This document shows, piece by piece, positions 1-64,000 of a stretch of DNA of 64,000 nt (positions are counted from its first letter, which is position 1; each line of letters starts with the position of its first letter). This stretch comes from Pedobacter sp. JY14-1 (GTDB lineage Bacteria; Bacteroidota; Bacteroidia; Sphingobacteriales; Sphingobacteriaceae). The position numbers and the translations under genes were made by a program. The stretch covers positions 248,001-312,000 of the forward strand of contig NZ_JARJHU010000008.1 of assembly GCF_029269825.1 (NCBI RefSeq), written 5' to 3'. The notes under the pieces are model-generated. The model saw nothing but the letters and a program-made list of their open reading frames with translations. It had not been told where the DNA came from and made no database searches.

Positions 1-531
1 GGGTACGGTCCTAAAAGAAGCATTTTGTTCATGACGGTGACCGGCGAGGAAAAAGGATTGCTCGGATCGGAGTGGTATTCTGAAAACCCGGTCTTTCCAC
101 TGGAAAAAACCATTACCAATTTAAATATTGATATGATCGGCCGGGGGGACAAGGAGCGTGCCCAGGACAATAACTTCGTATACATTATCGGATCTGACAT
201 GCTGAGTTCTGACCTCGACCGGATCGGGAAAAAGGCGAATAAGGATTACGTGAACATTAAACTGGACGAGAAATACAACAACCGTACTGATCCTAACCGG
301 TTTTATTACCGCTCTGACCATTATAACTTTGCCAAACATGGCATTCCGGTCATCTTTTATTTCAACGGGGTTCATGAGGACTATCACCAGCCTGGAGACG
401 AGGTGAGCAAGATCGACTTTCCAATGCTTGCAAAAAGGAGCCGGCTGGTATATTTTACCGCCTGGGAACTTGCGAATGCTGCGAAACGCCCGGCAGTAGA
501 TAAGAATGAGGATGGCAGTCCTAAGAAATAG
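1..531 (+). CDS. M28 family zinc aminopeptidase, C-terminal part (5' end outside window)
   Basis: The reading frame is open from base 1, so the gene starts upstream of the window. The visible 176 residues hold the second half of an M28 (aminopeptidase Y/S type) catalytic domain: the TGEEKGLLGS motif with the general-base and metal-binding Glu pair, NIDMIGR with a metal-binding Asp, and EDYHQPGDE with the last metal-binding His. The upstream HxD metal ligands lie outside. In Bacteroidota these enzymes are usually exported and trim peptides in the periplasm; export cannot be judged here because the N-terminus is missing. The C-terminus is a short charged tail (DKNEDGSPKK). lutB follows after 24 bases on the same strand, so the two may share a transcript. 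Confidence 0.9.
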   Translation, partial: GYGPKRSILFMTVTGEEKGLLGSEWYSENPVFPLEKTITNLNIDMIGRGDKERAQDNNFVYIIGSDMLSSDLDRIGKKANKDYVNIKLDEKYNNRTDPNRFYYRSDHYNFAKHGIPVIFYFNGVHEDYHQPGDEVSKIDFPMLAKRSRLVYFTAWELANAAKRPAVDKNEDGSPKK

Positions 532-555
532 GGGTTTTGAATAATAAATAGAGCT

Positions 556-1980
556 ATGACGAAGATTGCTGAAGATTTTTTGATAAAGGCGGATGAGAAG
601 GCTTTCGACGCGGGGCACCGCAAAACCATCAACTATAATATCGGCAGGTATAATATGGCTGTCGAACGCGGTCTGTCTAAATTTGAGAATCTGGAAAACT
701 CCAAAAAGAAGGCGCATGTGATCAAATGGCGGGTCATGGAAAACCTGGACAAATACCTGCCGGAATTTGAGGCAAATTTCCAGCGGCGGGGTGGTAAGGT
801 GATCTGGGCTAATGATGCCGCTGAGGCACAGAAAGAGATCCTGAACATTATCAACAGGGTTGGCGGCAAGACCGTCATCAAGTCAAAATCGATGACCACC
901 GAGGAGATACACATCAATGACTTCCTGGAAAAGCAGGGTATCGAATCGCTGGAAAGTGACCTCGGGGAATATATTGTGCAGCTTTTGGGTCAGCCTCCTT
1001 ACCATATCGTAACACCGGCCATGCATCTTAGCAAGGAGGAAATTGCAAAGGTATTCCACGATAAGTTCGGCACTCCCCTGGATTATACACCGGAGCAACT
1101 TGTACAAAAGGCACGTGAGCTCCTGAGGGAAAAATACCTGAGGGCAGATGTTGGAATCAGCGGCGGAAATTTTCTGATAGCGGATACCGGAAGTATTGCT
1201 TTAACTGAAAATGAGGGGAATGCCCGGCTGTGTACCACTTTCCCAAAGGTACATATCGCTATTGTAGGTATAGAAAAGATAATTCCTTCAATAGCTGATC
1301 TAGACTTATTCTGGCCCTTGCTGGCCAGTCATGGCACAGGTCAAAACCTGACCGTTTACAACAGTATCCTGAGTGGCCCGAGACAGCCTGGAGAGACGGA
1401 TGGTCCGGAAGAAATGTATGTGCTCCTGCTGGACAACGGCCGCTCGAATCTCCTGGCACAAAAGGAGCAGCGACAAGGCTTGTATTGCATCAGGTGCGGC
1501 GCTTGCCTGAATGCATGCCCGGTTTATAAAAACATCGGCGGGCATACTTATGACACCACTTACAGCGGTCCGATCGGATCAGTAATCACGCCCCATTTTA
1601 AGGGGATGAAAGATTTTAAGCACCTGAGTTATGCGTCCAGCCTCTGTGGGAAATGTTCTGAAGTCTGCCCGGTAAAAATAGACATCCACAAGATGCTGCT
1701 GCTCAACAGGCGGGACGCCGTCAAGGCGCATGAAAACACCAAAATAGAAGATATTGGCTGGAAAGCATGGAATGTGGGTATGCAAAAACGATCGCGAATG
1801 GATGCTGTGGGCGGCAAGATCAAGAATTTCCTGTTGAAGTACCTGTTCAAAAGAAAATGGGGCAAATACAGGGACATGCCTGTCGTTGCGGAAAAGTCAT
1901 TTGCGCGTCAATGGACGGAAAGGAACAGTTCCTCAGACGATAATTCCGGCGAAACCTCTGCCAGCGGATTAAAAAGATAG
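556..1980 (+). CDS. lutB: LutB/YkgF-type iron-sulfur protein (lactate utilization protein B family)
   Basis: 474 residues, the usual size for LutB. An N-terminal LUD domain (about residues 60-300, including GGNFLIADTGSIAL) is followed by a ferredoxin region with CIRCGACLNACP (Cys 311, 314, 317, 321) and CGKCSEVCP (Cys 364, 367, 371), which should hold 4Fe-4S clusters. In characterised systems LutB works with LutA and LutC to oxidise L-lactate to pyruvate. Neither partner is in this window; they could lie upstream of the truncated peptidase or elsewhere, so the substrate is inferred from family only. The C-terminal tail is Ser/Asn-rich. Its last 73 bases overlap, tail to tail, the end of the SprT-like gene on the other strand. 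Confidence 0.88.
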   Translation: MTKIAEDFLIKADEKAFDAGHRKTINYNIGRYNMAVERGLSKFENLENSKKKAHVIKWRVMENLDKYLPEFEANFQRRGGKVIWANDAAEAQKEILNIINRVGGKTVIKSKSMTTEEIHINDFLEKQGIESLESDLGEYIVQLLGQPPYHIVTPAMHLSKEEIAKVFHDKFGTPLDYTPEQLVQKARELLREKYLRADVGISGGNFLIADTGSIALTENEGNARLCTTFPKVHIAIVGIEKIIPSIADLDLFWPLLASHGTGQNLTVYNSILSGPRQPGETDGPEEMYVLLLDNGRSNLLAQKEQRQGLYCIRCGACLNACPVYKNIGGHTYDTTYSGPIGSVITPHFKGMKDFKHLSYASSLCGKCSEVCPVKIDIHKMLLLNRRDAVKAHENTKIEDIGWKAWNVGMQKRSRMDAVGGKIKNFLLKYLFKRKWGKYRDMPVVAEKSFARQWTERNSSSDDNSGETSASGLKR

Positions 1981-2546
1981 GTATTCCCGTTATCCAGGGA
2001 CACGCAGCGGTAGCGTTTCCTGAGGCGCTCTCCTTTTCTGAACCTTCTGCCATCCTTGATTTTGAATATGGCATTTGCAGGCAGCTCTTCAAGTCTCTTA
2101 GCGTCTTCCTTCCCGAAATCGTAGGCCTTCAGTGCACGTGAAAGCCTCAGGTCGGTGCAACTTGCCGCAGCGGGGTTATTCAGGTAATGATGGATGGCCA
2201 CCCGGATATCCTCGGGGAATATATCCTGGTTCAGAAAAGGTACCATCATGCGTTTGAAATTACGTTTCCATTCGTCTCCATGTGGTTTTACCTTATTTTT
2301 ATATTCATTCCATGTCAACAAATGGGCAAACTCATGTACTGTGGTAACCAGGAACGCATAGGAATTGAGGTCATTGTTCACCGAGATCTTATGACCTTCA
2401 CCCCTGAACGGGTGCCTGTAGTCCCCAAGTTTGGTTCTCCGGTTACGCGATATCTTAAATTCACATTGGAAATAATCTATCCAGCGTGCGATTACAGGGG
2501 CTGCCCCCGCAGGCATGTACTGCGCCAGGATATCTTTCTTTTCCAT
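1908..2546 (-). CDS. SprT-like zinc metalloprotease domain protein
   Basis: A 212-residue protein starting at MEKKDILAQY. The frame is open 96 bases further upstream, but that extension lies inside feoB and has no family resemblance, so the inner ATG is preferred. The motif VHEFAHLLTW is the HExxH-type zinc site of SprT/Spartan-like domains, here as HEFAH. The basic C-terminal part (GRRFRKGERLRKRYRC) resembles the tail of bacterial SprT-like proteins. The role is unknown; eukaryotic relatives cut DNA-protein crosslinks. It starts 17 bases after the feoB stop and probably belongs to that transcript. Its end lies 73 bases inside the convergent lutB gene. Confidence 0.82.
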   Translation of the reverse strand: MEKKDILAQYMPAGAAPVIARWIDYFQCEFKISRNRRTKLGDYRHPFRGEGHKISVNNDLNSYAFLVTTVHEFAHLLTWNEYKNKVKPHGDEWKRNFKRMMVPFLNQDIFPEDIRVAIHHYLNNPAAASCTDLRLSRALKAYDFGKEDAKRLEELPANAIFKIKDGRRFRKGERLRKRYRCVSLDNGNTYLFNPLAEVSPELSSEELFLSVH

Positions 2547-2563
2547 GAAGCCAATATAAGTAA

Positions 2564-4678
2564 TTACTTCAAAAGCTGATAAGCAATAAGGCTGGCTACA
2601 TAGGCAAGCGTTGTCATGTAGACCAGCTGAATAACCGGCCACTTCCAGGACTTGGTTTCACGGTATACGATTGCAACGGTACTCATACACTGCATGGCAA
2701 ATGCGTAGAACAGCATCAGTGAGAAAGCCGTTGCAAAGGTAAACACCGGCAGCCCGGTATCCGGATCACGCGCGCCACGCATTTTATTGCGGATGGTATC
2801 TACTGCATCGTCGCCCTCTACGCTATAGATTGTTGCCATAGTACCTACAAAAGCCTCTCTGGCAGCAAATGAAGTGATCAGTGCGATACCGATCTTCCAG
2901 TCAAAACCGAGTGGCCTGATGACCGGCTCAATCACGTGTCCAAGAATGCCTGCATAGGAATTTTCCAGACGCTCGGCAGCTTTATCCCTTTCCAGTGTAC
3001 TGATCAGCACGCTGTCCTTTCCAGCCTCAATAGCCGTATACTTCCGGTCTATTTTTTCAAATCTATCTGAAGGCCCGTACGTAGCCAGTACCCATAATAC
3101 GATGGATATGGCAATAATAACCTTTCCGGCTTCAAAAACAAATGTCTTCGACTTCTCATACATCGTCAGCAATACATTACTCCATCTCGGCATACGGTAA
3201 ACCGGAAGCTCCATGATAAAATAAGAGCGTTCTTTCGCTTTGACAATCAGCTTCATCACATAGGCCACAACTACAGCCGCAAGGATACTGATCACATACA
3301 TAGCCATCAGCGTGAGGCCCTGCAGGTTAATAAATCCCCAGACATTTTTCTCCGGGACCACCAGCGAGATCAGCAGTGTATAAACAGGAAGCCTGGCAGA
3401 GCAGCTGACCAGCGGAACAACCATAATGGTGATGATTCTGTCCTTCCAGTTCTCAATGTTCCTGGCACTCATAATAGAAGGCACGGCACAGGCCAGACCA
3501 CCGATCATCGGCACGACGGATTTACCGCTTAATCCGACCTTGCGCATGATCTTATCCATCATAAAGGTAACCCTGGCCATATAGCCCGTATCTTCCAGGA
3601 TCGAAATGAAGGCAAACAAAATGGCAATCTGCGGAATAAAGATCACGATACCCCCCAGGCCGGCTACAATACCGTCCAGCAGCAGGTCTGTCAGTATACC
3701 TTCCGGAAGGTGCCGATGACCATATTCGGTGAGCCATACAAACGTATATTCGATCAGGTCCATTGGATAGGACGACCAGGAAAAAATAGAGTTGAAGATA
3801 AAGAAGAGGATGGCGATAAATATAATGAAGCCCCAGAAGCGGTTGGTCAGTATGGTGTCCAGCCGGTCGCTCGTGGCAAATTTACGTTTCGCCCCGGTAT
3901 CTGTAATGACACCGCTCAGCACCGACCCGAGATACCGGTAACGGGCAATCGTCTCAGCGGCCTGTAGTGCCGAAGATTCAAACACATGTTCTGTCCTGAT
4001 TTTTTCCAATGCAGCGTGCTGTTCCGGACTAAGCAGGTTTAATGACTGGTGCTGGTGGAGCAACTGCAGGGCAAGGTAGGCATTGTCTGTAGCCAGTATC
4101 TTTTTCGCTGCTTCGATAGCAAGCGGAGCAATGGTATGAAGGTCTGCACCCGGAGCCTGTGTAGGGATCTTGTTGGTGTTACTGATGGCCTGCTTCAACT
4201 GATCGAGGCCGATATTGCTCCTGGCCGATATCGGGACTACCCGGACGCCCAGTCTTTCGGAGAGTTTATCGACATTGATGTCAATTCCCTCCTTCGTGGC
4301 CATATCGGTCATGTTCAGCGCCAATATCAACGGTATGCCCAGATCTGCTACCTGGGTGTACAACAATAAATTTCTCCTGAGGTTAGTGGCATCTGCTACT
4401 ACAACGATAATATCGGGATGATTTGGGCTGTTCCGATCGGCCAGCACCTGCAGCACGATCTTTTCATCGCCGCTTTTGGGATAAAGGCTATAAGTGCCCG
4501 GAAGATCGGTAACCTCTGCCTGCCTGCCGTCGGCAAGCCGGGTATAACCTACTTTCTTATCAACCGTAATGCCTGGAAAATTACCAATTTTCTGGTTTAA
4601 TCCAGTAAGCAGGTTAAAGAGCGTAGATTTCCCGGTATTCGGGTTTCCGACTAATGCAATTTTTAAATTATCCGCCAA
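2564..4678 (-). CDS. feoB: FeoB ferrous iron transporter
   Basis: 704 residues. The N-terminal GTPase domain has G1 (GNPNTGKST, near residue 11), G3 (DLPGTYS, near residue 58), G4 (NMTD, near 122) and G5 (ISARS). A helical spacer follows, then the membrane domain with two Gate regions, including GGIVIFIPQIAILFAF and GGLACAVPSIMSARN. It should pump Fe2+ across the inner membrane. The start codon is TTG (4678-4676), one base after the feoA stop (TAAGTTG); no ATG fits the conserved N-terminus MADNLKIALVG, so the TTG start is well supported and implies translational coupling to feoA. Confidence 0.97.
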   Translation of the reverse strand: MADNLKIALVGNPNTGKSTLFNLLTGLNQKIGNFPGITVDKKVGYTRLADGRQAEVTDLPGTYSLYPKSGDEKIVLQVLADRNSPNHPDIIVVVADATNLRRNLLLYTQVADLGIPLILALNMTDMATKEGIDINVDKLSERLGVRVVPISARSNIGLDQLKQAISNTNKIPTQAPGADLHTIAPLAIEAAKKILATDNAYLALQLLHQHQSLNLLSPEQHAALEKIRTEHVFESSALQAAETIARYRYLGSVLSGVITDTGAKRKFATSDRLDTILTNRFWGFIIFIAILFFIFNSIFSWSSYPMDLIEYTFVWLTEYGHRHLPEGILTDLLLDGIVAGLGGIVIFIPQIAILFAFISILEDTGYMARVTFMMDKIMRKVGLSGKSVVPMIGGLACAVPSIMSARNIENWKDRIITIMVVPLVSCSARLPVYTLLISLVVPEKNVWGFINLQGLTLMAMYVISILAAVVVAYVMKLIVKAKERSYFIMELPVYRMPRWSNVLLTMYEKSKTFVFEAGKVIIAISIVLWVLATYGPSDRFEKIDRKYTAIEAGKDSVLISTLERDKAAERLENSYAGILGHVIEPVIRPLGFDWKIGIALITSFAAREAFVGTMATIYSVEGDDAVDTIRNKMRGARDPDTGLPVFTFATAFSLMLFYAFAMQCMSTVAIVYRETKSWKWPVIQLVYMTTLAYVASLIAYQLLK

Positions 4679-4679
4679 C

Positions 4680-4898
4680 TTATTGTTCGATTATAATAAT
4701 AGATGCTTCGCTTTTGCGCAGACAGAGCTGATAGCCGGATACCCGGATCGCAATCGGGCAGCCCATAGGCGCAAACCGCTCCACTTCCACCTGTTCGCCG
4801 GGAAGACACCCCATCTCCATCAGTTTGACCGACATTTCAAGATCAGTGAAGGATACGATGGTTGCGCGTTCTCCCGGATTTAGCTGTGAAAGTTTCAT
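4680..4898 (-). CDS. feoA: FeoA, small SH3-like partner of FeoB
   Basis: 72 residues, the standard FeoA length, with family features LNPGERATIVSF near the start, LMEMGCLPGEQVEV in the middle and GCPIAIRVSGYQLCLRKSEA near the end. FeoA is a small cytoplasmic SH3-like protein needed for FeoB activity. It lies directly before feoB with one base between stop and TTG start. Seventy-two bases separate it from the lipoprotein gene upstream, enough for its own promoter. I looked for a clear Fur- or DtxR-type operator there and found none. Confidence 0.95.
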   Translation of the reverse strand: MKLSQLNPGERATIVSFTDLEMSVKLMEMGCLPGEQVEVERFAPMGCPIAIRVSGYQLCLRKSEASIIIIEQ

Positions 4899-4923
4899 CT
4901 TTTTATCAGGTATAAATAAAGCG

Positions 4924-4954
4924 GCAATTTAACCTTTATCTATAATAATTCCAA
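4924..4954 (-). promoter_or_regulatory. Candidate feoA promoter (weak match)
   Basis: On the minus strand a TTG (4954-4952) is followed after 20 bases by TAAATTGC (4931-4924). This matches the Bacteroidota -33/-7 layout in spacing, and 6 of the 6 to 8 informative positions are not all met: the last two bases of TAnnTTTG differ. The region is very AT-rich, so chance matches are likely. If real, feoAB-sprT could be transcribed separately from gcvH-vanZ. Confidence 0.3.
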
Positions 4955-4970
4955 ATAAGAGTCCGGATAA

Positions 4971-5111
4971 TCAGCGTGCGGGAGTTGAAGCTGTTGCCGG
5001 AATTTGCCGATAGCTTACCTTAGGGCATTTACATCCCGGTCTGAACAGCCCGCAACCGGACAGCATAGCCGAGGATAACAGGATGGCAAGTAAAATGGCT
5101 GATTTTCTCAT
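4971..5111 (-). CDS. Small cysteine-rich lipoprotein, 46 residues
   Basis: Reading the minus strand from ATG at 5111 to TGA at 4971 gives a 46-residue protein beginning MRKSAILLAILLSSA and continuing MLSGCGLFRPGCKCP. It has a two-residue basic start, a hydrophobic stretch and the lipobox LSGC (Cys 20), so it should be a lipoprotein whose mature part has only 27 residues. Two further cysteines form CKC followed by PKVSY. It starts 6 bases after the vanZ stop, so it is probably the third gene of the gcvH operon. The function is unknown. Short lipoproteins with a CxCP motif are familiar to me from other Bacteroidota, but I cannot name a family. Confidence 0.72.
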   Translation of the reverse strand: MRKSAILLAILLSSAMLSGCGLFRPGCKCPKVSYRQIPATASTPAR

Positions 5112-5117
5112 GTGTCG

Positions 5118-5516
5118 TTACCGTTTCTCGTAATTGAACAGGTGTAAAAGTACGAAACTGAACACACCCATGAAAACACCCACCATGTCGCAACCGAAAT
5201 CCCACCACTCTGCAGACCGATAGGTAAATATCTTCCATTGCACAAGCTCGATAAAACCGCCCAGGGCAGCTCCGATGAGGATAACCTTAAAAATGGTCAG
5301 CGACCTGAAACTATAATTATGCTGGTACCTGATCTTACCAAAAAAAAGAAAAATGGTCAGCACATAGAAAAAGCCCAGGTGCACCATTTTATCGAATCCC
5401 TCAAAAAAAAAGCCTGATCCGGAGGTATCAGGCATTTTCATATTGCACATGACCAGGATAACGGCCGTCCAGAGAATGGCCCATATCTGGGATTTAATGC
5501 GTTCCAACATATTCAT
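5118..5516 (-). CDS. VanZ-like membrane protein
   Basis: 132 residues with about four membrane helices: ILWTAVILVMCNM, MVHLGFFYVLTIFLFFG, ILIGAALGGFIELVQ and the last near GVFMGVFSFVLLHLF. The signature FDKMVHLGFFYVL and GGFIELVQ, followed by RSAEWWDFGCDMVG, is typical of VanZ/teicoplanin-resistance-like proteins. In Bacteroidota this gene commonly follows gcvH and sprA. Its role there is not known, and the name does not imply antibiotic resistance. The start is 2 bases after the gcvH stop. Confidence 0.88.
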   Translation of the reverse strand: MNMLERIKSQIWAILWTAVILVMCNMKMPDTSGSGFFFEGFDKMVHLGFFYVLTIFLFFGKIRYQHNYSFRSLTIFKVILIGAALGGFIELVQWKIFTYRSAEWWDFGCDMVGVFMGVFSFVLLHLFNYEKR

Positions 5517-5518
5517 CG

Positions 5519-5899
5519 CTAAGCGCCGACCAATTCCTGGTAAGCCGCTGCGCTCAGCAGGCCATCCACACTGTCAAGATCGGCAACCGAGACCTTTACC
5601 ATCCATCCTTTTCCGTAGGGATCAGAATTTACAAGTTCAGGATCATCATTAAGCTCAGCATTGAATTCCAGTACCGTAGCCGTTACAGGCATGAAAAGGT
5701 CAGAAACGGTCTTAACGGCTTCAACAGTACCGAAAACTTCATCCTTACCTACCTCGTCACCGACAGTATTGATGTCGATGTAAACAATATCACCCAGCTC
5801 ACGCTGTGCGAAATCTGTAATGCCGATGTAGGCTTCGTTCCCTTCTACCCTGATCCACTCATGATCTCTGGTATACTTTAATTCTGCTGGAAAATTCAT
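5519..5899 (-). CDS. gcvH: Glycine cleavage system H protein
   Basis: 126 residues, the family's normal length. It carries the lipoyl-lysine motif [13 protein letters not shown] with Lys 63 as the attachment site, and the conserved start [12 protein letters not shown]. GcvH shuttles the aminomethyl group between the P, T and L proteins of the glycine cleavage complex in the cytoplasm; gcvP and gcvT are not in this window. It sits directly after sprA, as in many Bacteroidota, but a good promoter lies in the 76-base gap, so it is probably transcribed independently. glyA (34926-36197), which also handles glycine and methylene-THF, is far away. Confidence 0.97.
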
Positions 5900-5942
5900 T
5901 TGTCTTATTTTATGTTGTTAAGTTAATTACTTATGCACGCGC

Positions 5943-5973
5943 CAAAGGTAAATAATCTGATAATCACTCACAA
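5943..5973 (-). promoter_or_regulatory. Bacteroidota-type promoter of gcvH
   Basis: On the minus strand TTG (5973-5971) and TACCTTTG (5950-5943) are separated by 20 bases. The -7 box matches TAnnTTTG at all fixed positions. The -33 element lies just past the sprA stop codon. Transcription would begin about 40 bases before the gcvH ATG. This is the best promoter match I found in the window. Confidence 0.62.
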
Positions 5974-5975
5974 TC

Positions 5976-8900
5976 TTAATTCAGCGTAATTCTTAAACTG
6001 AACCCGAAATTGCTGAAAGAAGTATTGAATGTCTGAGACGTGTAAGGCCTGGTAATATTGGAATCATAGAACAGGCGGATATTGAAGCGCTGGTTCAGGA
6101 TATAATCTACACTTGGCCTGAAAGTAATGTTCTGCGAACCTGAAGATACCTCGGCCTCCGTGACATCCGGCCTGAAAATTACCATTTTGTTGTCCCTCAC
6201 CGCTACATCCAGTTTAAAGTCCATGTTGTTGTCCATTTTCAGTCCCTTGAAAAGTCCGAAAGGAAACCTGAACTTATTGGTGCGGTAACCCAGTCCAAAG
6301 ACGAGGTTGTTTTCAGAAAGCTGGGCCAGCTGGCTATTGGCGAGGCTAAGCCCCAGCATCCTCGACCTGCCCAGTTCAAAATTTGCCGTCAGGTTATTCT
6401 TGAACCGGGTATCGATTCCTACCAAGGGGGCAAACTGCTCGGCAATGGTTACCTGACTATATTGATAAACCGGCAAAAAGTTACCGTTAGCATCCCTTAC
6501 ACTGGAATATCCATTGGTCTCGCCATACCTGATCAGCGAATTGAAACTGTTTACACTGTATATGGAACGATAGGAATGCCTGATGTCTATTGAAGAGAAG
6601 CGATCGGCCAGGAACCCGATCCGGGTAAGGCCGCGGTAATTGAGCCGCCAGTTAGGCAAAGGAATCTTGGGGAATGCATTTAAACTTACCGATGAAGCAT
6701 CTTTCCCGGTATAGGCCGCAATAAAGGCAGAAACGACAACATCCTGGGCATTCTTATCATAGCCATCGGCAAAACCTCCGGTGCTCCCGGAGGAATTTGG
6801 GTTTAATGTGCCCAGCCGCTGGGAAATGATCTCCCGGTTGGCCATGAACTGATTGAACAACCGGGAGACTGTACTGCCCGAATTTTCCGAAAATGCGGTG
6901 CGAAGGGTAATGAAAGATATACTGTAATCTCCCGTGGTATAGGGGCTTTGATTCTGGAATGCAGCGGCATCGGAATTATACCTCAGGTTTGAAGAAAAAT
7001 TAAGTGTCCTGTTCTTAGTCGCTGTCAGCGTGATGGTCAGGTCCTTTAATGGCTCTACCAAGCTTGTGAAAGCCAGGTCTTCGCGCAGGGTATTGACATA
7101 AAGCTGGGTCTGTAAGCTATCCCTGGTGATCCAGCCACCAGCCAGGGCCTCGGCCCTGATGTCACGCTGGCTACCCAGTACAAAGGCCAGTCCCGGTGCT
7201 CCTGTTGCCTCATCCAGTCCAAAATAACTGCTCCTGGGCAGGAAGCCAGGCAGATAAATGCCCTTGTTCTCTACGTAGCTTCCTGTAATGTTCTTGATAC
7301 CGGTTAACAGGCCCAGCAAGAATCCGGGCCCCGAGCCATCTTTACCGGCTTTCCGGATAAACCCAAATTTGTTATACAGGCTCGCAAAGTTCAGATTAGG
7401 GTTTACCTGTATGATCCTTGAATTCTGGATCGTATTGCCCAGGTTGATCTCCGGGTTCCTCAACGTCGACAGCGGTTCTGTCTGCCAGTTGAAATTCGTT
7501 CCGTAACGTGTGGCCACATTTACCCATTCCATACCCGGTATCTTATTGACCGGCAGGTTATAGGTAATGTTCATGGTATGGCTATAGTCTGTGGTACGCC
7601 CGAGCTTCTTCAGGTTTTCCCATACCGTATCGCGTTTCAAGCCGTTTACCCTGCCTTCAGGTTCATCTACTATGGAGTAATTGGTCGCGTCAAAATCAAG
7701 GGTCAGCGACCGCGTCAGGTTCCAGGAAATGCCATATACCCTGGTGATCAGAAAATTCTTGTTGAACGTGGTATTGACGGGTATTGAATTTGCGGGGTCA
7801 TTGTTCCTCAGGCTGTTTTCTGAAAAATACCGCTCTACGTCAATCCTGAAGTTGATGGCGTTGGGCAGCAAGGTAAAATTAAAGTCCTTCAGAAGCGCCA
7901 TCAGGTTGGACTTGATCAGTTTGCTGAAAGGCTGGTAGCTTTTCGATTGTCCTGCGTAATTATAGGCAAGAGACGCCCGGTAAGTTTCCTGGACATTATT
8001 CTGGTTGATAAAGTCCCGATGGTAGAACTTGGTATACGCATAACTGGCGTTGAGGTTTTCCACATCCCAGAGCTTCGGTCTTTTATCAGGGTCTGTCCGC
8101 TCCTTTCTCACATTCGTAAAACTGATGCTGTTACGTCTGGTATAATCCTGGGCATAATCCAGGATTTCTTTCTTCTGTGCCTGGGTTGCACCCTCCAGTG
8201 CGGTCTTCAATTCAATATCCGGCGTCCTGGGATCATACTGCGGTGTGCTGACCTGATTTGAATAACTGACGAACATCGGGATCTTTACCCCGCTCCGTTT
8301 AGGCAGCAGCATGCCCAGCTCCATACTGGAAGAAATATCAAAGAAGACGTTGTCGGCCCGGTTACGTTCGCTTACCCGGGATTCCAGCGAACCGAAACCG
8401 ACGGTCGACTTACTTCCCGAAACATTAACGTCAGCAAAATCCGCAAGCTGTGCGTTCATCCTTGCCGTAGCGGCCCATCCGCCACGTTCGTCGAAGTGTG
8501 TCAGCCTGAGTTCATTGAACCATACCACCGCGTTTTTATCCAGCCCGTCATCTCCGACCGGGCTCGCACCGTTACGGAGCGGATTCTTGATCCCCAGCAT
8601 ATACACCCGGACCTTACTCATATCCGGCTGGCCCTTAATGGTGATTTTTTTCCCGTTCACCACGTAATCAAAAGGAATATTCACCGGCCAGGGCTGACCG
8701 TTCAGCAAGGCCCTGTTCCTTTCAATCTTTGCCTTCTGAAACAGCTCCAGCGCTATATCCAGTTTGTTCTGGTCGGGCCATATCGCATACGGGTCACTGG
8801 TTCCCGGATTGGTTACTTTGAGCGGCTGCGAATACTCATAATAATTGTCCTGGTTGTCCGTCCCTATCCTGAGGAACGCATGTACATCATTGTCATTCAA

Positions 8901-11900
8901 AGGGGAATTGCCCAGTGCCTCCAGGTGTACATACATTTCCAGGCGCTTGTAAGAACGAAAATCATTGATCGCCGTCTTGAACGTTGCCCGTCCGTAACCG
9001 TCGCGAAGATTTTTCACAGTCACTGCAAGCGACTGCTCATTCTGCCTGGTATCACCACGGTAATTGGTAAAATCCCTTTCACGCTCTATTCCGGGAGGCA
9101 ATACGTAAGGGATCGGCGTACGTTTACCATTTTCCTCAATATTGACAGTGGCCACTTCAATGGTAGAATTATCGGGAGCGGCCGGGACCAGGCTCTGGTC
9201 TGCAATGACCTTATCGGCATCATTAGCGGCGTTGTATTGCCGCCATTCGCCGCGCACCAGCTGTATCTTTCCGAAACGGAGTACAGCGGTATCGGTGAAA
9301 TTGGTCATGAACAATCGCAGGAAGCGGATTGATTTAAAGTCTTGTATATTGCCTACCCGCTGCTGGTATTGTGCCAGAGGTATCCTGATCTGGTACCAGG
9401 TCACCGGCTGCGTCGTGCCATTGGCCAGTTTAACCTGCGAGGTCACCTTATCCGTTACAAAGTTCTGCCCTACCATGAGGTCTCCCGGACGCATGGAAAC
9501 TTTATACTGGAAGTATTCGTCGCTTTGGGTCATGTTATTATCTCTGTTCACGTCTTCTCCGTCCGGCAGGGAAGTAGAAGCAGAATTTTCTACGCCAAAG
9601 TCTTCCTGGCTCTGCTGCGGCGTCTTGGCATTACCTTCGGTGCCATTATAACGCTGATAGCGTTGCAGGATACCTGCGTTGGCGGCATCGAGTTCCCTGC
9701 TCCGGTAATAAGAATAATCATCGGAAGAGGGGTCATTATCCAGGGCTGCGGCAGCGTCGGGGTTCAGCTGGGCTTTGATCTGAGCGATCTGCGCAGCGAA
9801 TTTCACGCGCTCGTCCTGGTTAGATAAGCCGTCAAGGCCCACATCCTGTATCCGCCGCGCATTGGGGTCATTGTCAAACGCCTGGACCACCGGCTGTAGC
9901 TTGGGTACCCGGCCCCAGGAAGTTTCATCATATTTGGAAACATCGCCATCTGCAGGCAAACCATTTTCCAATGATTTACGGCCATCCTTTAAAATGTCTT
10001 CTGAAATGTTACCGATGTTGAAATACAGATCCCCACCCGCAGCATTGGGTTTATAGATAAAGGGGTCCATTACCCATAGCTCTATAAACTCAATGTTGAG
10101 TGCCTCAAAGTCGTTGGATTCGATCCTTCTGAACATGCCGCCCCATCTTGAACGGGGATTGTTCAGGGCGCCGTTTGCACCGAAACCGGTAGGCGTATAG
10201 TTATATGGTCCGCGTACCGTGGGATAAAAAGCGACATCGAGGGTGGGTAAGGTGATTGCCTGACCGGTACTGGTTTCCTTAAAGGGAAATACCTCCTGCT
10301 CAATGATCTCACGTACATAATGATTAGAAAGCTCGGCCCTGTTATTTCTGATGTTTGCAGGAGTAGTACTTGCGTTGCGGTTATAAAAGGTCGGGTCAAT
10401 ATTATAAAATGCGATCCTGGCCCGGTTATATCCGTAGCTCAGTTTATCGATGTCCTGCGATTCAGGGAACATTTGCGGCGTACCGGATATCTGCCATGGC
10501 ACTGCACTTTTGAGGTCGATCACCGAACGGGAAGCCTCGAAATCGTCCAGGTAACTTGTTCCTCCTTTATCGCCGGCAAAATTCAATGCATTCGGATGCC
10601 CCGGCAGCAACTGGGCAAATTCTCCCGAGAAAGCGATGCTCGAAGGAGCCTTGGTAGAAATCAGTGGTAATTTATCCACCAGTCTTGTAAGGAATCTGGA
10701 AGGAGAGCTGTAATTCAGGTCAACACCCCAGATCGTATTGGAAATGGGTTCCTCACCGATGTTTACCTTAGGCGTCAGCGGCTTCTCCGAAAGGCTCATA
10801 AAAGTTCCGCCGAGATTCAGCTTGTTATTCACCTTATAATCAAGACGCGTACCGAACAAAGACCGTTGCTGAAGGCCGAAAAGCTCATTATTCTCCGTAG
10901 AGATCCTGATGGGCTGCCCGGACATCAGCACGCCTGTATTCAGTATCTTCACCCTTCCACCCTGGTAGTCTACAGTAAAGTCTGTACCTTCCTGCAATGG
11001 AATGGTCCCGGCAAACACCTTTACCGATCCTTCAGGTACGTTGATTGCATTCAGGCTAAATTCTGACGAAACCTCGGACTGGTAACTGCCTTTTATGATA
11101 TAACGGTTCTGGTTCGTAAAAAGTTGCTGAGCGATCACTTTGGTAGAATCGTACAACGCAGTAAATGCATATCTGTCAGCCAGCGACTGTTCCGTCGGCA
11201 GGAACTGGTCAGCGAGGTCTTTACCAAAGGGTTCTATTACCGGGAATATGACCCGGCCGTTCAACGGATCTATCGTGACATAGCCACTGACCGTATTGGT
11301 CATTGCAGCCGCAGCCGTATTGTTGCCATTCAAACTGCCAGGTATTACGGACGATGCACCTAAAGCAGTGCTTGTATTTTCACCAAAGGGCCTGTTTTCT
11401 GCCTTAAAATCAAAGATACCATCGGGCCTGGCCTCATCCTGCTGGTTCAGACGGTCAAGTCCCGTTACCTGTATCCAGAGTTTGTCCTTCAGTGGTTTCC
11501 TGTCCTTGTCCAGTTTTTCGCCCTCGGTAATTACGGGGCGTTCGATACCAGTCCGCTCATCTATCCGGAAAATATCCAGTTTGAAATTCTGCGAACTGAT
11601 CTGATATCCGCCGATTGAATAGATATTCTTCATCATCAGGTCCCAGGTCGGCAGATTCGTTTTTGTAGTTTCGTTTTTCAGCAATTTGGCATACAGTACT
11701 TTGGGGGCAGCCTGGTCAAAAGGGATATCCGTAGAAAATTCTCCCACCTGGTATTCCACTCCATTATAGGTGTAGCGATAAGCAACCGCAAGTACCTCGT
11801 CCGTGTTCAATGCGTTGTTCAGTGAAATATAACCCAGCTTCGGATGAAAAGTAAATTCCCTTTCGGTCAGCCTTCTTGCATAAGTCAGCTTAGCGAAGTT

Positions 11901-13151
11901 ATCTGTCCCCCCCTTGCCCTGAAAGAATGAGATCACTGCATTGGAATTGGTCTGCCTGGCATCTGCTGGGAGCAGTTCCAACAGGTTGTTGGATGGTCTT
12001 GGAAAAGTAGGGTTTGTAAATCCGGAAGGGAGTGCAGAATACCCCGCACCCGAAAGCTGTGCAGTATTATAGGGTCTGTTCTCGCCCAGATCAATAAATC
12101 CCAGCACATCCCTGGAATCCTGGGTGCTTCCGGATTTATTGGTAATCCAGACCTCTATTTTTGTAATGATCACCCCTGAGGTAATTGTCGGCGGATTGGA
12201 AAGCGCCCGATTATAGTTATCTCTGAAATACTGGGCCAGGAAATAATGCTTATTCGCCTCGTAATTGTCTGCGCTCATCCTGTACTCGTTCTGCTGCGCC
12301 CCATTATTGATCTTTATCTCCCTTGACTGAGACTTCTGCTGGGTAAAGACGGAGTTTACCATCAGCTTGCCAAACTGCAGCTGTGTCTTGACACCGAAGA
12401 GCGCCTGCGTACCGTTGATCAGCGTAGTATTTAACGGGAGGCTCACATTACCTGCTTCAATCTTCTTAATAATATCATCTTCACCGCCGGTATAATCCAG
12501 TTTGATCTGGTTTTCGAAGTCAAACTGCGCTTCGGTATTGTAGTTCATATTGACCTTCATCTTCGTACCGATGTTGCCGATCACATCCATCTGTATGCGC
12601 TGATTGAAATCAAAATTTCCCTGTACCCGCTGCCGTTCATTGAACAGCGGGTTTTCATTCCGGTTGATGCGTCCCAGAAAAGTAAGCTCCGCTTCCCCCC
12701 TGGGTTGTATATCTATGGTCGTTCCCCCAAATATCCTTTCGAAAGCACGGCTGTTGACCTGCAAACTGGGGATTATCCCCGTTCGTCTCACCTCATTTAC
12801 TTCCCGGTCAGAAAATTGCCTCCAGTTTTCCCGCTTGATCTCGCTGTTGATGAGTCGCTGATACTCTTCTACCGTCAGATACTGCGGTGGTCCATATAAC
12901 CGGTCACCCACCAGCGTCCTGATGATATATCGCTTGTTCACTGCATCATACTCTACCGTTCTGCGAACATTTTCAGGTGTAGGATAAAAAGGGCTGTTCA
13001 GCGACCTGATGCCCAGACGCTGCTTCTCCCTGAGGCCGAATGGGTTTTTCACCGTATCACTAGGGGCTTTCACAGGATTGACCTGGGCATAAGCGCTTGC
13101 CCCGTAAAAACAGAGAGTGAGGAAGAGGGCCAGCGTTAAAAGATTTTTCAA
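5976..13151 (-). CDS. sprA: SprA, type IX secretion translocon / gliding motility protein
   Basis: 2391 residues with a signal peptide (MKNLLTLALFLTLCFYGASAYAQ). It has SprA hallmarks throughout: the N-terminal RIFGGTTIDIQPRGEAELTF, FNQRIQMDVIGNIGTKMKV and, near the middle, SYLDDFEASRSVIDLKS. The C-terminus ends in an aromatic beta-strand (FSNFGFSLRITLN), as in outer-membrane barrels. SprA forms the very large single-chain barrel through which type IX substrates cross the outer membrane. It starts 12 bases after ruvA, so it is probably co-transcribed with ruvA and maeB. The ruvA-sprA-gcvH order is conserved in the phylum. I saw no frameshift. Presence of the gene does not prove gliding; other T9SS genes are outside the window. 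Confidence 0.97.
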   Translation of the reverse strand: MKNLLTLALFLTLCFYGASAYAQVNPVKAPSDTVKNPFGLREKQRLGIRSLNSPFYPTPENVRRTVEYDAVNKRYIIRTLVGDRLYGPPQYLTVEEYQRLINSEIKRENWRQFSDREVNEVRRTGIIPSLQVNSRAFERIFGGTTIDIQPRGEAELTFLGRINRNENPLFNERQRVQGNFDFNQRIQMDVIGNIGTKMKVNMNYNTEAQFDFENQIKLDYTGGEDDIIKKIEAGNVSLPLNTTLINGTQALFGVKTQLQFGKLMVNSVFTQQKSQSREIKINNGAQQNEYRMSADNYEANKHYFLAQYFRDNYNRALSNPPTITSGVIITKIEVWITNKSGSTQDSRDVLGFIDLGENRPYNTAQLSGAGYSALPSGFTNPTFPRPSNNLLELLPADARQTNSNAVISFFQGKGGTDNFAKLTYARRLTEREFTFHPKLGYISLNNALNTDEVLAVAYRYTYNGVEYQVGEFSTDIPFDQAAPKVLYAKLLKNETTKTNLPTWDLMMKNIYSIGGYQISSQNFKLDIFRIDERTGIERPVITEGEKLDKDRKPLKDKLWIQVTGLDRLNQQDEARPDGIFDFKAENRPFGENTSTALGASSVIPGSLNGNNTAAAAMTNTVSGYVTIDPLNGRVIFPVIEPFGKDLADQFLPTEQSLADRYAFTALYDSTKVIAQQLFTNQNRYIIKGSYQSEVSSEFSLNAINVPEGSVKVFAGTIPLQEGTDFTVDYQGGRVKILNTGVLMSGQPIRISTENNELFGLQQRSLFGTRLDYKVNNKLNLGGTFMSLSEKPLTPKVNIGEEPISNTIWGVDLNYSSPSRFLTRLVDKLPLISTKAPSSIAFSGEFAQLLPGHPNALNFAGDKGGTSYLDDFEASRSVIDLKSAVPWQISGTPQMFPESQDIDKLSYGYNRARIAFYNIDPTFYNRNASTTPANIRNNRAELSNHYVREIIEQEVFPFKETSTGQAITLPTLDVAFYPTVRGPYNYTPTGFGANGALNNPRSRWGGMFRRIESNDFEALNIEFIELWVMDPFIYKPNAAGGDLYFNIGNISEDILKDGRKSLENGLPADGDVSKYDETSWGRVPKLQPVVQAFDNDPNARRIQDVGLDGLSNQDERVKFAAQIAQIKAQLNPDAAAALDNDPSSDDYSYYRSRELDAANAGILQRYQRYNGTEGNAKTPQQSQEDFGVENSASTSLPDGEDVNRDNNMTQSDEYFQYKVSMRPGDLMVGQNFVTDKVTSQVKLANGTTQPVTWYQIRIPLAQYQQRVGNIQDFKSIRFLRLFMTNFTDTAVLRFGKIQLVRGEWRQYNAANDADKVIADQSLVPAAPDNSTIEVATVNIEENGKRTPIPYVLPPGIERERDFTNYRGDTRQNEQSLAVTVKNLRDGYGRATFKTAINDFRSYKRLEMYVHLEALGNSPLNDNDVHAFLRIGTDNQDNYYEYSQPLKVTNPGTSDPYAIWPDQNKLDIALELFQKAKIERNRALLNGQPWPVNIPFDYVVNGKKITIKGQPDMSKVRVYMLGIKNPLRNGASPVGDDGLDKNAVVWFNELRLTHFDERGGWAATARMNAQLADFADVNVSGSKSTVGFGSLESRVSERNRADNVFFDISSSMELGMLLPKRSGVKIPMFVSYSNQVSTPQYDPRTPDIELKTALEGATQAQKKEILDYAQDYTRRNSISFTNVRKERTDPDKRPKLWDVENLNASYAYTKFYHRDFINQNNVQETYRASLAYNYAGQSKSYQPFSKLIKSNLMALLKDFNFTLLPNAINFRIDVERYFSENSLRNNDPANSIPVNTTFNKNFLITRVYGISWNLTRSLTLDFDATNYSIVDEPEGRVNGLKRDTVWENLKKLGRTTDYSHTMNITYNLPVNKIPGMEWVNVATRYGTNFNWQTEPLSTLRNPEINLGNTIQNSRIIQVNPNLNFASLYNKFGFIRKAGKDGSGPGFLLGLLTGIKNITGSYVENKGIYLPGFLPRSSYFGLDEATGAPGLAFVLGSQRDIRAEALAGGWITRDSLQTQLYVNTLREDLAFTSLVEPLKDLTITLTATKNRTLNFSSNLRYNSDAAAFQNQSPYTTGDYSISFITLRTAFSENSGSTVSRLFNQFMANREIISQRLGTLNPNSSGSTGGFADGYDKNAQDVVVSAFIAAYTGKDASSVSLNAFPKIPLPNWRLNYRGLTRIGFLADRFSSIDIRHSYRSIYSVNSFNSLIRYGETNGYSSVRDANGNFLPVYQYSQVTIAEQFAPLVGIDTRFKNNLTANFELGRSRMLGLSLANSQLAQLSENNLVFGLGYRTNKFRFPFGLFKGLKMDNNMDFKLDVAVRDNKMVIFRPDVTEAEVSSGSQNITFRPSVDYILNQRFNIRLFYDSNITRPYTSQTFNTSFSNFGFSLRITLN

Positions 13152-13163
13152 GGGTAGAGTTAA

Positions 13164-13748
13164 TTATAGATTTTTGAGGGCCAGTTTTATCATTTGTTCT
13201 ACAGGGAGTTCAAGTCCTCCGGTTTTTATTACATTGTCGAGCACTTTTTCAGAGGCGGGTTTCGCAAAACCAAGCATGATCAAAGCAGAAAGCGCTTCTT
13301 CACGGGCAGTTGTTCTCAGCGGAGCCGCAATCAGCGAACCCTGACCTTCCTTCTTCAGTTTGTCCTGCAGCTCCAGCACCAGGCGCTGAGCCGTCTTTGC
13401 GCCAATGCCTTTGATTCGCTGGATCAGCGGCAGGTCTCCGGTGACGATCGCCGACTGTATTTCCACCGGTGTAATGGAAGACAACATCATCCGTCCTGTA
13501 CCCGGCCCGATCCCGGAAACAGAGATCAGGTGCAGGAACAGTCGCCTTTCTCCCTCATCCGCAAAACCATAAAGCGTGTGTGCATCTTCCTTCACATGCA
13601 ACCAGGTATATACTTTACAACGCTCATCATCACCGAGGTTACTGTAGGTGTTCAGCGATATGTTAATGTGATAACCAATGCCTCCGGCCTCAACAATAAC
13701 GTAAGTGGGGCACTTAAAGGTGAGCCTGCCATCTATATATTCAAACAT
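13164..13748 (-). CDS. ruvA: Holliday junction branch migration protein RuvA
   Basis: 194 residues, the usual length. The N-terminal OB-fold begins MFEYIDGRLTFKCPTYVIVE, and YTWLHVKEDAHTLYGFADEGER is a RuvA signature. Two helix-hairpin-helix motifs follow (LISVSGIGPGTGRMMLSS and IQRIKGIGAKTAQRLVLEL). A flexible linker and the small C-terminal RuvB-binding domain (EEALSALIMLGFAKPASEKV) complete it. It binds four-way DNA junctions and loads RuvB. It sits between maeB (2-base gap) and sprA (12-base gap). Confidence 0.97.
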   Translation of the reverse strand: MFEYIDGRLTFKCPTYVIVEAGGIGYHINISLNTYSNLGDDERCKVYTWLHVKEDAHTLYGFADEGERRLFLHLISVSGIGPGTGRMMLSSITPVEIQSAIVTGDLPLIQRIKGIGAKTAQRLVLELQDKLKKEGQGSLIAAPLRTTAREEALSALIMLGFAKPASEKVLDNVIKTGGLELPVEQMIKLALKNL

Positions 13749-13750
13749 AA

Positions 13751-16066
13751 CTACTTCTTAGAATCCTTTTTTAATCTTCCGCTCTTTTCAGGTGCCTGGT
13801 CCCTTTCCTTTCCCTGTGCATCCAATACCGCAATAGTGACCATATTCACTATTTCTCTTACCGAACTTCCCAATTGTACAATATGTACCGGCTTTTTAAG
13901 TCCCAGCAGGATAGGCCCTACTGCCTCAGCCTCACCCAGCTCCTGTAATAACTTGTAAGCGATGTTACCAGATTCCAGGTTAGGGAACACCAGGGTATTT
14001 GCCGGTGCATCTGCAAGTCTGCTGAATGGAAAATTATCCTGCATCATCGCACTGTTCATGGCGAAATTCGCCTGCATCTCCCCATCTGCTATAATATCCG
14101 GATGGCGCTCATGCAATATGCCGGTCGCCTTACGGACCTTTTCCGGAATGTCCCCGTCGTTGGACCCAAAATTTGAATAGGACAGCAAAGCGATCCGGGG
14201 CTGTATATTAAACCGTCTGACTGCCTTTTCCAGCAACAAGGTCAGATCAACCAGTTCTTCCGCAGATGGGTTCACATTGACTGTAGTATCGCCAAAAAAA
14301 ACAGGCCCCTTTTTAGTCATCATCATGTACATACCCGCTACACGGTTTACACCGGGCTCGGTACCGATAACCTGCAGGGCAGGCTTAATGGTCGTGGCGT
14401 AATTCTTCGTAAGCCCGGAGACCAGGGCATCTGCATCCCCAAACTCTACCATAAAAGCACCGAAATAATTCCGGTCACGTAACAATTTAACTGCTTCCGT
14501 GAGGGTCACTCCGCGGCGCTGCCGCTTTCTGTAAAGTGCCTCTGCATATTTCGTTACCCTTTCCGGATCTTCAGCCGGATCGACGATCTGTACTCCTTCC
14601 AGTTCAAGCGCATTTTCAGCGATGATTTTTTCAATTGCAACGCGGTTGCCAAGCAGGATAGGAATCGCAATATGCTCATCCCTGACAATCTGGGCAGCCC
14701 TCAGTATTTTATAATTATCCGCTTCCGCAAATACCACGCGCTTAGGATCAGATTTTGCCTTGTTTGTAATGGCCCTCATGATCACATTCTCCCCGTCCAG
14801 CCTGCGCTCAAGTTCTTCCTGATAAGCATCCCAGTCTGTAATCTGCTTCCTTGCCACACCTGATTCGATCGCTGCCCGCGCCACCGCCATAGAAACATTG
14901 GTCAGCAGCCGGATATCCATCGGCTTTGGAATAATGTAATCTTTTCCAAACTTGATGTTATTCTGGTTATAAGCCATGTTGACCGCCTCAGGGACCGGCT
15001 TCTTTGCCAGTTCTGCAATTGCCCTGACGGCAGCAATTTTCATTTCCTCATTAATACCGGTAGCCCTAACATCCAAAGCACCCCGGAAAATATAAGGAAA
15101 GCCCAGTACATTGTTTACCTGATTAGGGTAATCCGAACGTCCTGTAGCCATGATCAGGTCCCTGCGTGAGTTTACCGCAAGTTCATAAGCAATTTCCGGA
15201 TCAGGATTTGCCATAGCAAATACAATCGGGTTCTTCGCCATAGACTTCAGCATTTCACCATTTACACAATTGGCAGAAGACAAGCCGATGAAAACATCCG
15301 CATCCTTCATCGCCTCTTCCAGGGTATGCAGGTTCCTTAAGGTCGCAAACTCCGCTTTAACAGTATCGAGCTTTTGCCGGTCCGCACGGATTACACCTGA
15401 ACGGTCACACATGACAATATTCTCCTTTTTTGCCCCAAGGGACACATACAGCCGCGTACAGGAAATCGCGGCGGCCCCCGCTCCGTTGACCACAATCCTG
15501 ATCCGGTCCATTTTCTTTTTCTGAAGCTCACACGCATTTAACAATGCAGCGGCAGAAATGATCGCTGTACCATGCTGGTCATCATGCATGACCGGAATAT
15601 TCATTTCCTCCTTCAGTCTCCGCTCAATTTCAAAACATTCCGGCGCCTTGATGTCTTCAAGGTTTATTCCCCCAAAAGTCGGCTCCAGCGCCTTAACCGT
15701 CCTTACAAAATCGTCTACACTGCGGACATCCAGCTCCAGATCAAATACATCGATATCGGCAAAGATCTTAAACAAAAGCCCCTTGCCTTCCATTACTGGC
15801 TTACCGCCTTCCGGGCCTATATCACCAAGTCCCAAAACAGCGGTCCCGTTGCTGATTACGGCTACAAGATTTCCCTTTGCGGTATATTTATACACATCCT
15901 CCTTATTTTCAGCAATCTTAAGGCAAGGTTCGGCTACTCCGGGAGAGTAGGCCAGCGTAAGATCCCTTTGGGAATTGGTGGGCTTTGTAGGGACAACCTC
16001 TATCTTTCCAGGTCTTCCCTGGGAATGATAGTCCAGGGCATCCTGCTTCCTGTTGGTTTTACTCAT
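13751..16066 (-). CDS. maeB: NADP-dependent malic enzyme with phosphotransacetylase-like domain (MaeB type)
   Basis: 771 residues, close to MaeB. The N-terminal half is a malic enzyme: [16 protein letters not shown], a nucleotide-binding region [20 protein letters not shown] and metal-site motif [11 protein letters not shown]. The C-terminal half (from about residue 430, [16 protein letters not shown]) is a phosphotransacetylase-like domain, known in MaeB to be regulatory rather than catalytic. It decarboxylates malate to pyruvate and yields NADPH. It is the first gene of the run maeB-ruvA-sprA; a -7-like box lies 22-29 bases before the start. Confidence 0.95.
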
Positions 16067-16087
16067 AGCGATTCAGATGTCAAGCAG

Positions 16088-16095
16088 CAAATTTA
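16088..16095 (-). promoter_or_regulatory. Candidate -7 box upstream of maeB
   Basis: The minus strand reads TAAATTTG, an exact match to TAnnTTTG, 22 bases before the maeB ATG. No TTG lies at 19-21 bases upstream; the nearest is 25 away. The -7 half alone is weak evidence in AT-rich DNA. Confidence 0.35.
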
Positions 16096-16139
16096 CAATT
16101 CTTTTTAATTCGGGTTTTACCAAAAAGCGTCCGGTATCA

Positions 16140-17339
16140 CTAACTCTTACGCCCCCGGAAATTGTCCTCGAGGTAAATCTTCAGCTTTTGACCGGGCATG
16201 ATGGCAGCGGACCTTAATCCATTCCAGACCTTCAGATCCTGAACTTCAACATGGTATTTGTCCGCTATTACGCTCAGGTTCTGTCCCTTCAATACCCGGT
16301 GCAAAATAAAGGCAGGCTTTTGCTTTAACGGATTCCTGCGTTCGCTATCCATGTTTGCGGCCAGCAGCAGTTTCGCTTCTGCAGGATGTTCATCGCTGTT
16401 CAGTATCGCATAAACACGTGCGAAGGCTTCAAAGCCTGTCCTTGGTAAGACAAGTCGCTTAGGGGCATCGTTCGTCCCGTTAACCAGCTTCTTCTTATAA
16501 GAAGGGTTCAGGCTGCAAAGTTCGGCCTCACTAATCTCCAGCGTCTTCGCCAGATCAGGAATAGATACAAAACGGTTTACAAGAATAGTGTCCGTCTCCA
16601 GGCGGAAAGGAGCGGCGCGCTTGATGATCTCATGTTTATCTGCACAGTTCATCACATATAAAGCGGCGATAAAAGCCGGAACGTAGTTACGTGTCTCTTT
16701 TGGAAGATAGTTTCTCAATTCCCAGAAATCTGCGGTGTTGCCACGCTCCATAGCCCGTTTTACACAGCCCATGCCGCAATTATAGGCTGCAATCGCAAGC
16801 AACCAGTCACCCAGTTCCTCATAGGCGTCCCTGAAATAAGCCGCTGCTGCATAGCTCGCCTGTATGGGATCCCTGCGTTCGTCAACATAGCGGTCTATAC
16901 TCAGACCGTAACCTCTGGCGGTTGTAAACATAAATTGCCAGAGTCCTGTCGCGCCTACCCTTGAAACCGCATACGGATCCATTGCAGACTCAATTACAGG
17001 AAGATATTTTATCTCCTCAGGAACATTATAACTTTTAAGTGCCTTGCTGAAAATCGGAAAATAATAGTCTGACAGGCCCAGCATCTTTCCAATCATCTCC
17101 TTCCGGCCCGCATAGATGTCTATGTATTCCTGAACATATTCATTATAAGACAAGGGTACCGTCGTCTGAATAGAATCCAGGCGTTTTTTAAAGACGTAGT
17201 GATAAGCGTTGAATTTCGGGACATCACCTACATCAGGCAGCGGAACGGTGTCGTTCAGGGTAAAGGATTGTTGGGCAGACGCAGAAAAGCCTAGCAGCAC
17301 CAGGATACAATAGCATACCAGTAGTATTTTTTTGTTCAT
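16140..17339 (-). CDS. Lytic transglycosylase with LysM domain (MltD-like)
   Basis: 399 residues with a signal peptide (MNKKILLVCYCILVLLGFSASAQ). The central SLT domain has the catalytic Glu in PVIESAMDPYAVSRVGATG (near residue 117), then GLWQFMFTTARGYGL and AAYNCGMGCVKRAM. A LysM repeat closes the protein (HRVLKGQNLSVIADKYHV, then GLRSAAIMPGQKLKIYL). It should cleave the glycan strands of peptidoglycan in the periplasm to give anhydromuropeptides. A middle part (LVNRFVSIPDLAKTLEISEAE) resembles a second, degenerate LysM-like segment. It follows gatA after 28 bases and is likely last in a tat-gatA-mlt transcript. Confidence 0.93.
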   Translation of the reverse strand: MNKKILLVCYCILVLLGFSASAQQSFTLNDTVPLPDVGDVPKFNAYHYVFKKRLDSIQTTVPLSYNEYVQEYIDIYAGRKEMIGKMLGLSDYYFPIFSKALKSYNVPEEIKYLPVIESAMDPYAVSRVGATGLWQFMFTTARGYGLSIDRYVDERRDPIQASYAAAAYFRDAYEELGDWLLAIAAYNCGMGCVKRAMERGNTADFWELRNYLPKETRNYVPAFIAALYVMNCADKHEIIKRAAPFRLETDTILVNRFVSIPDLAKTLEISEAELCSLNPSYKKKLVNGTNDAPKRLVLPRTGFEAFARVYAILNSDEHPAEAKLLLAANMDSERRNPLKQKPAFILHRVLKGQNLSVIADKYHVEVQDLKVWNGLRSAAIMPGQKLKIYLEDNFRGRKS

Positions 17340-17367
17340 AGGCAGGCAGAGCGCTTTTGGTCTTTGT

Positions 17368-18825
17368 TTAGTTTACATACACGTTCATAAACTGATGCGC
17401 AAACGCAAGTAAGGTATCTTCATGAAAATGCCGTGCCATCAGCTGAATACTTAACGGCAAACCTTCCTGATTATTGTCCAGCGGCAAAGCTATTGCCGGA
17501 ATACCTGTCAGCGAAGCCAGAACTGTAAAAATGTCTGCCATGTACATGACCAGCGGGTCTTCCATATGCTCACCCAACTTAAAAGCAGGGGTCGGGGCGA
17601 CAGGTGAAACAATTAAATCATAATGCTCCAGCATTTCTTCCATCTTCTCACGGATGAGCTGCCGCACCTGCTGCGCCTTCTGGTAATAGGCATCATAATA
17701 ACCGGCGCTCAGCACAAAGGTCCCTAAAAGAATTCTCTTTTTGACTTCATCACCGAAACCTGCTGCCCGGGATTTCCGGTAAAGTTCATTCAGGTTCCTG
17801 GCTTCAGTATCGCGGAAACCGTAATGTACACCATCATACCGGGAAAGATTTGAAGAAGCCTCGGCTGTAGTCAGAACATAATAGGCCGGGACAAGATAGT
17901 CAAGCAAGTCAAAAGAAACATACTCTACAACATGGCCCTGTGCCTTGAACCTTTCCAGGGCAGCTTCTACAGCATCCTTTACAGAATGGTCCAGAACACC
18001 GCTGTCCAAAGTCTCCTTAAGAACTGCTATACGCCTGCTTCCTGTTTTTTTCTCCAAATGTTCTGTATAGGGAGGTACAGCTAACCTTGATACCGTGCTG
18101 TCATAGTCATCAGCACCGGCAAGCACTTCCAGCAATACCGCTGCATCAGTTGCGGAATTCGTAATCGTGCCCACCTGGTCAAATGATGAGGCATAAGCGA
18201 TTACACCGTACCTGGATATCCGCCCATATGTAGGCTTCAGCCCAAGGCATCCGCAGAACGCAGCAGGCTGACGCACTGATCCGCCGGTGTCTGTGCCCAG
18301 GGCCGCAAGACACAACCCCGCCTGGACAGCGACAGCAGAGCCTCCTGAAGACCCGCCTGCTACCCTTTCCGTATCGGCCGCATTCCTCACCGGACCGTAA
18401 TAAGAGGTCTCGTTCGACCCGCCCATTGCAAATTCATCGCAGTTTAACCTGCCAATGATTACCGCGTCCTCCTTAAGCAGACGCTCAACGACGGTGGCTG
18501 AATAAGGCGAGACAAACCCTTCAAGCATTTTTGAAGATGCCGTTACCTCATGGCTTTTGTAACAAATATTATCTTTAATACCGATCACCATACCTGCCAG
18601 CTTCCCGGCAGTTCCTGCATCAATCTTAGCCTGCACCTTTTCAGCCTGTGCTGTTGCAGACTGTTCGAATACGCCATTAAAGGCATTCAGGTATTCATTT
18701 TCGCGGATTTGCTCCAGATAGTGTGCCAGGAGCTCAGGAACAGTAAGTGTCTTCTGTGCGATAAGCGCCCTGATTTCCGCCAGGGACTGATATTTCTTCT
18801 GTTTAGGCTGGCTTGTTGGTGTCAT
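17368..18825 (-). CDS. gatA: Aspartyl/glutamyl-tRNA amidotransferase subunit A
   Basis: 485 residues, standard for GatA. The amidase signature is complete: catalytic Lys in [13 protein letters not shown], the Gly/Ser-rich loop [16 protein letters not shown], and the nucleophile loop [16 protein letters not shown]. As part of GatCAB it releases ammonia from glutamine to amidate misacylated Glu-tRNA(Gln) or Asp-tRNA(Asn). gatB and gatC are not in the window. Its start overlaps the short tatA upstream by 23 bases. A general amidase is unlikely, given the length and the [19 protein letters not shown] signature. Confidence 0.95.
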
Positions 18826-18982
18826 CCACGCCTTCTTTTCCGTCCTTAAACTCTTTCACTCCTTTGCCAAGGCCACGCATCAGTTCCGGAATCTTCTTGC
18901 CGCCGAAGAGCAGTAAAACAACCACAAGGATCAGAACGATTTCCGTAGTGCCCAATGCAGCCAGTATTGTTGTATTCAACAT
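18803..18982 (-). CDS. tatA: Short TatA/E-family twin-arginine translocase subunit, 59 residues
   Basis: Too short to be listed among long ORFs, but clear on the minus strand from ATG at 18982 to TAA at 18803. The protein starts [19 protein letters not shown]. It has the TatA layout: a short N-terminal segment, one membrane helix ([15 protein letters not shown]), the hinge [20 protein letters not shown] and a charged tail. TatA oligomers form the passage for folded proteins in the inner membrane. It sits 10 bases after a longer TatA-like gene and overlaps gatA by 23 bases. The core resembles the longer copy closely, suggesting a tandem duplication. Confidence 0.88.
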
Positions 18983-18992
18983 GATATTTTAA

Positions 18993-19328
18993 TTAAAGGT
19001 TAGTCTTATCTGTTTCTATTTTATCTTCCCTGTCCTGCAGGTTTTGAGCAACAACATCTTCGTTGCCCGGATATCTGCTTTGAGATGTATCCTTCACTTC
19101 GTTTACGATAGCATTGACATCTTCTTCAATACCTACGGCATTTATGTTTCTCTGGATTTCACGCTTCACGCCTTCCGAGGCATCCTTAAACTCACGGATC
19201 CCTTTCCCCAGGCCTCTTGCCAGTTCAGGTAATTTTTTACCTCCAAATAACAAAAGCACTACGGCCAGGATCAGCATAATCTCACCGCCGCCCATATTCA
19301 GAAATTCAATAATCGTCCCTCTATACAT
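18993..19328 (-). CDS. TatA/B-family translocase subunit with long tail, 111 residues
   Basis: It has the same core as the neighbouring short TatA: membrane helix [15 protein letters not shown] and amphipathic [23 protein letters not shown] charged, mostly acidic tail of about 55 residues follows. The start is taken at [12 protein letters not shown]; the internal Met 12 would leave very little before the helix. The longer tail may mean a TatB-like job, but the helix and hinge are TatA-like, and TatC is not in this window. It is probably the first gene of tat-tat-gatA-mlt; a -7 box lies 30-37 bases upstream. Confidence 0.88.
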
Positions 19329-19357
19329 CGTTTCTTGTTTATCTAATTGGTTTTATA

Positions 19358-19365
19358 CAAATATA
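19358..19365 (-). promoter_or_regulatory. Candidate -7 box before the tat-gatA run
   Basis: The minus strand reads TATATTTG, an exact match to TAnnTTTG, 30 bases before the ATG at 19328. A TTG is present, but at 15 bases rather than the usual 19-21. The position, in the gap after the EnvC-like gene, is sensible for a new transcript. Confidence 0.4.
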
Positions 19366-19384
19366 GTGAATTTAAACACCCAAT

Positions 19385-20659
19385 TTACTTGGCAATCCAG
19401 CCTTCAGGATTTTGCGCGGCTATCCCTCTCCGGATCTGGAACTGAAGCTGAGGTGTACCGTCAGTATTTGCAACAACCCCGATCGTCTGTTTGGTGGTCA
19501 CATTATCGCCCCGGGAAACACTCACAGATTTCAGGTTCTGATAAACGGTAAAATACTCTCCGTGCTTGATCAGTACATAGTATCTCCCAAGCTGCGAATC
19601 TACTGCACTGACTACTCCATTGAATACCGCCCGCACTGCCGCACCTTCTGTTGTTTCAATATTGACACCGTCATTGGTGTAACTTGCCTGTCCTTCCATG
19701 TGCCGCCCAAAACTTTCAACGATAGTTCCTGTGGCCACAGGCCATGGCAGCGAGCCTCTGTTTCCTTCAAACTGAGAAGACAAACGTGCCGATTCAGGAG
19801 TCGCAGTCAGGTAAGATCCGCTCGACCTGGGCTTTTCTTCGGTTACAGGTACGGGGCGGTTCTCCGCCTTCGCCTTTGCCGCAGCAGCCCGTTCCGCCGC
19901 TCTGGCTTCTTCCTCTGCCTTTCGCCTCGCAATCTCAATTTCCCTGGCAATTGCAGCACGTATGCTTCGATCCAGCTGGGCACGCTGTCTAACCCTTGCC
20001 GCAATGTCCTGCTTCAACTGCTTTTCCTGCTTGCTGTACCGGTTGAAAACCGCTGACTGCTCTGATTTATTCTTACCGAGCTTGCTTTTCTCCTGCTCCT
20101 GTTCCTGAAGTAAGCTGCTCTTTTCCTTCAGGTTCTTGTCCAATACCACGATCTCTGCATTCAAATCCTTTTGCTTCCCTTGAATATAACCTGCCTGCTT
20201 CTTGCGGTACTGTCCAAACTGCTGAAGGTATTTGATCCGTTTATAGGCCTGGTTAAAATCCTGGGCAGCAAAAATGAACATCATCTTGTCATAAGCATTC
20301 TGGTTACGCTGTGCAAACCGGATCATACTCGCATACTCCTTCTTTAACTGACTCAACTGGCCCTTAAGGTTATTTACGGTATTTGTGTTCTGGTGTATCT
20401 GGTTGTCGAGGTTCTTGATTTCAGAGTTGATGACCCCGATCTTATTCTGCATCAGCCGGATCTTTGCATTTATTGCATTGATCTGCCCTAATGTCAATTT
20501 TTTATTATTGGCCGCCTTATTTGCATTTTTTTGTAAGAGGTCTATTTCCCGCTGTATCGCTTCCTTCTTTCTCTTCAACTCCGCGCTGCTTTGTGAAAAG
20601 GCTCTTGGAACACCCATCAGGAACAACACAAGAAAAAACAGTAAATGGTATGGCTTCAT
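19385..20659 (-). CDS. EnvC-like murein hydrolase activator (degenerate M23/LytM)
   Basis: 424 residues with a signal peptide ending near FSQS. A long coiled coil covers about residues 22-250 (KRKKEAIQREIDLLQKNA onward), then an Ala/Arg/Glu-rich segment, then a LytM/M23 domain from about residue 300. The zinc ligands are lost: the usual HxGxD site reads NDGVNIET and the HxH site reads LQFQI. It is therefore expected not to cut peptidoglycan itself but, like EnvC, to activate amidases during cell division. It follows the DUF4292 lipoprotein after 21 bases, at the end of a long envelope operon. Confidence 0.9.
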   Translation of the reverse strand: MKPYHLLFFLVLFLMGVPRAFSQSSAELKRKKEAIQREIDLLQKNANKAANNKKLTLGQINAINAKIRLMQNKIGVINSEIKNLDNQIHQNTNTVNNLKGQLSQLKKEYASMIRFAQRNQNAYDKMMFIFAAQDFNQAYKRIKYLQQFGQYRKKQAGYIQGKQKDLNAEIVVLDKNLKEKSSLLQEQEQEKSKLGKNKSEQSAVFNRYSKQEKQLKQDIAARVRQRAQLDRSIRAAIAREIEIARRKAEEEARAAERAAAAKAKAENRPVPVTEEKPRSSGSYLTATPESARLSSQFEGNRGSLPWPVATGTIVESFGRHMEGQASYTNDGVNIETTEGAAVRAVFNGVVSAVDSQLGRYYVLIKHGEYFTVYQNLKSVSVSRGDNVTTKQTIGVVANTDGTPQLQFQIRRGIAAQNPEGWIAK

Positions 20660-20680
20660 TGCGTCAAAAGTATAAAAAAA

Positions 20681-21469
20681 TCAATTGATTACCTCAAACT
20701 TAGCCGGAACACTAAAAGGATACTCCAGTTGAAGGTCTCGCTCTACTTTAGAAAAATCCAGATCAATCTTTACCGTCTGTTTGCCCGAAACCGAGCTTAT
20801 CTTTGCTGAAGAAGGGAATAACAATTCATTTACCAGTTGATATTCCCCATACTGAACCTTAAGTGCCTTTCCGGATTTTACATCGTTCAGGTTCAAATCC
20901 GAGGTCTTGAGCAAAGTATTGAACAACACCTGGTAGCCCAATCCGCCCTGAACGCCTTTTAGTACCCAGTTTCCATTCAGTGTATCCGGAATGGTCTTCT
21001 GATCAGTAAAGGCAGCCACAGTGTTCCCTGTCAGCATGGACTGAAGCAGCATAAAGTCTACTTCCGGGCTTGCAAATTTCTGTATATAGGCAAATGGCTT
21101 CTTAAGATATACCTGTTGGAAATTGTTCCTCACCTTGATACTGTCCGGCGTGATCAATGCCCGCGCAACTTCTATCCCTGCAATCGCTGTTATACTTACC
21201 CATATTTTTTCGTCCTTCTGCATCCGGATATTCATCGCAACATTATTCCCGTTGCCATTTATATCCAGATAAGCCTTGGCCTTCAGTGATAATGTCCGGT
21301 AGCTGAAGTCCCTCTCGCGTAACCGTCGAAGCACCTCGGCGCTACGGGTATCGACGGCTGCAACCGGCCGTTCCGGAGGTTTTACCAGCGCCTTCTTCGT
21401 TTTGCACGCCATCGCCAGGCAACCTATGACCGCCAGCAGTAATGTACTATTTAATATATTTTTCCTCAT
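20681..21469 (-). CDS. DUF4292 lipoprotein, possibly LolB-like
   Basis: 262 residues with a lipoprotein signal: MRKNILNSTLLLAVIGCLAM followed by AC, with lipobox LAMAC (Cys 22). The mature part carries DUF4292 features: SLKAKAYLDINGNGNNVAMN, RMQKDEKIWVSITAIAGIE and VARALITPDSIKV. The succession of beta-strands, the tryptophan after KDEK and the line about a solution set by its own envelope substrate resemble the LolA/LolB lipoprotein-carrier fold; this is my inference, not something proven by the sequence. The start overlaps the TPR gene by 23 bases, and the EnvC-like gene follows closely, so a job in envelope assembly is likely. Confidence 0.85.
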   Translation of the reverse strand: MRKNILNSTLLLAVIGCLAMACKTKKALVKPPERPVAAVDTRSAEVLRRLRERDFSYRTLSLKAKAYLDINGNGNNVAMNIRMQKDEKIWVSITAIAGIEVARALITPDSIKVRNNFQQVYLKKPFAYIQKFASPEVDFMLLQSMLTGNTVAAFTDQKTIPDTLNGNWVLKGVQGGLGYQVLFNTLLKTSDLNLNDVKSGKALKVQYGEYQLVNELLFPSSAKISSVSGKQTVKIDLDFSKVERDLQLEYPFSVPAKFEVIN

Positions 21470-22517
21470 TGATCTTTCTCTTCAGTTTATCTGTGTGGTT
21501 ACCTGCTGCCTTCGATTTCTTCCATTGCTCTACCGCATCACTGGTCTTTCCCTTTAAAAAAAGCAAATCTCCATAGCACTCCAGCAATGCAGGGTTATCT
21601 TCGTCCAGGCCCATTGCTGTTTGTATCTGCTGCAGTGCATCATCAATACGTCCCGCATTCAACAAGGCCACTGCCTGATGAAAATACAGCGCGGCCTGAC
21701 TGGGATATAGAGATAACGCTTCATCTCCGGATTTAATTGCCTCCTGGTACATTCCCAGCAAAAGCTGAGTCCTCATCAGGTGTTCCCAGGCCATATACAG
21801 CTGGTCTGTCAGCTTTACCGTCGCCTCAAATTTCTCCAGCGCGCCTTTCAGGTCACCCGCCTTAAACAAGACCTCTCCTTCTGCGAGCAATTGTTCAGGA
21901 GCCGTCAGCGTAACTCCAGCGGCACTGCTTTCATCGGAAACAGTGCTTCCGGCAGTTATCCTTTTTCTTGCCTTTTCCAGTTCTTCAGAAGGCCCGAACT
22001 TTTGCTCCATCACCACGTATGCCTTCGTCGCCTCCCCTGTCTTACCTCCCAGCAATAAAGCATTGGCACGGTCATAATAAAATGATTCATCTTCCGGGCT
22101 TAATGCAATCATACGGTCAAAGACATTAACAAGTGCATCCATATCTCCCTTACGTTTGTACAGTTCTGCAAGCATGCGCAAAAACCAGATATTGCCGGGG
22201 CGGGCAGCGGTAGCTTTTCGGATCGCAATCTCGGCATCCAGTAATTTATTCTGCCGGAAGCTCACAACTGCAAGTTCATAATTCGCAGGTGCATCCTCTG
22301 GCTGGGAAACCAGTATCTTTTTAAAACATTCTTCAGCTTTTGCATAGTTTTCGTTCAGCTTTTCCCTAAGCCCTTCAAAAAACAACAAGCGGACCGTGTT
22401 GCTGTCTGCCATAGCTGCAGGTTTCACCGTCTGCCCGGAAACCTGCATAAAAAATATCGAAAGTCCGTAAAACAGGGCCAGCAAAAACAACTTACAACTA
22501 TCTATTCCAATCGTCAT
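21447..22517 (-). CDS. Exported tetratricopeptide repeat protein
   Basis: 356 residues with a signal-like hydrophobic start (LFLLALFYGLSIFFMQVSGQ). At least six TPR units are visible, for example NYAKAEECFKKILVSQPEDA, LLDAEIAIRKATAARPGNIW and YQEAIKSGDEALSLYPSQAA. TPR arrays bind protein partners; here probably in the periplasm. The start overlaps the flippase stop by 4 bases (ATGA) and the end overlaps the DUF4292 gene by 23 bases, so production is tightly coupled to both. The precise partner is unknown. Confidence 0.9.
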   Translation of the reverse strand: MTIGIDSCKLFLLALFYGLSIFFMQVSGQTVKPAAMADSNTVRLLFFEGLREKLNENYAKAEECFKKILVSQPEDAPANYELAVVSFRQNKLLDAEIAIRKATAARPGNIWFLRMLAELYKRKGDMDALVNVFDRMIALSPEDESFYYDRANALLLGGKTGEATKAYVVMEQKFGPSEELEKARKRITAGSTVSDESSAAGVTLTAPEQLLAEGEVLFKAGDLKGALEKFEATVKLTDQLYMAWEHLMRTQLLLGMYQEAIKSGDEALSLYPSQAALYFHQAVALLNAGRIDDALQQIQTAMGLDEDNPALLECYGDLLFLKGKTSDAVEQWKKSKAAGNHTDKLKRKINEEKYIK

Positions 22518-24037
22518 TTTCCTTTTAAAATCGCTTTCAGTCCTTTACGTTCCAGATAAACAGCAGCACCGGCAAACACCAGCAGCAACATGTTTCCAAT
22601 GTAGATATTCCGGTTAAAAATATTGAAAGATAAAAATACAATCAAAATGGCAGCGAGCATGTAAGCTGTATTTTTCCTGATATGATAAGGAATAGGATAG
22701 TGCCGCTGTCCGAGAACATAGGACAAAATCATCATTATCGCATATGCCGACACAGATGCCCAGGCAGAGGCCAGATAACTATATTCGGGGATAAAAATCC
22801 AATTCAGTACGATCGTAACCAACGCACCAATACCCGAGATATAAAGACCGAAACGGGTTTGATCGGAAAGCTTATACCAGACGGATAAGTTCATATATAT
22901 CCCTAAGCTCATATAGCCAAATATGAGCGGCGGAATCACGTTTAGCCCGGCCCAGTAGACATTATTTATTACCGTACCATTTACTATCCGGGTCTCGGCC
23001 CCCACGATAACACTAGCCAGCAAGTCTACATTGGCGACCAATGCAACACTGATTACTGCAACCGTAATGACAAAATAATCCATGATACGGGCATAGGTCT
23101 CACCAGCGTTACTATTCTTGGACTGGCTAAAAAAGAATGGTTCCGCACCTAACCGGAAGGCCTGGACAAACAGATTGAGGAACAATGCGATTTTTGCACA
23201 CATTCCATAAATGGCGACATCTCTGTCTGCGATCTGAATCGGCAGCATGTGTTTCAGCATCGCCTTGTCCAGCGACTCGTTGATAATGAATGATATATTG
23301 GCGATGAGTATCGGCCAGCTATAATTCAGCATCTGCAAAAACATCCGCATGTTAAAATGCAACCTTAACTTCAGCAGCTCGGGCAACAGCAGCAATACCG
23401 TCAATGCACTCGCAAACAAATTTGACAGGAATACATAGCCTACCCACTTTGGCCGGTACCATACTGCCATCCATTCTCCTCCCGGCAATCCCCGGCTGAT
23501 CATGAAAGGGACGATGAAAAGAAAAAACACGTTAAAAAAAACCACAATAAAGATATTGAGGCATTTGACCACACCAAACCGAACCGGTCTTCCCTCCGCC
23601 CTTAACCTTGCAAAGGGGATCACACATACCGCATCAGTAACCAGGATCGCCAGAAAACACTGCACATAGAATTTATAATCGCGGTAGGCCCCTGTATCCC
23701 CTGCCAGCAAAAAACGGATGACATCGTCCAGAAAAAACAGGGAAAAGGCAAGAAATACCATAGAAACAACAAAGACTGCTCCAAAGGAATTATTATATAC
23801 GGTCTCCCTGTCATCGTCACGTTTCTGCAAATACCTGAAAAAGGTAGTTTCCATACCAAAAGCCAGTATGGCATTGATAATGGAGGCATAACCATACATC
23901 GCCGTAAAGATTCCGTTCCCACCTACCGGCAACGCACGTGCATAGACCGGTGTCAATGCAAATGCGATCATCCTGGAAAGGATCGTACTTACCCCGTAGA
24001 TCAGCGTTTGCCCGGCAAATTTTCTGTATACCGACAT
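22514..24037 (-). CDS. Polysaccharide-type flippase (MOP superfamily)
   Basis: 507 residues with about 14 predicted membrane helices, starting YRKFAGQTLIYGVSTILSRM, a typical start for oligosaccharide/lipid-linked sugar flippases of the MOP superfamily. It should move a lipid-linked glycan across the inner membrane. It is not in the exopolysaccharide cluster but in an operon with a TPR protein, a DUF4292 lipoprotein and an EnvC-like factor, so a housekeeping cell-wall or LPS substrate is more likely than a capsule. It starts 1 base after the acylphosphatase stop. The true substrate cannot be read from the sequence. Confidence 0.88.
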   Translation of the reverse strand: MSVYRKFAGQTLIYGVSTILSRMIAFALTPVYARALPVGGNGIFTAMYGYASIINAILAFGMETTFFRYLQKRDDDRETVYNNSFGAVFVVSMVFLAFSLFFLDDVIRFLLAGDTGAYRDYKFYVQCFLAILVTDAVCVIPFARLRAEGRPVRFGVVKCLNIFIVVFFNVFFLFIVPFMISRGLPGGEWMAVWYRPKWVGYVFLSNLFASALTVLLLLPELLKLRLHFNMRMFLQMLNYSWPILIANISFIINESLDKAMLKHMLPIQIADRDVAIYGMCAKIALFLNLFVQAFRLGAEPFFFSQSKNSNAGETYARIMDYFVITVAVISVALVANVDLLASVIVGAETRIVNGTVINNVYWAGLNVIPPLIFGYMSLGIYMNLSVWYKLSDQTRFGLYISGIGALVTIVLNWIFIPEYSYLASAWASVSAYAIMMILSYVLGQRHYPIPYHIRKNTAYMLAAILIVFLSFNIFNRNIYIGNMLLLVFAGAAVYLERKGLKAILKGK

Positions 24038-24038
24038 G

Positions 24039-24317
24039 TTAACGTTTAACGATCACAAAATCCTTGAAATGCTTCAGTTCTCCTGCTTTAAAGGTACAGG
24101 ATTCCACCCGTGCACGGTCAGGTCCGTCCCCGCACCATTCCATAAATGCATCGAGTTCCCAGCGGGCTGCCTCAGCCTCTATATATACAGAACCATCGGG
24201 TTCATTCCGTATAAAACCTTTGATCCCCGCCTGGTCGGCAACATATTTGGTGGTTTCCCTGAACCTTACTCCCTGCACCTTACCGTTTACCACAATATCC
24301 AGATGTACTGTTTCCAT
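24039..24317 (-). CDS. Acylphosphatase
   Basis: 92 residues, the normal size. The signature VNGKVQGVRFRETTKYVAD contains the catalytic Arg (GVRFR), and GFIRNEPDGSVYIEAEA holds the conserved Asn (FIRN) that positions the nucleophilic water. It hydrolyses acyl phosphates such as acetyl phosphate in the cytoplasm. Its physiological role is unclear in most bacteria. It sits between the nitronate monooxygenase-like gene (17-base gap) and the flippase (1-base gap). Confidence 0.93.
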   Translation of the reverse strand: METVHLDIVVNGKVQGVRFRETTKYVADQAGIKGFIRNEPDGSVYIEAEAARWELDAFMEWCGDGPDRARVESCTFKAGELKHFKDFVIVKR

Positions 24318-24334
24318 ATATCCCTGCTTGCTTA

Positions 24335-25282
24335 TTAAAAATACAACCGTTTCAACTTTTCCGATACGCCATTAAACTCATCAATCATCTCCTCCAGGAT
24401 AGATCCGGCTGGCCTGATCCTGTTCAGCATCGCCGAAACCTGCCCGATCTCCAGTTCCCCCTGCGCGGTATCACCTTCGAACATGCCAAGCCTGGCCCTT
24501 CCCTTCCCCAGTAATCTGCTGAGCTCATCCACGGTAGCACCCCGCGCTTCAGCCCCCTTTATCGCTTCAGAAAATTCATTCTTCAGCAAACGTACGGGCA
24601 CAAGCTTCTTCATACTCAACCGGGTATCTCCTTCCGACGCATCAATGATCTTTGCTTTAAACCGCTCATGTGCCGAAGATTCTTCTGCGACTGCAAAGGC
24701 CGACCCTACCTGCACTCCTTCCGCTCCCAGGGCCATTGCCGCCGCCATAGCGCGACCACTCCCAATTCCTCCTGCCGCAATTACCGGCAGCTTCACCAGG
24801 TCACAGATCATCGGAACCAGGCAAAAAGTAGTGGTCTCCTCCCTCCCGTTATGACCTCCCGCCTCAAACCCTTCAGCCACAATTGCATCTACCCCACTGG
24901 CTTCAGCTTTTAGCGCAAATTTTGAATTGGCCACAACATGCGCAACCTTAATTCCTCTTTCCTTCAGCCAGCCGGTCCAGACAGCAGGATTGCCTGCAGA
25001 TGTAAAAACGATAAGTACTTTTTCTTCAGCGATGATGTTCATCAATTCCTGAATGTCCGGATATAACAAGGGCACATTGACACCAAAAGGCCGGTCCGTC
25101 GCAACCCTGCATTTCCGGATATGGTCGCGCAATACCTCCGGGTACATGGAACCGGCTCCGATTAAACCAAGCCCACCAGCCTCCGACACGGCAGCTGCCA
25201 GCCTCCACCCACTGCACCAGACCATACCAGCCTGGACTACCGGATATTTTACTCCAAAAAGTGACGTTATCCTGTTTTCCAT
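24335..25282 (-). CDS. Nitronate monooxygenase family FMN enzyme
   Basis: 315 residues from the ATG of MENRITSLFGVKYPVVQAGM. A TTG two codons upstream is possible, but the ATG sits 2 bases after the previous stop and fits family starts. The TIM-barrel FMN-binding features are GFEAGGHNGREE, IAAGGIGSGRAMAAAMALGA and GVQVGSAFAVAEES. Relatives oxidise alkyl nitronates or reduce enoyl-ACP (FabK). The length and the GGHNG loop fit class II nitronate monooxygenases, but FabK-like activity cannot be excluded. Confidence 0.85.
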   Translation of the reverse strand: MENRITSLFGVKYPVVQAGMVWCSGWRLAAAVSEAGGLGLIGAGSMYPEVLRDHIRKCRVATDRPFGVNVPLLYPDIQELMNIIAEEKVLIVFTSAGNPAVWTGWLKERGIKVAHVVANSKFALKAEASGVDAIVAEGFEAGGHNGREETTTFCLVPMICDLVKLPVIAAGGIGSGRAMAAAMALGAEGVQVGSAFAVAEESSAHERFKAKIIDASEGDTRLSMKKLVPVRLLKNEFSEAIKGAEARGATVDELSRLLGKGRARLGMFEGDTAQGELEIGQVSAMLNRIRPAGSILEEMIDEFNGVSEKLKRLYF

Positions 25283-25284
25283 AA

Positions 25285-26463
25285 TCAATACAGACGTCTC
25301 ATAGAGGCGCCAAGTACCAGTCCTCCGTTCCGTTCGTTAAATTTCAGCAAATTAATTCCCGGACGTTTACCTGGCTCAAAACTACCGTAACGCTCCGAAA
25401 TGCCCAGAAATTCTGCCCCGTTCAGGCATGCCCACGTTAGGAGCTCTTCTACAGGCACCTTAAAATGCTGCTGCAGCGTCTGCATTTCCGAAAAAATACT
25501 CAGGCTGTCGTTACTGGCCAGACTGTCCGTGCCCAAGGTGATCCTTAATCCCTCCGCTCTCATCATTCCAACATCAGGCAACCGGTTTTCAATGTAAAGA
25601 TTGGCATTAGGACAAAGGCACCAGTAAAGTTTATAGTGCAGCTTCCCGGAGAACACCACATCTTCCCTGCTCGTGAAGGTGTTGTGTACCAGTTGCAGAC
25701 GTTTTCCCTTAGGTATAAATGGCAAGTAAGTCTGTAAAGATGTCTTACCACTTGCCTGGTAAAACCCTATATCCAGCCCCAACCTGGCAAATAATTCAGT
25801 AAAGCCCCCCGTCTTGTACTGAAAAAAAAGATTTTCATCTGAAGTCTCCTGATTATGTATACTGATACATCCCCCTTCATCATCCGGCATACCAGACAAT
25901 CCGTAAAAAAGTTCCTCCGACACGGAATAAGGAGCATGTGGCGTGACAGAAGCCGGCAACGGCCCAAAACTACGTTTTAACTCCTTAGCCTTGTCCAGTA
26001 TCGTCCGGGCCATGGCAGGGTCAAAACCCATGATCTCCACAAAAGTATGGTAATGAATCAAACTACCCCGTTTAGTGACGCGGGACACTGCCTGGTTGGC
26101 AATATCACCCACCGCAACGATCCCGTTTTCCAGCATCTCAATATCTGCCCGAAGCATGGCGGCATCCAGTTCGTATTCATCGGCCGTCCGGAGCCGCATC
26201 ACTTCCTGAACAAAGCTGATGAGTCCGGTATGCTTCGCAATCTTTCCTCTCAGGCAGGAGAGTTCCAGGTGACAATGAGCATTCACAAAACCCGGCACCA
26301 GCAATCCCTCATGAAAGTGCACGTCTTTCAACCCGCGCGCACGGGCTGTCTCACTATCCAGCACTTCTGCTATCAGACCATCCGCTCCTACTCCGATAAC
26401 ACCATTCTTTAACGGCGGACTGCTAACCGGATAAACATAAGACGCGGACAGATAAGAAATCAT
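25285..26463 (-). CDS. Amidohydrolase, aminofutalosine/chlorohydrolase-like
   Basis: 392 residues. Metal-site motifs of the amidohydrolase superfamily are all visible: HxH in PGFVNAHCHLELS, the His of VTPHAPYSVSEEL, the His of CISIHNQETSDE and the Asp in ITLGTDSLASNDSLS. The pattern NAHCHLELS and GTDSLASN resembles the adenosine/aminofutalosine deaminase branch, as in the Helicobacter aminodeoxyfutalosine deaminase. Most Bacteroidota make menaquinone by the classical route, so that assignment is doubtful and the substrate is left open. It heads the envelope operon; the next gene starts 2 bases after its stop. Confidence 0.85.
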   Translation of the reverse strand: MISYLSASYVYPVSSPPLKNGVIGVGADGLIAEVLDSETARARGLKDVHFHEGLLVPGFVNAHCHLELSCLRGKIAKHTGLISFVQEVMRLRTADEYELDAAMLRADIEMLENGIVAVGDIANQAVSRVTKRGSLIHYHTFVEIMGFDPAMARTILDKAKELKRSFGPLPASVTPHAPYSVSEELFYGLSGMPDDEGGCISIHNQETSDENLFFQYKTGGFTELFARLGLDIGFYQASGKTSLQTYLPFIPKGKRLQLVHNTFTSREDVVFSGKLHYKLYWCLCPNANLYIENRLPDVGMMRAEGLRITLGTDSLASNDSLSIFSEMQTLQQHFKVPVEELLTWACLNGAEFLGISERYGSFEPGKRPGINLLKFNERNGGLVLGASMRRLY

Positions 26464-26496
26464 GCTGTAAATAACATCAGGTTAAAATTTTCAGTA

Positions 26497-27864
26497 TCAG
26501 CGGTCATTCTGCACAATGCCGCTGGCAACCTCATAATCGTCAATCGGAAACACATAACGCTTGTCATCCGGTTTCAACACATACTCGGTTCCGTTCAAGG
26601 TTCTTTTCAGGGTTACCTTAAAACGGCTGTCCCGGTTCAACCGCCTGAGGTCAGACCACCGCGTTCCTCTGAACACCAGTTCCTTCCTTCTTTCCCTCAA
26701 TACCAGTTCCAGGGCTTTTTCTGCATTGTCGGCCGTAAGGTCAGTATATCCGTCCTTAAATCTTGTCCTCAGCAAACGGTTCAGATCTTCCATTGCCTTT
26801 GACACGTCACCGTTTCGGGCATTGCATTCAGCTCTGATGAGGAACAGTTCATCTGTGGTCAAACCGCCGAACAAAGTCCTGTCACCGCTGTAACTACCCC
26901 TGAAGTTAACTCCATTTGCCACCGTATTAAAAAACAGCGTGCGACGATAGTCATCTTCAGTATAGCTCTTATAAAGTTCCGGCTCTACCAGCAGGCGGGA
27001 CGCGTTGAAAATTCCGTAGGTAAACGTACTGTGAAAGATCACTTCCTTATTAAATTTCTTAAAGGGATAGGAAGCAACATTAATTGATGAATAATTCAGC
27101 AGCTCATCACCAATATTTAATGCCGAGTCTGCATAACGCCCTGCGCTTTGGTAGTTCTCCATGGCAAGAAAAGTCCTTGCAAGCAACGCATATGCAGCTT
27201 TTTTAGAAGGCCGGGTCAACGCAACAGGGGTATCTGGCAGAAGCACAGCCGAAGCGCTCAGGTCATTGATAATCTGATCATAAGTCTGCTGGAGCGATGA
27301 ACGGTAGACTTTTAAGTTGACATCATAGTCAAGTCGCAGGGGCAGGCCGGGATCGGTTGCAGCAGAAGTCCCGCTATAAGCCCTGCAATACTCCTGGGTA
27401 AGACCATAGAAGTCAAAAGCGCGAAAAAAAAGTGCACTACCCTTAACATTAGACCATGCCGCCTTCTGGTCTTCAGAAGGTTTAATTTTTTCAATGCCAT
27501 TTAAGACTACATTTGCAGAAAGTATCCGTTTATAAGCATATTGCCAATCGTTACTTATCTCCCCTCCATAGAATTTTGCCGTCTCCTCCCAGATATAAGC
27601 AGACCGTTCCTGATTACCATAAAGTGTAAGCCAGGAATTATAAAGGATATAAAAATCACCAGCAGCAATCTCTCCGAGCCCTGAAGCCTGGAAAAAATTA
27701 AATATCGCTGTAGAGTTATCCAGCAAAGCCTGAAAATCAGTAATTTTTTGCGGAACTACGAGCAACCGGTCCGGCTTCGCATCCAACCAGTCCCGCTTAC
27801 AGGAGTTCAAAAGAAATACCAACGCAACAGAAAAACTGATCAGATACTTCATGCGGAAATTCAT
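26497..27864 (-). CDS. RagB/SusD-family outer-membrane lipoprotein without adjacent SusC
   Basis: About 455 residues. ATG codons lie at 27888, 27864 and 27852; I chose 27864 (MNFRMKYLISFSV), but 27852 (MKYLISFSV) is equally good. The lipobox is LLNSC. SusD features are the TPR-like helices (ALFFRAFDFYGL, AAYALLARTFLAMENY), the C-terminal block LFLIRAECNARNGDVSKAMEDL, and the ending YVFPIDDYEVASGIVQNDR. SusD proteins cap a SusC TonB-dependent channel and bind glycans or peptides. Here the gene follows FecR directly with no SusC gene between, which is unusual. No frameshift is visible. Confidence 0.92.
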   Translation of the reverse strand: MNFRMKYLISFSVALVFLLNSCKRDWLDAKPDRLLVVPQKITDFQALLDNSTAIFNFFQASGLGEIAAGDFYILYNSWLTLYGNQERSAYIWEETAKFYGGEISNDWQYAYKRILSANVVLNGIEKIKPSEDQKAAWSNVKGSALFFRAFDFYGLTQEYCRAYSGTSAATDPGLPLRLDYDVNLKVYRSSLQQTYDQIINDLSASAVLLPDTPVALTRPSKKAAYALLARTFLAMENYQSAGRYADSALNIGDELLNYSSINVASYPFKKFNKEVIFHSTFTYGIFNASRLLVEPELYKSYTEDDYRRTLFFNTVANGVNFRGSYSGDRTLFGGLTTDELFLIRAECNARNGDVSKAMEDLNRLLRTRFKDGYTDLTADNAEKALELVLRERRKELVFRGTRWSDLRRLNRDSRFKVTLKRTLNGTEYVLKPDDKRYVFPIDDYEVASGIVQNDR

Positions 27865-27905
27865 AACCCCTAAATTAGGTATTTCCACAGACTCAGGAAA
27901 AAAAA

Positions 27906-29042
27906 TCAGCGCACAATAACCTTTTTCCCCTCTAGCCGGAAGTTAACATTACCCGTAAGTCCCAGCACCTTCAAAACATCCTCTAATCTGTCCCTGCGGG
28001 AAATACTTCCACCGAGAATTATTTCAGCACGATCGGGGGTCCGGTACTCCACATCTATATCATACCACCGCTCCAGTTTCAGCATCACATTTGACAGTTG
28101 CTCATTCCGGAAAATGTACTCGTCTTTTCTCCATGCAGTAACCTCATCCGTATCTGCTTTTTTTACCATAAGGTGGTGTGTATCACTTTCCGCCTGTTCC
28201 CCAGGTCTGAGTATCGCAGATTTTACCGATTTTATACGAAGCGAGCCCTCTAAAAGTGTAGTTCTCGTCCATTGCCGTTCATGGTAAGATTCTACATTAA
28301 AATGAGTACCCAGCACTTCGATATGCTGGCTGCCCGCACGAACGGAAAACGGGCGGTCCCGATCTTTAAAAACTTCAAAGTAGGCCTCGCCGCTCATAGA
28401 AACGCTCCGTTTCAGAGCGAAATCAATAGGGGAAAGAATGAGGGTTGATGCGGCGCCAAGCCATACTTTGGTGTCATCCGACAATATTATTTCATATTGA
28501 TTACTTCCTTTCGGAGTAGAGATCATATGGTTAAGCCGTTCCCCCTTCCCTAAATCCTTACCTTTCCGCCGGTACATCAATCTTCCGGGACCTAGTTTAA
28601 CCACTTCAAATCCATTTCCATCAGCAATCACCCCTTCTCCCGCACTATCCAAATCTATCTGTAAACGACCATTTATGATCAAGGTGTTGTGACGTAACGA
28701 GTGGATCGGAGTTATTGTATCCAACGCAACCCGTGCTGCCTGCCTGTTGACCGCTGGGAAATACACAGTAAAAAAAATGGTGCCGAGCAGGGACGCGAAA
28801 ACCGCTGCAGCAATTGCTGTACGCACCAGCCAGCGTCTTCTTGTCCCTACCACAGCCTCCTGTAATGAAAGCGCATTACGAATTTCTTTGCCCATCTCAA
28901 TGAGCCTCTCTTCTGAGATATCTTTGTCTTTACTATCTTCGTTGAACTGCATGTACCAACGTTCTACCAAAGCCCGTTCCGCCAGGGTACATGTCCCTGC
29001 CAGATATCTTTTTAGCAAATCTTTTATTTCCGGCCTTTGCAT
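27906..29042 (-). CDS. FecR-family anti-sigma factor
   Basis: 378 residues with one membrane helix (WLVRTAIAAAVFASLLGTIFFTVYF, about residues 70-94; shown by its parts). The N-terminal cytoplasmic part (KDLLKRYLAGTCTLAERALV) binds the sigma factor. The periplasmic FecR domain holds VSTPKG-like ISTPKGSNQYEIILSDDTKV and the strands of SMSGEAYFEVFKD. The C-terminal DUF4974 domain (YIFRNEQLSNVMLKLERWYD) resembles a secretin/TonB short domain that senses a TonB-dependent receptor. It follows the sigma gene after 82 bases and is followed by SusD. With no SusC here, its signalling receptor is unknown. Confidence 0.95.
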   Translation of the reverse strand: MQRPEIKDLLKRYLAGTCTLAERALVERWYMQFNEDSKDKDISEERLIEMGKEIRNALSLQEAVVGTRRRWLVRTAIAAAVFASLLGTIFFTVYFPAVNRQAARVALDTITPIHSLRHNTLIINGRLQIDLDSAGEGVIADGNGFEVVKLGPGRLMYRRKGKDLGKGERLNHMISTPKGSNQYEIILSDDTKVWLGAASTLILSPIDFALKRSVSMSGEAYFEVFKDRDRPFSVRAGSQHIEVLGTHFNVESYHERQWTRTTLLEGSLRIKSVKSAILRPGEQAESDTHHLMVKKADTDEVTAWRKDEYIFRNEQLSNVMLKLERWYDIDVEYRTPDRAEIILGGSISRRDRLEDVLKVLGLTGNVNFRLEGKKVIVR

Positions 29043-29124
29043 GGGTACGCTCCAAATCGTCTACAATACATAAACGGTTGAGCGGGACGGAACAGGAAGA
29101 ATTATTTTAATTTTTTTCAGGAAA

Positions 29125-29712
29125 TTATAACGAATTGTAAATAAAGTAGATAATAATAAAAGTATCTGTCTTTTTTCTGAGTATCCTGATCGCGTTGGTC
29201 ACTTGTTTGCTCACATTGGCCTCAGAAGTATTCAGCATTTCAGCAATTTCCCTGTGAGAATAATGCCCCTTCCGGCTCAGCTCATATATTTCTCTCATCT
29301 TTCTGGGTAAGGCCTGTACCTGACGCTCAATATAAGCGCTCAATTCCTTTTCCAGCACCCGGTGGTCAGTATCAGCATAGCTATAATTACTTGCAAAATC
29401 ATTTAACGAGGCCTGTACATGATTTTCCCTCACCTTTTGATGTGCAAAGATATCCAGTATCTTGTTGCGGGTCGCCTTATAAAGATAGCCGGCCAGATTT
29501 GCAGCGTTCATCTCATTTTCTCTGCGGAGCCACAGGTTGACAAACAATTCCTGCACTACGTCTTTGGCCTGTTCCTCATCTCCCAGTTTCGTATAGGCAT
29601 GCTGAAGCAGCATATAGTGATAACGATTATAAATTTCGGTATAGGCGTAGTGATCCGACGCCCTGAGCATCTTCAGCAACTCCTCATCGCTATATCTGTT
29701 ATATCTGGTCAT
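29125..29712 (-). CDS. ECF RNA polymerase sigma factor (FecI-like)
   Basis: 195 residues. Region 2 (YAYTEIYNRYHYMLLQHAYT and DVVQELFVNLW) binds the -10 element and core polymerase; region 4 (LPRKMREIYELSRKGHYSHR and IAEMLNTSEANVSKQV) is the -35-binding helix-turn-helix. The protein ends in a hydrophobic tail (DTFIIIYFIYNSL), seen in some Bacteroidota members of this class. It lies before a FecR anti-sigma gene, the usual arrangement for control of TonB-dependent uptake genes. It likely controls the SusD gene or a SusC located elsewhere. Confidence 0.95.
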   Translation of the reverse strand: MTRYNRYSDEELLKMLRASDHYAYTEIYNRYHYMLLQHAYTKLGDEEQAKDVVQELFVNLWLRRENEMNAANLAGYLYKATRNKILDIFAHQKVRENHVQASLNDFASNYSYADTDHRVLEKELSAYIERQVQALPRKMREIYELSRKGHYSHREIAEMLNTSEANVSKQVTNAIRILRKKTDTFIIIYFIYNSL

Positions 29713-29894
29713 TCCCTTGTCTCACAAATATCGATTATTCACTGACTAATTAAAAAAATGTATAGCTTTTATCCAAAAATTCAGATACAAGCGTTACGCC
29801 TTTCACAACTGCCCATAACCAGGATATAAAGCCCTGCAATACTGCAATTGTGCAAAGAAATTGGTTCTTTTGTAAAATATTAATTTTATACCAC

Positions 29895-30587
29895 ATGCCC
29901 GAACCCAAGAACAGACTGAACAAATACATCAGTGAATATGGCAATTATCCAAGACGCGCTGCCGACCGGTATATTTCCTCAGGAACGGTATTGGTCAACG
30001 GGCAGATTGCCAAACCCAATACCACAGTTGCATTTGGCGATCTTGTAACCGTAGAAGGCAAGCCCGTCCTTCCGCCAGTGCCCGAAAGCCGTCTCGTCTT
30101 TGCTTATCACAAAACCAAAAATGAAGACGCAGAACAAGCACACGACCTTGTCCGGGCCGTAGGCAGAACCGACTCCTTTTTAAGCGGCCTTACGCTGTAC
30201 ACCAATGACTGGCAGCTGGCTGGGAACATCCTCAGACCTGTAACCGGTGCAACAAAGGAGTTTTTACTGGAGCTAAACAAGTTGCCCGACAGAAAGCTCC
30301 TGAATCAAATAGAAGAGATCTGCGCACTCCGGGAAGCGAAAGAGGGAAAGCAAAAGGTTTCTTTAACGCATATATCCGGCAACAGACTTAAACTCGTACT
30401 GGAGCGGGAGCTTCACAGACAAGTCAGAAAAGTCATTACAGAATCCGGTTTTGAAATCTCAAACTTCGAGCGCCTTCGCATTTTTAACATTGACCTTGAT
30501 GATCTCTCCGCAGGGTCATGGCGTCAGCTGTCCTCCTCAGAAACCGACACGCTTTACGAGCTTTCAGCGACAAAAGGCCACCCGTAA
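29895..30587 (+). CDS. Pseudouridine synthase, RluF/RsuA-like, shortened
   Basis: 230 residues starting at MPEPKNRLNKYISEYG; the frame extends 15 codons further but those residues fit no family start. An S4 RNA-binding domain (about 6-65) is followed by a divergent catalytic domain. The catalytic Asp 93 is kept in AVGRTDSFLSGLTLYTND, where relatives have GRLDxxxxGLxxLTND. The stretch before it, which in RluF holds the NKPxGxxxT loop and some 20 further residues, is reduced to about 25 residues. The late motif ELHRQVRKVITESGFE is normal. It probably modifies rRNA or tRNA uridine; the target is uncertain. It diverges from the sigma factor gene. Confidence 0.82.
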   Translation: MPEPKNRLNKYISEYGNYPRRAADRYISSGTVLVNGQIAKPNTTVAFGDLVTVEGKPVLPPVPESRLVFAYHKTKNEDAEQAHDLVRAVGRTDSFLSGLTLYTNDWQLAGNILRPVTGATKEFLLELNKLPDRKLLNQIEEICALREAKEGKQKVSLTHISGNRLKLVLERELHRQVRKVITESGFEISNFERLRIFNIDLDDLSAGSWRQLSSSETDTLYELSATKGHP

Positions 30588-30622
30588 AAAACCGCATGCC
30601 CGGGGGTTAAGAATATTTTAGG

Positions 30623-30630
30623 TATCTTTG
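30623..30630 (+). promoter_or_regulatory. Candidate -7 box of rlmN
   Basis: TATCTTTG matches TAnnTTTG exactly, 20 bases before the rlmN ATG, which gives a short leader of about 14 bases. No TTG stands at the expected distance upstream. It lies in the 63-base gap after the pseudouridine synthase gene. Confidence 0.4.
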
Positions 30631-30650
30631 CAGTCAAAAACTGACGGAAA

Positions 30651-31706
30651 ATGCCTGCCCACCAGAAAAAAGACATCCGGTCATTAGACTTAGCCCAATT
30701 GCAGCAACACTTTACGACGTTAAATGAGCCTGCTTACCGTGCTAAACAAGTCTATCAGTGGTTATGGGAAAAGTCGGCACACAGTTTCGGGGAAATGAGC
30801 AATTTGTCCAAAGACCTCAGAAAAAAACTGGATGAGCAGTTCACCATCAATGCCGTAACGGTCAACCAGTCGCAAATCAGCACCGACCATACCATTAAAA
30901 GTTCATTTCGCTTATACGATGGCAATATCGTGGAAGGGGTATTGATTCCCATGGACGACCGCATGACGGCATGTGTCAGTTCCCAGGTAGGCTGCAGCCT
31001 TACCTGCAAGTTTTGCGCAACAGGCTACATGGACAGGAAGCGTAACCTGAATGCCGATGAGATATACGATCAGGTAGTCCTTATAGACGGACAGGCCAGG
31101 GCGAACTACAAACTGCCACTCACCAATATCGTATACATGGGCATGGGAGAACCTTTGCTGAACTATGCAAATGTGTTGCGCTCCATAGAAAGGATCACTG
31201 CACCGGATGGCCTGAATATGTCCTATAAACGCATTACAGTATCCACAGCAGGCATCGCTAAAATGATCAAAAAGCTGGGAGATGATCAGGTGAAATTCAA
31301 CTTAGCATTATCATTGCACGCGGCAAACGATCAGAAGCGTAACGAGATCATGCCCATCAATGAACAAAATTCACTAAAGGCCCTGGCAGAGGCGCTGAAA
31401 TATTATTTCTCAAAGACAAAAAATCCGGTAACCTATGAGTATATCGTTTTTAATGATTTTAACGACGACATTTCTGATGCCATGGAACTCGCACGGTTCT
31501 GCAAACATGTACCCTGCAAGGTAAACCTCATTGAATACAATCCTATACAGTTTGCCAGCTTCATCAATGCACAGGCTGATAAAATAGATATCTTTTCCGG
31601 ATACCTGAAGAGTCAGGGAATCACCACAAATATCCGGCGCAGCAGAGGGAAGGATATAGATGCTGCCTGCGGGCAACTGGCGGTTAAAGAACAAGCGGCA
31701 CTATAA
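30651..31706 (+). CDS. rlmN: Dual-specificity 23S rRNA/tRNA adenine C2-methyltransferase
   Basis: 351 residues. The radical-SAM motif CSLTCKFC (Cys 115, 119, 122) binds the 4Fe-4S cluster, preceded by MTACVSSQVG. GMGEPLLNYANV and KRITVSTAGI are typical of RlmN. The C-terminal DIDAACGQL holds the methyl-carrying Cys. It methylates A2503 of 23S rRNA and A37 of some tRNAs. It is followed at once by comF, which begins with TTG one base after the stop (TAACTTG). Confidence 0.97.
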   Translation: MPAHQKKDIRSLDLAQLQQHFTTLNEPAYRAKQVYQWLWEKSAHSFGEMSNLSKDLRKKLDEQFTINAVTVNQSQISTDHTIKSSFRLYDGNIVEGVLIPMDDRMTACVSSQVGCSLTCKFCATGYMDRKRNLNADEIYDQVVLIDGQARANYKLPLTNIVYMGMGEPLLNYANVLRSIERITAPDGLNMSYKRITVSTAGIAKMIKKLGDDQVKFNLALSLHAANDQKRNEIMPINEQNSLKALAEALKYYFSKTKNPVTYEYIVFNDFNDDISDAMELARFCKHVPCKVNLIEYNPIQFASFINAQADKIDIFSGYLKSQGITTNIRRSRGKDIDAACGQLAVKEQAAL

Positions 31707-31707
31707 C

Positions 31708-32409
31708 TTGAAACCCAGGTTCGCGCAATCTTTTAAAAGCCTCTGCAGCCTGCTGTTCCCAAGGCTTTGCGGTGGCTGTAACCGGCAGTTAAACCTTGGC
31801 GAACAAACAATTTGCACCCATTGTCTTTATGACCTGCCCTATACAGACCATCATCAGCATCCGGACAATATCGTCGCCAGGCTCTTCTGGGGCAACCTGC
31901 CGGTACATTCCGCTATGGCGATGCTTTATTTCAGAACAGGAAGCAAAACCCAACAGTTGATCCATTCCCTGAAATACAAGGGACAGCAGGACATCGGTAT
32001 TCAACTGGGTAAAATGATGGCAGCGCAATTCAAAAAAACAGACTGGCATACAGGAGTCGATCTGATCATTCCTATTCCGTTACACAGGAATAAGCTTCGC
32101 AAGAGAGGCTATAACCAAAGTGCCTGCATCGCCAGGGGCCTCGCCGACATGTTAAGTCTTGACCTCAATACGGATTTTCTGATCAGGCACTCGGCCACTG
32201 AAAGCCAGACCACTAAAACCAGGTACAAGCGCTACCAGGATCTTCAAAATACATTTTCGGTTAATCACCCCGGCCTTCTGGAGGAACGCCATGTACTTTT
32301 AATAGACGACGTCGTGACCACAGGGGCTACGCTGATCGCCGGCGCTACAAAATTGCACCAGGCAGGTGTAAAGAGAATAAGTATAGCTGCCGCTGCATGT
32401 GCTTTTTAA
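31708..32409 (+). CDS. comF: ComF-family phosphoribosyltransferase-like protein
   Basis: About 233 residues. An ATG at 31660 would place 46 bases inside rlmN; the TTG at 31708 comes directly after the rlmN stop and gives (M)KPRFAQSFKSLCSLLFP, so I prefer it. A zinc ribbon is visible (CGGCNRQLNLGEQTICTHC), followed by the type I PRTase core with PRPP loop VLLIDDVVTTGATLIAG and the ComF signature PIPLHRNKLRKRGYNQS. ComF helps inner-membrane DNA uptake in naturally competent bacteria; relatives are widespread without known competence. A hairpin terminator follows. Confidence 0.9.
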   Translation: MKPRFAQSFKSLCSLLFPRLCGGCNRQLNLGEQTICTHCLYDLPYTDHHQHPDNIVARLFWGNLPVHSAMAMLYFRTGSKTQQLIHSLKYKGQQDIGIQLGKMMAAQFKKTDWHTGVDLIIPIPLHRNKLRKRGYNQSACIARGLADMLSLDLNTDFLIRHSATESQTTKTRYKRYQDLQNTFSVNHPGLLEERHVLLIDDVVTTGATLIAGATKLHQAGVKRISIAAAACAF

Positions 32410-32482
32410 AAATTATGCACCTGCAATAAAACAATTGATCCGTAATTGCGTTTATGTATTTGAGAGCGTTAATTTAGATGGT

Positions 32483-32525
32483 AAGAGTCGATATTTTCAT
32501 TATGAAGTATCGGCTCTTTACTTTA
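32483..32525 (+). terminator. Hairpin terminator after comF
   Basis: An 11-base-pair stem with one G-U pair (AAGAGTCGATA at 32483-32493 and TATCGGCTCTT at 32508-32518), extendable inward through weak pairs to a 6-base loop, is followed on the plus strand by TTACTTT. It sits between convergent comF and the histidine kinase, whose stop codon lies at the stem's edge. It fits comF best; the minus-strand side lacks a U run. Confidence 0.6.
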
Positions 32526-34911
32526 ATAAGTAACCGGAGATCAGGGTCTTGATCTCTGCAGGGCGAAAAGGCTTTAAAATATAGCCATTCATCCCCGAAG
32601 CCTTAAACCTTTGTTCTTCAACATCTATTCCTGAAGCAGTTAAGGCAACGATAGGAACACGTCGAAAATATTCACCTTCCATAGCACGAACAATACTGCT
32701 GGTTTCAAATCCATCAAGCCCAGGCATATATATATCCATAAAAATAAGATCGTAATGCTGTTGCTTCACTTTCTCTATCGCGAGTTCCCCACTGTTGACA
32801 GACTCCGTTTCAATACCCCATTTATTGAGCATTCTTACGACCACGAGAATATTCACCTCGTTATCGTCAACTACCAGGATGCGGCTCCCCGAAAAAATCT
32901 GCTCCTCGTTACGGGATGGAATCATCCTGGATTCAGTCTCCGCCTTCTTAAACCGGATATCAAATGAAAATGTAGTTCCCTCGCCGATCCTGCTCTGCAC
33001 GGCAATCTCGGTTCCAAACAGACCGAGTAATTTCTTAGTGATGGCCAGGCCAAGGCCTGTACCACCATATTTACGCGAAATATCTGTATCAGCCTGCGTA
33101 AACGTTTCAAAGATATAAGACAACTTGTCCTGCGGAATGCCTATGCCACTGTCCTCAACCTCGAAATGAATATTGGCATACTGGTCATTTTCCTCTTCCA
33201 GCCTCACCCGCAGCGCGACCACTCCATTAGTTGTAAACTTAACCGCATTTCCCAGCAGGTTCATTAAGACCTGGTACAACCTGGTCTTGTCACCCATTAC
33301 TGTATCCGGCACACGGTTATCAAAGGAAAGTCCCAGCTTATTGCCCTTTTCAGATGCCCCGCGTTGCATGGATTCAACAATATCCATAGCAAGCTCCCGC
33401 AAACAGAACGGCATACTTTCCAGTTGCATGTTCCCACTCTCGATCTTTGTAAAATCAAGAATGTCGTTGATGATACCCAAAAGACTTTCGGCAGAGAAGC
33501 GCAAAATATTCAGGTCAGCAAGCTGGGAAGGTTTAGGGTCGTTACCCAGCAGCAAATGTGTCATTCCGATAACCGCGTTAAGCGGGGTCCTGATCTCATG
33601 GCTCATTACCGACAACAGCATTTCCTTCGCTTCCCCAAGCTGGATGGCCTTTTCCCTTGCTTCCGTCATTTCCCGTTCGGCCTCCTTCTTTTCAGTAATA
33701 TCAATAATGATCTCTACTTCAAACTCGGCATTACCCTCCTTATTCAGGACGACGGTGTTATAAACAGATAACCAGATAGGACTACCATCCTTCCTGTAAC
33801 CGAGAATGTCCACAGCAAAGGATTTATGCTGCCGGGTCATTTCACGTGCCGTCTCCAGCAGTTGCAAATCCGTGCCGGGCCCTGAAATCAGGTCACCCAG
33901 CTGCCTTCCTTTCAAGTCATCCAGTGTATAGCCGGTAATTTGTTCAAACGCCGTATTTACCCAGGTAACCTGGTTATCCGCATTATTGATCACTACCGCA
34001 TTATTTACCTTGCTGGCCACAAGCGAAAGCTTCGTCAGTTCAGCCTGTACCTTCCGGTTCTCCGTGATGTCGCGCCCGTAAGCATACCAGCGGTCACCCT
34101 TAGCTACCATATTCCAGCTCAGCCAGCTGATCTGCCCCGTTTTACTCCTGATCCGGAATTCTGCCTGAAAATGCTTTTTTCCCGCCCGCAATCCGGCTTC
34201 GATTTCTGCCAGCACCACAGCAACATCTTCCTGATCACAGAATCCCCACATGTTAAGTCCCGTGGCTTCAGCTGCAGTATAGCCCAGTATACTGGTCACC
34301 GCATCATTAATGAACAAAAGATTGCCCAGCCTGTCCAGGATACAATGAATTTCCGGGGAAACCGTTGACAGGTTAAGCATTTCCTCAAAACGGGCCGTCT
34401 TTGCCTCCAGTTCAACACTTTTCCTGCGGAGGGCAATATGGGTAATGATCTCCCGGGCAAGGACCTGAAGCCCTTCTTTCTGTTCCGGGCTGATCCTTCG
34501 GGGTTTGGTGTCAAAAACACCAAGCACCCCAAGTTTGTACCCGTCTCCGTCGATCAGCGGTGCTCCCGCATAAAACCTGATATGAGGTTCTCCCGCTACG
34601 CTGGGGTGTGCAAGAAAGCGGGAATCAAGTGTAGTATCTGCAACCTCCAGTACGTCATCTCCCCGGATGGTATGTTCGCTGAATGACATCTCTCTGGGAA
34701 CATCACCAGCAGATGCCCCTACAAGCGATTTAACAAAGATCCGTGCCTCATCGACCATGGAGATCAGCGCAATAGGCGCATTGCAGATCAATCCTGCTAA
34801 TTTGGCAATATTGTCAAACTCATGCTCAGCAGGAGTATCCAGGATATGGTGATCACGCAGGGCTCTTACCCGTTCATCTTCACCAGCCGATGAATTAAGC
34901 GGCACGGACAT
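32518..34911 (-). CDS. Hybrid sensor histidine kinase (GAF-PAS-PAS-HisKA-HATPase-REC)
   Basis: 797 residues, no membrane helix. A GAF domain (about 20-165) is followed by two PAS domains (about 175-290 and 295-410) and the dimerisation/phosphoacceptor domain with His 438 in VMSHEIRTPLNAVIGM. The ATPase domain has VLMNLLGNAVKFT, DSGIGI and GGTGLGLAITKKLL. A C-terminal receiver has VVDDNEVN and Asp 726 in FMDIYMPGLDG. It should sense a cytoplasmic signal and relay phosphate internally. It starts 14 bases after glyA, so may be co-transcribed; no output regulator is next to it. The signal is unknown. Confidence 0.95.
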   Translation of the reverse strand: MSVPLNSSAGEDERVRALRDHHILDTPAEHEFDNIAKLAGLICNAPIALISMVDEARIFVKSLVGASAGDVPREMSFSEHTIRGDDVLEVADTTLDSRFLAHPSVAGEPHIRFYAGAPLIDGDGYKLGVLGVFDTKPRRISPEQKEGLQVLAREIITHIALRRKSVELEAKTARFEEMLNLSTVSPEIHCILDRLGNLLFINDAVTSILGYTAAEATGLNMWGFCDQEDVAVVLAEIEAGLRAGKKHFQAEFRIRSKTGQISWLSWNMVAKGDRWYAYGRDITENRKVQAELTKLSLVASKVNNAVVINNADNQVTWVNTAFEQITGYTLDDLKGRQLGDLISGPGTDLQLLETAREMTRQHKSFAVDILGYRKDGSPIWLSVYNTVVLNKEGNAEFEVEIIIDITEKKEAEREMTEAREKAIQLGEAKEMLLSVMSHEIRTPLNAVIGMTHLLLGNDPKPSQLADLNILRFSAESLLGIINDILDFTKIESGNMQLESMPFCLRELAMDIVESMQRGASEKGNKLGLSFDNRVPDTVMGDKTRLYQVLMNLLGNAVKFTTNGVVALRVRLEEENDQYANIHFEVEDSGIGIPQDKLSYIFETFTQADTDISRKYGGTGLGLAITKKLLGLFGTEIAVQSRIGEGTTFSFDIRFKKAETESRMIPSRNEEQIFSGSRILVVDDNEVNILVVVRMLNKWGIETESVNSGELAIEKVKQQHYDLIFMDIYMPGLDGFETSSIVRAMEGEYFRRVPIVALTASGIDVEEQRFKASGMNGYILKPFRPAEIKTLISGYLLK

Positions 34912-34925
34912 GCTTGTTGTATGTT

Positions 34926-36197
34926 TTACTTGTATAAAGGAAACCGGCCGACAAGCGCCTTTACTTCCTCCCTGACTGCCTGCAGGTTACCTTCATCTTC
35001 CGGATTGGTAATCACGCGGTCAATAAGCGATACGATCTGTTCCATTTCCGTTTCCTTAAACCCGCGGGAAGTAATGGCGGCAGTTCCGACGCGTATGCCT
35101 GAAGTCACAAAGGGAGACCGATCGTCAAAAGGAACCATATTTTTGTTTACAGTGATCTCTGCTTTGCCCAAAGACTCCTCCGCAAGCTTACCGGTAATAT
35201 TCTTGTTCCTCAAATCGATCAGCATCAGGTGGTTGTCAGTGCCGCCAGAAATGATTCCATATCCCCTGGAAACAAACGCCTTGGCCATTGCCTGTGCATT
35301 GGCCTGTACCTGTTTTACATAATCACCATATTCATCACTCAGCGCCTCGCCGAAAGCAATGGCCTTGGCAGCAATGATGTGCTCCAGTGGCCCCCCCTGT
35401 GTTCCCGGGAACACCGCCATATCCAGTAACGAAGACATCATGCGGGTCTCTCCCTTAGGGGTTTTTAATCCAAACGGATTTTCAAAATCCTTACCCATCA
35501 TGATCATGCCGCCTCTGGGGCCTCTCAGGGTCTTGTGGGTCGTTGTGGTTACAATATGGCAATGTGGAAGCGGGTTGTTCAACAAGCCCTTCGCGATCAG
35601 TCCGGCAGGGTGTGAGATGTCCGCCATCACCAGCGCACCGATCTTATCCGCGACACTGCGTACAAAGGCATAGTCCCATTCCCTGGAATAAGCCGAAGCG
35701 CCCACAATGATCAGCTTGGGTTTTTCTGCAAGGGCAATCTCTTCCAGCTTTTCGTAATCGATATAGCCTGTTTCTTTTTTAACTCCGTAAAATAGAGGAT
35801 GATACAGCTTTCCTGAAAAATTCACAGGAGAACCGTGAGTGAGGTGGCCGCCGTGAGAAAGATCAAACCCAAGGATCTTATCGCCTGGCTGGATCACCGC
35901 CAGCATCACCGCTGCATTGGCCTGCGCGCCGGAATGCGGCTGCACGTTCACCCATTCCGCACCAAACAACTGCTTTGCACGCTCGATCGCGATCGTTTCG
36001 ATCTCGTCTACTACCTGGCATCCGCCATAGTACCTCTTTCCCGGAAGTCCCTCTGCATATTTGTTCGTCAGACAAGAGCCTGCTGCCTCCATCACCTGCT
36101 TGCTCACAAAATTTTCTGAAGCGATCAGTTCAAGTCCGTGTTCCTGGCGGTCCAATTCCCTGTCAATCAGATCAAAAATTAAAGTATCTCTATTCAT
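34926..36197 (-). CDS. glyA: Serine hydroxymethyltransferase
   Basis: 423 residues, typical. The PLP-binding Lys lies in [53 protein letters not shown] and [15 protein letters not shown] are family signatures. It interconverts serine and glycine with methylene-tetrahydrofolate in the cytoplasm. It is transcribed away from dxs, with 91 bases between the start codons. Its stop lies 14 bases before the histidine kinase start. Confidence 0.97.
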
Positions 36198-36239
36198 TTA
36201 TCGAAGTTTAATTCTGTAAAATTAAGATTTTCCTTCTTA

Positions 36240-36249
36240 GTTACGTAAC
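36240..36249. promoter_or_regulatory. Palindrome between divergent glyA and dxs
   Basis: GTTACGTAAC is a perfect 10-base palindrome in the short divergent region. Five bases further on the plus strand reads TACCTTTC (36254-36261), seven of eight bases like a -7 box for dxs. The palindrome could be an operator, but one site of this size can arise by chance. Confidence 0.25.
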
Positions 36250-36288
36250 AAAATACCTTTCTTTGCAGTTCTATTCTATATTCACTGC

Positions 36289-38220
36289 ATGGAAGACACC
36301 AACGGTCCTCAACTTTTGCCAAGCATCAATTATCCGGCTGACCTTAAGCAGTATAAGGAACAGGACCTGGAGCAGATCTGCAAGGAACTCAGGCAATATA
36401 TCATTGATGTAGTTAGTGTAAACGGAGGCCATTTTGCGGCCAGCCTGGGTGTTGTGGAACTTACCGTTGCGCTGCATTATGTATTGAATACTCCTTACGA
36501 CAAGCTGATCTGGGATGTGGGCCACCAGGCCTACGGGCATAAGATACTTACTGGACGCAAATCTGTATTCCATACGAACAGGATATTCAACGGCATCAGC
36601 GGCTTCCCGAAAATCAGTGAAAGTGAATACGATACCTTCGGCGTAGGCCATTCCTCCACCTCCATTTCAGCGGCGCTGGGTATGGCGGTCGCCTCCCATT
36701 ATAAAGGTGAGAAAGACCGTCAGCATGTGGCAGTCATCGGCGACGGCGCCATGACGGCGGGCCTGGCCTTTGAAGGGCTGAACCATGCCGGTATAGAAAA
36801 CTCCAACCTGCTGGTCATCCTGAACGACAACTGTATGTCTATTGATCCGAATGTGGGTGCGCTGAAGGAATACCTCACCAGCATTACGACATCAAAATCC
36901 TATAACCGGTTCCGGGACGACATTTCCAGCGTGCTGATCAAGCTCTCCGAACTTGGGCCCAATGCGCATAAATTCGTCAAGAAGATTGAAAAAAGCATCA
37001 AAGGGACCCTGCTCAAGCAAAGCAACCTCTTTGAAGCACTCAACTTCCGTTACTTCGGCCCGGTAGACGGGCATGATGTCATACGTCTTACCCAGATCAT
37101 CCGTGACCTTAAAGATATTCCCGGCCCAAAGCTGCTCCATTGCGTAACGGTTAAGGGAAAGGGCTTCGCACTTGCAGAAAAGGACCAGACCAAATGGCAT
37201 GCTCCCGGCCTGTTCGACAAGATTACCGGAGAAATTAAAAAAACGGTAAGCGAAAAGCCTCAGCCACCCAAATACCAGGATGTATTCGGACATACCCTGG
37301 TCGAGCTGGCCGAAGCCAATAAAAAGATCGTCGGTGTTACCCCTGCCATGCCTTCGGGCTCTTCCATGAACATCATGATGAAAGCCATGCCCCAACGTGC
37401 CTTCGACGTCGGCATCGCTGAGCAGCACGCCGTTACTTTTTCCGCTGGTCTCGCGACACAAGGGCTCGTACCCTTCTGCAACATCTACAGCAGCTTCATG
37501 CAACGTGCCTACGATCAGGTCATTCACGATGTGGCCATCCAGGACCTCAATGTCATATTCTGCCTCGACCGTGCTGGTCTGGCCGGGGCCGACGGCGCTA
37601 CCCACCATGGTGCATATGACCTTGCCTATATGCGCTGTATCCCCAATATGACGGTTTCCGCCCCCATGAATGAAGAAGAGCTGCGCAACCTGATGTTTAC
37701 TGCACAGCAGGAAGATATGGGGCCCTTTGTCATCCGCTATCCGCGCGGGCAAGGTGTGCTCACCGACTGGAGGCGCCCGTTCAAAGCCATGGAAATCGGA
37801 AAAGGCCGTAAGATCTGTGATGGTGAAGACGTAGCAATACTGACTATCGGTCATGTAGGCAACTTCGCGGTGGAAGCCTGCAAAGAGCTGAACAGCGAAG
37901 GCATTCATCCGGCACATTACGATCTCCGCTTCGCAAAACCCCTGGACGCTGCACTGCTTCATGACGTCTTCAGCAGGTATAAATATATCATTACCGTGGA
38001 AGACGGTTGTCTTCAGGGTGGTGTGGGCAGTGCCATACTGGAATTCATGGCCGATCACCATTACCAGGGACAGGTCATCCGTCTGGGGATACCCGACGAA
38101 TTCATTGAGCACGGTGAACAGCCTGAGCTCTGGGCACTCTGTGGCTATGATACTGCCGGTATTATCAGTACCGTCAGGAAAATTGCCATCAGCCGGACCA
38201 CCAAGACCATTGCTTCCTAA
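36289..38220 (+). CDS. dxs: 1-deoxy-D-xylulose-5-phosphate synthase
   Basis: 643 residues, standard. Thiamine diphosphate is bound by [20 protein letters not shown] and NDNCMSI. The early [18 protein letters not shown] and [15 protein letters not shown], and the second-half [17 protein letters not shown] (with the catalytic Glu) and [18 protein letters not shown], are Dxs signatures. It joins pyruvate and glyceraldehyde-3-phosphate as the first step of the MEP isoprenoid route. The next gene starts 56 bases downstream behind its own promoter. Confidence 0.97.
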
Positions 38221-38229
38221 ACAGGCGCG

Positions 38230-38258
38230 TTACTTCCTCAAATTTCTGATTACATTTG
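38230..38258 (+). promoter_or_regulatory. Candidate promoter of the PagL-like gene
   Basis: TTA (38230-38232) is followed after 18 bases by TACATTTG (38251-38258), whose fixed positions match TAnnTTTG. Transcription would start about a dozen bases before the ATG at 38277. The -33 has A instead of G. Confidence 0.45.
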
Positions 38259-38276
38259 CGGCACCTTACTTGCCCC

Positions 38277-39392
38277 ATGTATAAGATATCTTTCAGTCTT
38301 TTCTTAACCGTTCTACTGATCTCCGGTATGGCTTCCGGACAGGAACGCAGCCGCAATTCCCTAGAATTTACCCCACAGGTATCCCTCGGAGTATTCACCG
38401 CCAACCATAAACTGACCGGCACATCTTTCGGCGGCGAACTGATCTATCACATCAACGTCAGCGACGAACCGCGACAGTGGGTCAGGGCTATGCACCTGAA
38501 AAGCATCGATGTCATGCTGGATTACAAAAACATGGGCAATATTAAACTCGCCGGCGATCCGGAGGAAGGCCTGTTCGGAGACACCTATGCTGCCCTTGCC
38601 GGATTAAACATCGCGTTACTGAAGATAAGCCGTGCTGAACTGCTCTTTACCCCGGCGTTCGGCATCGGCTATGCGCAAAAGACCTATTTTACCAACAAGA
38701 ACCCACTGATCGGCAGCCACATCAACTTCACCTCCAAGGCAGGCATTAAATTATCGGTTCCCGTTTCCGCCTCAACAGGCATTGCCGCGGGGCTGGACGT
38801 GCTGCATTACTCAAATGCGGCCTTCCGCGTGCCGAATAATGGCATGAACCTGCTCAACGTCAGTATGGGGATCGTACATGCCATAGGCGACAGGACTGTA
38901 CCTGATTCCGGTACGGTCAGGAACTTTCAGCAAGGCCGGCACAGCATTGATATCGCAGCCAATATTGGAAGAAGAGGCGTCTATCAGAGCAAAGACGGCT
39001 ATTTCAGGACAGGTCTGTATACCGGCTACAACTACCGGATCAGCTCCATACTGGCGGCAAGCGCCGGTATCGACGCGGTCTATTACCACTCTGTCTTTGA
39101 TCCGGCCAATTTTAACCATACCTACCAGTCATTTGCCACCTCTTATGACCATTGGCGGGTAGGTGCAGCACTGGGGCCCGACATCTGGATGGGCAGGCTT
39201 GCCCTGATGATCAAGTATGGTTATTACCTGCATTACAACAGCTACAGGAATAACCACACTTACTGGACCGCCGGCTTAAAATACAACCTCACAGAATGGG
39301 CCGCCGTCCAGGCAAAAATCTACGTACATAAGACAGAGGCAGACTATGCTGGTTTCGGCCTCATCCTTACGCCTACAGAATTTTTCCGTTAA
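38277..39392 (+). CDS. PagL-type lipid A deacylase / acyloxyacyl hydrolase, double length
   Basis: 371 residues. The start at MYKISFSLFLTVLLISG gives a clean signal peptide ending near ASGQ; the frame is open 7 codons earlier but those lie on the promoter. The motif LHYSNAAFRVPNNGMN holds His 177 and Ser 179, as in the catalytic HxSN of PagL. Classic PagL is about 170 residues and an 8-strand outer-membrane barrel that removes the 3-O-acyl chain of lipid A. Here about 180 further residues, rich in alternating aromatic strands, follow the catalytic region and end in FGLILTPTEFFR. The end meets the GH130 gene tail to tail with one base between. Confidence 0.82.
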   Translation: MYKISFSLFLTVLLISGMASGQERSRNSLEFTPQVSLGVFTANHKLTGTSFGGELIYHINVSDEPRQWVRAMHLKSIDVMLDYKNMGNIKLAGDPEEGLFGDTYAALAGLNIALLKISRAELLFTPAFGIGYAQKTYFTNKNPLIGSHINFTSKAGIKLSVPVSASTGIAAGLDVLHYSNAAFRVPNNGMNLLNVSMGIVHAIGDRTVPDSGTVRNFQQGRHSIDIAANIGRRGVYQSKDGYFRTGLYTGYNYRISSILAASAGIDAVYYHSVFDPANFNHTYQSFATSYDHWRVGAALGPDIWMGRLALMIKYGYYLHYNSYRNNHTYWTAGLKYNLTEWAAVQAKIYVHKTEADYAGFGLILTPTEFFR

Positions 39393-39393
39393 C

Positions 39394-40521
39394 CTATCTG
39401 GTCCTGGAGGGATCAAAAACCGCTACGGCAACCTTTGAATCGGCACAGCCATAATACAGGAACCATTTGCTTTTATGGTACGCCAGGCCTTCAATAAATA
39501 CCGTACCTGCCGGATACTGGCCGCTTTTCTCAAACGGTGCGGTCGGCACCAGAAACGGCTTGTCCAGGCGATCCAAAAACTTACCCGGATCCTGGGCACT
39601 GAACAACATTTGCCCGGCGCAATAGGAATTTGCGGTATAACTGGGGTCACGGTCTGCTCCACCTTTGTTTTTCCCGTTATACATCAGTACAATACCTTTT
39701 GAAGTCAGTATCGCCGGAGGCCCGCATTCCGTGAGATCGCTGTCAAAATAGCCCTTTCTCGGAGAAACCAGTTCCTTAAGCTCGCCCTTCTCGTTAACTA
39801 CGGGTGCCCAGTCAACGAGGTTATCGGAAGTAGCTGCGTAAACATGCCGCTCACCCCAATACATCCAGTACTTACCTTTATGTTTTACCATCACCAGCTT
39901 TCCCTTTTTAAGCGTAGTCAGCACCGAGGCTGATTTAGATGCGATGTTGTGGAACTTACCGTGGTATGCGTCCTGAAAAATCGGTCCATGTTTCTTCCAG
40001 TGCACCAGGTCCTTTGAAGTCGCTGCGCCCAGTCTGGGGACCTTTTTGTTCCATTGCGTATACAAAATCAGGTAAGTTCCATCCTCCGTAACCGACACGC
40101 GCGGATCTTCGCATCCTCCGGTCCACTCAAACTCCTTCTGGTCATCATCTGCTGGAAAAAGAACGGGCTTTCCCGTACGTTTCATATGGATTCCGTCGGT
40201 ACTTTCTGCCAGCCCGATCCTGGAAGTCCGGTGGCCGATACCCACGCCCGACTTGTCTTCTGCACGGTAAAGCACATAGATCTTACCGTTTTTTACCGTT
40301 GCTGCCGGATTAAAGGTGTCATTACTCTCCCAGTCCAGTTGTTTCTGCTGCATCGGATCATAAAACCTTGTTGTGGAGTCAGGCGAGATCACCGGGTTGA
40401 CACCTTCGGGGCGTACAAACGGGCCAAGCGCCCAGTCCGGAAGTTTGGCGATAGGTTGCTGAGAAAAGACCTGCACCTGTACAAACAGGAACAAAGCCAG
40501 CAAACAGAATCTTCTTTTCAT
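39394..40521 (-). CDS. Exported GH130-family beta-mannosidase or phosphorylase
   Basis: 375 residues from MKRRFCLLALFLFVQVQVFS, a signal peptide; an ATG 3 codons earlier is also possible. Five-bladed propeller features of GH130 are seen: NDTFNPAATVKNGKIYVLYR, IGLAESTDGIHM, GGCEDPRVSVTEDG and LTECGPPAILTSKGIVLMYNG. GH130 contains cytoplasmic mannoside phosphorylases and exported beta-1,2-mannosidases. The signal peptide argues for a hydrolase, because phosphate-driven cleavage would waste its product in the periplasm. It lies 15 bases after the GH92 gene, so both probably cut the same mannose-containing glycan. Confidence 0.87.
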   Translation of the reverse strand: MKRRFCLLALFLFVQVQVFSQQPIAKLPDWALGPFVRPEGVNPVISPDSTTRFYDPMQQKQLDWESNDTFNPAATVKNGKIYVLYRAEDKSGVGIGHRTSRIGLAESTDGIHMKRTGKPVLFPADDDQKEFEWTGGCEDPRVSVTEDGTYLILYTQWNKKVPRLGAATSKDLVHWKKHGPIFQDAYHGKFHNIASKSASVLTTLKKGKLVMVKHKGKYWMYWGERHVYAATSDNLVDWAPVVNEKGELKELVSPRKGYFDSDLTECGPPAILTSKGIVLMYNGKNKGGADRDPSYTANSYCAGQMLFSAQDPGKFLDRLDKPFLVPTAPFEKSGQYPAGTVFIEGLAYHKSKWFLYYGCADSKVAVAVFDPSRTR

Positions 40522-40536
40522 ATTTATCATTTGTGT

Positions 40537-42855
40537 TTAGTTGGTTCCCCAGTTTTTATTAGGCTCGCTACCCATTACCAGTTCCAGTCTACCGCCTGCG
40601 ACGATATCCTTGTGGTCGATATAGGCCTTGTTATAAGGCCTGCCGTTCAACCGGGCAGATTGGATGTAGATATTAGCCGGACTGTTGTTGCTGGCGATAA
40701 TGTCAAACTGCCTGCCGGGATAATAAGCAGGATCAAGCCGGATACTGATACCGTTAAATACCGGACTGGTCAGTTCATACCTCGTACTTCCCGGGGTTAT
40801 CGGATGAAAGCCACTCGCTGCGAGCACATACCAGGCCGACATTTGCCCTACATCCTCATTTCCTACCAGACCGGTTACCGAATTACGGTAAGCTTTACTG
40901 CATATTGTTCTCGTCCATTTCTGGGTAAGCCAGGGCGCACCCAATCTGTTGAACAGGAACGGGACATGATGTACCGGTTCATTGGCATGGTTATAATAAT
41001 CATTCCACATCATATCTTCAGGAACCTGATCGAAGAAATGGGTCAGGTCTGCAAGTGTCTTCTGCTGTCCACCCATCAGTTTAACCATCCCGTCAATATC
41101 CTGCGGCACAAACCAGCCCTGCTGATAGGGATTAGATTCCATAGATCCGTACCATTGCTTCAAACGCCCCTCCGCAGGCCAGGGTTCCCAGCTTCCGTCC
41201 TCCTTCTTTGGCCGGAACCAACCTTTTTCTGCATCCCAGATATTTTTGTAGGCCGCCGAACGGGCCTGGTATTTTTCTGCATCCGCTTCTTTTCCCAAGG
41301 CTTTTGCCAGTTGCGCCACACACCATTCAAAGTAAGCATATTCCAGTGTCGTCGATATGCCCACCTGCTGCCAGGAATATCCCTTGTCTCCATTGCCAAA
41401 CTTCTCCACACTGCCTACCGCAAGTGCATAGCCCCTGTTGATGTCAAACCTGCGGATGCCCTTTGCGTAGGCGTCGGCCATTACCGATACCGCCGGGTTG
41501 CCGATCATGCAACCACTGTAGGCGTTCAGAAATTCCCATCTTTCCAGGTATCCCATCTTTTTCTCATCTGCCAGCGTAATGAGCGAATTCAGCATATCGT
41601 TCACTAACGAAGGATTAATGACCGTTTGCAATGGCATCTGGCTTCTGAATACGTCCCACCCGCTGAAGATTGTCCGTTTAGTGAAGCCGCTGGCCTGATG
41701 TACTTTTCCATCGCCCCCGGTATAACTGCCGTCACTGTCGGAGAACGTCCGCGGATCGATCTGCGTATGATACATTGCCGTATAGAATACCGTTTTTTCC
41801 GCTTCCGTACCTCCTTTTACACTGATCTTCGATAGGGAGCGGTTCCACAAGGCCCTGGCGTTTCTTTTCACTGCATCAAAGTCCCAGCCTTTGATATCCG
41901 TCTGCAGGTTACGTTTTGCCCCCGCAATGCTGACAAAAGATATTCCGGTCTTCAGCAATACCTGCGCATTGTTTTCCGTTTCAAATTCTGTGTAAAATCC
42001 AAGGTGCTTTCCCTGCGCTTCCCGGGTTCCTTCAGTCACTACCGCCTTAGCGACCTGTTGCTGGTACCTGTCACTGGTTACATCTTCCAGTTTCCGGCTC
42101 CAGTTATCCGGGATATCGGCAGACCATGTACCAAAACGCTTCAGTGGCTTACTGAATTCTGCATAAAAATAAACCGTATAATCACCTTTGCCGTCACCGT
42201 TTCCCCAGCCCCCGCCATCGGGACTGCATTTCATCCAGCCTTCGATGGCATTGGCGCCTGAAACCCTGACATACTGCAATACAGAGGTGCCACCAACCCT
42301 TCTGGCCAGGTCAATCTGGATCCTCGACTGTTTGTTCCCGGGAAATGTAAAACGCAGCATGCCACTTCTGGGTGCAGCAGTAGCCTCCGCCCGGATATTT
42401 CCCTCCTTCAGCGTCACCGCATAATATCCGGCAGACGCCTGCTCAGACTGCTTATCATAATCAGAACGATAGCCTTCCTCCGGTTTTTCTGATTTTCCGG
42501 CGTGGGTATACAACCTGCCGACCGTAGGCATGACCAGAAAATTTCCCAGATCGCCATACCAGCCGATACCGCTCATCTGGGTGAAGGCAAAACCTTCGAT
42601 ACTGGTATGTTCATCGCTGTAGCCTGGTCCGTTATCACCTCCGGTAATTGTATTCGGGCTTACCTGTACCATACCGTAAGGCGTTGCTGCTCCCGGAAAA
42701 GTCTTACCCAGACCGTGATACGTACCGGCAGCCTTTTCGCTCGTACTTGCACCGATAAATGGGTTTACATAATCAGCAGGTTCCTTTTTTACCTGGGCAA
42801 AAACAGTAACAGAAAGCACACAACAAACCGTTAATGCGACAGCACACTTATTCAT
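40537..42855 (-). CDS. GH92 family exo-alpha-mannosidase
   Basis: 772 residues with a signal peptide (MNKCAVALTVCCVLSVTVFA). GH92 signatures are visible: PADYVNPFIGAS, FPGAATPYGMVQVSP, YSDEHTSIEGFAFTQMSGIG, IFSGWDVFRSQMPL and LVGNEDVGQMSAWYVLAASG. The family consists of calcium-dependent enzymes that invert the anomeric centre and remove terminal alpha-mannose from mannans and N-glycans. It pairs with GH130 downstream. An inverted repeat (42856-42899) touches its start codon and the exopolysaccharide operon ends 78 bases upstream. There is no SusC/SusD pair here, so this is not a standard utilisation locus. Confidence 0.95.
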   Translation of the reverse strand: MNKCAVALTVCCVLSVTVFAQVKKEPADYVNPFIGASTSEKAAGTYHGLGKTFPGAATPYGMVQVSPNTITGGDNGPGYSDEHTSIEGFAFTQMSGIGWYGDLGNFLVMPTVGRLYTHAGKSEKPEEGYRSDYDKQSEQASAGYYAVTLKEGNIRAEATAAPRSGMLRFTFPGNKQSRIQIDLARRVGGTSVLQYVRVSGANAIEGWMKCSPDGGGWGNGDGKGDYTVYFYAEFSKPLKRFGTWSADIPDNWSRKLEDVTSDRYQQQVAKAVVTEGTREAQGKHLGFYTEFETENNAQVLLKTGISFVSIAGAKRNLQTDIKGWDFDAVKRNARALWNRSLSKISVKGGTEAEKTVFYTAMYHTQIDPRTFSDSDGSYTGGDGKVHQASGFTKRTIFSGWDVFRSQMPLQTVINPSLVNDMLNSLITLADEKKMGYLERWEFLNAYSGCMIGNPAVSVMADAYAKGIRRFDINRGYALAVGSVEKFGNGDKGYSWQQVGISTTLEYAYFEWCVAQLAKALGKEADAEKYQARSAAYKNIWDAEKGWFRPKKEDGSWEPWPAEGRLKQWYGSMESNPYQQGWFVPQDIDGMVKLMGGQQKTLADLTHFFDQVPEDMMWNDYYNHANEPVHHVPFLFNRLGAPWLTQKWTRTICSKAYRNSVTGLVGNEDVGQMSAWYVLAASGFHPITPGSTRYELTSPVFNGISIRLDPAYYPGRQFDIIASNNSPANIYIQSARLNGRPYNKAYIDHKDIVAGGRLELVMGSEPNKNWGTN

Positions 42856-42899
42856 GGTAATATCTGGTTTTATCTGTCCGTAAACATAACCATATTACC
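42856..42899. repeat. Inverted repeat directly before the GH92 start codon
   Basis: GGTAATAT (42856-42863) and ATATTACC (42892-42899) are perfect inverted arms. Inner GGTT (42866-42869) and AACC (42888-42891) also pair, leaving a 2-base bulge and an 18-base loop. In the GH92 mRNA the right arm would end on the base before the ATG, so a hairpin could hide the start; as DNA it could be an operator. There is no U run, so a terminator for wcaI is unlikely. Confidence 0.5.
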
Positions 42900-42933
42900 T
42901 GGCATTTCATCAGGACCTGCTTATTTTCCGGAA

Positions 42934-44163
42934 CTAAACACCGTCCAAAAGAGACGGCAGCTCGCCGAGTATCACAGATTTACATAAATATTGTTCCGCA
43001 TAGACACGTGCATTTACCCGTTGCTGGCAATGGCAGGTATCCAGACTGTTCACAATCGCCCGGGCAAGCCCTTCGGGGTCATCCGGCGGGATCACCAGTC
43101 CGATATCGTACCGGTTCAGCTGTTCGAAGAGAGAAGTTCCCGTCGCGGCTGTAACAATAACCAGACCACCCACTGCAAATATTGAAGCCAGCTTAGACGG
43201 CATAACCAGGTCACCGGCTCCGGATTTCTGGATCACCAGGTGCACATCCGCCATATTCAGGAACTTATTGAAGTTATCTTTCGGTTGCAGCGGAATAAAG
43301 AAAATATTACCTGCATTGCGCTCGGCCGCGCGACGTTTAAGATCTTCTTTAAACGGGCCTTCAGCACATATGACCAGTTTGAGTGCTGACTGCTCCTTCA
43401 GCATCAGGGCTACATCGAGTATCATTTCAAGTCCCTGTTTCTCGCCTATACTTCCCGAATACAGAACGATCTTATCTTCGGGTAAAAAGCCAAACTCCCG
43501 TTTCAGGGCAGAACCGCCCGAAACAGGGAAATAAACCTTGGTATCCACCCAGTTCGGGAACAGCGCAACATGCCGGGCCACCTTGGCTTTCACCTTACGT
43601 TTCATCCCCGCAGATATTGTGGATACGATATCGGCATTCCTGAGAATATATTTTTCAAGGCCAGATACCGCGGTCAGCAACCATCCCGATTTCAGCATCC
43701 CGAGTTCCCTTGCCGCATCTACCTGCAGGTCCTGCAAGTGATAGTGTAGCCTGGTCTTCCTGAAAAACCGGTAAAAAAGCCCCAGCAAACCCAAATGAAA
43801 GGGAGGTGCAGCAACGATCACATTGTCATACCGCTTTTTGAAAAGCAGCCTGGCAACCACCAGAAATGCAGTGATGAAAAAACTTGCCTCATGTAATATC
43901 CTCTTTTTCCCGTTAGGTCTTGCAGGTACATACAATGGACAACGGTATATCGTCAGGCCGGGCATTATCCGTTCCTTTTTAAATTTCAGCGTTGAATATT
44001 CCTCAGCAACTTTCCATTGCGGATAATAAGGAGGTGCGGTAACCATCGTTACGTCATGTCCCTGATCAACCAGCCAGTATAGCATATCACCGGTATATTT
44101 ACCGATGCCCGTCAGCTCAGGGACGCTATTGATCCCGATCACTAAAATCCTCTTCCGCTTCAT
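42934..44163 (-). CDS. wcaI: WcaI-like glycosyltransferase (GT4)
   Basis: 409 residues. I take the ATG at 44163 because it makes a 4-base ATGA overlap with the wcaF stop, the spacing used through this operon; an ATG two codons earlier also exists. It starts KRKRILVIGINSVPELTGIG and has TGDMLYWLVDQGHDVTMVTA and YSGSIGEKQGLEMILDVA, matching the WcaI/WbuB group of retaining GT-B enzymes. In colanic acid synthesis WcaI adds fucose; the sugar here is unknown. It is the last gene of the exopolysaccharide run. Confidence 0.87.
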   Translation of the reverse strand: MKRKRILVIGINSVPELTGIGKYTGDMLYWLVDQGHDVTMVTAPPYYPQWKVAEEYSTLKFKKERIMPGLTIYRCPLYVPARPNGKKRILHEASFFITAFLVVARLLFKKRYDNVIVAAPPFHLGLLGLFYRFFRKTRLHYHLQDLQVDAARELGMLKSGWLLTAVSGLEKYILRNADIVSTISAGMKRKVKAKVARHVALFPNWVDTKVYFPVSGGSALKREFGFLPEDKIVLYSGSIGEKQGLEMILDVALMLKEQSALKLVICAEGPFKEDLKRRAAERNAGNIFFIPLQPKDNFNKFLNMADVHLVIQKSGAGDLVMPSKLASIFAVGGLVIVTAATGTSLFEQLNRYDIGLVIPPDDPEGLARAIVNSLDTCHCQQRVNARVYAEQYLCKSVILGELPSLLDGV

Positions 44164-44744
44164 TGCCATCTTGGTTTCACAAATACTGCAGGATTTCCCT
44201 TATAGACCCCATTGCTCTCCAGGCTCCGGGTTACCACCGAGGCTGCACATACCACCGTATCCATACCGATCCTGACACCCGGCCCGATAAAACAGCCTAC
44301 CCCAATCCAGCTGCCATCCCCCAATACGATCGGCCCGTTCCTGTAGCTCATTGCAGGGTCCCTGAAATTATGGTTACCGCAGCACAGGAAAACCCGCTGG
44401 GAAACACATACGTTATCCCCGATCGTCAACGGCTCAAAGTTGAGCAGGAATACCTCTTCGCCCAGCCATGAATGATGGCCGACGACCAGTTTCCAGGGCA
44501 TGTGGATATTGACACGCGGCTTTATGACCACCCCTTTACCTACCTTCGCTCCAAAACGCCTCAGCAGCATCGCCTTGAAACTGCTCGGAAAAGGAAATGC
44601 AGACAGGAAGAAGAACATCTTAACGATATACCACAAAGATTCTTTAAGGCGGGAGGCACCCCTGTCAAGCCCTACCTTTGCGTCGAAATCCTTCAGCTCG
44701 ACCCGGGACCTGTAGGTTGCTGATTTATATGCAATGTCAATCAT
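44160..44744 (-). CDS. wcaF: WcaF-like sugar O-acetyltransferase
   Basis: 194 residues with left-handed beta-helix hexapeptide repeats (VVIKPRVNIHMPWKLVVGHH and LGDGSWIGVGCFIGPGVRIG). The putative catalytic His is in FLCCGNHNFRDPAM. It matches colanic acid biosynthesis acetyltransferase WcaF and sits next to wcaI, as in other gene clusters of this type. It probably O-acetylates a repeat-unit sugar in the cytoplasm using acetyl-CoA. Its start overlaps the upstream glycosyltransferase stop by 4 bases. Confidence 0.88.
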   Translation of the reverse strand: MIDIAYKSATYRSRVELKDFDAKVGLDRGASRLKESLWYIVKMFFFLSAFPFPSSFKAMLLRRFGAKVGKGVVIKPRVNIHMPWKLVVGHHSWLGEEVFLLNFEPLTIGDNVCVSQRVFLCCGNHNFRDPAMSYRNGPIVLGDGSWIGVGCFIGPGVRIGMDTVVCAASVVTRSLESNGVYKGNPAVFVKPRWQ

Positions 44745-45913
44745 AATCTTTCTTGTTTAAGCACATTCCGCATCAGCCGACCGGCCGTTGTTTCGGAATA
44801 ATGTTTTTGATAGCACCTGTTTGCGTTCCGGGCAAATTCACTTTTTTGCCCCTCGCTGAGCGACAGCCACTCCTTCAGCATGAGGTAAATGTCATCGGGC
44901 CTGTCCCTGGCGATCATGCCACCCTTATGCCGTTCGATCTCACGATAAATGTTGACCTGATCCGAGATCAGCACTGGCCTTTTACAGGCCATCGCCTCCA
45001 CTACGGCAATGCCAAAATTCTCCTGGTGGCTAGGCAACACGAAGGCTTCTGAACCATATAATGCACCCCATTTGGCATCCCCCGTGAGCATTCCCGTAAA
45101 CCTGATGTCCGCGGCTTCGCCTGCCATCTGCCGCAGTTCCCTGCCATAAGCCGTATCCAGCCCCGGACCAGCGATCACCAGAACATGATCCGGCAAGCAC
45201 TCCGCTTTGAGCTTTAAGAAGGCCCTGATCAGTAAGTCCGCACCTTTCTTCCTGTCCAGTCTGCCCATATATAGTAAATAAGGCCGGTCGCCGATCTGCG
45301 GACAAATGTTCAGGAAGGCAGCCCTTAAGTCAGGACGATCTTCAGGCGGACTCGCTACACCCAGCCCTACTACCTGCTCGTTACGCGGATGATAAGGCGC
45401 AAAAGGCTGCCTGGCCAGTTCCTGCTCTGTACTGCAGGTGAACAACAATGCGTTGGCCGCATTTACGAGTTTTGCTTCCACATATTTCCAGAATGCAAGG
45501 TTCCTGGCAGCCTTAAGCTTACGGTCGGCCGCGCGCTGAAAATAGGGATCAAGCATACCATGCGGCATCACCAGGAGCTTACCGTGGAAATTCCTCGACT
45601 TTTTAAAAGCCTGGAAAACGGCAAGACTCTGGTATTGCCAAAGTCCATGAACAATGACATTGTCGTACCGCTTCAGGTTTTCACCCAGCCATGAAAGCAA
45701 TTTCGGATGGTAGTTCCAGGCGGTAAAGCCCCTGCCTATCGCATGGACATCCGGGGCAAACTGCCTGAGATATGGTGCATCCTCCCGGTCAAGGCTGAGT
45801 ACTTCATGGGCAAGATCTGTCCCCGAAGCATACCTCACCATGCCTGAAACCGCCTGGCTCAGCCCCCCGGCTTCAGGATTTAATGTCGGCAGAATATGTA
45901 GCGTAGTAATCAT
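44741..45913 (-). CDS. Glycosyltransferase family 4 protein
   Basis: 390 residues from MITTLHILPTLNPEAGGLSQ; the frame extends 9 codons further but those show no resemblance to a GT start. GT-B features include the N-terminal glycine-rich loop NPEAGGLSQAVSG, LLYMGRLDRKKGADLLIRAF and, near the end, LPSHQENFGIAVVEAMACKR with the Glu motif that holds the nucleotide sugar. The start overlaps the upstream GT stop by 41 bases. Donor and acceptor sugars cannot be predicted. Confidence 0.9.
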   Translation of the reverse strand: MITTLHILPTLNPEAGGLSQAVSGMVRYASGTDLAHEVLSLDREDAPYLRQFAPDVHAIGRGFTAWNYHPKLLSWLGENLKRYDNVIVHGLWQYQSLAVFQAFKKSRNFHGKLLVMPHGMLDPYFQRAADRKLKAARNLAFWKYVEAKLVNAANALLFTCSTEQELARQPFAPYHPRNEQVVGLGVASPPEDRPDLRAAFLNICPQIGDRPYLLYMGRLDRKKGADLLIRAFLKLKAECLPDHVLVIAGPGLDTAYGRELRQMAGEAADIRFTGMLTGDAKWGALYGSEAFVLPSHQENFGIAVVEAMACKRPVLISDQVNIYREIERHKGGMIARDRPDDIYLMLKEWLSLSEGQKSEFARNANRCYQKHYSETTAGRLMRNVLKQERL

Positions 45914-47066
45914 CCAAAGTGCTTTTATAAAATCTTTCAATCTTGTTCAACATTTCTCCGCAGCCAAACCGCTGTACGTTCAGCAATCCTCTTTTTATGT
46001 ATTGCCGTCGTTCTTCCGGCTTCATGTCCACCAGTTTCTCAAGTAATCTGGCCCCTTTCTTTGCCCAGTAACCCTGTTCCATGGAACTCTGCGGATAACT
46101 TTCCATGAAAAATCCCGCATCGCCCGCTACCTCGATCATCGGCTGAGCCGCCGTAGTCAGTACCAGGGTACCGCAGGCCATTGCCTCGGCAACAGGCCAG
46201 CCGAAACCTTCCGCAATTGAGGGAAACAGGAAAACAGATGCCCCGCAATAGGCGAGCCTCACGGTATAGTCATCCAGTCCCGAAAGCCAGAGGATATCCT
46301 TTTTGTAAGGAGAATCTGTTGCAAGCCGCTTCAGCCCGGGGTCCGGCGCATCACCGACCATCAATAAAGGGACAGTATACCTGCTCACCGACCGCCAGGC
46401 ATCATACAGCATGATCACGCCTTTACGGTTTTTGTACCATTGGTTACCGCCCACATGGAGCAGATAACCTGCGGATAGATCCATATCTAAAAACTGGCCG
46501 AGCAGCGCTTTTGCGCTGAAGGCATCGCCAGGCGAAAACACATCAGGCAATCCATTGTAAACCACCTCCGACCTGCAGGGCCGCTCCATGAAAGCCATCA
46601 GGTCAGCCCTGGTCTTTTCCGAGACACAAATGAAATGGCCTGCTTTTTTATACCCATTCCGGATATAAGCCTGATAGATCTTCCCCGTAAACGATGTCCT
46701 GTTTTCCCTGATCAGGCCCAGAGCCGACTGTTGGGCAAGGAAATCGTGGCAATGCACCACAACCGGCCTTTTTCCTGCCAGACGCACCCATGGCCCGAGG
46801 GCATGGTCCGTAAAGACCAGCAGGGCGGTAGCCGGCAATCTCCGCATGTCCCTTTGCACTTTTACCGGGAACAAGATATACTGGTCTATGTATCCCAGCC
46901 ATTTTCTCAGGCCAAAAGGAAGCTTCAACCTGTATGTCCATGGAACGGGTTTCCAGACCTCAACATGATGGCCCCGGAGCCTGAGGCCATCAGCCAGCAT
47001 ATGCGTAAAGCGTTGTAAACTGTGCAGTCCAAGGAATTCGGGATGTGCAAAAAGAACGATTTCCAT
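45873..47066 (-). CDS. Glycosyltransferase family 4 protein
   Basis: 397 residues. The start MEIVLFAHPEFLGLHSLQRF is a Rossmann-like GT-B start. LLHVGGNQWYKNRKGVIMLYD begins the C-terminal domain, and FPSIAEGFGWPVAEAMACGT is the donor-binding EX7E region. It resembles mannosyl/rhamnosyl-type transferases of exopolysaccharide clusters, but the sugar is unknown. It shares one base with the stop of the polymerase upstream (TAATG), implying coupled translation. Confidence 0.9.
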   Translation of the reverse strand: MEIVLFAHPEFLGLHSLQRFTHMLADGLRLRGHHVEVWKPVPWTYRLKLPFGLRKWLGYIDQYILFPVKVQRDMRRLPATALLVFTDHALGPWVRLAGKRPVVVHCHDFLAQQSALGLIRENRTSFTGKIYQAYIRNGYKKAGHFICVSEKTRADLMAFMERPCRSEVVYNGLPDVFSPGDAFSAKALLGQFLDMDLSAGYLLHVGGNQWYKNRKGVIMLYDAWRSVSRYTVPLLMVGDAPDPGLKRLATDSPYKKDILWLSGLDDYTVRLAYCGASVFLFPSIAEGFGWPVAEAMACGTLVLTTAAQPMIEVAGDAGFFMESYPQSSMEQGYWAKKGARLLEKLVDMKPEERRQYIKRGLLNVQRFGCGEMLNKIERFYKSTLDDYYATYSADIKS

Positions 47067-48394
47067 TAGCCCTCCTTCATTAGTTGTTTATCTTCCATAT
47101 TCTGCGAATCCTTCAGTGCAGCGATGAGCATGCCGCCAATCATGACGCTGAAACCTAAGGAAGTCGGCTGGGCCCACTGACCCTTAGTCACACTGGTCAG
47201 TGCCAGGCCGAGCAGCATCCAGGGCAGATAATTTCCAAACCTGAGCCCGCGGTAAGAAAACACCGCCATCTTGGCACTGATGGCAAGCCTGATCGAAATC
47301 GCCGTTATCCCCAGGAAGGCGCCCAGTTCCCCAATCATCCGCCCCCATTCTTCCTCTGCGATCAGGAACTTCCTGGATCCTGTCAGCAGGGCGCTTCCTG
47401 CATTGGTCCCCATACCCAGCCCATATCCGAAAAAGGGCTGGTCGGAAGCAGTGGCCAGTGCACTGAACATCTTGCCAAAATAACGGTCGCTTACCGTCCC
47501 GCTAACCCCGCCTTCAATCGCCGAGGCGGTTTTGAACCTGACCATAAATACATCCACAGAGGTCTGGAAGAAATCCAGGCTGAAAAGCGCCCCGCCAACA
47601 GCCATGATCACAATAAGACCAAGAATAACACGAAGCAGATTCTCCGGTCTTCTGGCTACCGCAAAAAGTGCAAAGACAAAAGTGATCATGACCTGAAAAG
47701 CCAGGCTCCTGCTGATCGAAAATGGGACGGCGATCAACAGCGCTCCCGTTGCCCCATACAGTAAAAACCTGTTGATCTGTCCCGGAGAAAACCAGAAAAA
47801 CAAAAGATAGCTTGCCAGCAATCCGTAAAACATATGGATCCCGTTGGTAAAGGAAAATGTTCCGGAAGGCCGGAAATACCCCATCGCACCGCTGAAGCCC
47901 GCTCCCTCCACACCGCCTACACCCCGGTTCACCAGTGCAGACTGAGGGCTGTAAAACTGAAATACGATCAACATCGTCATCGGCAGGGCAATCCAGGCAA
48001 TCCAGCGGCCCATTGCAATGACATCCTCCCGGTCGAGTACCTGTGCAACCACAAAGATCATCGGAAAGTGGATCAGCATTATCCGGGCCCCGAAAAGGGC
48101 AACAAACAAATTACCATGCCCCAGTACTACAGCAGTAATGATCCCGGCAAAGCCGATTAGCAGCATTCCGGTCAGCAGCCTGGAATAGGGCACCATACCC
48201 TGCACCCATAATTTATACATTAAATAGATCGCCAGCGGGTCGCGGACAACCAGCAGTGGTGCAGAAAGAAAAGGTAAGACCCATTTTCGCAGTGCACCCT
48301 CAAAGATCAGCAGCAAAAGATACAGCCACACTGCCTTTTTCATCAGCAGCAGTTCCTTCCCGTCTTTGCCAATTGAATAATTATCTGCCAGCAT
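47066..48394 (-). CDS. Wzy-like polysaccharide polymerase / O-antigen ligase family membrane protein
   Basis: 442 residues with around 11 to 12 membrane helices, beginning VWLYLLLLIFEGALRKWVLP. A long outside loop runs from about residue 285 to 350 (FKTASAIEGGVSGTVSDRYF to GLGMGTNAGSALL), typical of Wzy/WaaL proteins. It is the only candidate in the cluster for joining repeat units on the periplasmic side of the inner membrane. The start overlaps the upstream glycosyltransferase stop by 14 bases. Confidence 0.85.
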   Translation of the reverse strand: MLADNYSIGKDGKELLLMKKAVWLYLLLLIFEGALRKWVLPFLSAPLLVVRDPLAIYLMYKLWVQGMVPYSRLLTGMLLIGFAGIITAVVLGHGNLFVALFGARIMLIHFPMIFVVAQVLDREDVIAMGRWIAWIALPMTMLIVFQFYSPQSALVNRGVGGVEGAGFSGAMGYFRPSGTFSFTNGIHMFYGLLASYLLFFWFSPGQINRFLLYGATGALLIAVPFSISRSLAFQVMITFVFALFAVARRPENLLRVILGLIVIMAVGGALFSLDFFQTSVDVFMVRFKTASAIEGGVSGTVSDRYFGKMFSALATASDQPFFGYGLGMGTNAGSALLTGSRKFLIAEEEWGRMIGELGAFLGITAISIRLAISAKMAVFSYRGLRFGNYLPWMLLGLALTSVTKGQWAQPTSLGFSVMIGGMLIAALKDSQNMEDKQLMKEG

Positions 48395-49634
48395 AGACCG
48401 TATTTAATTGGTTAACGATTCTGTCGCCATAAGTCTTCCAGGTATAATTCGCAGCGTGAAGCCTGGCCATTTCACCCATTTGCCTTACCCTTTCCCGGTT
48501 ATCGATACACCACTGCAGTTTCATTGCGATCTGTTCCGGAGACCGGACCGGCACCAGGAAGCCTGTTTCCCCCTCGATCACCAGATCCGATCCTCCCGTA
48601 TTCGGTGTAATGATCAGCGGCAGCCCCTGGCTCATTGCCTCCTGCATCACCAATGCCCGTCCCTCCAGTATCGACGGCAGGCAGAAAACATCGCAGCCCG
48701 CCATCAATTCCAGTACCTGCCCGTGCGGGCGCTCAGGCGCATAGACAAATCCATCATACCTGTCCCGGTAAAACTGTATCGGTGCCTGAAGACCTCCCAT
48801 GACGACAAGCACAATCTTTCTGCTATCCAGCATTTTCACGGCCTGGAACAAATCGCCCAGCCCTTTACGCTGTCCCATTGAACCCGCAAACAACACCTTG
48901 AGGCGATTGTCCGCTTTCAGCACATCGTTACCGGCATGTGCAATACGTTCCTGCGGAGAACCGAAGGGCGAGACGATGACCTGCTTTCCGAACGCCCAGG
49001 CAGGCAGAGACTCCCTTACAAACCCGCTCGGCACGACCACGATGTCTGCCAGTTCCAGCTCCGCTGTCTTCCGTTTCAGTTTATCTGCAGAATCCGTTAC
49101 GCCGCCACCCAATGTAACCGCCCATTCGGGCAGCCGGGCGGCTTCCTCACGCATCAGTCGCTTTCCAACTTCCCAATACGCAATCGGCAGGTCATAAATA
49201 CAAAGCAGGCCGAGCCGTTTCGCTTTGCGAAAAGTTTCCAGGGCACCATCTTCATACGCATAGACCGCAGCAGCCCCGCTTTCATCTTTTTCCTGTTCCA
49301 GCCTGGACGCCACAAAACGGTCAAGGTCCATATAGACATGGTCCAGTGAGGCAAAGCCGGTTTCATGCTTCACTGCACGCTTATATCCCAGTTTAGGCAA
49401 TACGCATCTTGCCAGTTCCAGCCCTGGTCTCGTATCGAGCAATTGTCCGGATACCGGAAAAGATCTTCGTGTCAGCTCCGAACGGAACCCCGGCGGCAAT
49501 AGTTTCAGCCACCAGCTGTTCGGGCTGACCGCCATAGTTGTATAAAAACGCGAAAGCATTTCCCGCTGCTGAAGCGTACTCAACAGGGCCCGCACGAACT
49601 GGTTTCCGGTAGGATGTGCAACGATTATCTTCAT
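48381..49634 (-). CDS. Glycosyltransferase family 4 protein
   Basis: 417 residues. It begins MKIIVAHPTGNQFVRALLST. The C-terminal GT-B domain has KVLFAGSMGQRKGLGDLFQA and FCLPSILEGRALVMQEAMSQ, followed by LPLIITPNTGGSDLV. A membrane-bound form is unlikely, as no helix is seen. It overlaps the upstream glycosyltransferase by 4 bases (ATGA). Specificity is unknown. Confidence 0.9.
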   Translation of the reverse strand: MKIIVAHPTGNQFVRALLSTLQQREMLSRFYTTMAVSPNSWWLKLLPPGFRSELTRRSFPVSGQLLDTRPGLELARCVLPKLGYKRAVKHETGFASLDHVYMDLDRFVASRLEQEKDESGAAAVYAYEDGALETFRKAKRLGLLCIYDLPIAYWEVGKRLMREEAARLPEWAVTLGGGVTDSADKLKRKTAELELADIVVVPSGFVRESLPAWAFGKQVIVSPFGSPQERIAHAGNDVLKADNRLKVLFAGSMGQRKGLGDLFQAVKMLDSRKIVLVVMGGLQAPIQFYRDRYDGFVYAPERPHGQVLELMAGCDVFCLPSILEGRALVMQEAMSQGLPLIITPNTGGSDLVIEGETGFLVPVRSPEQIAMKLQWCIDNRERVRQMGEMARLHAANYTWKTYGDRIVNQLNTVYAGR

Positions 49635-50671
49635 ATGCCCTCCTTTCCTGCAACCGCTTCAATGATGTCCAGATACCTCCTGGAAACCACTTCAGGGCGA
49701 TGCTTTTCAAGATGCCTCAAGGCATTCCCCCGGAGCTTACTTTGCCTGGAAACATCACCGATCAGGTCTGTCAGGACACCGACCAGATCGTCCAGGTCAT
49801 TCCTTTTAAAACTAAGCCCGGCGTTTCCGACCGCCTCAGGCAAACCGCCCTCATCTGCCACTACCGGTATGCAGCCACAGGCCATCCCTTCGATCGCCAC
49901 ATTCCCAAATGGTTCGATCAGCCGGGAAGGAACCAGCAGGTATCCGTGATTATTCAAGGCATGGACAAGCGCCGTACCTGTCAGCGTACCCGGAAACTGT
50001 ACATGATCCTTCATATCCAGCTGCCGCGCCAGGTCTCGTAACGAAGTCATTTCCGGACCCTCCCCGATGATGCTCAGCATCGGACCAGGCTGATCATCGA
50101 ACACACCCTTATCCATTAAAGCCTTCAATGCCCGGATCGCCATGTCCGCTCCCTTGTCCGGGACGAGCCTCCCTAAAAACACAAACCTGGAAGTGCGCTC
50201 AGTCCCTGGTATTGTCCTGAACAACGCCGCCCGGTAAGGGTTCCCGATCACGCTCGCATCGGGCCAGCAAGCCCGCGCCAAAACCCCGCTCACGGCAATC
50301 ACCTTTCCAGCCCTGGTCAGCCCGGCAAGCTTTAGTTTGTCCTGCCAGCCTATCGTACCATCGTCTCTGCGGATCCATGACCGCAGGGCAACTACACGCT
50401 TCTTATGCAACAGGAATGCAGGCCATGCGAGCCTCAGGCATGGATTGTTTTCAAACACGACATCAGCCCAGGCATGGCCCCGAACAAGATCTGTCAAGCC
50501 CGGATTACGTACGATCTCATACGGGAAGGAACGGTTTGCCGCCTCTCTGGTCCAGGTCAGCAAACGGACCTCATGGCCGGCCGCTGCAAAATTACCTGCA
50601 AGGATCTCCGAGTTGACCTCAATACCACCGATACTCGGATTGAAAAAATGCGTCAGAAACAATATTTTCAT
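49631..50671 (-). CDS. Glycosyltransferase family 4 protein
   Basis: 346 residues. It has FFNPSIGGIEVNSEILAGNF at the start (the glycine loop of retaining GT-B enzymes), FVFLGRLVPDKGADMAIRAL in the middle and LVPSRLIEPFGNVAIEGMAC at the donor site. GT4 membership is clear, but the sugar is not. Its start overlaps the upstream gene stop by 4 bases. Confidence 0.92.
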   Translation of the reverse strand: MKILFLTHFFNPSIGGIEVNSEILAGNFAAAGHEVRLLTWTREAANRSFPYEIVRNPGLTDLVRGHAWADVVFENNPCLRLAWPAFLLHKKRVVALRSWIRRDDGTIGWQDKLKLAGLTRAGKVIAVSGVLARACWPDASVIGNPYRAALFRTIPGTERTSRFVFLGRLVPDKGADMAIRALKALMDKGVFDDQPGPMLSIIGEGPEMTSLRDLARQLDMKDHVQFPGTLTGTALVHALNNHGYLLVPSRLIEPFGNVAIEGMACGCIPVVADEGGLPEAVGNAGLSFKRNDLDDLVGVLTDLIGDVSRQSKLRGNALRHLEKHRPEVVSRRYLDIIEAVAGKEGI

Positions 50672-51804
50672 ATCCCCACCTCCATTTTAACCGATGGTTC
50701 TACCTGAAACTGTCCGATAAATCTTTCGGCTACCTCGGCCAGTAACGACCGGTAAGGCTGTCTGGACGAATACAACGCCGCCTGCAAAGTACTGAAGACC
50801 AGCTCGGACCTGAACGACACTCCCAATTCCTCTTTCCCGTTCCACCTGGGCAACCATACCGGGAGCCCGTGCTCCAGCATCGCTGCAGCTGCTCCGCTTT
50901 TTCCGAGGTACCTGGGCTTTGATTTCGAGATACCCGCATCACATTGCCGCATCAGCCTGCTGATTTCCCCTCCCGGTAAAAATCCAAGATCCAGTATTTC
51001 ACAGGGGTATCCCCTAAGGCTTGCTTTCAGTACCTCAAAGAAAGCTGCCTTTGCCTGTGCCTCACCTCCGGTAAAGACCAGTCTTATTCCCCTGAAGTCT
51101 TTTTTGCAAAAACCAAGGACTTCATTTGTAAAAATCTGACGGAAAGCACCTTTGGGGGCAGCGCCAAAATAGAGCACAGTAGGTACATCCCTTTCCGGCA
51201 ACATAGATTTCCGGCCCGGCTGGATTGCCGTATCCGGACAGACATTGCCGAAAAGCGGCAAGACATCCGCACAAATCCCAATTTTAGCCAGCGCATCCCG
51301 GTCATAGGAGACAGATACGTTTACCACCACGGGCTTCATCATCCCGATCATCTTCCTGATCAGCCGGCGCTGCAGGAAAGCCGCTACCCCCTGCTTCCAG
51401 CCTGCCGGCGAGTCCAGCCAGATCTCATGCAACATGACATGGGACCTGAATTCTCCCGACAAAGCGCCCAGCCAGTTATTTAAAGAAAAAGGCAGGCCCT
51501 TTTTATGAAAAGAATAAGGGACATATTGCAGGCTGAGCACTTCCGGGCTAACCTCACGGACAAAGTGTAAGGCCTGTTCCGATTTTTTGTGCCAGGCCAT
51601 TACAGACGGGAAACGCCTTACCTGGATACTGCCCTGCGCCGTATTCCTTTTTTCCGCTGCAACATTTTCTATATAAGTATCATTTAAGGCCAGGATATAA
51701 ACTTCCATGTGCGGTGAGACCAGGGCAGTCCCAAGACGAACAACATAATCTCCGACCCCGTCGCATCCGGGCTCCAGGCAACCGCAAACGAACATCAGGC
51801 GCAT
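50668..51804 (-). CDS. Divergent GT-B-type glycosyltransferase
   Basis: 378 residues from MRLMFVCGCLEPGCDGVGDY; the ORF is open 15 codons further, but those overlap the acyltransferase more than needed and lack resemblance. The start (GCDGVGDYVVRLG) matches the acceptor-domain loop of GT-B enzymes, and LYFGAAPKGAFRQIF begins the second domain. The donor-site region (CDAGISKSKPRYLGKSGAAA) differs from the usual EX7E motif, with no clear Glu pair. It may have an unusual donor or be a poorly active paralogue. It overlaps the acyltransferase stop by 10 bases. Confidence 0.75.
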   Translation of the reverse strand: MRLMFVCGCLEPGCDGVGDYVVRLGTALVSPHMEVYILALNDTYIENVAAEKRNTAQGSIQVRRFPSVMAWHKKSEQALHFVREVSPEVLSLQYVPYSFHKKGLPFSLNNWLGALSGEFRSHVMLHEIWLDSPAGWKQGVAAFLQRRLIRKMIGMMKPVVVNVSVSYDRDALAKIGICADVLPLFGNVCPDTAIQPGRKSMLPERDVPTVLYFGAAPKGAFRQIFTNEVLGFCKKDFRGIRLVFTGGEAQAKAAFFEVLKASLRGYPCEILDLGFLPGGEISRLMRQCDAGISKSKPRYLGKSGAAAAMLEHGLPVWLPRWNGKEELGVSFRSELVFSTLQAALYSSRQPYRSLLAEVAERFIGQFQVEPSVKMEVGI

Positions 51805-52379
51805 ATCGTTCTCCTTTCTCCCAGTTTCCGCGCAGGCACACCTCCCCATATTTCCATTGGAGGAACCGGCCTGGTCACCACTGCTCCTGCTGCAACCACC
51901 GCTCCGTCCCCAACAGAAACTCCTTTCAACAACACTACGTTACTTCCCAGCCATACATCGTTCCCAATTGCTATATGTTCTCCCGGGCATTCCTGTGTCC
52001 GGATCAGTTCTCCTGCTATAGTTCCATGGTCGTGGTCAATTAACCGGCAACCGGCAGCAATCAGACTGTCATTACCGATCACCAGTCCATGCGTAATATT
52101 GACCTCCGCACCCCTGCCGATAAACACCCTGTCCCCTATCTTTATCCTGCGTCCGGGAGCCCATATTCCGGCAAACTGTAATACCACGTCCCTTTGCAGC
52201 AGGCAATCCGACCCGATAAGTACCTGGTGAGGCCAGTTCACGAAAATTCTGCCAAGAATGGTACCTCTGCCGATCTGCATACCAGCCAGCCGGTAGACCA
52301 GCTTGCGTAGTGCCGAAGCAGTACGGTTCGGATAGCGTACCCTGAGATTAAACATTATTTGATGTACCAGCCGTTCCAT
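51795..52379 (-). CDS. Hexapeptide-repeat acyltransferase
   Basis: 194 residues with left-handed beta-helix repeats (GRGTILGRIFVNWPHQVLIG, RIKIGDRVFIGRGAEVNITH, IAIGNDVWLGSNVVLLKGV). The catalytic-type His is in RLIDHDHGTIAG. It resembles maltose/galactoside O-acetyltransferases. Together with its neighbour (52385-52945) and wcaF it gives three cytoplasmic sugar O-acyltransferases in one operon. Five bases separate it from the upstream acyltransferase. Confidence 0.9.
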   Translation of the reverse strand: MERLVHQIMFNLRVRYPNRTASALRKLVYRLAGMQIGRGTILGRIFVNWPHQVLIGSDCLLQRDVVLQFAGIWAPGRRIKIGDRVFIGRGAEVNITHGLVIGNDSLIAAGCRLIDHDHGTIAGELIRTQECPGEHIAIGNDVWLGSNVVLLKGVSVGDGAVVAAGAVVTRPVPPMEIWGGVPARKLGERRTICA

Positions 52380-52384
52380 TTGCC

Positions 52385-52945
52385 TCAGTGAAATAACCTC
52401 CGATACTTTGTTTCATATACCAGGTCGCTTCTTCTTGTCCCGATTTGCCTTGCAGGTACCCCGGCAACAACCGTATATGGATCTACATCCCTGGTAACCA
52501 CTGCAGCAGCAGCGATCAGCGCACCTTCGCCAACCGTCACCCCCGGCAAGATCAGCGCCCTTGTCCCGATCCAGACACGATCACCGATCTTGACCGGTCT
52601 GACCCTGCCTTCAAACCTGGCTGATCCCGCATCATGGTCAGCGGTAAGGATCGTTACTTCTTCAGATACAGAGACATTACAACCAATGAACAGGCCTCCC
52701 CTGCTGTCCAGCCTGCAGCGCTGGTTAATCACGGAATTCTGCCCGATGACCAGGTTGCCCGCCTGGTCAAACCTCGTATGCATCATTACCGAACACCCGG
52801 CACCAAGCTCGAATTTCATAAAGACACGGTAATAGCAATGCCTTAGCCAGTAACCCGGAAGACAGGATATCCATTCATTGCACAGATAAAGCCTCAGTTC
52901 CGAGACCACCCTTCTCCATACCGGCCGCTTTCCGTCCTTTCTCAT
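52385..52945 (-). CDS. Hexapeptide-repeat acyltransferase
   Basis: 186 residues. The beta-helix starts after a hydrophobic segment (LYLCNEWISCLPGYWLRHCY), with repeats such as GCSVMMHTRFDQAGNLVIGQ and VKIGDRVWIGTRALILPGVT. The His in ILTADHDAGSARFEG is the likely catalytic base. It is similar to WcaB/colanic acid-type or serine acetyltransferase-like sugar acetyltransferases. It overlaps the flippase stop by 4 bases. It is a relative, not a close copy, of the neighbouring acyltransferase. Confidence 0.9.
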   Translation of the reverse strand: MRKDGKRPVWRRVVSELRLYLCNEWISCLPGYWLRHCYYRVFMKFELGAGCSVMMHTRFDQAGNLVIGQNSVINQRCRLDSRGGLFIGCNVSVSEEVTILTADHDAGSARFEGRVRPVKIGDRVWIGTRALILPGVTVGEGALIAAAAVVTRDVDPYTVVAGVPARQIGTRRSDLVYETKYRRLFH

Positions 52946-54207
52946 ATCCCCGCAACCCTCAGCTTAAAACTCCGGTAAAAAAAATATCCGCAATACAACA
53001 GCAAAGCGATCGCACCATTTACAATGGATAGCAGCAATACATCATGCAATACCGAAAGGTCCAGCATGCAAATGGCCACAACCTGTACCACAACACTGAC
53101 CGTAATGTATAACACCGGTTCAATGGCCCAGCCTCTCGATACAGAAAGGTAGTTGGCGATACCGGCTGTCAGCTTAAGGCAGCCTGAAACCATAACCAGC
53201 AGCAAGGCCATATCCAGATGGCGGTACTGATGCCCGAGAATGAACAGTACCTGACCGGCAAAAAAATAAGACAGGCCGCAAACTCCTGCACAGATCAACG
53301 TCAGTAGCCCCAGAACCTGGGCAAACCGCAGCATTAATAGATAAGACCGGTCAAACAATTGTGCAAACCTGGGGACAATCAGGAAATAGAATACCGAGCT
53401 GACCAGTCCGAGCACGCTCGCCACACGTTCGAGGGCCCCTACCTGGGCGATCGACTCCGTATTTCCGAAAACAGAGATCAGCCAGACCGTAATCTGACCA
53501 GACAGACAATAATAGACCGTGCTTGGCAAGGTCCTTTTCAGCATCATGACCACTTCCGATCTTACTTTCCCGTCTCCCTCCTGGTCCAGATCCGCAAACC
53601 TGCCAGCCCTTTTTCGCAACCTGACATTCGCCAGCAGCCTGCTCAAACCACCGCAAAGCATGGCCACGAGCGTATAAGGGATAAAATAAAGCATAACCAC
53701 CAGCGCTAAAAATCTGCTCACATTTGCCTCCAACTGGTTTCGCTGCAAGGCCACTACATCCTGGTTCAGCTTCAGCGGTATTTCGTAGAGCGTATCCGTC
53801 AGCGCTGCATAAAATGCCGGCACCACAGACAATACAATGAGCCCTGCCTTCAGTGGTTCTGCATGGTGCCGGATCAGTAAATACAGCAATACAGGTAATG
53901 CAATCATCAGCGTCAGCCAGGCGAATCTGCGCCTGAGACCGACGCCGGTTACAATTACCCGCCCGAGCAACAGTCGATCCCGGGATACCTTTCCCCCTGC
54001 CGCCAGTATTCCTGCCCCTATCCCGCTGTCGGCAAGCACAACCACTGTAGCCAGCATGGAATTGGCCAGTGTATACAGCGCAAATTCAGGAGCTGGTAAC
54101 CACCTCACGATAAGGATACCTCCGGCAAGCCCCAGCAATTGCACCAGCACCTGGGCAAATCCGGTCACCGAAACCATACTACTCCAACGCGCCAGCCCCT
54201 CTATCAT
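52942..54207 (-). CDS. Wzx-like polysaccharide flippase
   Basis: 421 residues with about 12 membrane helices (VSVTGFAQVLVQLLGLAGGI at the start, ALLLYCGYFFYRSFKL at the end). The early VRWLPAPEFALYTLANSMLA is typical of the MOP-superfamily polysaccharide flippases. As part of the exopolysaccharide run it should move the lipid-linked repeat unit to the periplasmic face. It overlaps the wzc stop by 4 bases (ATGA). A second flippase in the window (22514-24037) is probably for another substrate. Confidence 0.88.
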   Translation of the reverse strand: MIEGLARWSSMVSVTGFAQVLVQLLGLAGGILIVRWLPAPEFALYTLANSMLATVVVLADSGIGAGILAAGGKVSRDRLLLGRVIVTGVGLRRRFAWLTLMIALPVLLYLLIRHHAEPLKAGLIVLSVVPAFYAALTDTLYEIPLKLNQDVVALQRNQLEANVSRFLALVVMLYFIPYTLVAMLCGGLSRLLANVRLRKRAGRFADLDQEGDGKVRSEVVMMLKRTLPSTVYYCLSGQITVWLISVFGNTESIAQVGALERVASVLGLVSSVFYFLIVPRFAQLFDRSYLLMLRFAQVLGLLTLICAGVCGLSYFFAGQVLFILGHQYRHLDMALLLVMVSGCLKLTAGIANYLSVSRGWAIEPVLYITVSVVVQVVAICMLDLSVLHDVLLLSIVNGAIALLLYCGYFFYRSFKLRVAGI

Positions 54208-56576
54208 TTCTTCTTAAATATTCGTTCAAAAAAGCCCTTCTTTACCGGCTGCGCCTCATAACCATAGCCATAGCCAAATCCGTAACCATAACCGTAACTC
54301 GATGAATCCTTCACGTCATTGACCAGGATCGCGATGCGTTTCATCTTCTGGTTCGCATAAATATCCTGCGGGATCACCATCTGTTCCCGGTAGGTATACC
54401 CCTGCCTGACCACATATAAAGTAAGGTCTGCATGTTTGCTCAGCAGCTGGGCGTCAGTAACCATCCCGACAGGAGGCGCATCCATGATGATATGGTCGAA
54501 ATGCGCGTTGAGGTACTGCATCAGTTCATCCGTACGCTCACCTACGATGATCTCAGCCGGATTTGGCGGAAGGTTACCCGAACTGATCACAAAAAGGTTA
54601 TGATGGATACCCGATGGCTTTACAATTTTTTCCGGTGAAAGCTGCTTGTTGACCACATAGTTCGTAAAGCCGAAATCATTTTTCATGTTCAGCTTATTCG
54701 ATAAATTGGGCCGCCTCAGGTCCATCTCCATCACGACCACCTTTTTCCCCGAAATGGCCAGTACCGTAGCCAGGTTCAGCGAAATAAAAGACTTGCCTTC
54801 GCCCGACATACTGGAAGTCATCAGGATGTTCTGCTCCTCCCCTTTGAGGAAAAACGACAGGTTGGTTCTTAAGGCCCTGAACTGCTCGGCGATCGGTGTC
54901 CTGGAATCCTGGGTGACAATGATCGTACTGTTGTACTCCGCACTATGTCCGATCTCTGCAATGATCGGTACCTTTGTATGGTTCTGTATCTGCGTCCTCG
55001 ACATGATCCGGTTGTTCAGCTTGTCCCGGGTCAGGATCACGCCAACCGGTATCAGCAACCCCATGATCACCGCATACCCATAGATATTTCTCTTCAGCGG
55101 GCTTACCGGCCCCCTGGAAACCGGCGGCTCAATGACACGGCAATTGGAAATATTGGAGGTTTTGGAAATTGCGGTTTCCTCGCGCTTCTGCAGCAAAAAC
55201 ACGTACAGGTCCTGCTTGATCTGCTGCTGTCTCGACAAATCCAGGTAAGTCCGCTCCACGGCAGGCACCCTTCTTACCTGGCCGGCAATGGTATTTGACT
55301 TAGACAACACCCTGCTCCTGGTAATTTCCAGCGAGCGTTTCATTCCCTTAAGGCTGGACAGCATATCTGCCCTTGCACTTTGAATCTGCGCGTTCAGGTT
55401 TTGCATATAAGGGTTGGCATCCGTCTGCGTAAGACTATTGCGTTCCTTTTCCAGGACAATCGTGTTATACCTGTCAATCAGGGCCGAAAAGCCGGGATCG
55501 TCCAGCAGGGCCCCGCTCGGCACGATACGTTCTGCCGGATTAGCCCCCGAAAGATATTGCTCCAGCGAATTCAGCACACTCAACTGAGTCTCCGTCTTGC
55601 CGAGGTCATCGACAGACTCCTTGGTAGAAGAAATCAGCTGGCTGGCCTGCGCCGATATATCTGCGATCTGGTTCCGCTGCTTGAAACTCTGTACATTTCC
55701 CTCAATATTACCCAGCTCCTCACCCACATAGATCAGCCTGTTCTCTATAAATGCAATGGTACTGTCCGCTATCCTGTTCTTGTCAGACAATGCACTCTCC
55801 TGGTAAGCTTCGATCAGTTTGTTCAGGATATCTTCCGATTTTTTGGGGACTTCACCCATGAAATTCATGGACAGGATCTTTACCATTGGTATCGGGATCT
55901 CTACCCCCAGGTTCTCCATGAAGTCGTCAACAGTTTCCCTCAGGGTTTTAACCTCCACCGTATATACCTGGCCAGGCGCGGCCCTTCCATATCCCCTTTC
56001 CACGATCACTTTAGACCCGCCGGGAATGGTAAACTGCTGATAGAGGTTCACCTCCCGGTCATAATCCTCACCGGTAAGTTCAACTTCACCGGAAATACTC
56101 ACCTTATTGCCGTTAAGGGTCACTTCCATCGTCTGGGCGATGATGCTGTCAGGCGAACTGAGCACCGTGAGTTTAAACGGAGAAGTATCGTATAGCTCTA
56201 CAAGCCTCACATTCCCGTTATGGAAATAGCTGATGTAGGTCTTCAGTTCCCTGACCACACGCTGCATCAGTACCCTAGTCCTGAACACTTCCGCCTCGGC
56301 CTCGGCGCTGTTCGCAATACCAAACCTGCCACCCAATGCTTTGGACAGGGCATCATCTCCGGGAGTCGGAGCCTTATCTTCGGTGATCAGTATCTTTGAG
56401 CCCGTCGCATAAGTAGGTGATGTATACCTGATGTATAAAAACCCGATCAGCAGACAGATAACCAGTGAGATGATAAACCAGTACCAGTTGGCGATCAGCC
56501 TGGACAGCATTTGTTTCAGACTAACCTGGCTCTTTTCTGCAAAAAACTCATCCTGGGATGCTCCTCTATTGCTCAT
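54204..56576 (-). CDS. wzc: Wzc-like polysaccharide co-polymerase and tyrosine autokinase
   Basis: 790 residues. A first membrane helix (WYWFIISLVICLLIGFLYI, about 31-50) opens the Wzz periplasmic domain; coiled coil and GNVR region follow (QQIKQDLYVFLLQKREE), then a second helix (NIYGYAVIMGLLIPVGVIL). The cytoplasmic BY-kinase has Walker A near residue 590 (SSMSGEGKSFISLN), Walker A' (VVMEMDLRRPN) and Walker B (HIIMDAPPVG). The C-terminus is a tyrosine cluster (SSYGYGYGFGYGYGYE), the usual autophosphorylation site. It controls chain length and export with Wza, and follows wza after 22 bases. Confidence 0.96.
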   Translation of the reverse strand: MSNRGASQDEFFAEKSQVSLKQMLSRLIANWYWFIISLVICLLIGFLYIRYTSPTYATGSKILITEDKAPTPGDDALSKALGGRFGIANSAEAEAEVFRTRVLMQRVVRELKTYISYFHNGNVRLVELYDTSPFKLTVLSSPDSIIAQTMEVTLNGNKVSISGEVELTGEDYDREVNLYQQFTIPGGSKVIVERGYGRAAPGQVYTVEVKTLRETVDDFMENLGVEIPIPMVKILSMNFMGEVPKKSEDILNKLIEAYQESALSDKNRIADSTIAFIENRLIYVGEELGNIEGNVQSFKQRNQIADISAQASQLISSTKESVDDLGKTETQLSVLNSLEQYLSGANPAERIVPSGALLDDPGFSALIDRYNTIVLEKERNSLTQTDANPYMQNLNAQIQSARADMLSSLKGMKRSLEITRSRVLSKSNTIAGQVRRVPAVERTYLDLSRQQQIKQDLYVFLLQKREETAISKTSNISNCRVIEPPVSRGPVSPLKRNIYGYAVIMGLLIPVGVILTRDKLNNRIMSRTQIQNHTKVPIIAEIGHSAEYNSTIIVTQDSRTPIAEQFRALRTNLSFFLKGEEQNILMTSSMSGEGKSFISLNLATVLAISGKKVVVMEMDLRRPNLSNKLNMKNDFGFTNYVVNKQLSPEKIVKPSGIHHNLFVISSGNLPPNPAEIIVGERTDELMQYLNAHFDHIIMDAPPVGMVTDAQLLSKHADLTLYVVRQGYTYREQMVIPQDIYANQKMKRIAILVNDVKDSSSYGYGYGFGYGYGYEAQPVKKGFFERIFKKK

Positions 56577-56598
56577 TTTGTCAGTTTTTGAGTGGTGT

Positions 56599-57387
56599 CT
56601 ATAATCTCGCTATGGCGGTAACGATCAGCGTAGCCACTCCAAGCGCAATGGATATATACTGGAACTTAGGGGCATTATTGGTGGCCACCTTAGCCTTGTT
56701 CGGCTCCACATACAGCACATCATTTTGTTTCAGGTAGAAGTAGGGCGATGCCATCAGTTCAGAAGAGTTCAGGTTAAGCCTGGCAATTTCCTTATAGGAA
56801 CCATTGTTCCGGATGAGCATCACATCATCCCGCTTTCCGTAAATGGTCAGGTCCCCGGCCAGCGATATGGCATCCAGTACCGTGATGCGTTCGTTTGGAA
56901 TGGTATAGGAAGCAGGCTTGGCCACCTCACCCAATACCGTGATCTTAAAATTCGCAAAGCGCACCTGGATCGTCGGGTTCTTATAATAAGTAGCGGCCTT
57001 CTTGCGGATCACCTCCTTGGCATCGGCCGTCGTCAGGCCCGCAACCTTAACCATGCCCAGCATCGGCATCTCGATGAAGCCATCACGGTCAACCAGGAAG
57101 CCGTTCATCGCCGCATCCGGGCCGTTTCCCGAAGGTATGGCGGCTGGCAGGCCGCCCTGGTTCAGTGCAGTGGTCGATCTTGGGTCTATCGTCTGGATGT
57201 TCACCGACAGGATATCATCCGTCTGGATCAGCGGTTCATAATATTCCGCAGACGCCTTATGGCTCACATCCGCCTTGCTTACATCCGCAAAGTATGCAGT
57301 CTTCTTACCAGTTGCACAGGAACAAAAAGAGAGCGTGTACAGCGTTACAAAAAGAGAGGCACAGTACCTGAGTAGTTGTTTATTCAT
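56599..57387 (-). CDS. wza: Wza-like polysaccharide export outer-membrane lipoprotein
   Basis: 262 residues from MNKQLLRYCASLFVTLYTLS; the ORF extends 14 codons upstream but lacks a signal there. The lipobox FCSC gives lipidation at the second Cys. The polysaccharide-export domain (LIQTDDILSVNIQTIDPRST) is followed by a SLBB domain (FANFKITVLGEVAKPASYTI), and a membrane helix ends the protein (YISIALGVATLIVTAIARL). It should form the outer-membrane exit pore with Wzc below. It is the first gene of the exopolysaccharide operon. Confidence 0.94.
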   Translation of the reverse strand: MNKQLLRYCASLFVTLYTLSFCSCATGKKTAYFADVSKADVSHKASAEYYEPLIQTDDILSVNIQTIDPRSTTALNQGGLPAAIPSGNGPDAAMNGFLVDRDGFIEMPMLGMVKVAGLTTADAKEVIRKKAATYYKNPTIQVRFANFKITVLGEVAKPASYTIPNERITVLDAISLAGDLTIYGKRDDVMLIRNNGSYKEIARLNLNSSELMASPYFYLKQNDVLYVEPNKAKVATNNAPKFQYISIALGVATLIVTAIARL

Positions 57388-57659
57388 ATGTTTATTTAAA
57401 ACCGTATCATATTCCAAGTCGTAAGACAAGGTTTTTAATCATACTCCTTTTCTCACGTTAAGTATGTATGAGGCACCGTAGCGTTAACAGTGTCTCAGAA
57501 GGCCTTTCAAGCACATCAACCCAAAGTTATAATATCGTCCGTCCCAAGGCACAAAGCGCCCCTGAACACGCCCAAAATGAACGGAATGAACAAATGAAGA
57601 CCCCAAAGCATCCAGTATTTTCGCCTCGTTCCTGAAATAGATATCAGTAGCGCTCGTAT
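57388..57659. promoter_or_regulatory. Divergent control region of the exopolysaccharide operon
   Basis: The longest gap in the window, 272 bases, between wza (-) and a membrane acyltransferase (+). On the minus strand TAACTTTG (57529-57522) matches TAnnTTTG exactly, with TTG 22 bases upstream (57554-57552); transcription would start near 57515, leaving a wza leader of about 128 bases. In that leader a hairpin is possible between GAGGCACCGT (57470-57479) and ACAGTGTCTC (57487-57496), with nine of ten pairs, one of them G-U. No U run follows. Nothing else is recognised here. Confidence 0.5.
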
Positions 57660-58637
57660 ATGTCAAGACCGTCAAAAATAACCGTAGTAGAAGCCCTCCG
57701 GGGCCTGGCCGTCACCGCCGTCTGCTTCGCCCATTTCGGAAAGCCGGCAGGTACCGGGGGAACATTCCCTGAAATGTTTGCCGCTATGGAAGTTTACTTT
57801 CGCTTTGCCGTCCATATATTCTTCCTGATCTCCGGATTTGTGATCACCTATAGCATGCACATGGGGAAATATGAGCTGAACGATTATTTCACCTTTATTT
57901 CCAAACGTTTCCTCAGGCTACACCCCCCTTACCTTGCCGCACTGGCCATCAGCCTCATTATTGCTGCAATTTCTTACCACTACCGCCACCTGCCCAATCC
58001 CGAAACACCACTTTCCATAGTTAAGAGCCTTTTCTTTCTTCATGCCCCAAGCGCAAACCCCGTATTCTGGACACTGAAGATCGAGGCACAGTTCTACCTG
58101 TTCATCGGGCTTTTTTTTCCATTGCTCAACAAATTTCCAAAAGCGACGCTTCTGGTCAGCCTTCCGCTTTTTCTGTTCCTGTCCCGGTACCTTGGCCCCG
58201 CATGCCTGGATATGCTCACGTGGATGCCCTTCTTTCTGACTGGCATTATCGGCTTCAGGATATACATACAAAACACAGACAGCCACCTGGAGTATTTTCT
58301 CCTCGGTCTCCTGATCGTCTTTTCTTTCCTGTTTTACGGGACCGGCGAAGCACTTACCGCAGCAGCGACCCTGTTGCTGATGCTCGGGTACAGACAACCT
58401 GTCCACTCCGCGCTTACCTTCCTTGGCGAGATCTCCTATTCCCTGTACCTCATCCACTTTCCCATAGGCATCAAGTTCATTAACCTGCTGCAGCGTTACA
58501 CCGCGCCGGGGCTCAACTGGCTGCTGTTCATCGGTGCCAGTTTACTTAGCTTCTGCTGCGCGCTGCTCTTCTGGAGATACATCGAGAAACCCTCCGCCAA
58601 ACTTTCAAAAAAAGTAAAATATGTCAGGGCAAGATAG
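57660..58637 (+). CDS. Membrane O-acyltransferase (acyltransferase-3 family)
   Basis: 325 residues with about 10 helices. The family motif is at the start: VVEALRGLAVTAVCFAHFGK, where RGLA and the His are conserved, and RFLRLHPPYLAALAISLIIA follows the second helix. It moves acyl groups to sugars at the periplasmic face of the inner membrane, as in OafA and WcaH-like O-acetylation. It diverges from the exopolysaccharide operon, which suggests its substrate is that polymer. It overlaps the next acyltransferase by 17 bases. Confidence 0.88.
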   Translation: MSRPSKITVVEALRGLAVTAVCFAHFGKPAGTGGTFPEMFAAMEVYFRFAVHIFFLISGFVITYSMHMGKYELNDYFTFISKRFLRLHPPYLAALAISLIIAAISYHYRHLPNPETPLSIVKSLFFLHAPSANPVFWTLKIEAQFYLFIGLFFPLLNKFPKATLLVSLPLFLFLSRYLGPACLDMLTWMPFFLTGIIGFRIYIQNTDSHLEYFLLGLLIVFSFLFYGTGEALTAAATLLLMLGYRQPVHSALTFLGEISYSLYLIHFPIGIKFINLLQRYTAPGLNWLLFIGASLLSFCCALLFWRYIEKPSAKLSKKVKYVRAR

Positions 58638-59712
58638 GATCAGGAGCCTCGACGGCATCCGCGGCACCTTTATCATCATGGTGCTCATCGCCCATGTTTT
58701 TGAGACCACCCCGGTATTCAAGGCCAGTTACCGGGAACTGGTCTACTACATCTCCGGATTCGGGCATATGGGCGTCAGGATATTCTTTGTCATGAGCGGC
58801 TACCTCATCACCCGTCTGCTCATCAGGGAGCAGGAAAAAACCGGAAAAGTGAGCCTGAAAGACTTCTACATCCGCAGGATGTTCCGCATCTTCCCCACCT
58901 TTTTCCTTTATATTTTTGTAATCCTTGTACTGAAATGGACCCTTATTCCTGATATTTTCAGCAATTACTCACTCATCCTTTTCGCGTCCTTCTACCTCTG
59001 GAACTACAAGCACCTTTTCATCGGCAACCTGGACGGTATCGATAAAGGCACCTGGTTCATGGGACACTTCTGGTCGCTGTCCATGGAAGAGCAATTCTAC
59101 CTGCTCTGGCCGGTTACCTTTGTTAAGCTCAGCACCAGGACGCTCATCAGGGCAGTCCTGATCCTGATTTCCGTCATGCCCCTGCTGAGGGTCGCTACCT
59201 TCCTGTTCCTTCCGGGCAGCAGGCCCCATGTCAGCGAGATGCTGCACACAGGTGGCGACGCCATTCTTACCGGTTGTCTGGCCGCATTACTGGAACAACT
59301 GCCCGGTTTCCGCGAAAAATATCTCCGGTATGTAGAAGACAAAAGGCTTATTGCCGCCGTCGCCTGCTTTCTGTTTATCGTTTCTCCCCTGCTCACCTGG
59401 TACGGGCAGGCGGCTTACAACCTCACCATAGGCATTACCCTCAACAACTTTAGCATCATGTTCCTGCTGTACTGGGCGATGTATGTCCCTTCCGGGCCCG
59501 CAGACTTTTTCAACACTCCTGTAATATCCCGCCTGGGGATCGCCTCTTATTCCCTGTATGTATGGCAGCAATTGTTCCTGACCGACAAGAACGATCTCTG
59601 GGTCAACAGATTTCCCCAGAACCTCTTCGTCGCCATCGGTATCGGCCTGGCCTCACATTACCTGGTAGAAAAACCTATACTCAGACTCAAGGACCGTTTC
59701 AAACGGGTCTGA
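58621..59712 (+). CDS. Membrane O-acyltransferase (acyltransferase-3 / OafA type)
   Basis: 363 residues. The start RIRSLDGIRGTFIIMVLIAH carries the conserved Arg and His, and RRMFRIFPTFFLYIFVIL and WFMGHFWSLSMEEQFYLLWP are strong OafA/YrhL signatures. About 10 helices. No C-terminal SGNH domain is present. It overlaps the upstream acyltransferase by 17 bases, so both are made together. It ends 18 bases before the convergent methyltransferase gene. Confidence 0.92.
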   Translation: MSGQDRIRSLDGIRGTFIIMVLIAHVFETTPVFKASYRELVYYISGFGHMGVRIFFVMSGYLITRLLIREQEKTGKVSLKDFYIRRMFRIFPTFFLYIFVILVLKWTLIPDIFSNYSLILFASFYLWNYKHLFIGNLDGIDKGTWFMGHFWSLSMEEQFYLLWPVTFVKLSTRTLIRAVLILISVMPLLRVATFLFLPGSRPHVSEMLHTGGDAILTGCLAALLEQLPGFREKYLRYVEDKRLIAAVACFLFIVSPLLTWYGQAAYNLTIGITLNNFSIMFLLYWAMYVPSGPADFFNTPVISRLGIASYSLYVWQQLFLTDKNDLWVNRFPQNLFVAIGIGLASHYLVEKPILRLKDRFKRV

Positions 59713-59730
59713 AGATGAAAAGGTGCAATG

Positions 59731-60408
59731 TTAAGCACCCGCGGGCACAACAACAAAGGTATTGATCGCCGCATGAAGTCCGGCAATGTATTCACGCATC
59801 GAATAAATCGTCTCCGTAACCCGGCAGTTGAACGGTGGCTGGTCCAGGTAAACCCCCGACATCTTCTCGCCGCGGATCGACGCCCCCGTTTCCTTATCCA
59901 GGTTAGGTACTATCTGCGTACCGTAAAATGAGGCGGGCTGGTGCTCCGAAACGATCACATAACGGTAGTTACCAAACTTCCTGACGATCTGTAAAATGGA
60001 CGCATTGCTCAGGTGCTGCAAAACCTGCCTGATGATCAGCAGGTCTCCCGGCGCAATCGCTGCGGTACAGGCATCCGCACAGAAAAATCTTACTGAAGGC
60101 CCCGAAAATTCCTGCTGGTTGCGCTCAATCAGCCCTTCCACCACATCATAACCGGTATAATCCACTGCATGCCCGGCCCGGGCCGCAAGCGCCAGTATCT
60201 GACTGCTGACATTGAAATCACCACAGCCGATCTCAACTACACTTTGGATATCATTCGAGGTAATAAAACCGGCGATCGTCTTCGCATAACCCCGGACATG
60301 TGCATTGTGAGAGCCGGAACCGGAATAATATTTTCCCTTACTGCCACCCCAGAGGTTCTGGTCATAGATCCGGGTAAAGATCTGTGAATTTTCGTTAGCG
60401 TTATCCAT
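59731..60408 (-). CDS. Class I SAM-dependent methyltransferase
   Basis: 225 residues. The SAM-binding motif I is VVEIGCGDFNVSSQILALAA; a motif II acidic residue lies in DYTGYDVVEGLIERN and the Asp-rich FFCADACTAAIAPGDL follows. LLIIRQVLQHLSNASILQIV resembles motif IV/post-motif of small-molecule methyltransferases. The substrate is unknown; proximity to the exopolysaccharide genes suggests sugar methylation, but that is only a guess. It follows the CheR-kinase gene after 20 bases on the same strand and may share its transcript. Confidence 0.82.
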   Translation of the reverse strand: MDNANENSQIFTRIYDQNLWGGSKGKYYSGSGSHNAHVRGYAKTIAGFITSNDIQSVVEIGCGDFNVSSQILALAARAGHAVDYTGYDVVEGLIERNQQEFSGPSVRFFCADACTAAIAPGDLLIIRQVLQHLSNASILQIVRKFGNYRYVIVSEHQPASFYGTQIVPNLDKETGASIRGEKMSGVYLDQPPFNCRVTETIYSMREYIAGLHAAINTFVVVPAGA

Positions 60409-60428
60409 CAGGCCGAAGATACTAAAAA

Positions 60429-63400
60429 CTAAATATTACCCGCCACCTTCAGCTCGAACCAGAACTCAGAGCCTTCATCCTCCTTACTCTCTACGCCAAT
60501 GTTTCCTTCGTGACGGGCCATGATCTCTGCCGAGATGTACAACCCGAGCCCGAGTCCGCCAAACTTAAAGGTAGTATCGTGCACACGGAAGAACCGGTCA
60601 AAGACATGGTCTACCTTATCCCTGGGGATACCAATCCCGAAATCACGCACGGAAACCCGTACCACATCCCCCTGAACTCGGGTAAATACCTCTACCCGCT
60701 GCACATTCGGCGAGTACTTGATCGCGTTCGACAAGAAATTGTTCAGTACCTGTTCAATCCTGCGCTGGTCTGCTTCCACCAGTACATCATCCAGGTGTAC
60801 AAGTACAATATCGTATCCCGACGTATTCCGCATGTCCTCCACACATTCCTCAATCATTTTCTTCATGCTGAAATGCACGTAATCAAACGCCATTTTGCCG
60901 GCCTGTATCCGGGTCACATCCAGCAAGTCGGCCACCAGGGAAGTCAGGTTGTCTACCTGCCGGTTCGCCTTGTCGATATAAGTCCTCAGCCCCGAGGCAT
61001 TCGGCTCTGCGCTGCAAAGCCGCAGTGCGAGCTGCAGGAAGCCCTTGATACTGGTTACCGGGGTTTTCAGCTCATGACTGGCAATGCTCAGGAACTCGTC
61101 CTTCTTCTGCTGCGCCTTTACCATATCCGTCACGTCAAAACCAAAGAACGCGATACCGTCGATCTCTTCGTCAGCCGTGTAGACCGGCGTAAACGTAAAA
61201 TCAAACCAGCGCTCCTCCTCACTGCCGGGACGGTGCAGCGGAAAAGCCCGCCATACTTCCGGTTCTCCTGTTTTCAGCACTTTCTGTTCCAGTTCGGCCA
61301 GGCCAGGATGCATCTCCCAGCCGGCTTCCAGCGAGGATTTGCCGATATAGTCGCGGTTCCCGTAAAACTCCGCAAAGGCATTGTTCACGAATTCATAGAC
61401 CAGGCCGGCACCCCTGCGGATGCTGATCAGTGCGGGCGCACTTTTAAAGATGCGGTTAAACTCATCCTGCTGCTGCTTGACCTGTTTCTGTGCGTTGACC
61501 AGGCTGGTGATGTCGATCATAGAGCCGATCACCCTGAAGGGCACGCCAAAATCATCCTTCATAATCGTGCCCCTGTCCAGGATCGTTGCGTAGTTGCCGT
61601 CCGCCTTGCAGAAACGGTACTGCTCCGACCATTGCGCGGCACCGGAATTGATCGCATGAAAAATGCTCTCCTCTACGCCACTTCTGTCATCAGGATGAAT
61701 GTGTGAAAACCAGAAACCGATGGAACCGGTTTCTTTCGAATGCCCGTATCCAAACATCTTTTCCAGGTTCTCGCTGCGCCACATTTTGTTGTCTGCCAGC
61801 GTCCAGTCCCATACCGTATCGTTTGTCGCCCTGGACACCTGCATGAAACGCTCCTCACTTTCAGACAGCTTCCGGGTACGCTCCATTACCTTCAGTTCCA
61901 GTTCCGCATTTAACTTCCGGAGACTCTCCCGGGCAGAGATCAGTTCGTTATAGTTCTTCCTCAGCTTACGGTCGGCTGCCTTCTGATCGGTAATATCCGT
62001 TATGGTCGCAGCAAAACCATCTGCCATCTTTACCGCCACCAGGTGGAACCAGCGCGCATCACCTATTACAAATTCTGTCTCTACAGGCACCCCCTTTTCC
62101 ACCAGGCTAATGTACCGGTTGAACAGGTTACCCTCTACCAGCTCAGGCAGCTGCTTCACGAGTGAAGCGCCCGAAAGTTCACCTTCGGTCCTGTGCAGCA
62201 GCGTCAACGCAGTCTCATTATGGGCCAGACACTTAAAGTCCACGATAAAGTGATCATGGTTGCGCACCGCAGAGAAGGCAAGTATCCCGCTCAGGCTGGC
62301 GTTGAACACCCCGGTGATCATGTTGTTCAACGCAGTGATGCTGGTAATGTCCACAAAAGTGACCACCACCCCATCCTTCCGCATATCCTTACGTACATAA
62401 GGCATGATCCGCATCAGGCTCCGTTTACCATTCACCAGCTGCACCTCTTTTTCTACCACCCGTCCCGTCAGCAGCACAGCCTTTACGTCCGTCGTGAGGT
62501 TCTCAGAAACAATATTGTTGGAGATCTGCTCTATCGAACGTCCTATGTCCGCTTCGATCAGGTTTACCATACTGACCGCTGCAGGGTTAAACTTACGGAT
62601 GACGAGCGTGGCGTCCAGGAAAACCTGCCCGATATCCGTGCTTCTGAAATAATTGTCCAGATCATCGTTCAGTTCCTGAAGTTCCCTGATCTTCAGCTGG
62701 TGTTCGGTATTCAGGGTATGTAGTTCCTCGTTCAGCGACTGTAATTCTTCGTTGTTCGATTGCAGTTCCTCATTCGCAGAAAGCAGCTCCTCATTGGCAG
62801 ACTGCAGCTCCTCGTTCGTGGTCTCCATTTCCTCCACCGCAAGCTGCAGGTTACTCCTGGTCTCGTTGAGCTCGGCCTCCAGCTCAAATACATATTCGGT
62901 CTGATGTTCTTCCGACAAGGGCACCAGGTCCTGTTCCTCGCGGGTGTTCAGCACCTCGCCAGGCGCCTCGCTGAATACCACCATAGTCAGCCCGTCGCCG
63001 TTTTCAGGAGGTTGCACGGACAAGTTTACCAACCGCTCCTCCCCACCGCGCTGCAGCCTGATCCGGCCCAGGTGTACAGGTAACTGTTCCTTCCATGCCT
63101 TCCGCAAGGCTGTGTTGAGCAATACAGAAACCGTCTTCGGCACCATCAGCAGCAGGTTCAACTCCACTTTTTGAGACGGCAAAGACAGGTACCTGCCATA
63201 GTCCCCGACCGATTCCCTGATGATATAGCCTTTATCGATCAATATCCCGGCATATCCCAGGTGCGCCGTCAGGAACTTGTTAAAGCGCCCCTGCGCCGGA
63301 TGCTCCTCGGGCTCCGATGCCTTGTGTTTCCCTTTGTCAGCCTGCGAAAGCATTCTTCCCGAGGTACTGTAGGTATTGAAGGCCGCATAGTTCACCACGC

Positions 63401-64000
63401 CGTCCTTCTGGTATATCTTCCATTTACCGGAGAACTCCGAATAGCCTTCCTTCATTCCCTGCGCCGTCTCGCTTGAACCCAGCATCAGGAAGCCCCGCTT
63501 GTTCAGCGAAAAATGAAAGATAGACAACAGCTTCTTCTGTAATACAGCGTTCATATAGATGAGCATATTACGGCAGGTGATCAGGTCGTTTTTGATAAAG
63601 GGTGGCGATTTAATCACATCATGCCGGGCAAATACCACCTGCTTCCTGATCTCCGGCACCAGGCTGTAGTGCTTTCCCTCGCGGATAAAATACGTCTTCA
63701 GCAACTCAGCAGGCACCTCCTTTCGGATGTGCTCAGGATAGCGGTTCTTTGCCGCAATCTCTATACTTTTTTCGTCAATATCTGTTGCAAAGATCTTCAC
63801 GTCCAGGCGCCTGCCCATTTTTTTCAGACACTCATTGACGATGATTGCCACCGTATAGGCCTCTTGTCCGGTACTGCAGGCACATACCCAGATCTTTAGC
63901 GGCTCGCCCGGAACCTTGCCCGAGATCAGCCCGGGCAATATCTCCTCCTGCAGGAAACGGAAAGCCTCCGCGTCCCGGAAGAACTTGGTCACCCCGATCA
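60429..64000 (-). CDS. CheR-PAS-histidine kinase signalling protein (5' end outside window)
   Basis: The frame stays open to the window edge: before the GTG at 63992 the sequence continues into IGVTKFFRDAEAF, an internal CheR motif, so the protein starts outside. About 1190 residues are visible. A CheR domain (KIWVCACSTGQEAYTVAIIV; FARHDVIKSPPF) is followed by a repetitive coiled coil (EELQSANEELLSANEELQSN), several PAS domains, a HisKA domain with His 973 (visible numbering; SIASHELKTPVTSIKG) and a kinase ATPase domain (FLSNAIKYS; GGLGLGLYIS). An upstream CheB domain is usual in this family. Signal and output are unknown. Confidence 0.93.
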   Translation of the reverse strand, partial: IGVTKFFRDAEAFRFLQEEILPGLISGKVPGEPLKIWVCACSTGQEAYTVAIIVNECLKKMGRRLDVKIFATDIDEKSIEIAAKNRYPEHIRKEVPAELLKTYFIREGKHYSLVPEIRKQVVFARHDVIKSPPFIKNDLITCRNMLIYMNAVLQKKLLSIFHFSLNKRGFLMLGSSETAQGMKEGYSEFSGKWKIYQKDGVVNYAAFNTYSTSGRMLSQADKGKHKASEPEEHPAQGRFNKFLTAHLGYAGILIDKGYIIRESVGDYGRYLSLPSQKVELNLLLMVPKTVSVLLNTALRKAWKEQLPVHLGRIRLQRGGEERLVNLSVQPPENGDGLTMVVFSEAPGEVLNTREEQDLVPLSEEHQTEYVFELEAELNETRSNLQLAVEEMETTNEELQSANEELLSANEELQSNNEELQSLNEELHTLNTEHQLKIRELQELNDDLDNYFRSTDIGQVFLDATLVIRKFNPAAVSMVNLIEADIGRSIEQISNNIVSENLTTDVKAVLLTGRVVEKEVQLVNGKRSLMRIMPYVRKDMRKDGVVVTFVDITSITALNNMITGVFNASLSGILAFSAVRNHDHFIVDFKCLAHNETALTLLHRTEGELSGASLVKQLPELVEGNLFNRYISLVEKGVPVETEFVIGDARWFHLVAVKMADGFAATITDITDQKAADRKLRKNYNELISARESLRKLNAELELKVMERTRKLSESEERFMQVSRATNDTVWDWTLADNKMWRSENLEKMFGYGHSKETGSIGFWFSHIHPDDRSGVEESIFHAINSGAAQWSEQYRFCKADGNYATILDRGTIMKDDFGVPFRVIGSMIDITSLVNAQKQVKQQQDEFNRIFKSAPALISIRRGAGLVYEFVNNAFAEFYGNRDYIGKSSLEAGWEMHPGLAELEQKVLKTGEPEVWRAFPLHRPGSEEERWFDFTFTPVYTADEEIDGIAFFGFDVTDMVKAQQKKDEFLSIASHELKTPVTSIKGFLQLALRLCSAEPNASGLRTYIDKANRQVDNLTSLVADLLDVTRIQAGKMAFDYVHFSMKKMIEECVEDMRNTSGYDIVLVHLDDVLVEADQRRIEQVLNNFLSNAIKYSPNVQRVEVFTRVQGDVVRVSVRDFGIGIPRDKVDHVFDRFFRVHDTTFKFGGLGLGLYISAEIMARHEGNIGVESKEDEGSEFWFELKVAGNI

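Follow-up and report, generated by a model that had tools for sequence, protein, structure and literature searches.

The closest described relatives of the protein studied here are F. johnsoniae LolB1 (Fjoh_1066), the function of which was shown in F. johnsoniae and C. canimorsus (De Smet et al. 2025, PMC11885536), and LolB-PG of P. gingivalis (PGN0994), for which the structure 9TPM, LolA binding and a lipidated cysteine were described (Jaiman et al. 2026, PMC13103446). In the passages of PMC11885536 that are drawn on here, LolB1 homologues were present in every species analyzed, and the F. johnsoniae lolB1 phenotypes comprised gliding, T9 secretion and mild shape defects, with abnormal cells being seen in poor medium. 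In lolA1 or lolB1 mutants only a subset of the outer-membrane lipoproteins was mislocalized, with no general effect, F. johnsoniae devoid of every LolA and LolB protein was viable, and E. coli LolB failed to replace F. johnsoniae LolB1. An exposed loop leucine was important for both E. coli LolB and F. johnsoniae LolB1; note, however, that the F. johnsoniae L74E variant still restored secretion and, in part, gliding, and so the leucine is no absolute requirement. The C-terminal region of F. johnsoniae LolB1 was described as disordered, and both the protein level and full function depended on it (PMC11885536). In the corresponding passages of PMC13103446, deletion of P. gingivalis LolB left the traits tested unaffected, and beta- and gammaproteobacterial lolB adjoins ispE and hemA. 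The two papers render out of date the statement, made in a preliminary description of the locus, that most Bacteroidota lack classical LolB. The assignment of DUF4292 as LolB was already published in 2025–2026, and the remaining interest of the present locus is the usual place of the gene between those for a TPR protein and an EnvC-like protein.

The window analyzed here is a stretch of 64,000 nucleotides from Pedobacter sp. JY14-1. The ORF coordinates place four genes in tandem on the minus strand, encoding a flippase, a TPR protein, a DUF4292 lipoprotein and an EnvC-like protein (Table 1). The close packing of the four genes, as first described, was borne out: the flippase and TPR genes overlap by 4 bp, the TPR and DUF4292 genes overlap by 23 bp, and a 21-bp gap separates the DUF4292 gene from the EnvC-like M23 gene. 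The span of 20681–24037 originally assigned to the cluster holds three of the four genes, with the EnvC-like gene lying just outside, and the run is longer than four genes because the flippase gene is preceded, at a distance of 1 bp, by an acylphosphatase gene. A scan of the cluster for promoters and terminators returned sites that were no commoner than in shuffled sequence.

Table 1. Features of the TPR–lolB1–envC-like cluster and its neighbors (positions within the window).
Feature	Position	Strand	Evidence
EnvC-like protein, coiled coil and catalytically degenerate LytM (M23), 424 aa	19385..20659	-	phmmer to 8hd0_E; ligand loss
LolB1 (DUF4292, PF14125), predicted outer-membrane lipoprotein receptor/insertase, 262 aa	20681..21469	-	NF053559, PF14125, AlphaFold, fold matches
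Beta3–beta4 loop of LolB1, A95-I96-A97-G98	21176..21187	-	AlphaFold strands 88–95 and 99–106
Codon of lipobox Cys C22 of LolB1	21404..21406	-	Sole invariant column of alignment A1
TPR protein, exported, 356 aa	21447..22517	-	Pfam TPR; signal peptide judged by eye
Wzx-like polysaccharide flippase, 507 aa, loosely associated neighbor	22514..24037	-	Polysacc_synt
Acylphosphatase, 92 aa	24039..24317	-	PF00708, 76.9 bits

The DUF4292 protein scored 200.6 bits against the NCBIfam model NF053559, LolB1_Flavo (cut-off 50), with residues 11–254 aligning to model positions 2–244, and 177 bits against Pfam DUF4292 (PF14125; cut-off 23). The same LolB1_Flavo model matched, at E ≤ 0.001, all 39 members of a class-wide alignment (A1), which comprises 39 of the 59 class-set LolB proteins, the window protein included, hand-picked for clean N termini. 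It is through this model, and not through a direct alignment, that the window protein is placed in the same family as F. johnsoniae LolB1. A search of PDB sequences with the DUF4292 protein as a single query gave chance matches alone, LolB not being found, and a profile was therefore required. The A1 profile matched 9tpm_A (E = 1e-19), a chain deposited under the title 'DUF4292 domain-containing protein' and given as LolB-PG of P. gingivalis in the part of PMC13103446 used here.

Comparison of a predicted structure with LolA and LolB had been proposed as a check, and the AlphaFold model of the window protein (pLDDT 87.8, pTM 0.81) matched both, showing the open curved beta barrel of the LolA/LolB fold. 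Foldseek ranked 9tpm top among PDB entries (E = 2.0e-13, TMq 0.72). Structural comparison gave Z 22.8 over 220 residues for 9TPM (2.6 Å, 13% identity), Z 15.6 over 164 residues for E. coli LolB, 1iwm (2.9 Å, 13% identity), and Z 12.2 over 164 residues for E. coli LolA, 1ua8 (3.3 Å). The early likening of the DUF4292 protein to LolB is thus upheld by the NF053559 match, the 9TPM profile match and the fold, and the protein is very probably LolB1, the Bacteroidota form of LolB. LolA proteins have the same fold, mostly matching the model with Z values of 10 to 12.7 and reaching 14.0 for P. gingivalis LolA3, RseB gave weaker matches (Z about 7), and some LolA-like features are recorded for P. gingivalis LolB in the passages of PMC13103446 consulted. 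It could be that the DUF4292 protein is a relative of LolA-type carriers or an RseB-like lipid sensor and not a LolB-type receptor; this is highly improbable, however, given that ranks 1–6 of the structure matches were LolB proteins, that the window protein matches the NCBIfam LolB1 equivalog, and that the lipobox cysteine is invariant.

That cysteine is C22 (LAMAC), and the lipobox of the preliminary description stands. As read from the sequences, C22 is the aligned lipobox cysteine and the only invariant column in A1 (39/39 rows), and the column also holds cysteine in 50/50 rows of an alignment of close relatives (A3; the window and 49 of the best 80 loci out of 311). An alternative at C17 (VIGC) is lipobox-like and out of register, and was dismissed because C22 is the aligned cysteine. 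The beta3–beta4 loop of the window protein reads AIAG and contains no leucine, Ile96 lying beside Ala97; column 97 holds leucine in 17/39 class-wide rows, and alanine in the window protein and in 29/50 close-relative rows. At the C terminus, the strand at residues 231–244 is followed by a loop and a strand at 259–261, in a block of pLDDT 84–97, and the AlphaFold model therefore ends in a short confident segment with no long disordered tail. The window protein shares a lipoprotein signal with F. johnsoniae LolB1 and differs from it in the alanine at the loop leucine position and in the short C-terminal segment. Both differences may tell against the LolB1 reading; the dispensability of LolB in P. 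gingivalis (for the traits tested) and the viability of F. johnsoniae devoid of LolA and LolB count against it. With LolB-PG the window protein shares the fold, the family and the lipobox cysteine, whereas sequence identity is low and the window loop lacks leucine. For E. coli LolB (1IWM) the likeness is again one of fold, and a receptor role for the window protein would follow by analogy. The gene setting differs, the window lolB1 lying by an envC-like gene where, in the passages cited above, beta- and gammaproteobacterial lolB lies by ispE and hemA.

DUF4292 was found in 114/119 genomes of the class and in 155/158 of the phylum; the one positive among 14 control genomes was Bacteroides ihuae, itself a member of the Bacteroidota. 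Gene order was examined in a class set (the window and 60 loci, mostly one per family label), an other-class set (20 loci, one per family label) and close relatives (the best 80 of 311 loci). Genes for the TPR and EnvC-like proteins both directly flank lolB1 in 45/59 class loci, 11/18 other-class loci and 78/80 close relatives, these counts being unadjusted for L042, a GC-rich locus with all three genes readable in which the triad escaped the ORF caller, and for L047, L186 and L193, where no separate DUF4292 frame was labelled. In 51 of the 59 class loci, lolB1 is immediately preceded by the TPR gene. Partial linkage was also observed in the class, with the TPR gene only (6/59), the M23 gene only (6/59) or neither (2/59) next to lolB1. 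Among adjacent cases in the class, the gap was zero or less in 41/51 for TPR–LolB1 and in 40/51 for LolB1–M23, overlaps being overestimated because each frame was taken to begin at its first start codon. A 703-aa LolB1–EnvC frame in L047 was excluded as evidence; an assembly frameshift is likely, because it occurs in a single genome, and the frames are 297 aa long in two others with the same genus label.

The window TPR and M23 profiles each found a match anywhere in 53/61 class loci, against 12 or fewer for the other genes around the operon, the flippase (32) aside, and the order is therefore beyond chance. The control counts were 12 for MltD, 11 for GatA, 5 for malic enzyme, 4 for TatA, 3 for amidohydrolase, 3 for acylphosphatase and 2 for NMO, although the control is weak for short genes, even the acylphosphatase of the window itself having been overlooked by the ORF caller. 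The TPR profile may catch any TPR protein; adjacency and strand were required, and the matches are not proved orthologues. The TPR–LolB1–EnvC order is a conserved unit, and it is old in the phylum. Literature searches on LolB, EnvC and DUF4292 in Bacteroidota, partly limited to titles and the beginnings of abstracts, returned no account of lolB–envC linkage. The TPR and EnvC neighbors of lolB1 are not described in the main-text passages of De Smet et al. (PMC11885536) that are drawn on here; note, however, that these authors inspected gene neighborhoods with MaGe and may already have seen the order.

Conservation of the order as first proposed holds, inside and outside the class, for TPR–DUF4292–EnvC and fails for the flippase. 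A flippase was labelled within four genes upstream in 29/59 class loci and 0/18 other-class loci, and directly beside the TPR gene in only 3/59 class loci. It is a looser neighbor and no stable member of the unit. The window flippase matched Polysacc_synt marginally (28.5 bits, cut-off 28.2); a lipid II flippase role was rejected because the genome has a MurJ match (111.9 bits) at another site. Among the loci sampled, the flippase, dut and nucleotidyltransferase genes stand beside TPR–lolB1–envC only in the class Bacteroidia. Three outlying lolB1 loci have lptD neighbors and offer a second comparison.

The window TPR protein matched several Pfam TPR families and is shorter than most of its counterparts (class-set median 582 aa). 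A lipobox-like motif was present on the TPR protein in 25/51 class loci and 6/11 other-class loci, and in only 3/78 close relatives (among the best 80 of 311 loci).

The EnvC-like protein scored 62 bits against Pfam Peptidase_M23 (cut-off 28.7), and phmmer aligned it over its whole length, residues 20–423 on 29–418, with the EnvC chain 8hd0_E (E = 4.3e-17). PDB entries 8hd0 and 6tpi are presumably E. coli EnvC, and the likeness to them covers a coiled coil followed by a degenerate LytM domain. Against the NCBIfam EnvC equivalog the window protein reached 92.5 bits, under the cut-off of 270, and it is for this reason named EnvC-like, as a homologue and not an equivalog; its gene differs further in adjoining lolB1. 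The LytM domain is catalytically degenerate, N, N, Q and Q replacing the four zinc ligands so that none is kept. The same analysis was extended to 74 EnvC-like sequences encoded within two genes downstream of lolB1 (52 class, 12 other-class and 10 from every eighth named locus). In this case, 0/74 kept all four ligands, the first His being kept in 1, the Asp in 48 and the last His in 44. Control M23 frames carried both metal motifs (L249 and L252) or the second only (L251), L250 being the window's own locus. The genome also encodes an FtsX with an extracellular domain (FtsX_ECD, 53.3 bits, locus L246) and has two Amidase_3 matches, and the EnvC-like protein, with its degenerate LytM domain, probably activates cell-wall amidases under FtsX control.

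A LolA (PF03548) match of 54.9 bits was found elsewhere in the genome, at G000:C5:579752-580246, and this lolA adjoins an FtsK gene, as in 18 of 30 loci among the matches listed. In Pedobacter sp. JY14-1, LolB1 would be made with a lipoprotein signal and attached through C22 to the periplasmic side of the outer membrane. A cleft in its curved beta sheet would take the acyl chains from periplasmic LolA, and LolB1 would then insert the lipoprotein into the outer membrane.

The single process first suggested, which would join cell-wall remodeling, glycan transport and lipoprotein sorting, has only partial support: TPR–lolB1–envC is the conserved unit, and the flippase is not a stable part of it. 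One interpretation of the gene order is that TPR–lolB1–envC forms a functional module, in which insertion by LolB1 would be coupled in space or time to septal wall splitting through EnvC, with the TPR protein as a putative adaptor. The shared order, the zero or negative gaps (even with overlaps overestimated), the lipobox-like motif on the TPR protein in the class and other-class sets, the lolA–FtsK adjacency and the abnormal cells of F. johnsoniae lolB1 mutants in poor medium are consistent with such coupling. Co-regulation of envelope genes alone, however, can explain a shared order, the linkage is breakable, and the TPR motif is scarce in the close relatives. In addition, the lolB1 phenotypes in the cited passages concern gliding, T9 secretion and, mildly, cell shape, and the term 'cell division' is absent from the main text of PMC11885536. 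A module of this kind is unlikely. It could instead be that the tight packing reflects incidental co-regulation, separate housekeeping genes sharing one compact operon, which is quite possible, if short of probable. Nothing evident ties the dUTPase and nucleotidyltransferase of the usual cluster to lipoprotein sorting, and a flippase was labelled in none of the 18 other-class loci. The recovery of the TPR and M23 profiles at a rate that the other surrounding genes, the flippase aside, do not approach speaks against purely incidental packing, and a functional link between LolB1 and the EnvC-like protein may exist. In the most specific form of such a link, which is quite unlikely, a TPR protein, often itself a lipoprotein, would tether LolB1 to the EnvC-like activator, and new outer-membrane lipoproteins would go in at the sites where the septal wall is being opened by EnvC.

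For the Bacteroidota, 'DUF4292' is to be read as LolB1, near-universal in the genomes sampled, which removes a false gap. The locus raises the question of why lolB1 stayed between TPR and envC-like genes across classes, which is absent from the two LolB papers in the parts drawn on here. If true, a TPR–LolB1–EnvC machine would mean that outer-membrane growth is inherently tied to division in the phylum.

On the minus strand of the window, the transcription order was acylphosphatase, flippase, exported TPR protein, DUF4292 lipoprotein, EnvC-like M23 protein, two TatA-like genes and a GatA-like amidase, the last identified by eye. The tight packing proposed for the flippase, TPR, DUF4292 and EnvC genes was borne out: the flippase and TPR genes share 4 bp, the TPR and DUF4292 genes share 23 bp, and a 21-bp gap precedes the EnvC-like gene. 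The preliminary description, which assigned the run to 20681-24037, was right as to the genes themselves, but the EnvC-like gene lies outside that span. In a search of genome contigs with the DUF4292 protein, the highest-ranking named relative among the matches listed was from Pedobacter ginsengisoli (62% identity).

Coordinates of the run around the DUF4292 gene in the window
Feature	Position	Strand	Remarks
TatA-like gene 1	18803-18982	-	PF02416, 58.6 bits; tandem, after EnvC-like gene
TatA-like gene 2	18993-19328	-	PF02416, 67.1 bits; tandem, after EnvC-like gene
EnvC-like gene	19385-20659	-	M23 protein
DUF4292 gene (lolB1)	20681-21469	-	262 aa
TPR gene	21447-22517	-	356 aa
Flippase gene	22514-24037	-	

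The DUF4292 protein is LolB1. The NCBIfam equivalog model NF053559 (LolB1_Flavo, release 20.0) scored 200.6 bits on it against a cut-off of 50, and the model matched all 39 members of A1, a set of Bacteroidia LolB proteins hand-picked for clean N termini and including that of the window, at E<=0.001. When the A1 profile was searched against 177,635 distinct PDB sequences, it recovered 9tpm_A (E=1e-19), which was deposited as a DUF4292 domain-containing protein and is, per the data statement of PMC13103446, the Porphyromonas gingivalis LolB (LolB-PG). An AlphaFold model of the window protein (pLDDT 87.8, pTM 0.81), built from 50 sequences, its own and those of close relatives, had 9TPM as its top match both in Foldseek (E=2.0e-13, TMq 0.72) and in VIA-align 2 (Z 22.8, 220 residues, 2.6 A); in the latter it was followed by the E. 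coli and V. cholerae LolB proteins (Z 15.4 to 15.7) and then by other LolA/LolB-fold proteins, most LolA lying at Z 10 to 12.7. The fold had been set beforehand as the refuting test of the suggested likeness to LolB and, since the predicted model matches 9TPM and then LolB and LolA proteins, it was decided in favour of that suggestion.

The guess was thus correct, but two articles had reported it before. In F. johnsoniae, De Smet et al. (2025; PMC11885536) demonstrated LolB1, on which gliding and T9 secretion depend there, and tested its loop and lipidation; they found homologues in every species of their Bacteroidota set, and could not obtain a lolB deletion in C. canimorsus. Jaiman et al. 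(2026; PMC13103446) solved the LolB-PG structure and measured LolA binding, deletion of LolB-PG giving no fimbrial phenotype. The term DUF4292 is absent from the literature searched, so the link to LolB is hidden from readers who start with the domain name. The only part of the finding for which no description was found in that literature is the TPR-lolB1-envC gene order.

In the A1 alignment the lipobox cysteine, C22, is the sole invariant column. The exposed Leu of the beta3-beta4 loop described for E. coli LolB, F. johnsoniae LolB1 and LolB-PG is lacking in the window, where the loop reads A95-I96-A97-G98. At position 97, 17 of the 39 A1 rows carry Leu, and among close relatives Ala occupies it in 29 of 50 rows. 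A loop without Leu may still be compatible with function, because the L74E variant of F. johnsoniae LolB1 reportedly retains secretion and part of gliding (PMC11885536). In the AlphaFold model the C terminus is a short segment closing with a strand, which would resemble the terminal strand described for LolB-PG and differ from the F. johnsoniae tail, described as disordered.

The family (PF14125) was present in 114 of 119 class genomes, 155 of 158 phylum-sample genomes and one of 14 control genomes, that one being a Bacteroides. Gene order was examined at 61 class loci, one of them the window, 20 other-class loci and 80 named close relatives (the best 80 of 311, mostly Pedobacter), with ORFs called by a script and labelled from iterated HMMER profiles; a DUF4292 ORF was labelled at 59/61, 18/20 and 80/80, respectively. 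At 45/59, 11/18 and 78/80 of these, the DUF4292 gene was immediately flanked by TPR upstream and M23 downstream, both in its own orientation. Within the class set each neighbour was adjacent in 51 of 59, with TPR alone at six loci, M23 alone at six and neither at two, these incomplete loci being a mix of genuine breaks and ORF-calling failures; at L042, outside the counts, the triad was readable. As an internal control, the TPR and M23 profiles each hit 53 of the 61 class loci, the flippase profile 32 and profiles of the window's other neighbours 2 to 12, a comparison that is weak for genes below about 110 aa, some of which escape the ORF caller. The triad might, with somewhat less than an even chance, reflect no more than shared regulation of envelope genes; that it is a functional module in general seems rather doubtful, and a specific adaptor model is decidedly unlikely.

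At three of the 20 other-class loci (L183:6850-10299, L185:6851-10110 and L188:6648-10162) the gene directly after DUF4292 is LptD (LptD_2, 264.7 to 306.5 bits) rather than EnvC. The first 60 residues of the L183 DUF4292 protein contain no cysteine, so this protein may be a soluble member of the LolB fold with a link to lipopolysaccharide export. In one genome (L047:6847-8958) LolB1 and EnvC occupy a single 703-aa frame, which is likely an assembly frameshift because two other genomes with the same genus label have 297-aa frames, a true fusion being possible.

The flippase was less constant, lying within four genes upstream in 29/59 class, 0/18 other-class and 80/80 close-relative loci and directly adjoining TPR in only 3/59 class and 5/80 close-relative loci. 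The commonest class-set order was flippase, dut, nucleotidyltransferase (NTP_transferase plus hexapeptide repeats), TPR, lolB1, envC; the nucleotidyltransferase was found at none of the 80 close-relative loci. At 73 of those 80, dut was labelled no more than four genes upstream of lolB1. No dut is present at the window's flippase-TPR junction (22514-22517), and the window's own genome gave no PF00692 dUTPase match. It did give two UDG-family matches, and a weak PF08761 match (25.4 bits, cut-off 22.9) that might represent a dut replacement.

The TPR protein has a lipobox-like motif in 25/51 class and 6/11 other-class loci and in only 3/78 close relatives. At 356 aa the window protein is shorter than the medians (class set 582 aa, close relatives 564 aa), a form common to some Pedobacter relatives (L092, 360 aa; L093, 357 aa).

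The M23 protein aligned over its whole length with the EnvC chain 8hd0_E (E=4.3e-17), and is called EnvC-like because it scored 92.5 bits on the NCBIfam EnvC model, under the cut-off of 270. It carries N, N, Q and Q where the four zinc ligands would stand, and none of 74 lolB-linked M23 relatives keeps all four ligands. By homology it is likely an amidase activator; the genome encodes an FtsX with its extracellular domain and gave two Amidase_3 matches.

At 18 of 30 lolA loci examined (L031 and L194-L222, among the matches listed) lolA adjoins an FtsK gene, and at loci with LolA like the genome's own the figure is 18/21; Pfam confirmed FtsK in L031 and L196. Division-type genes are thus frequent neighbours at either end of the LolA-LolB relay. 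In the likely working picture, LolA would deliver lipoproteins to LolB1, LolB1 would insert them, and the EnvC-like protein would control wall splitting; LolA, LolB1, the EnvC-like protein and the TPR protein may possibly act as one process.
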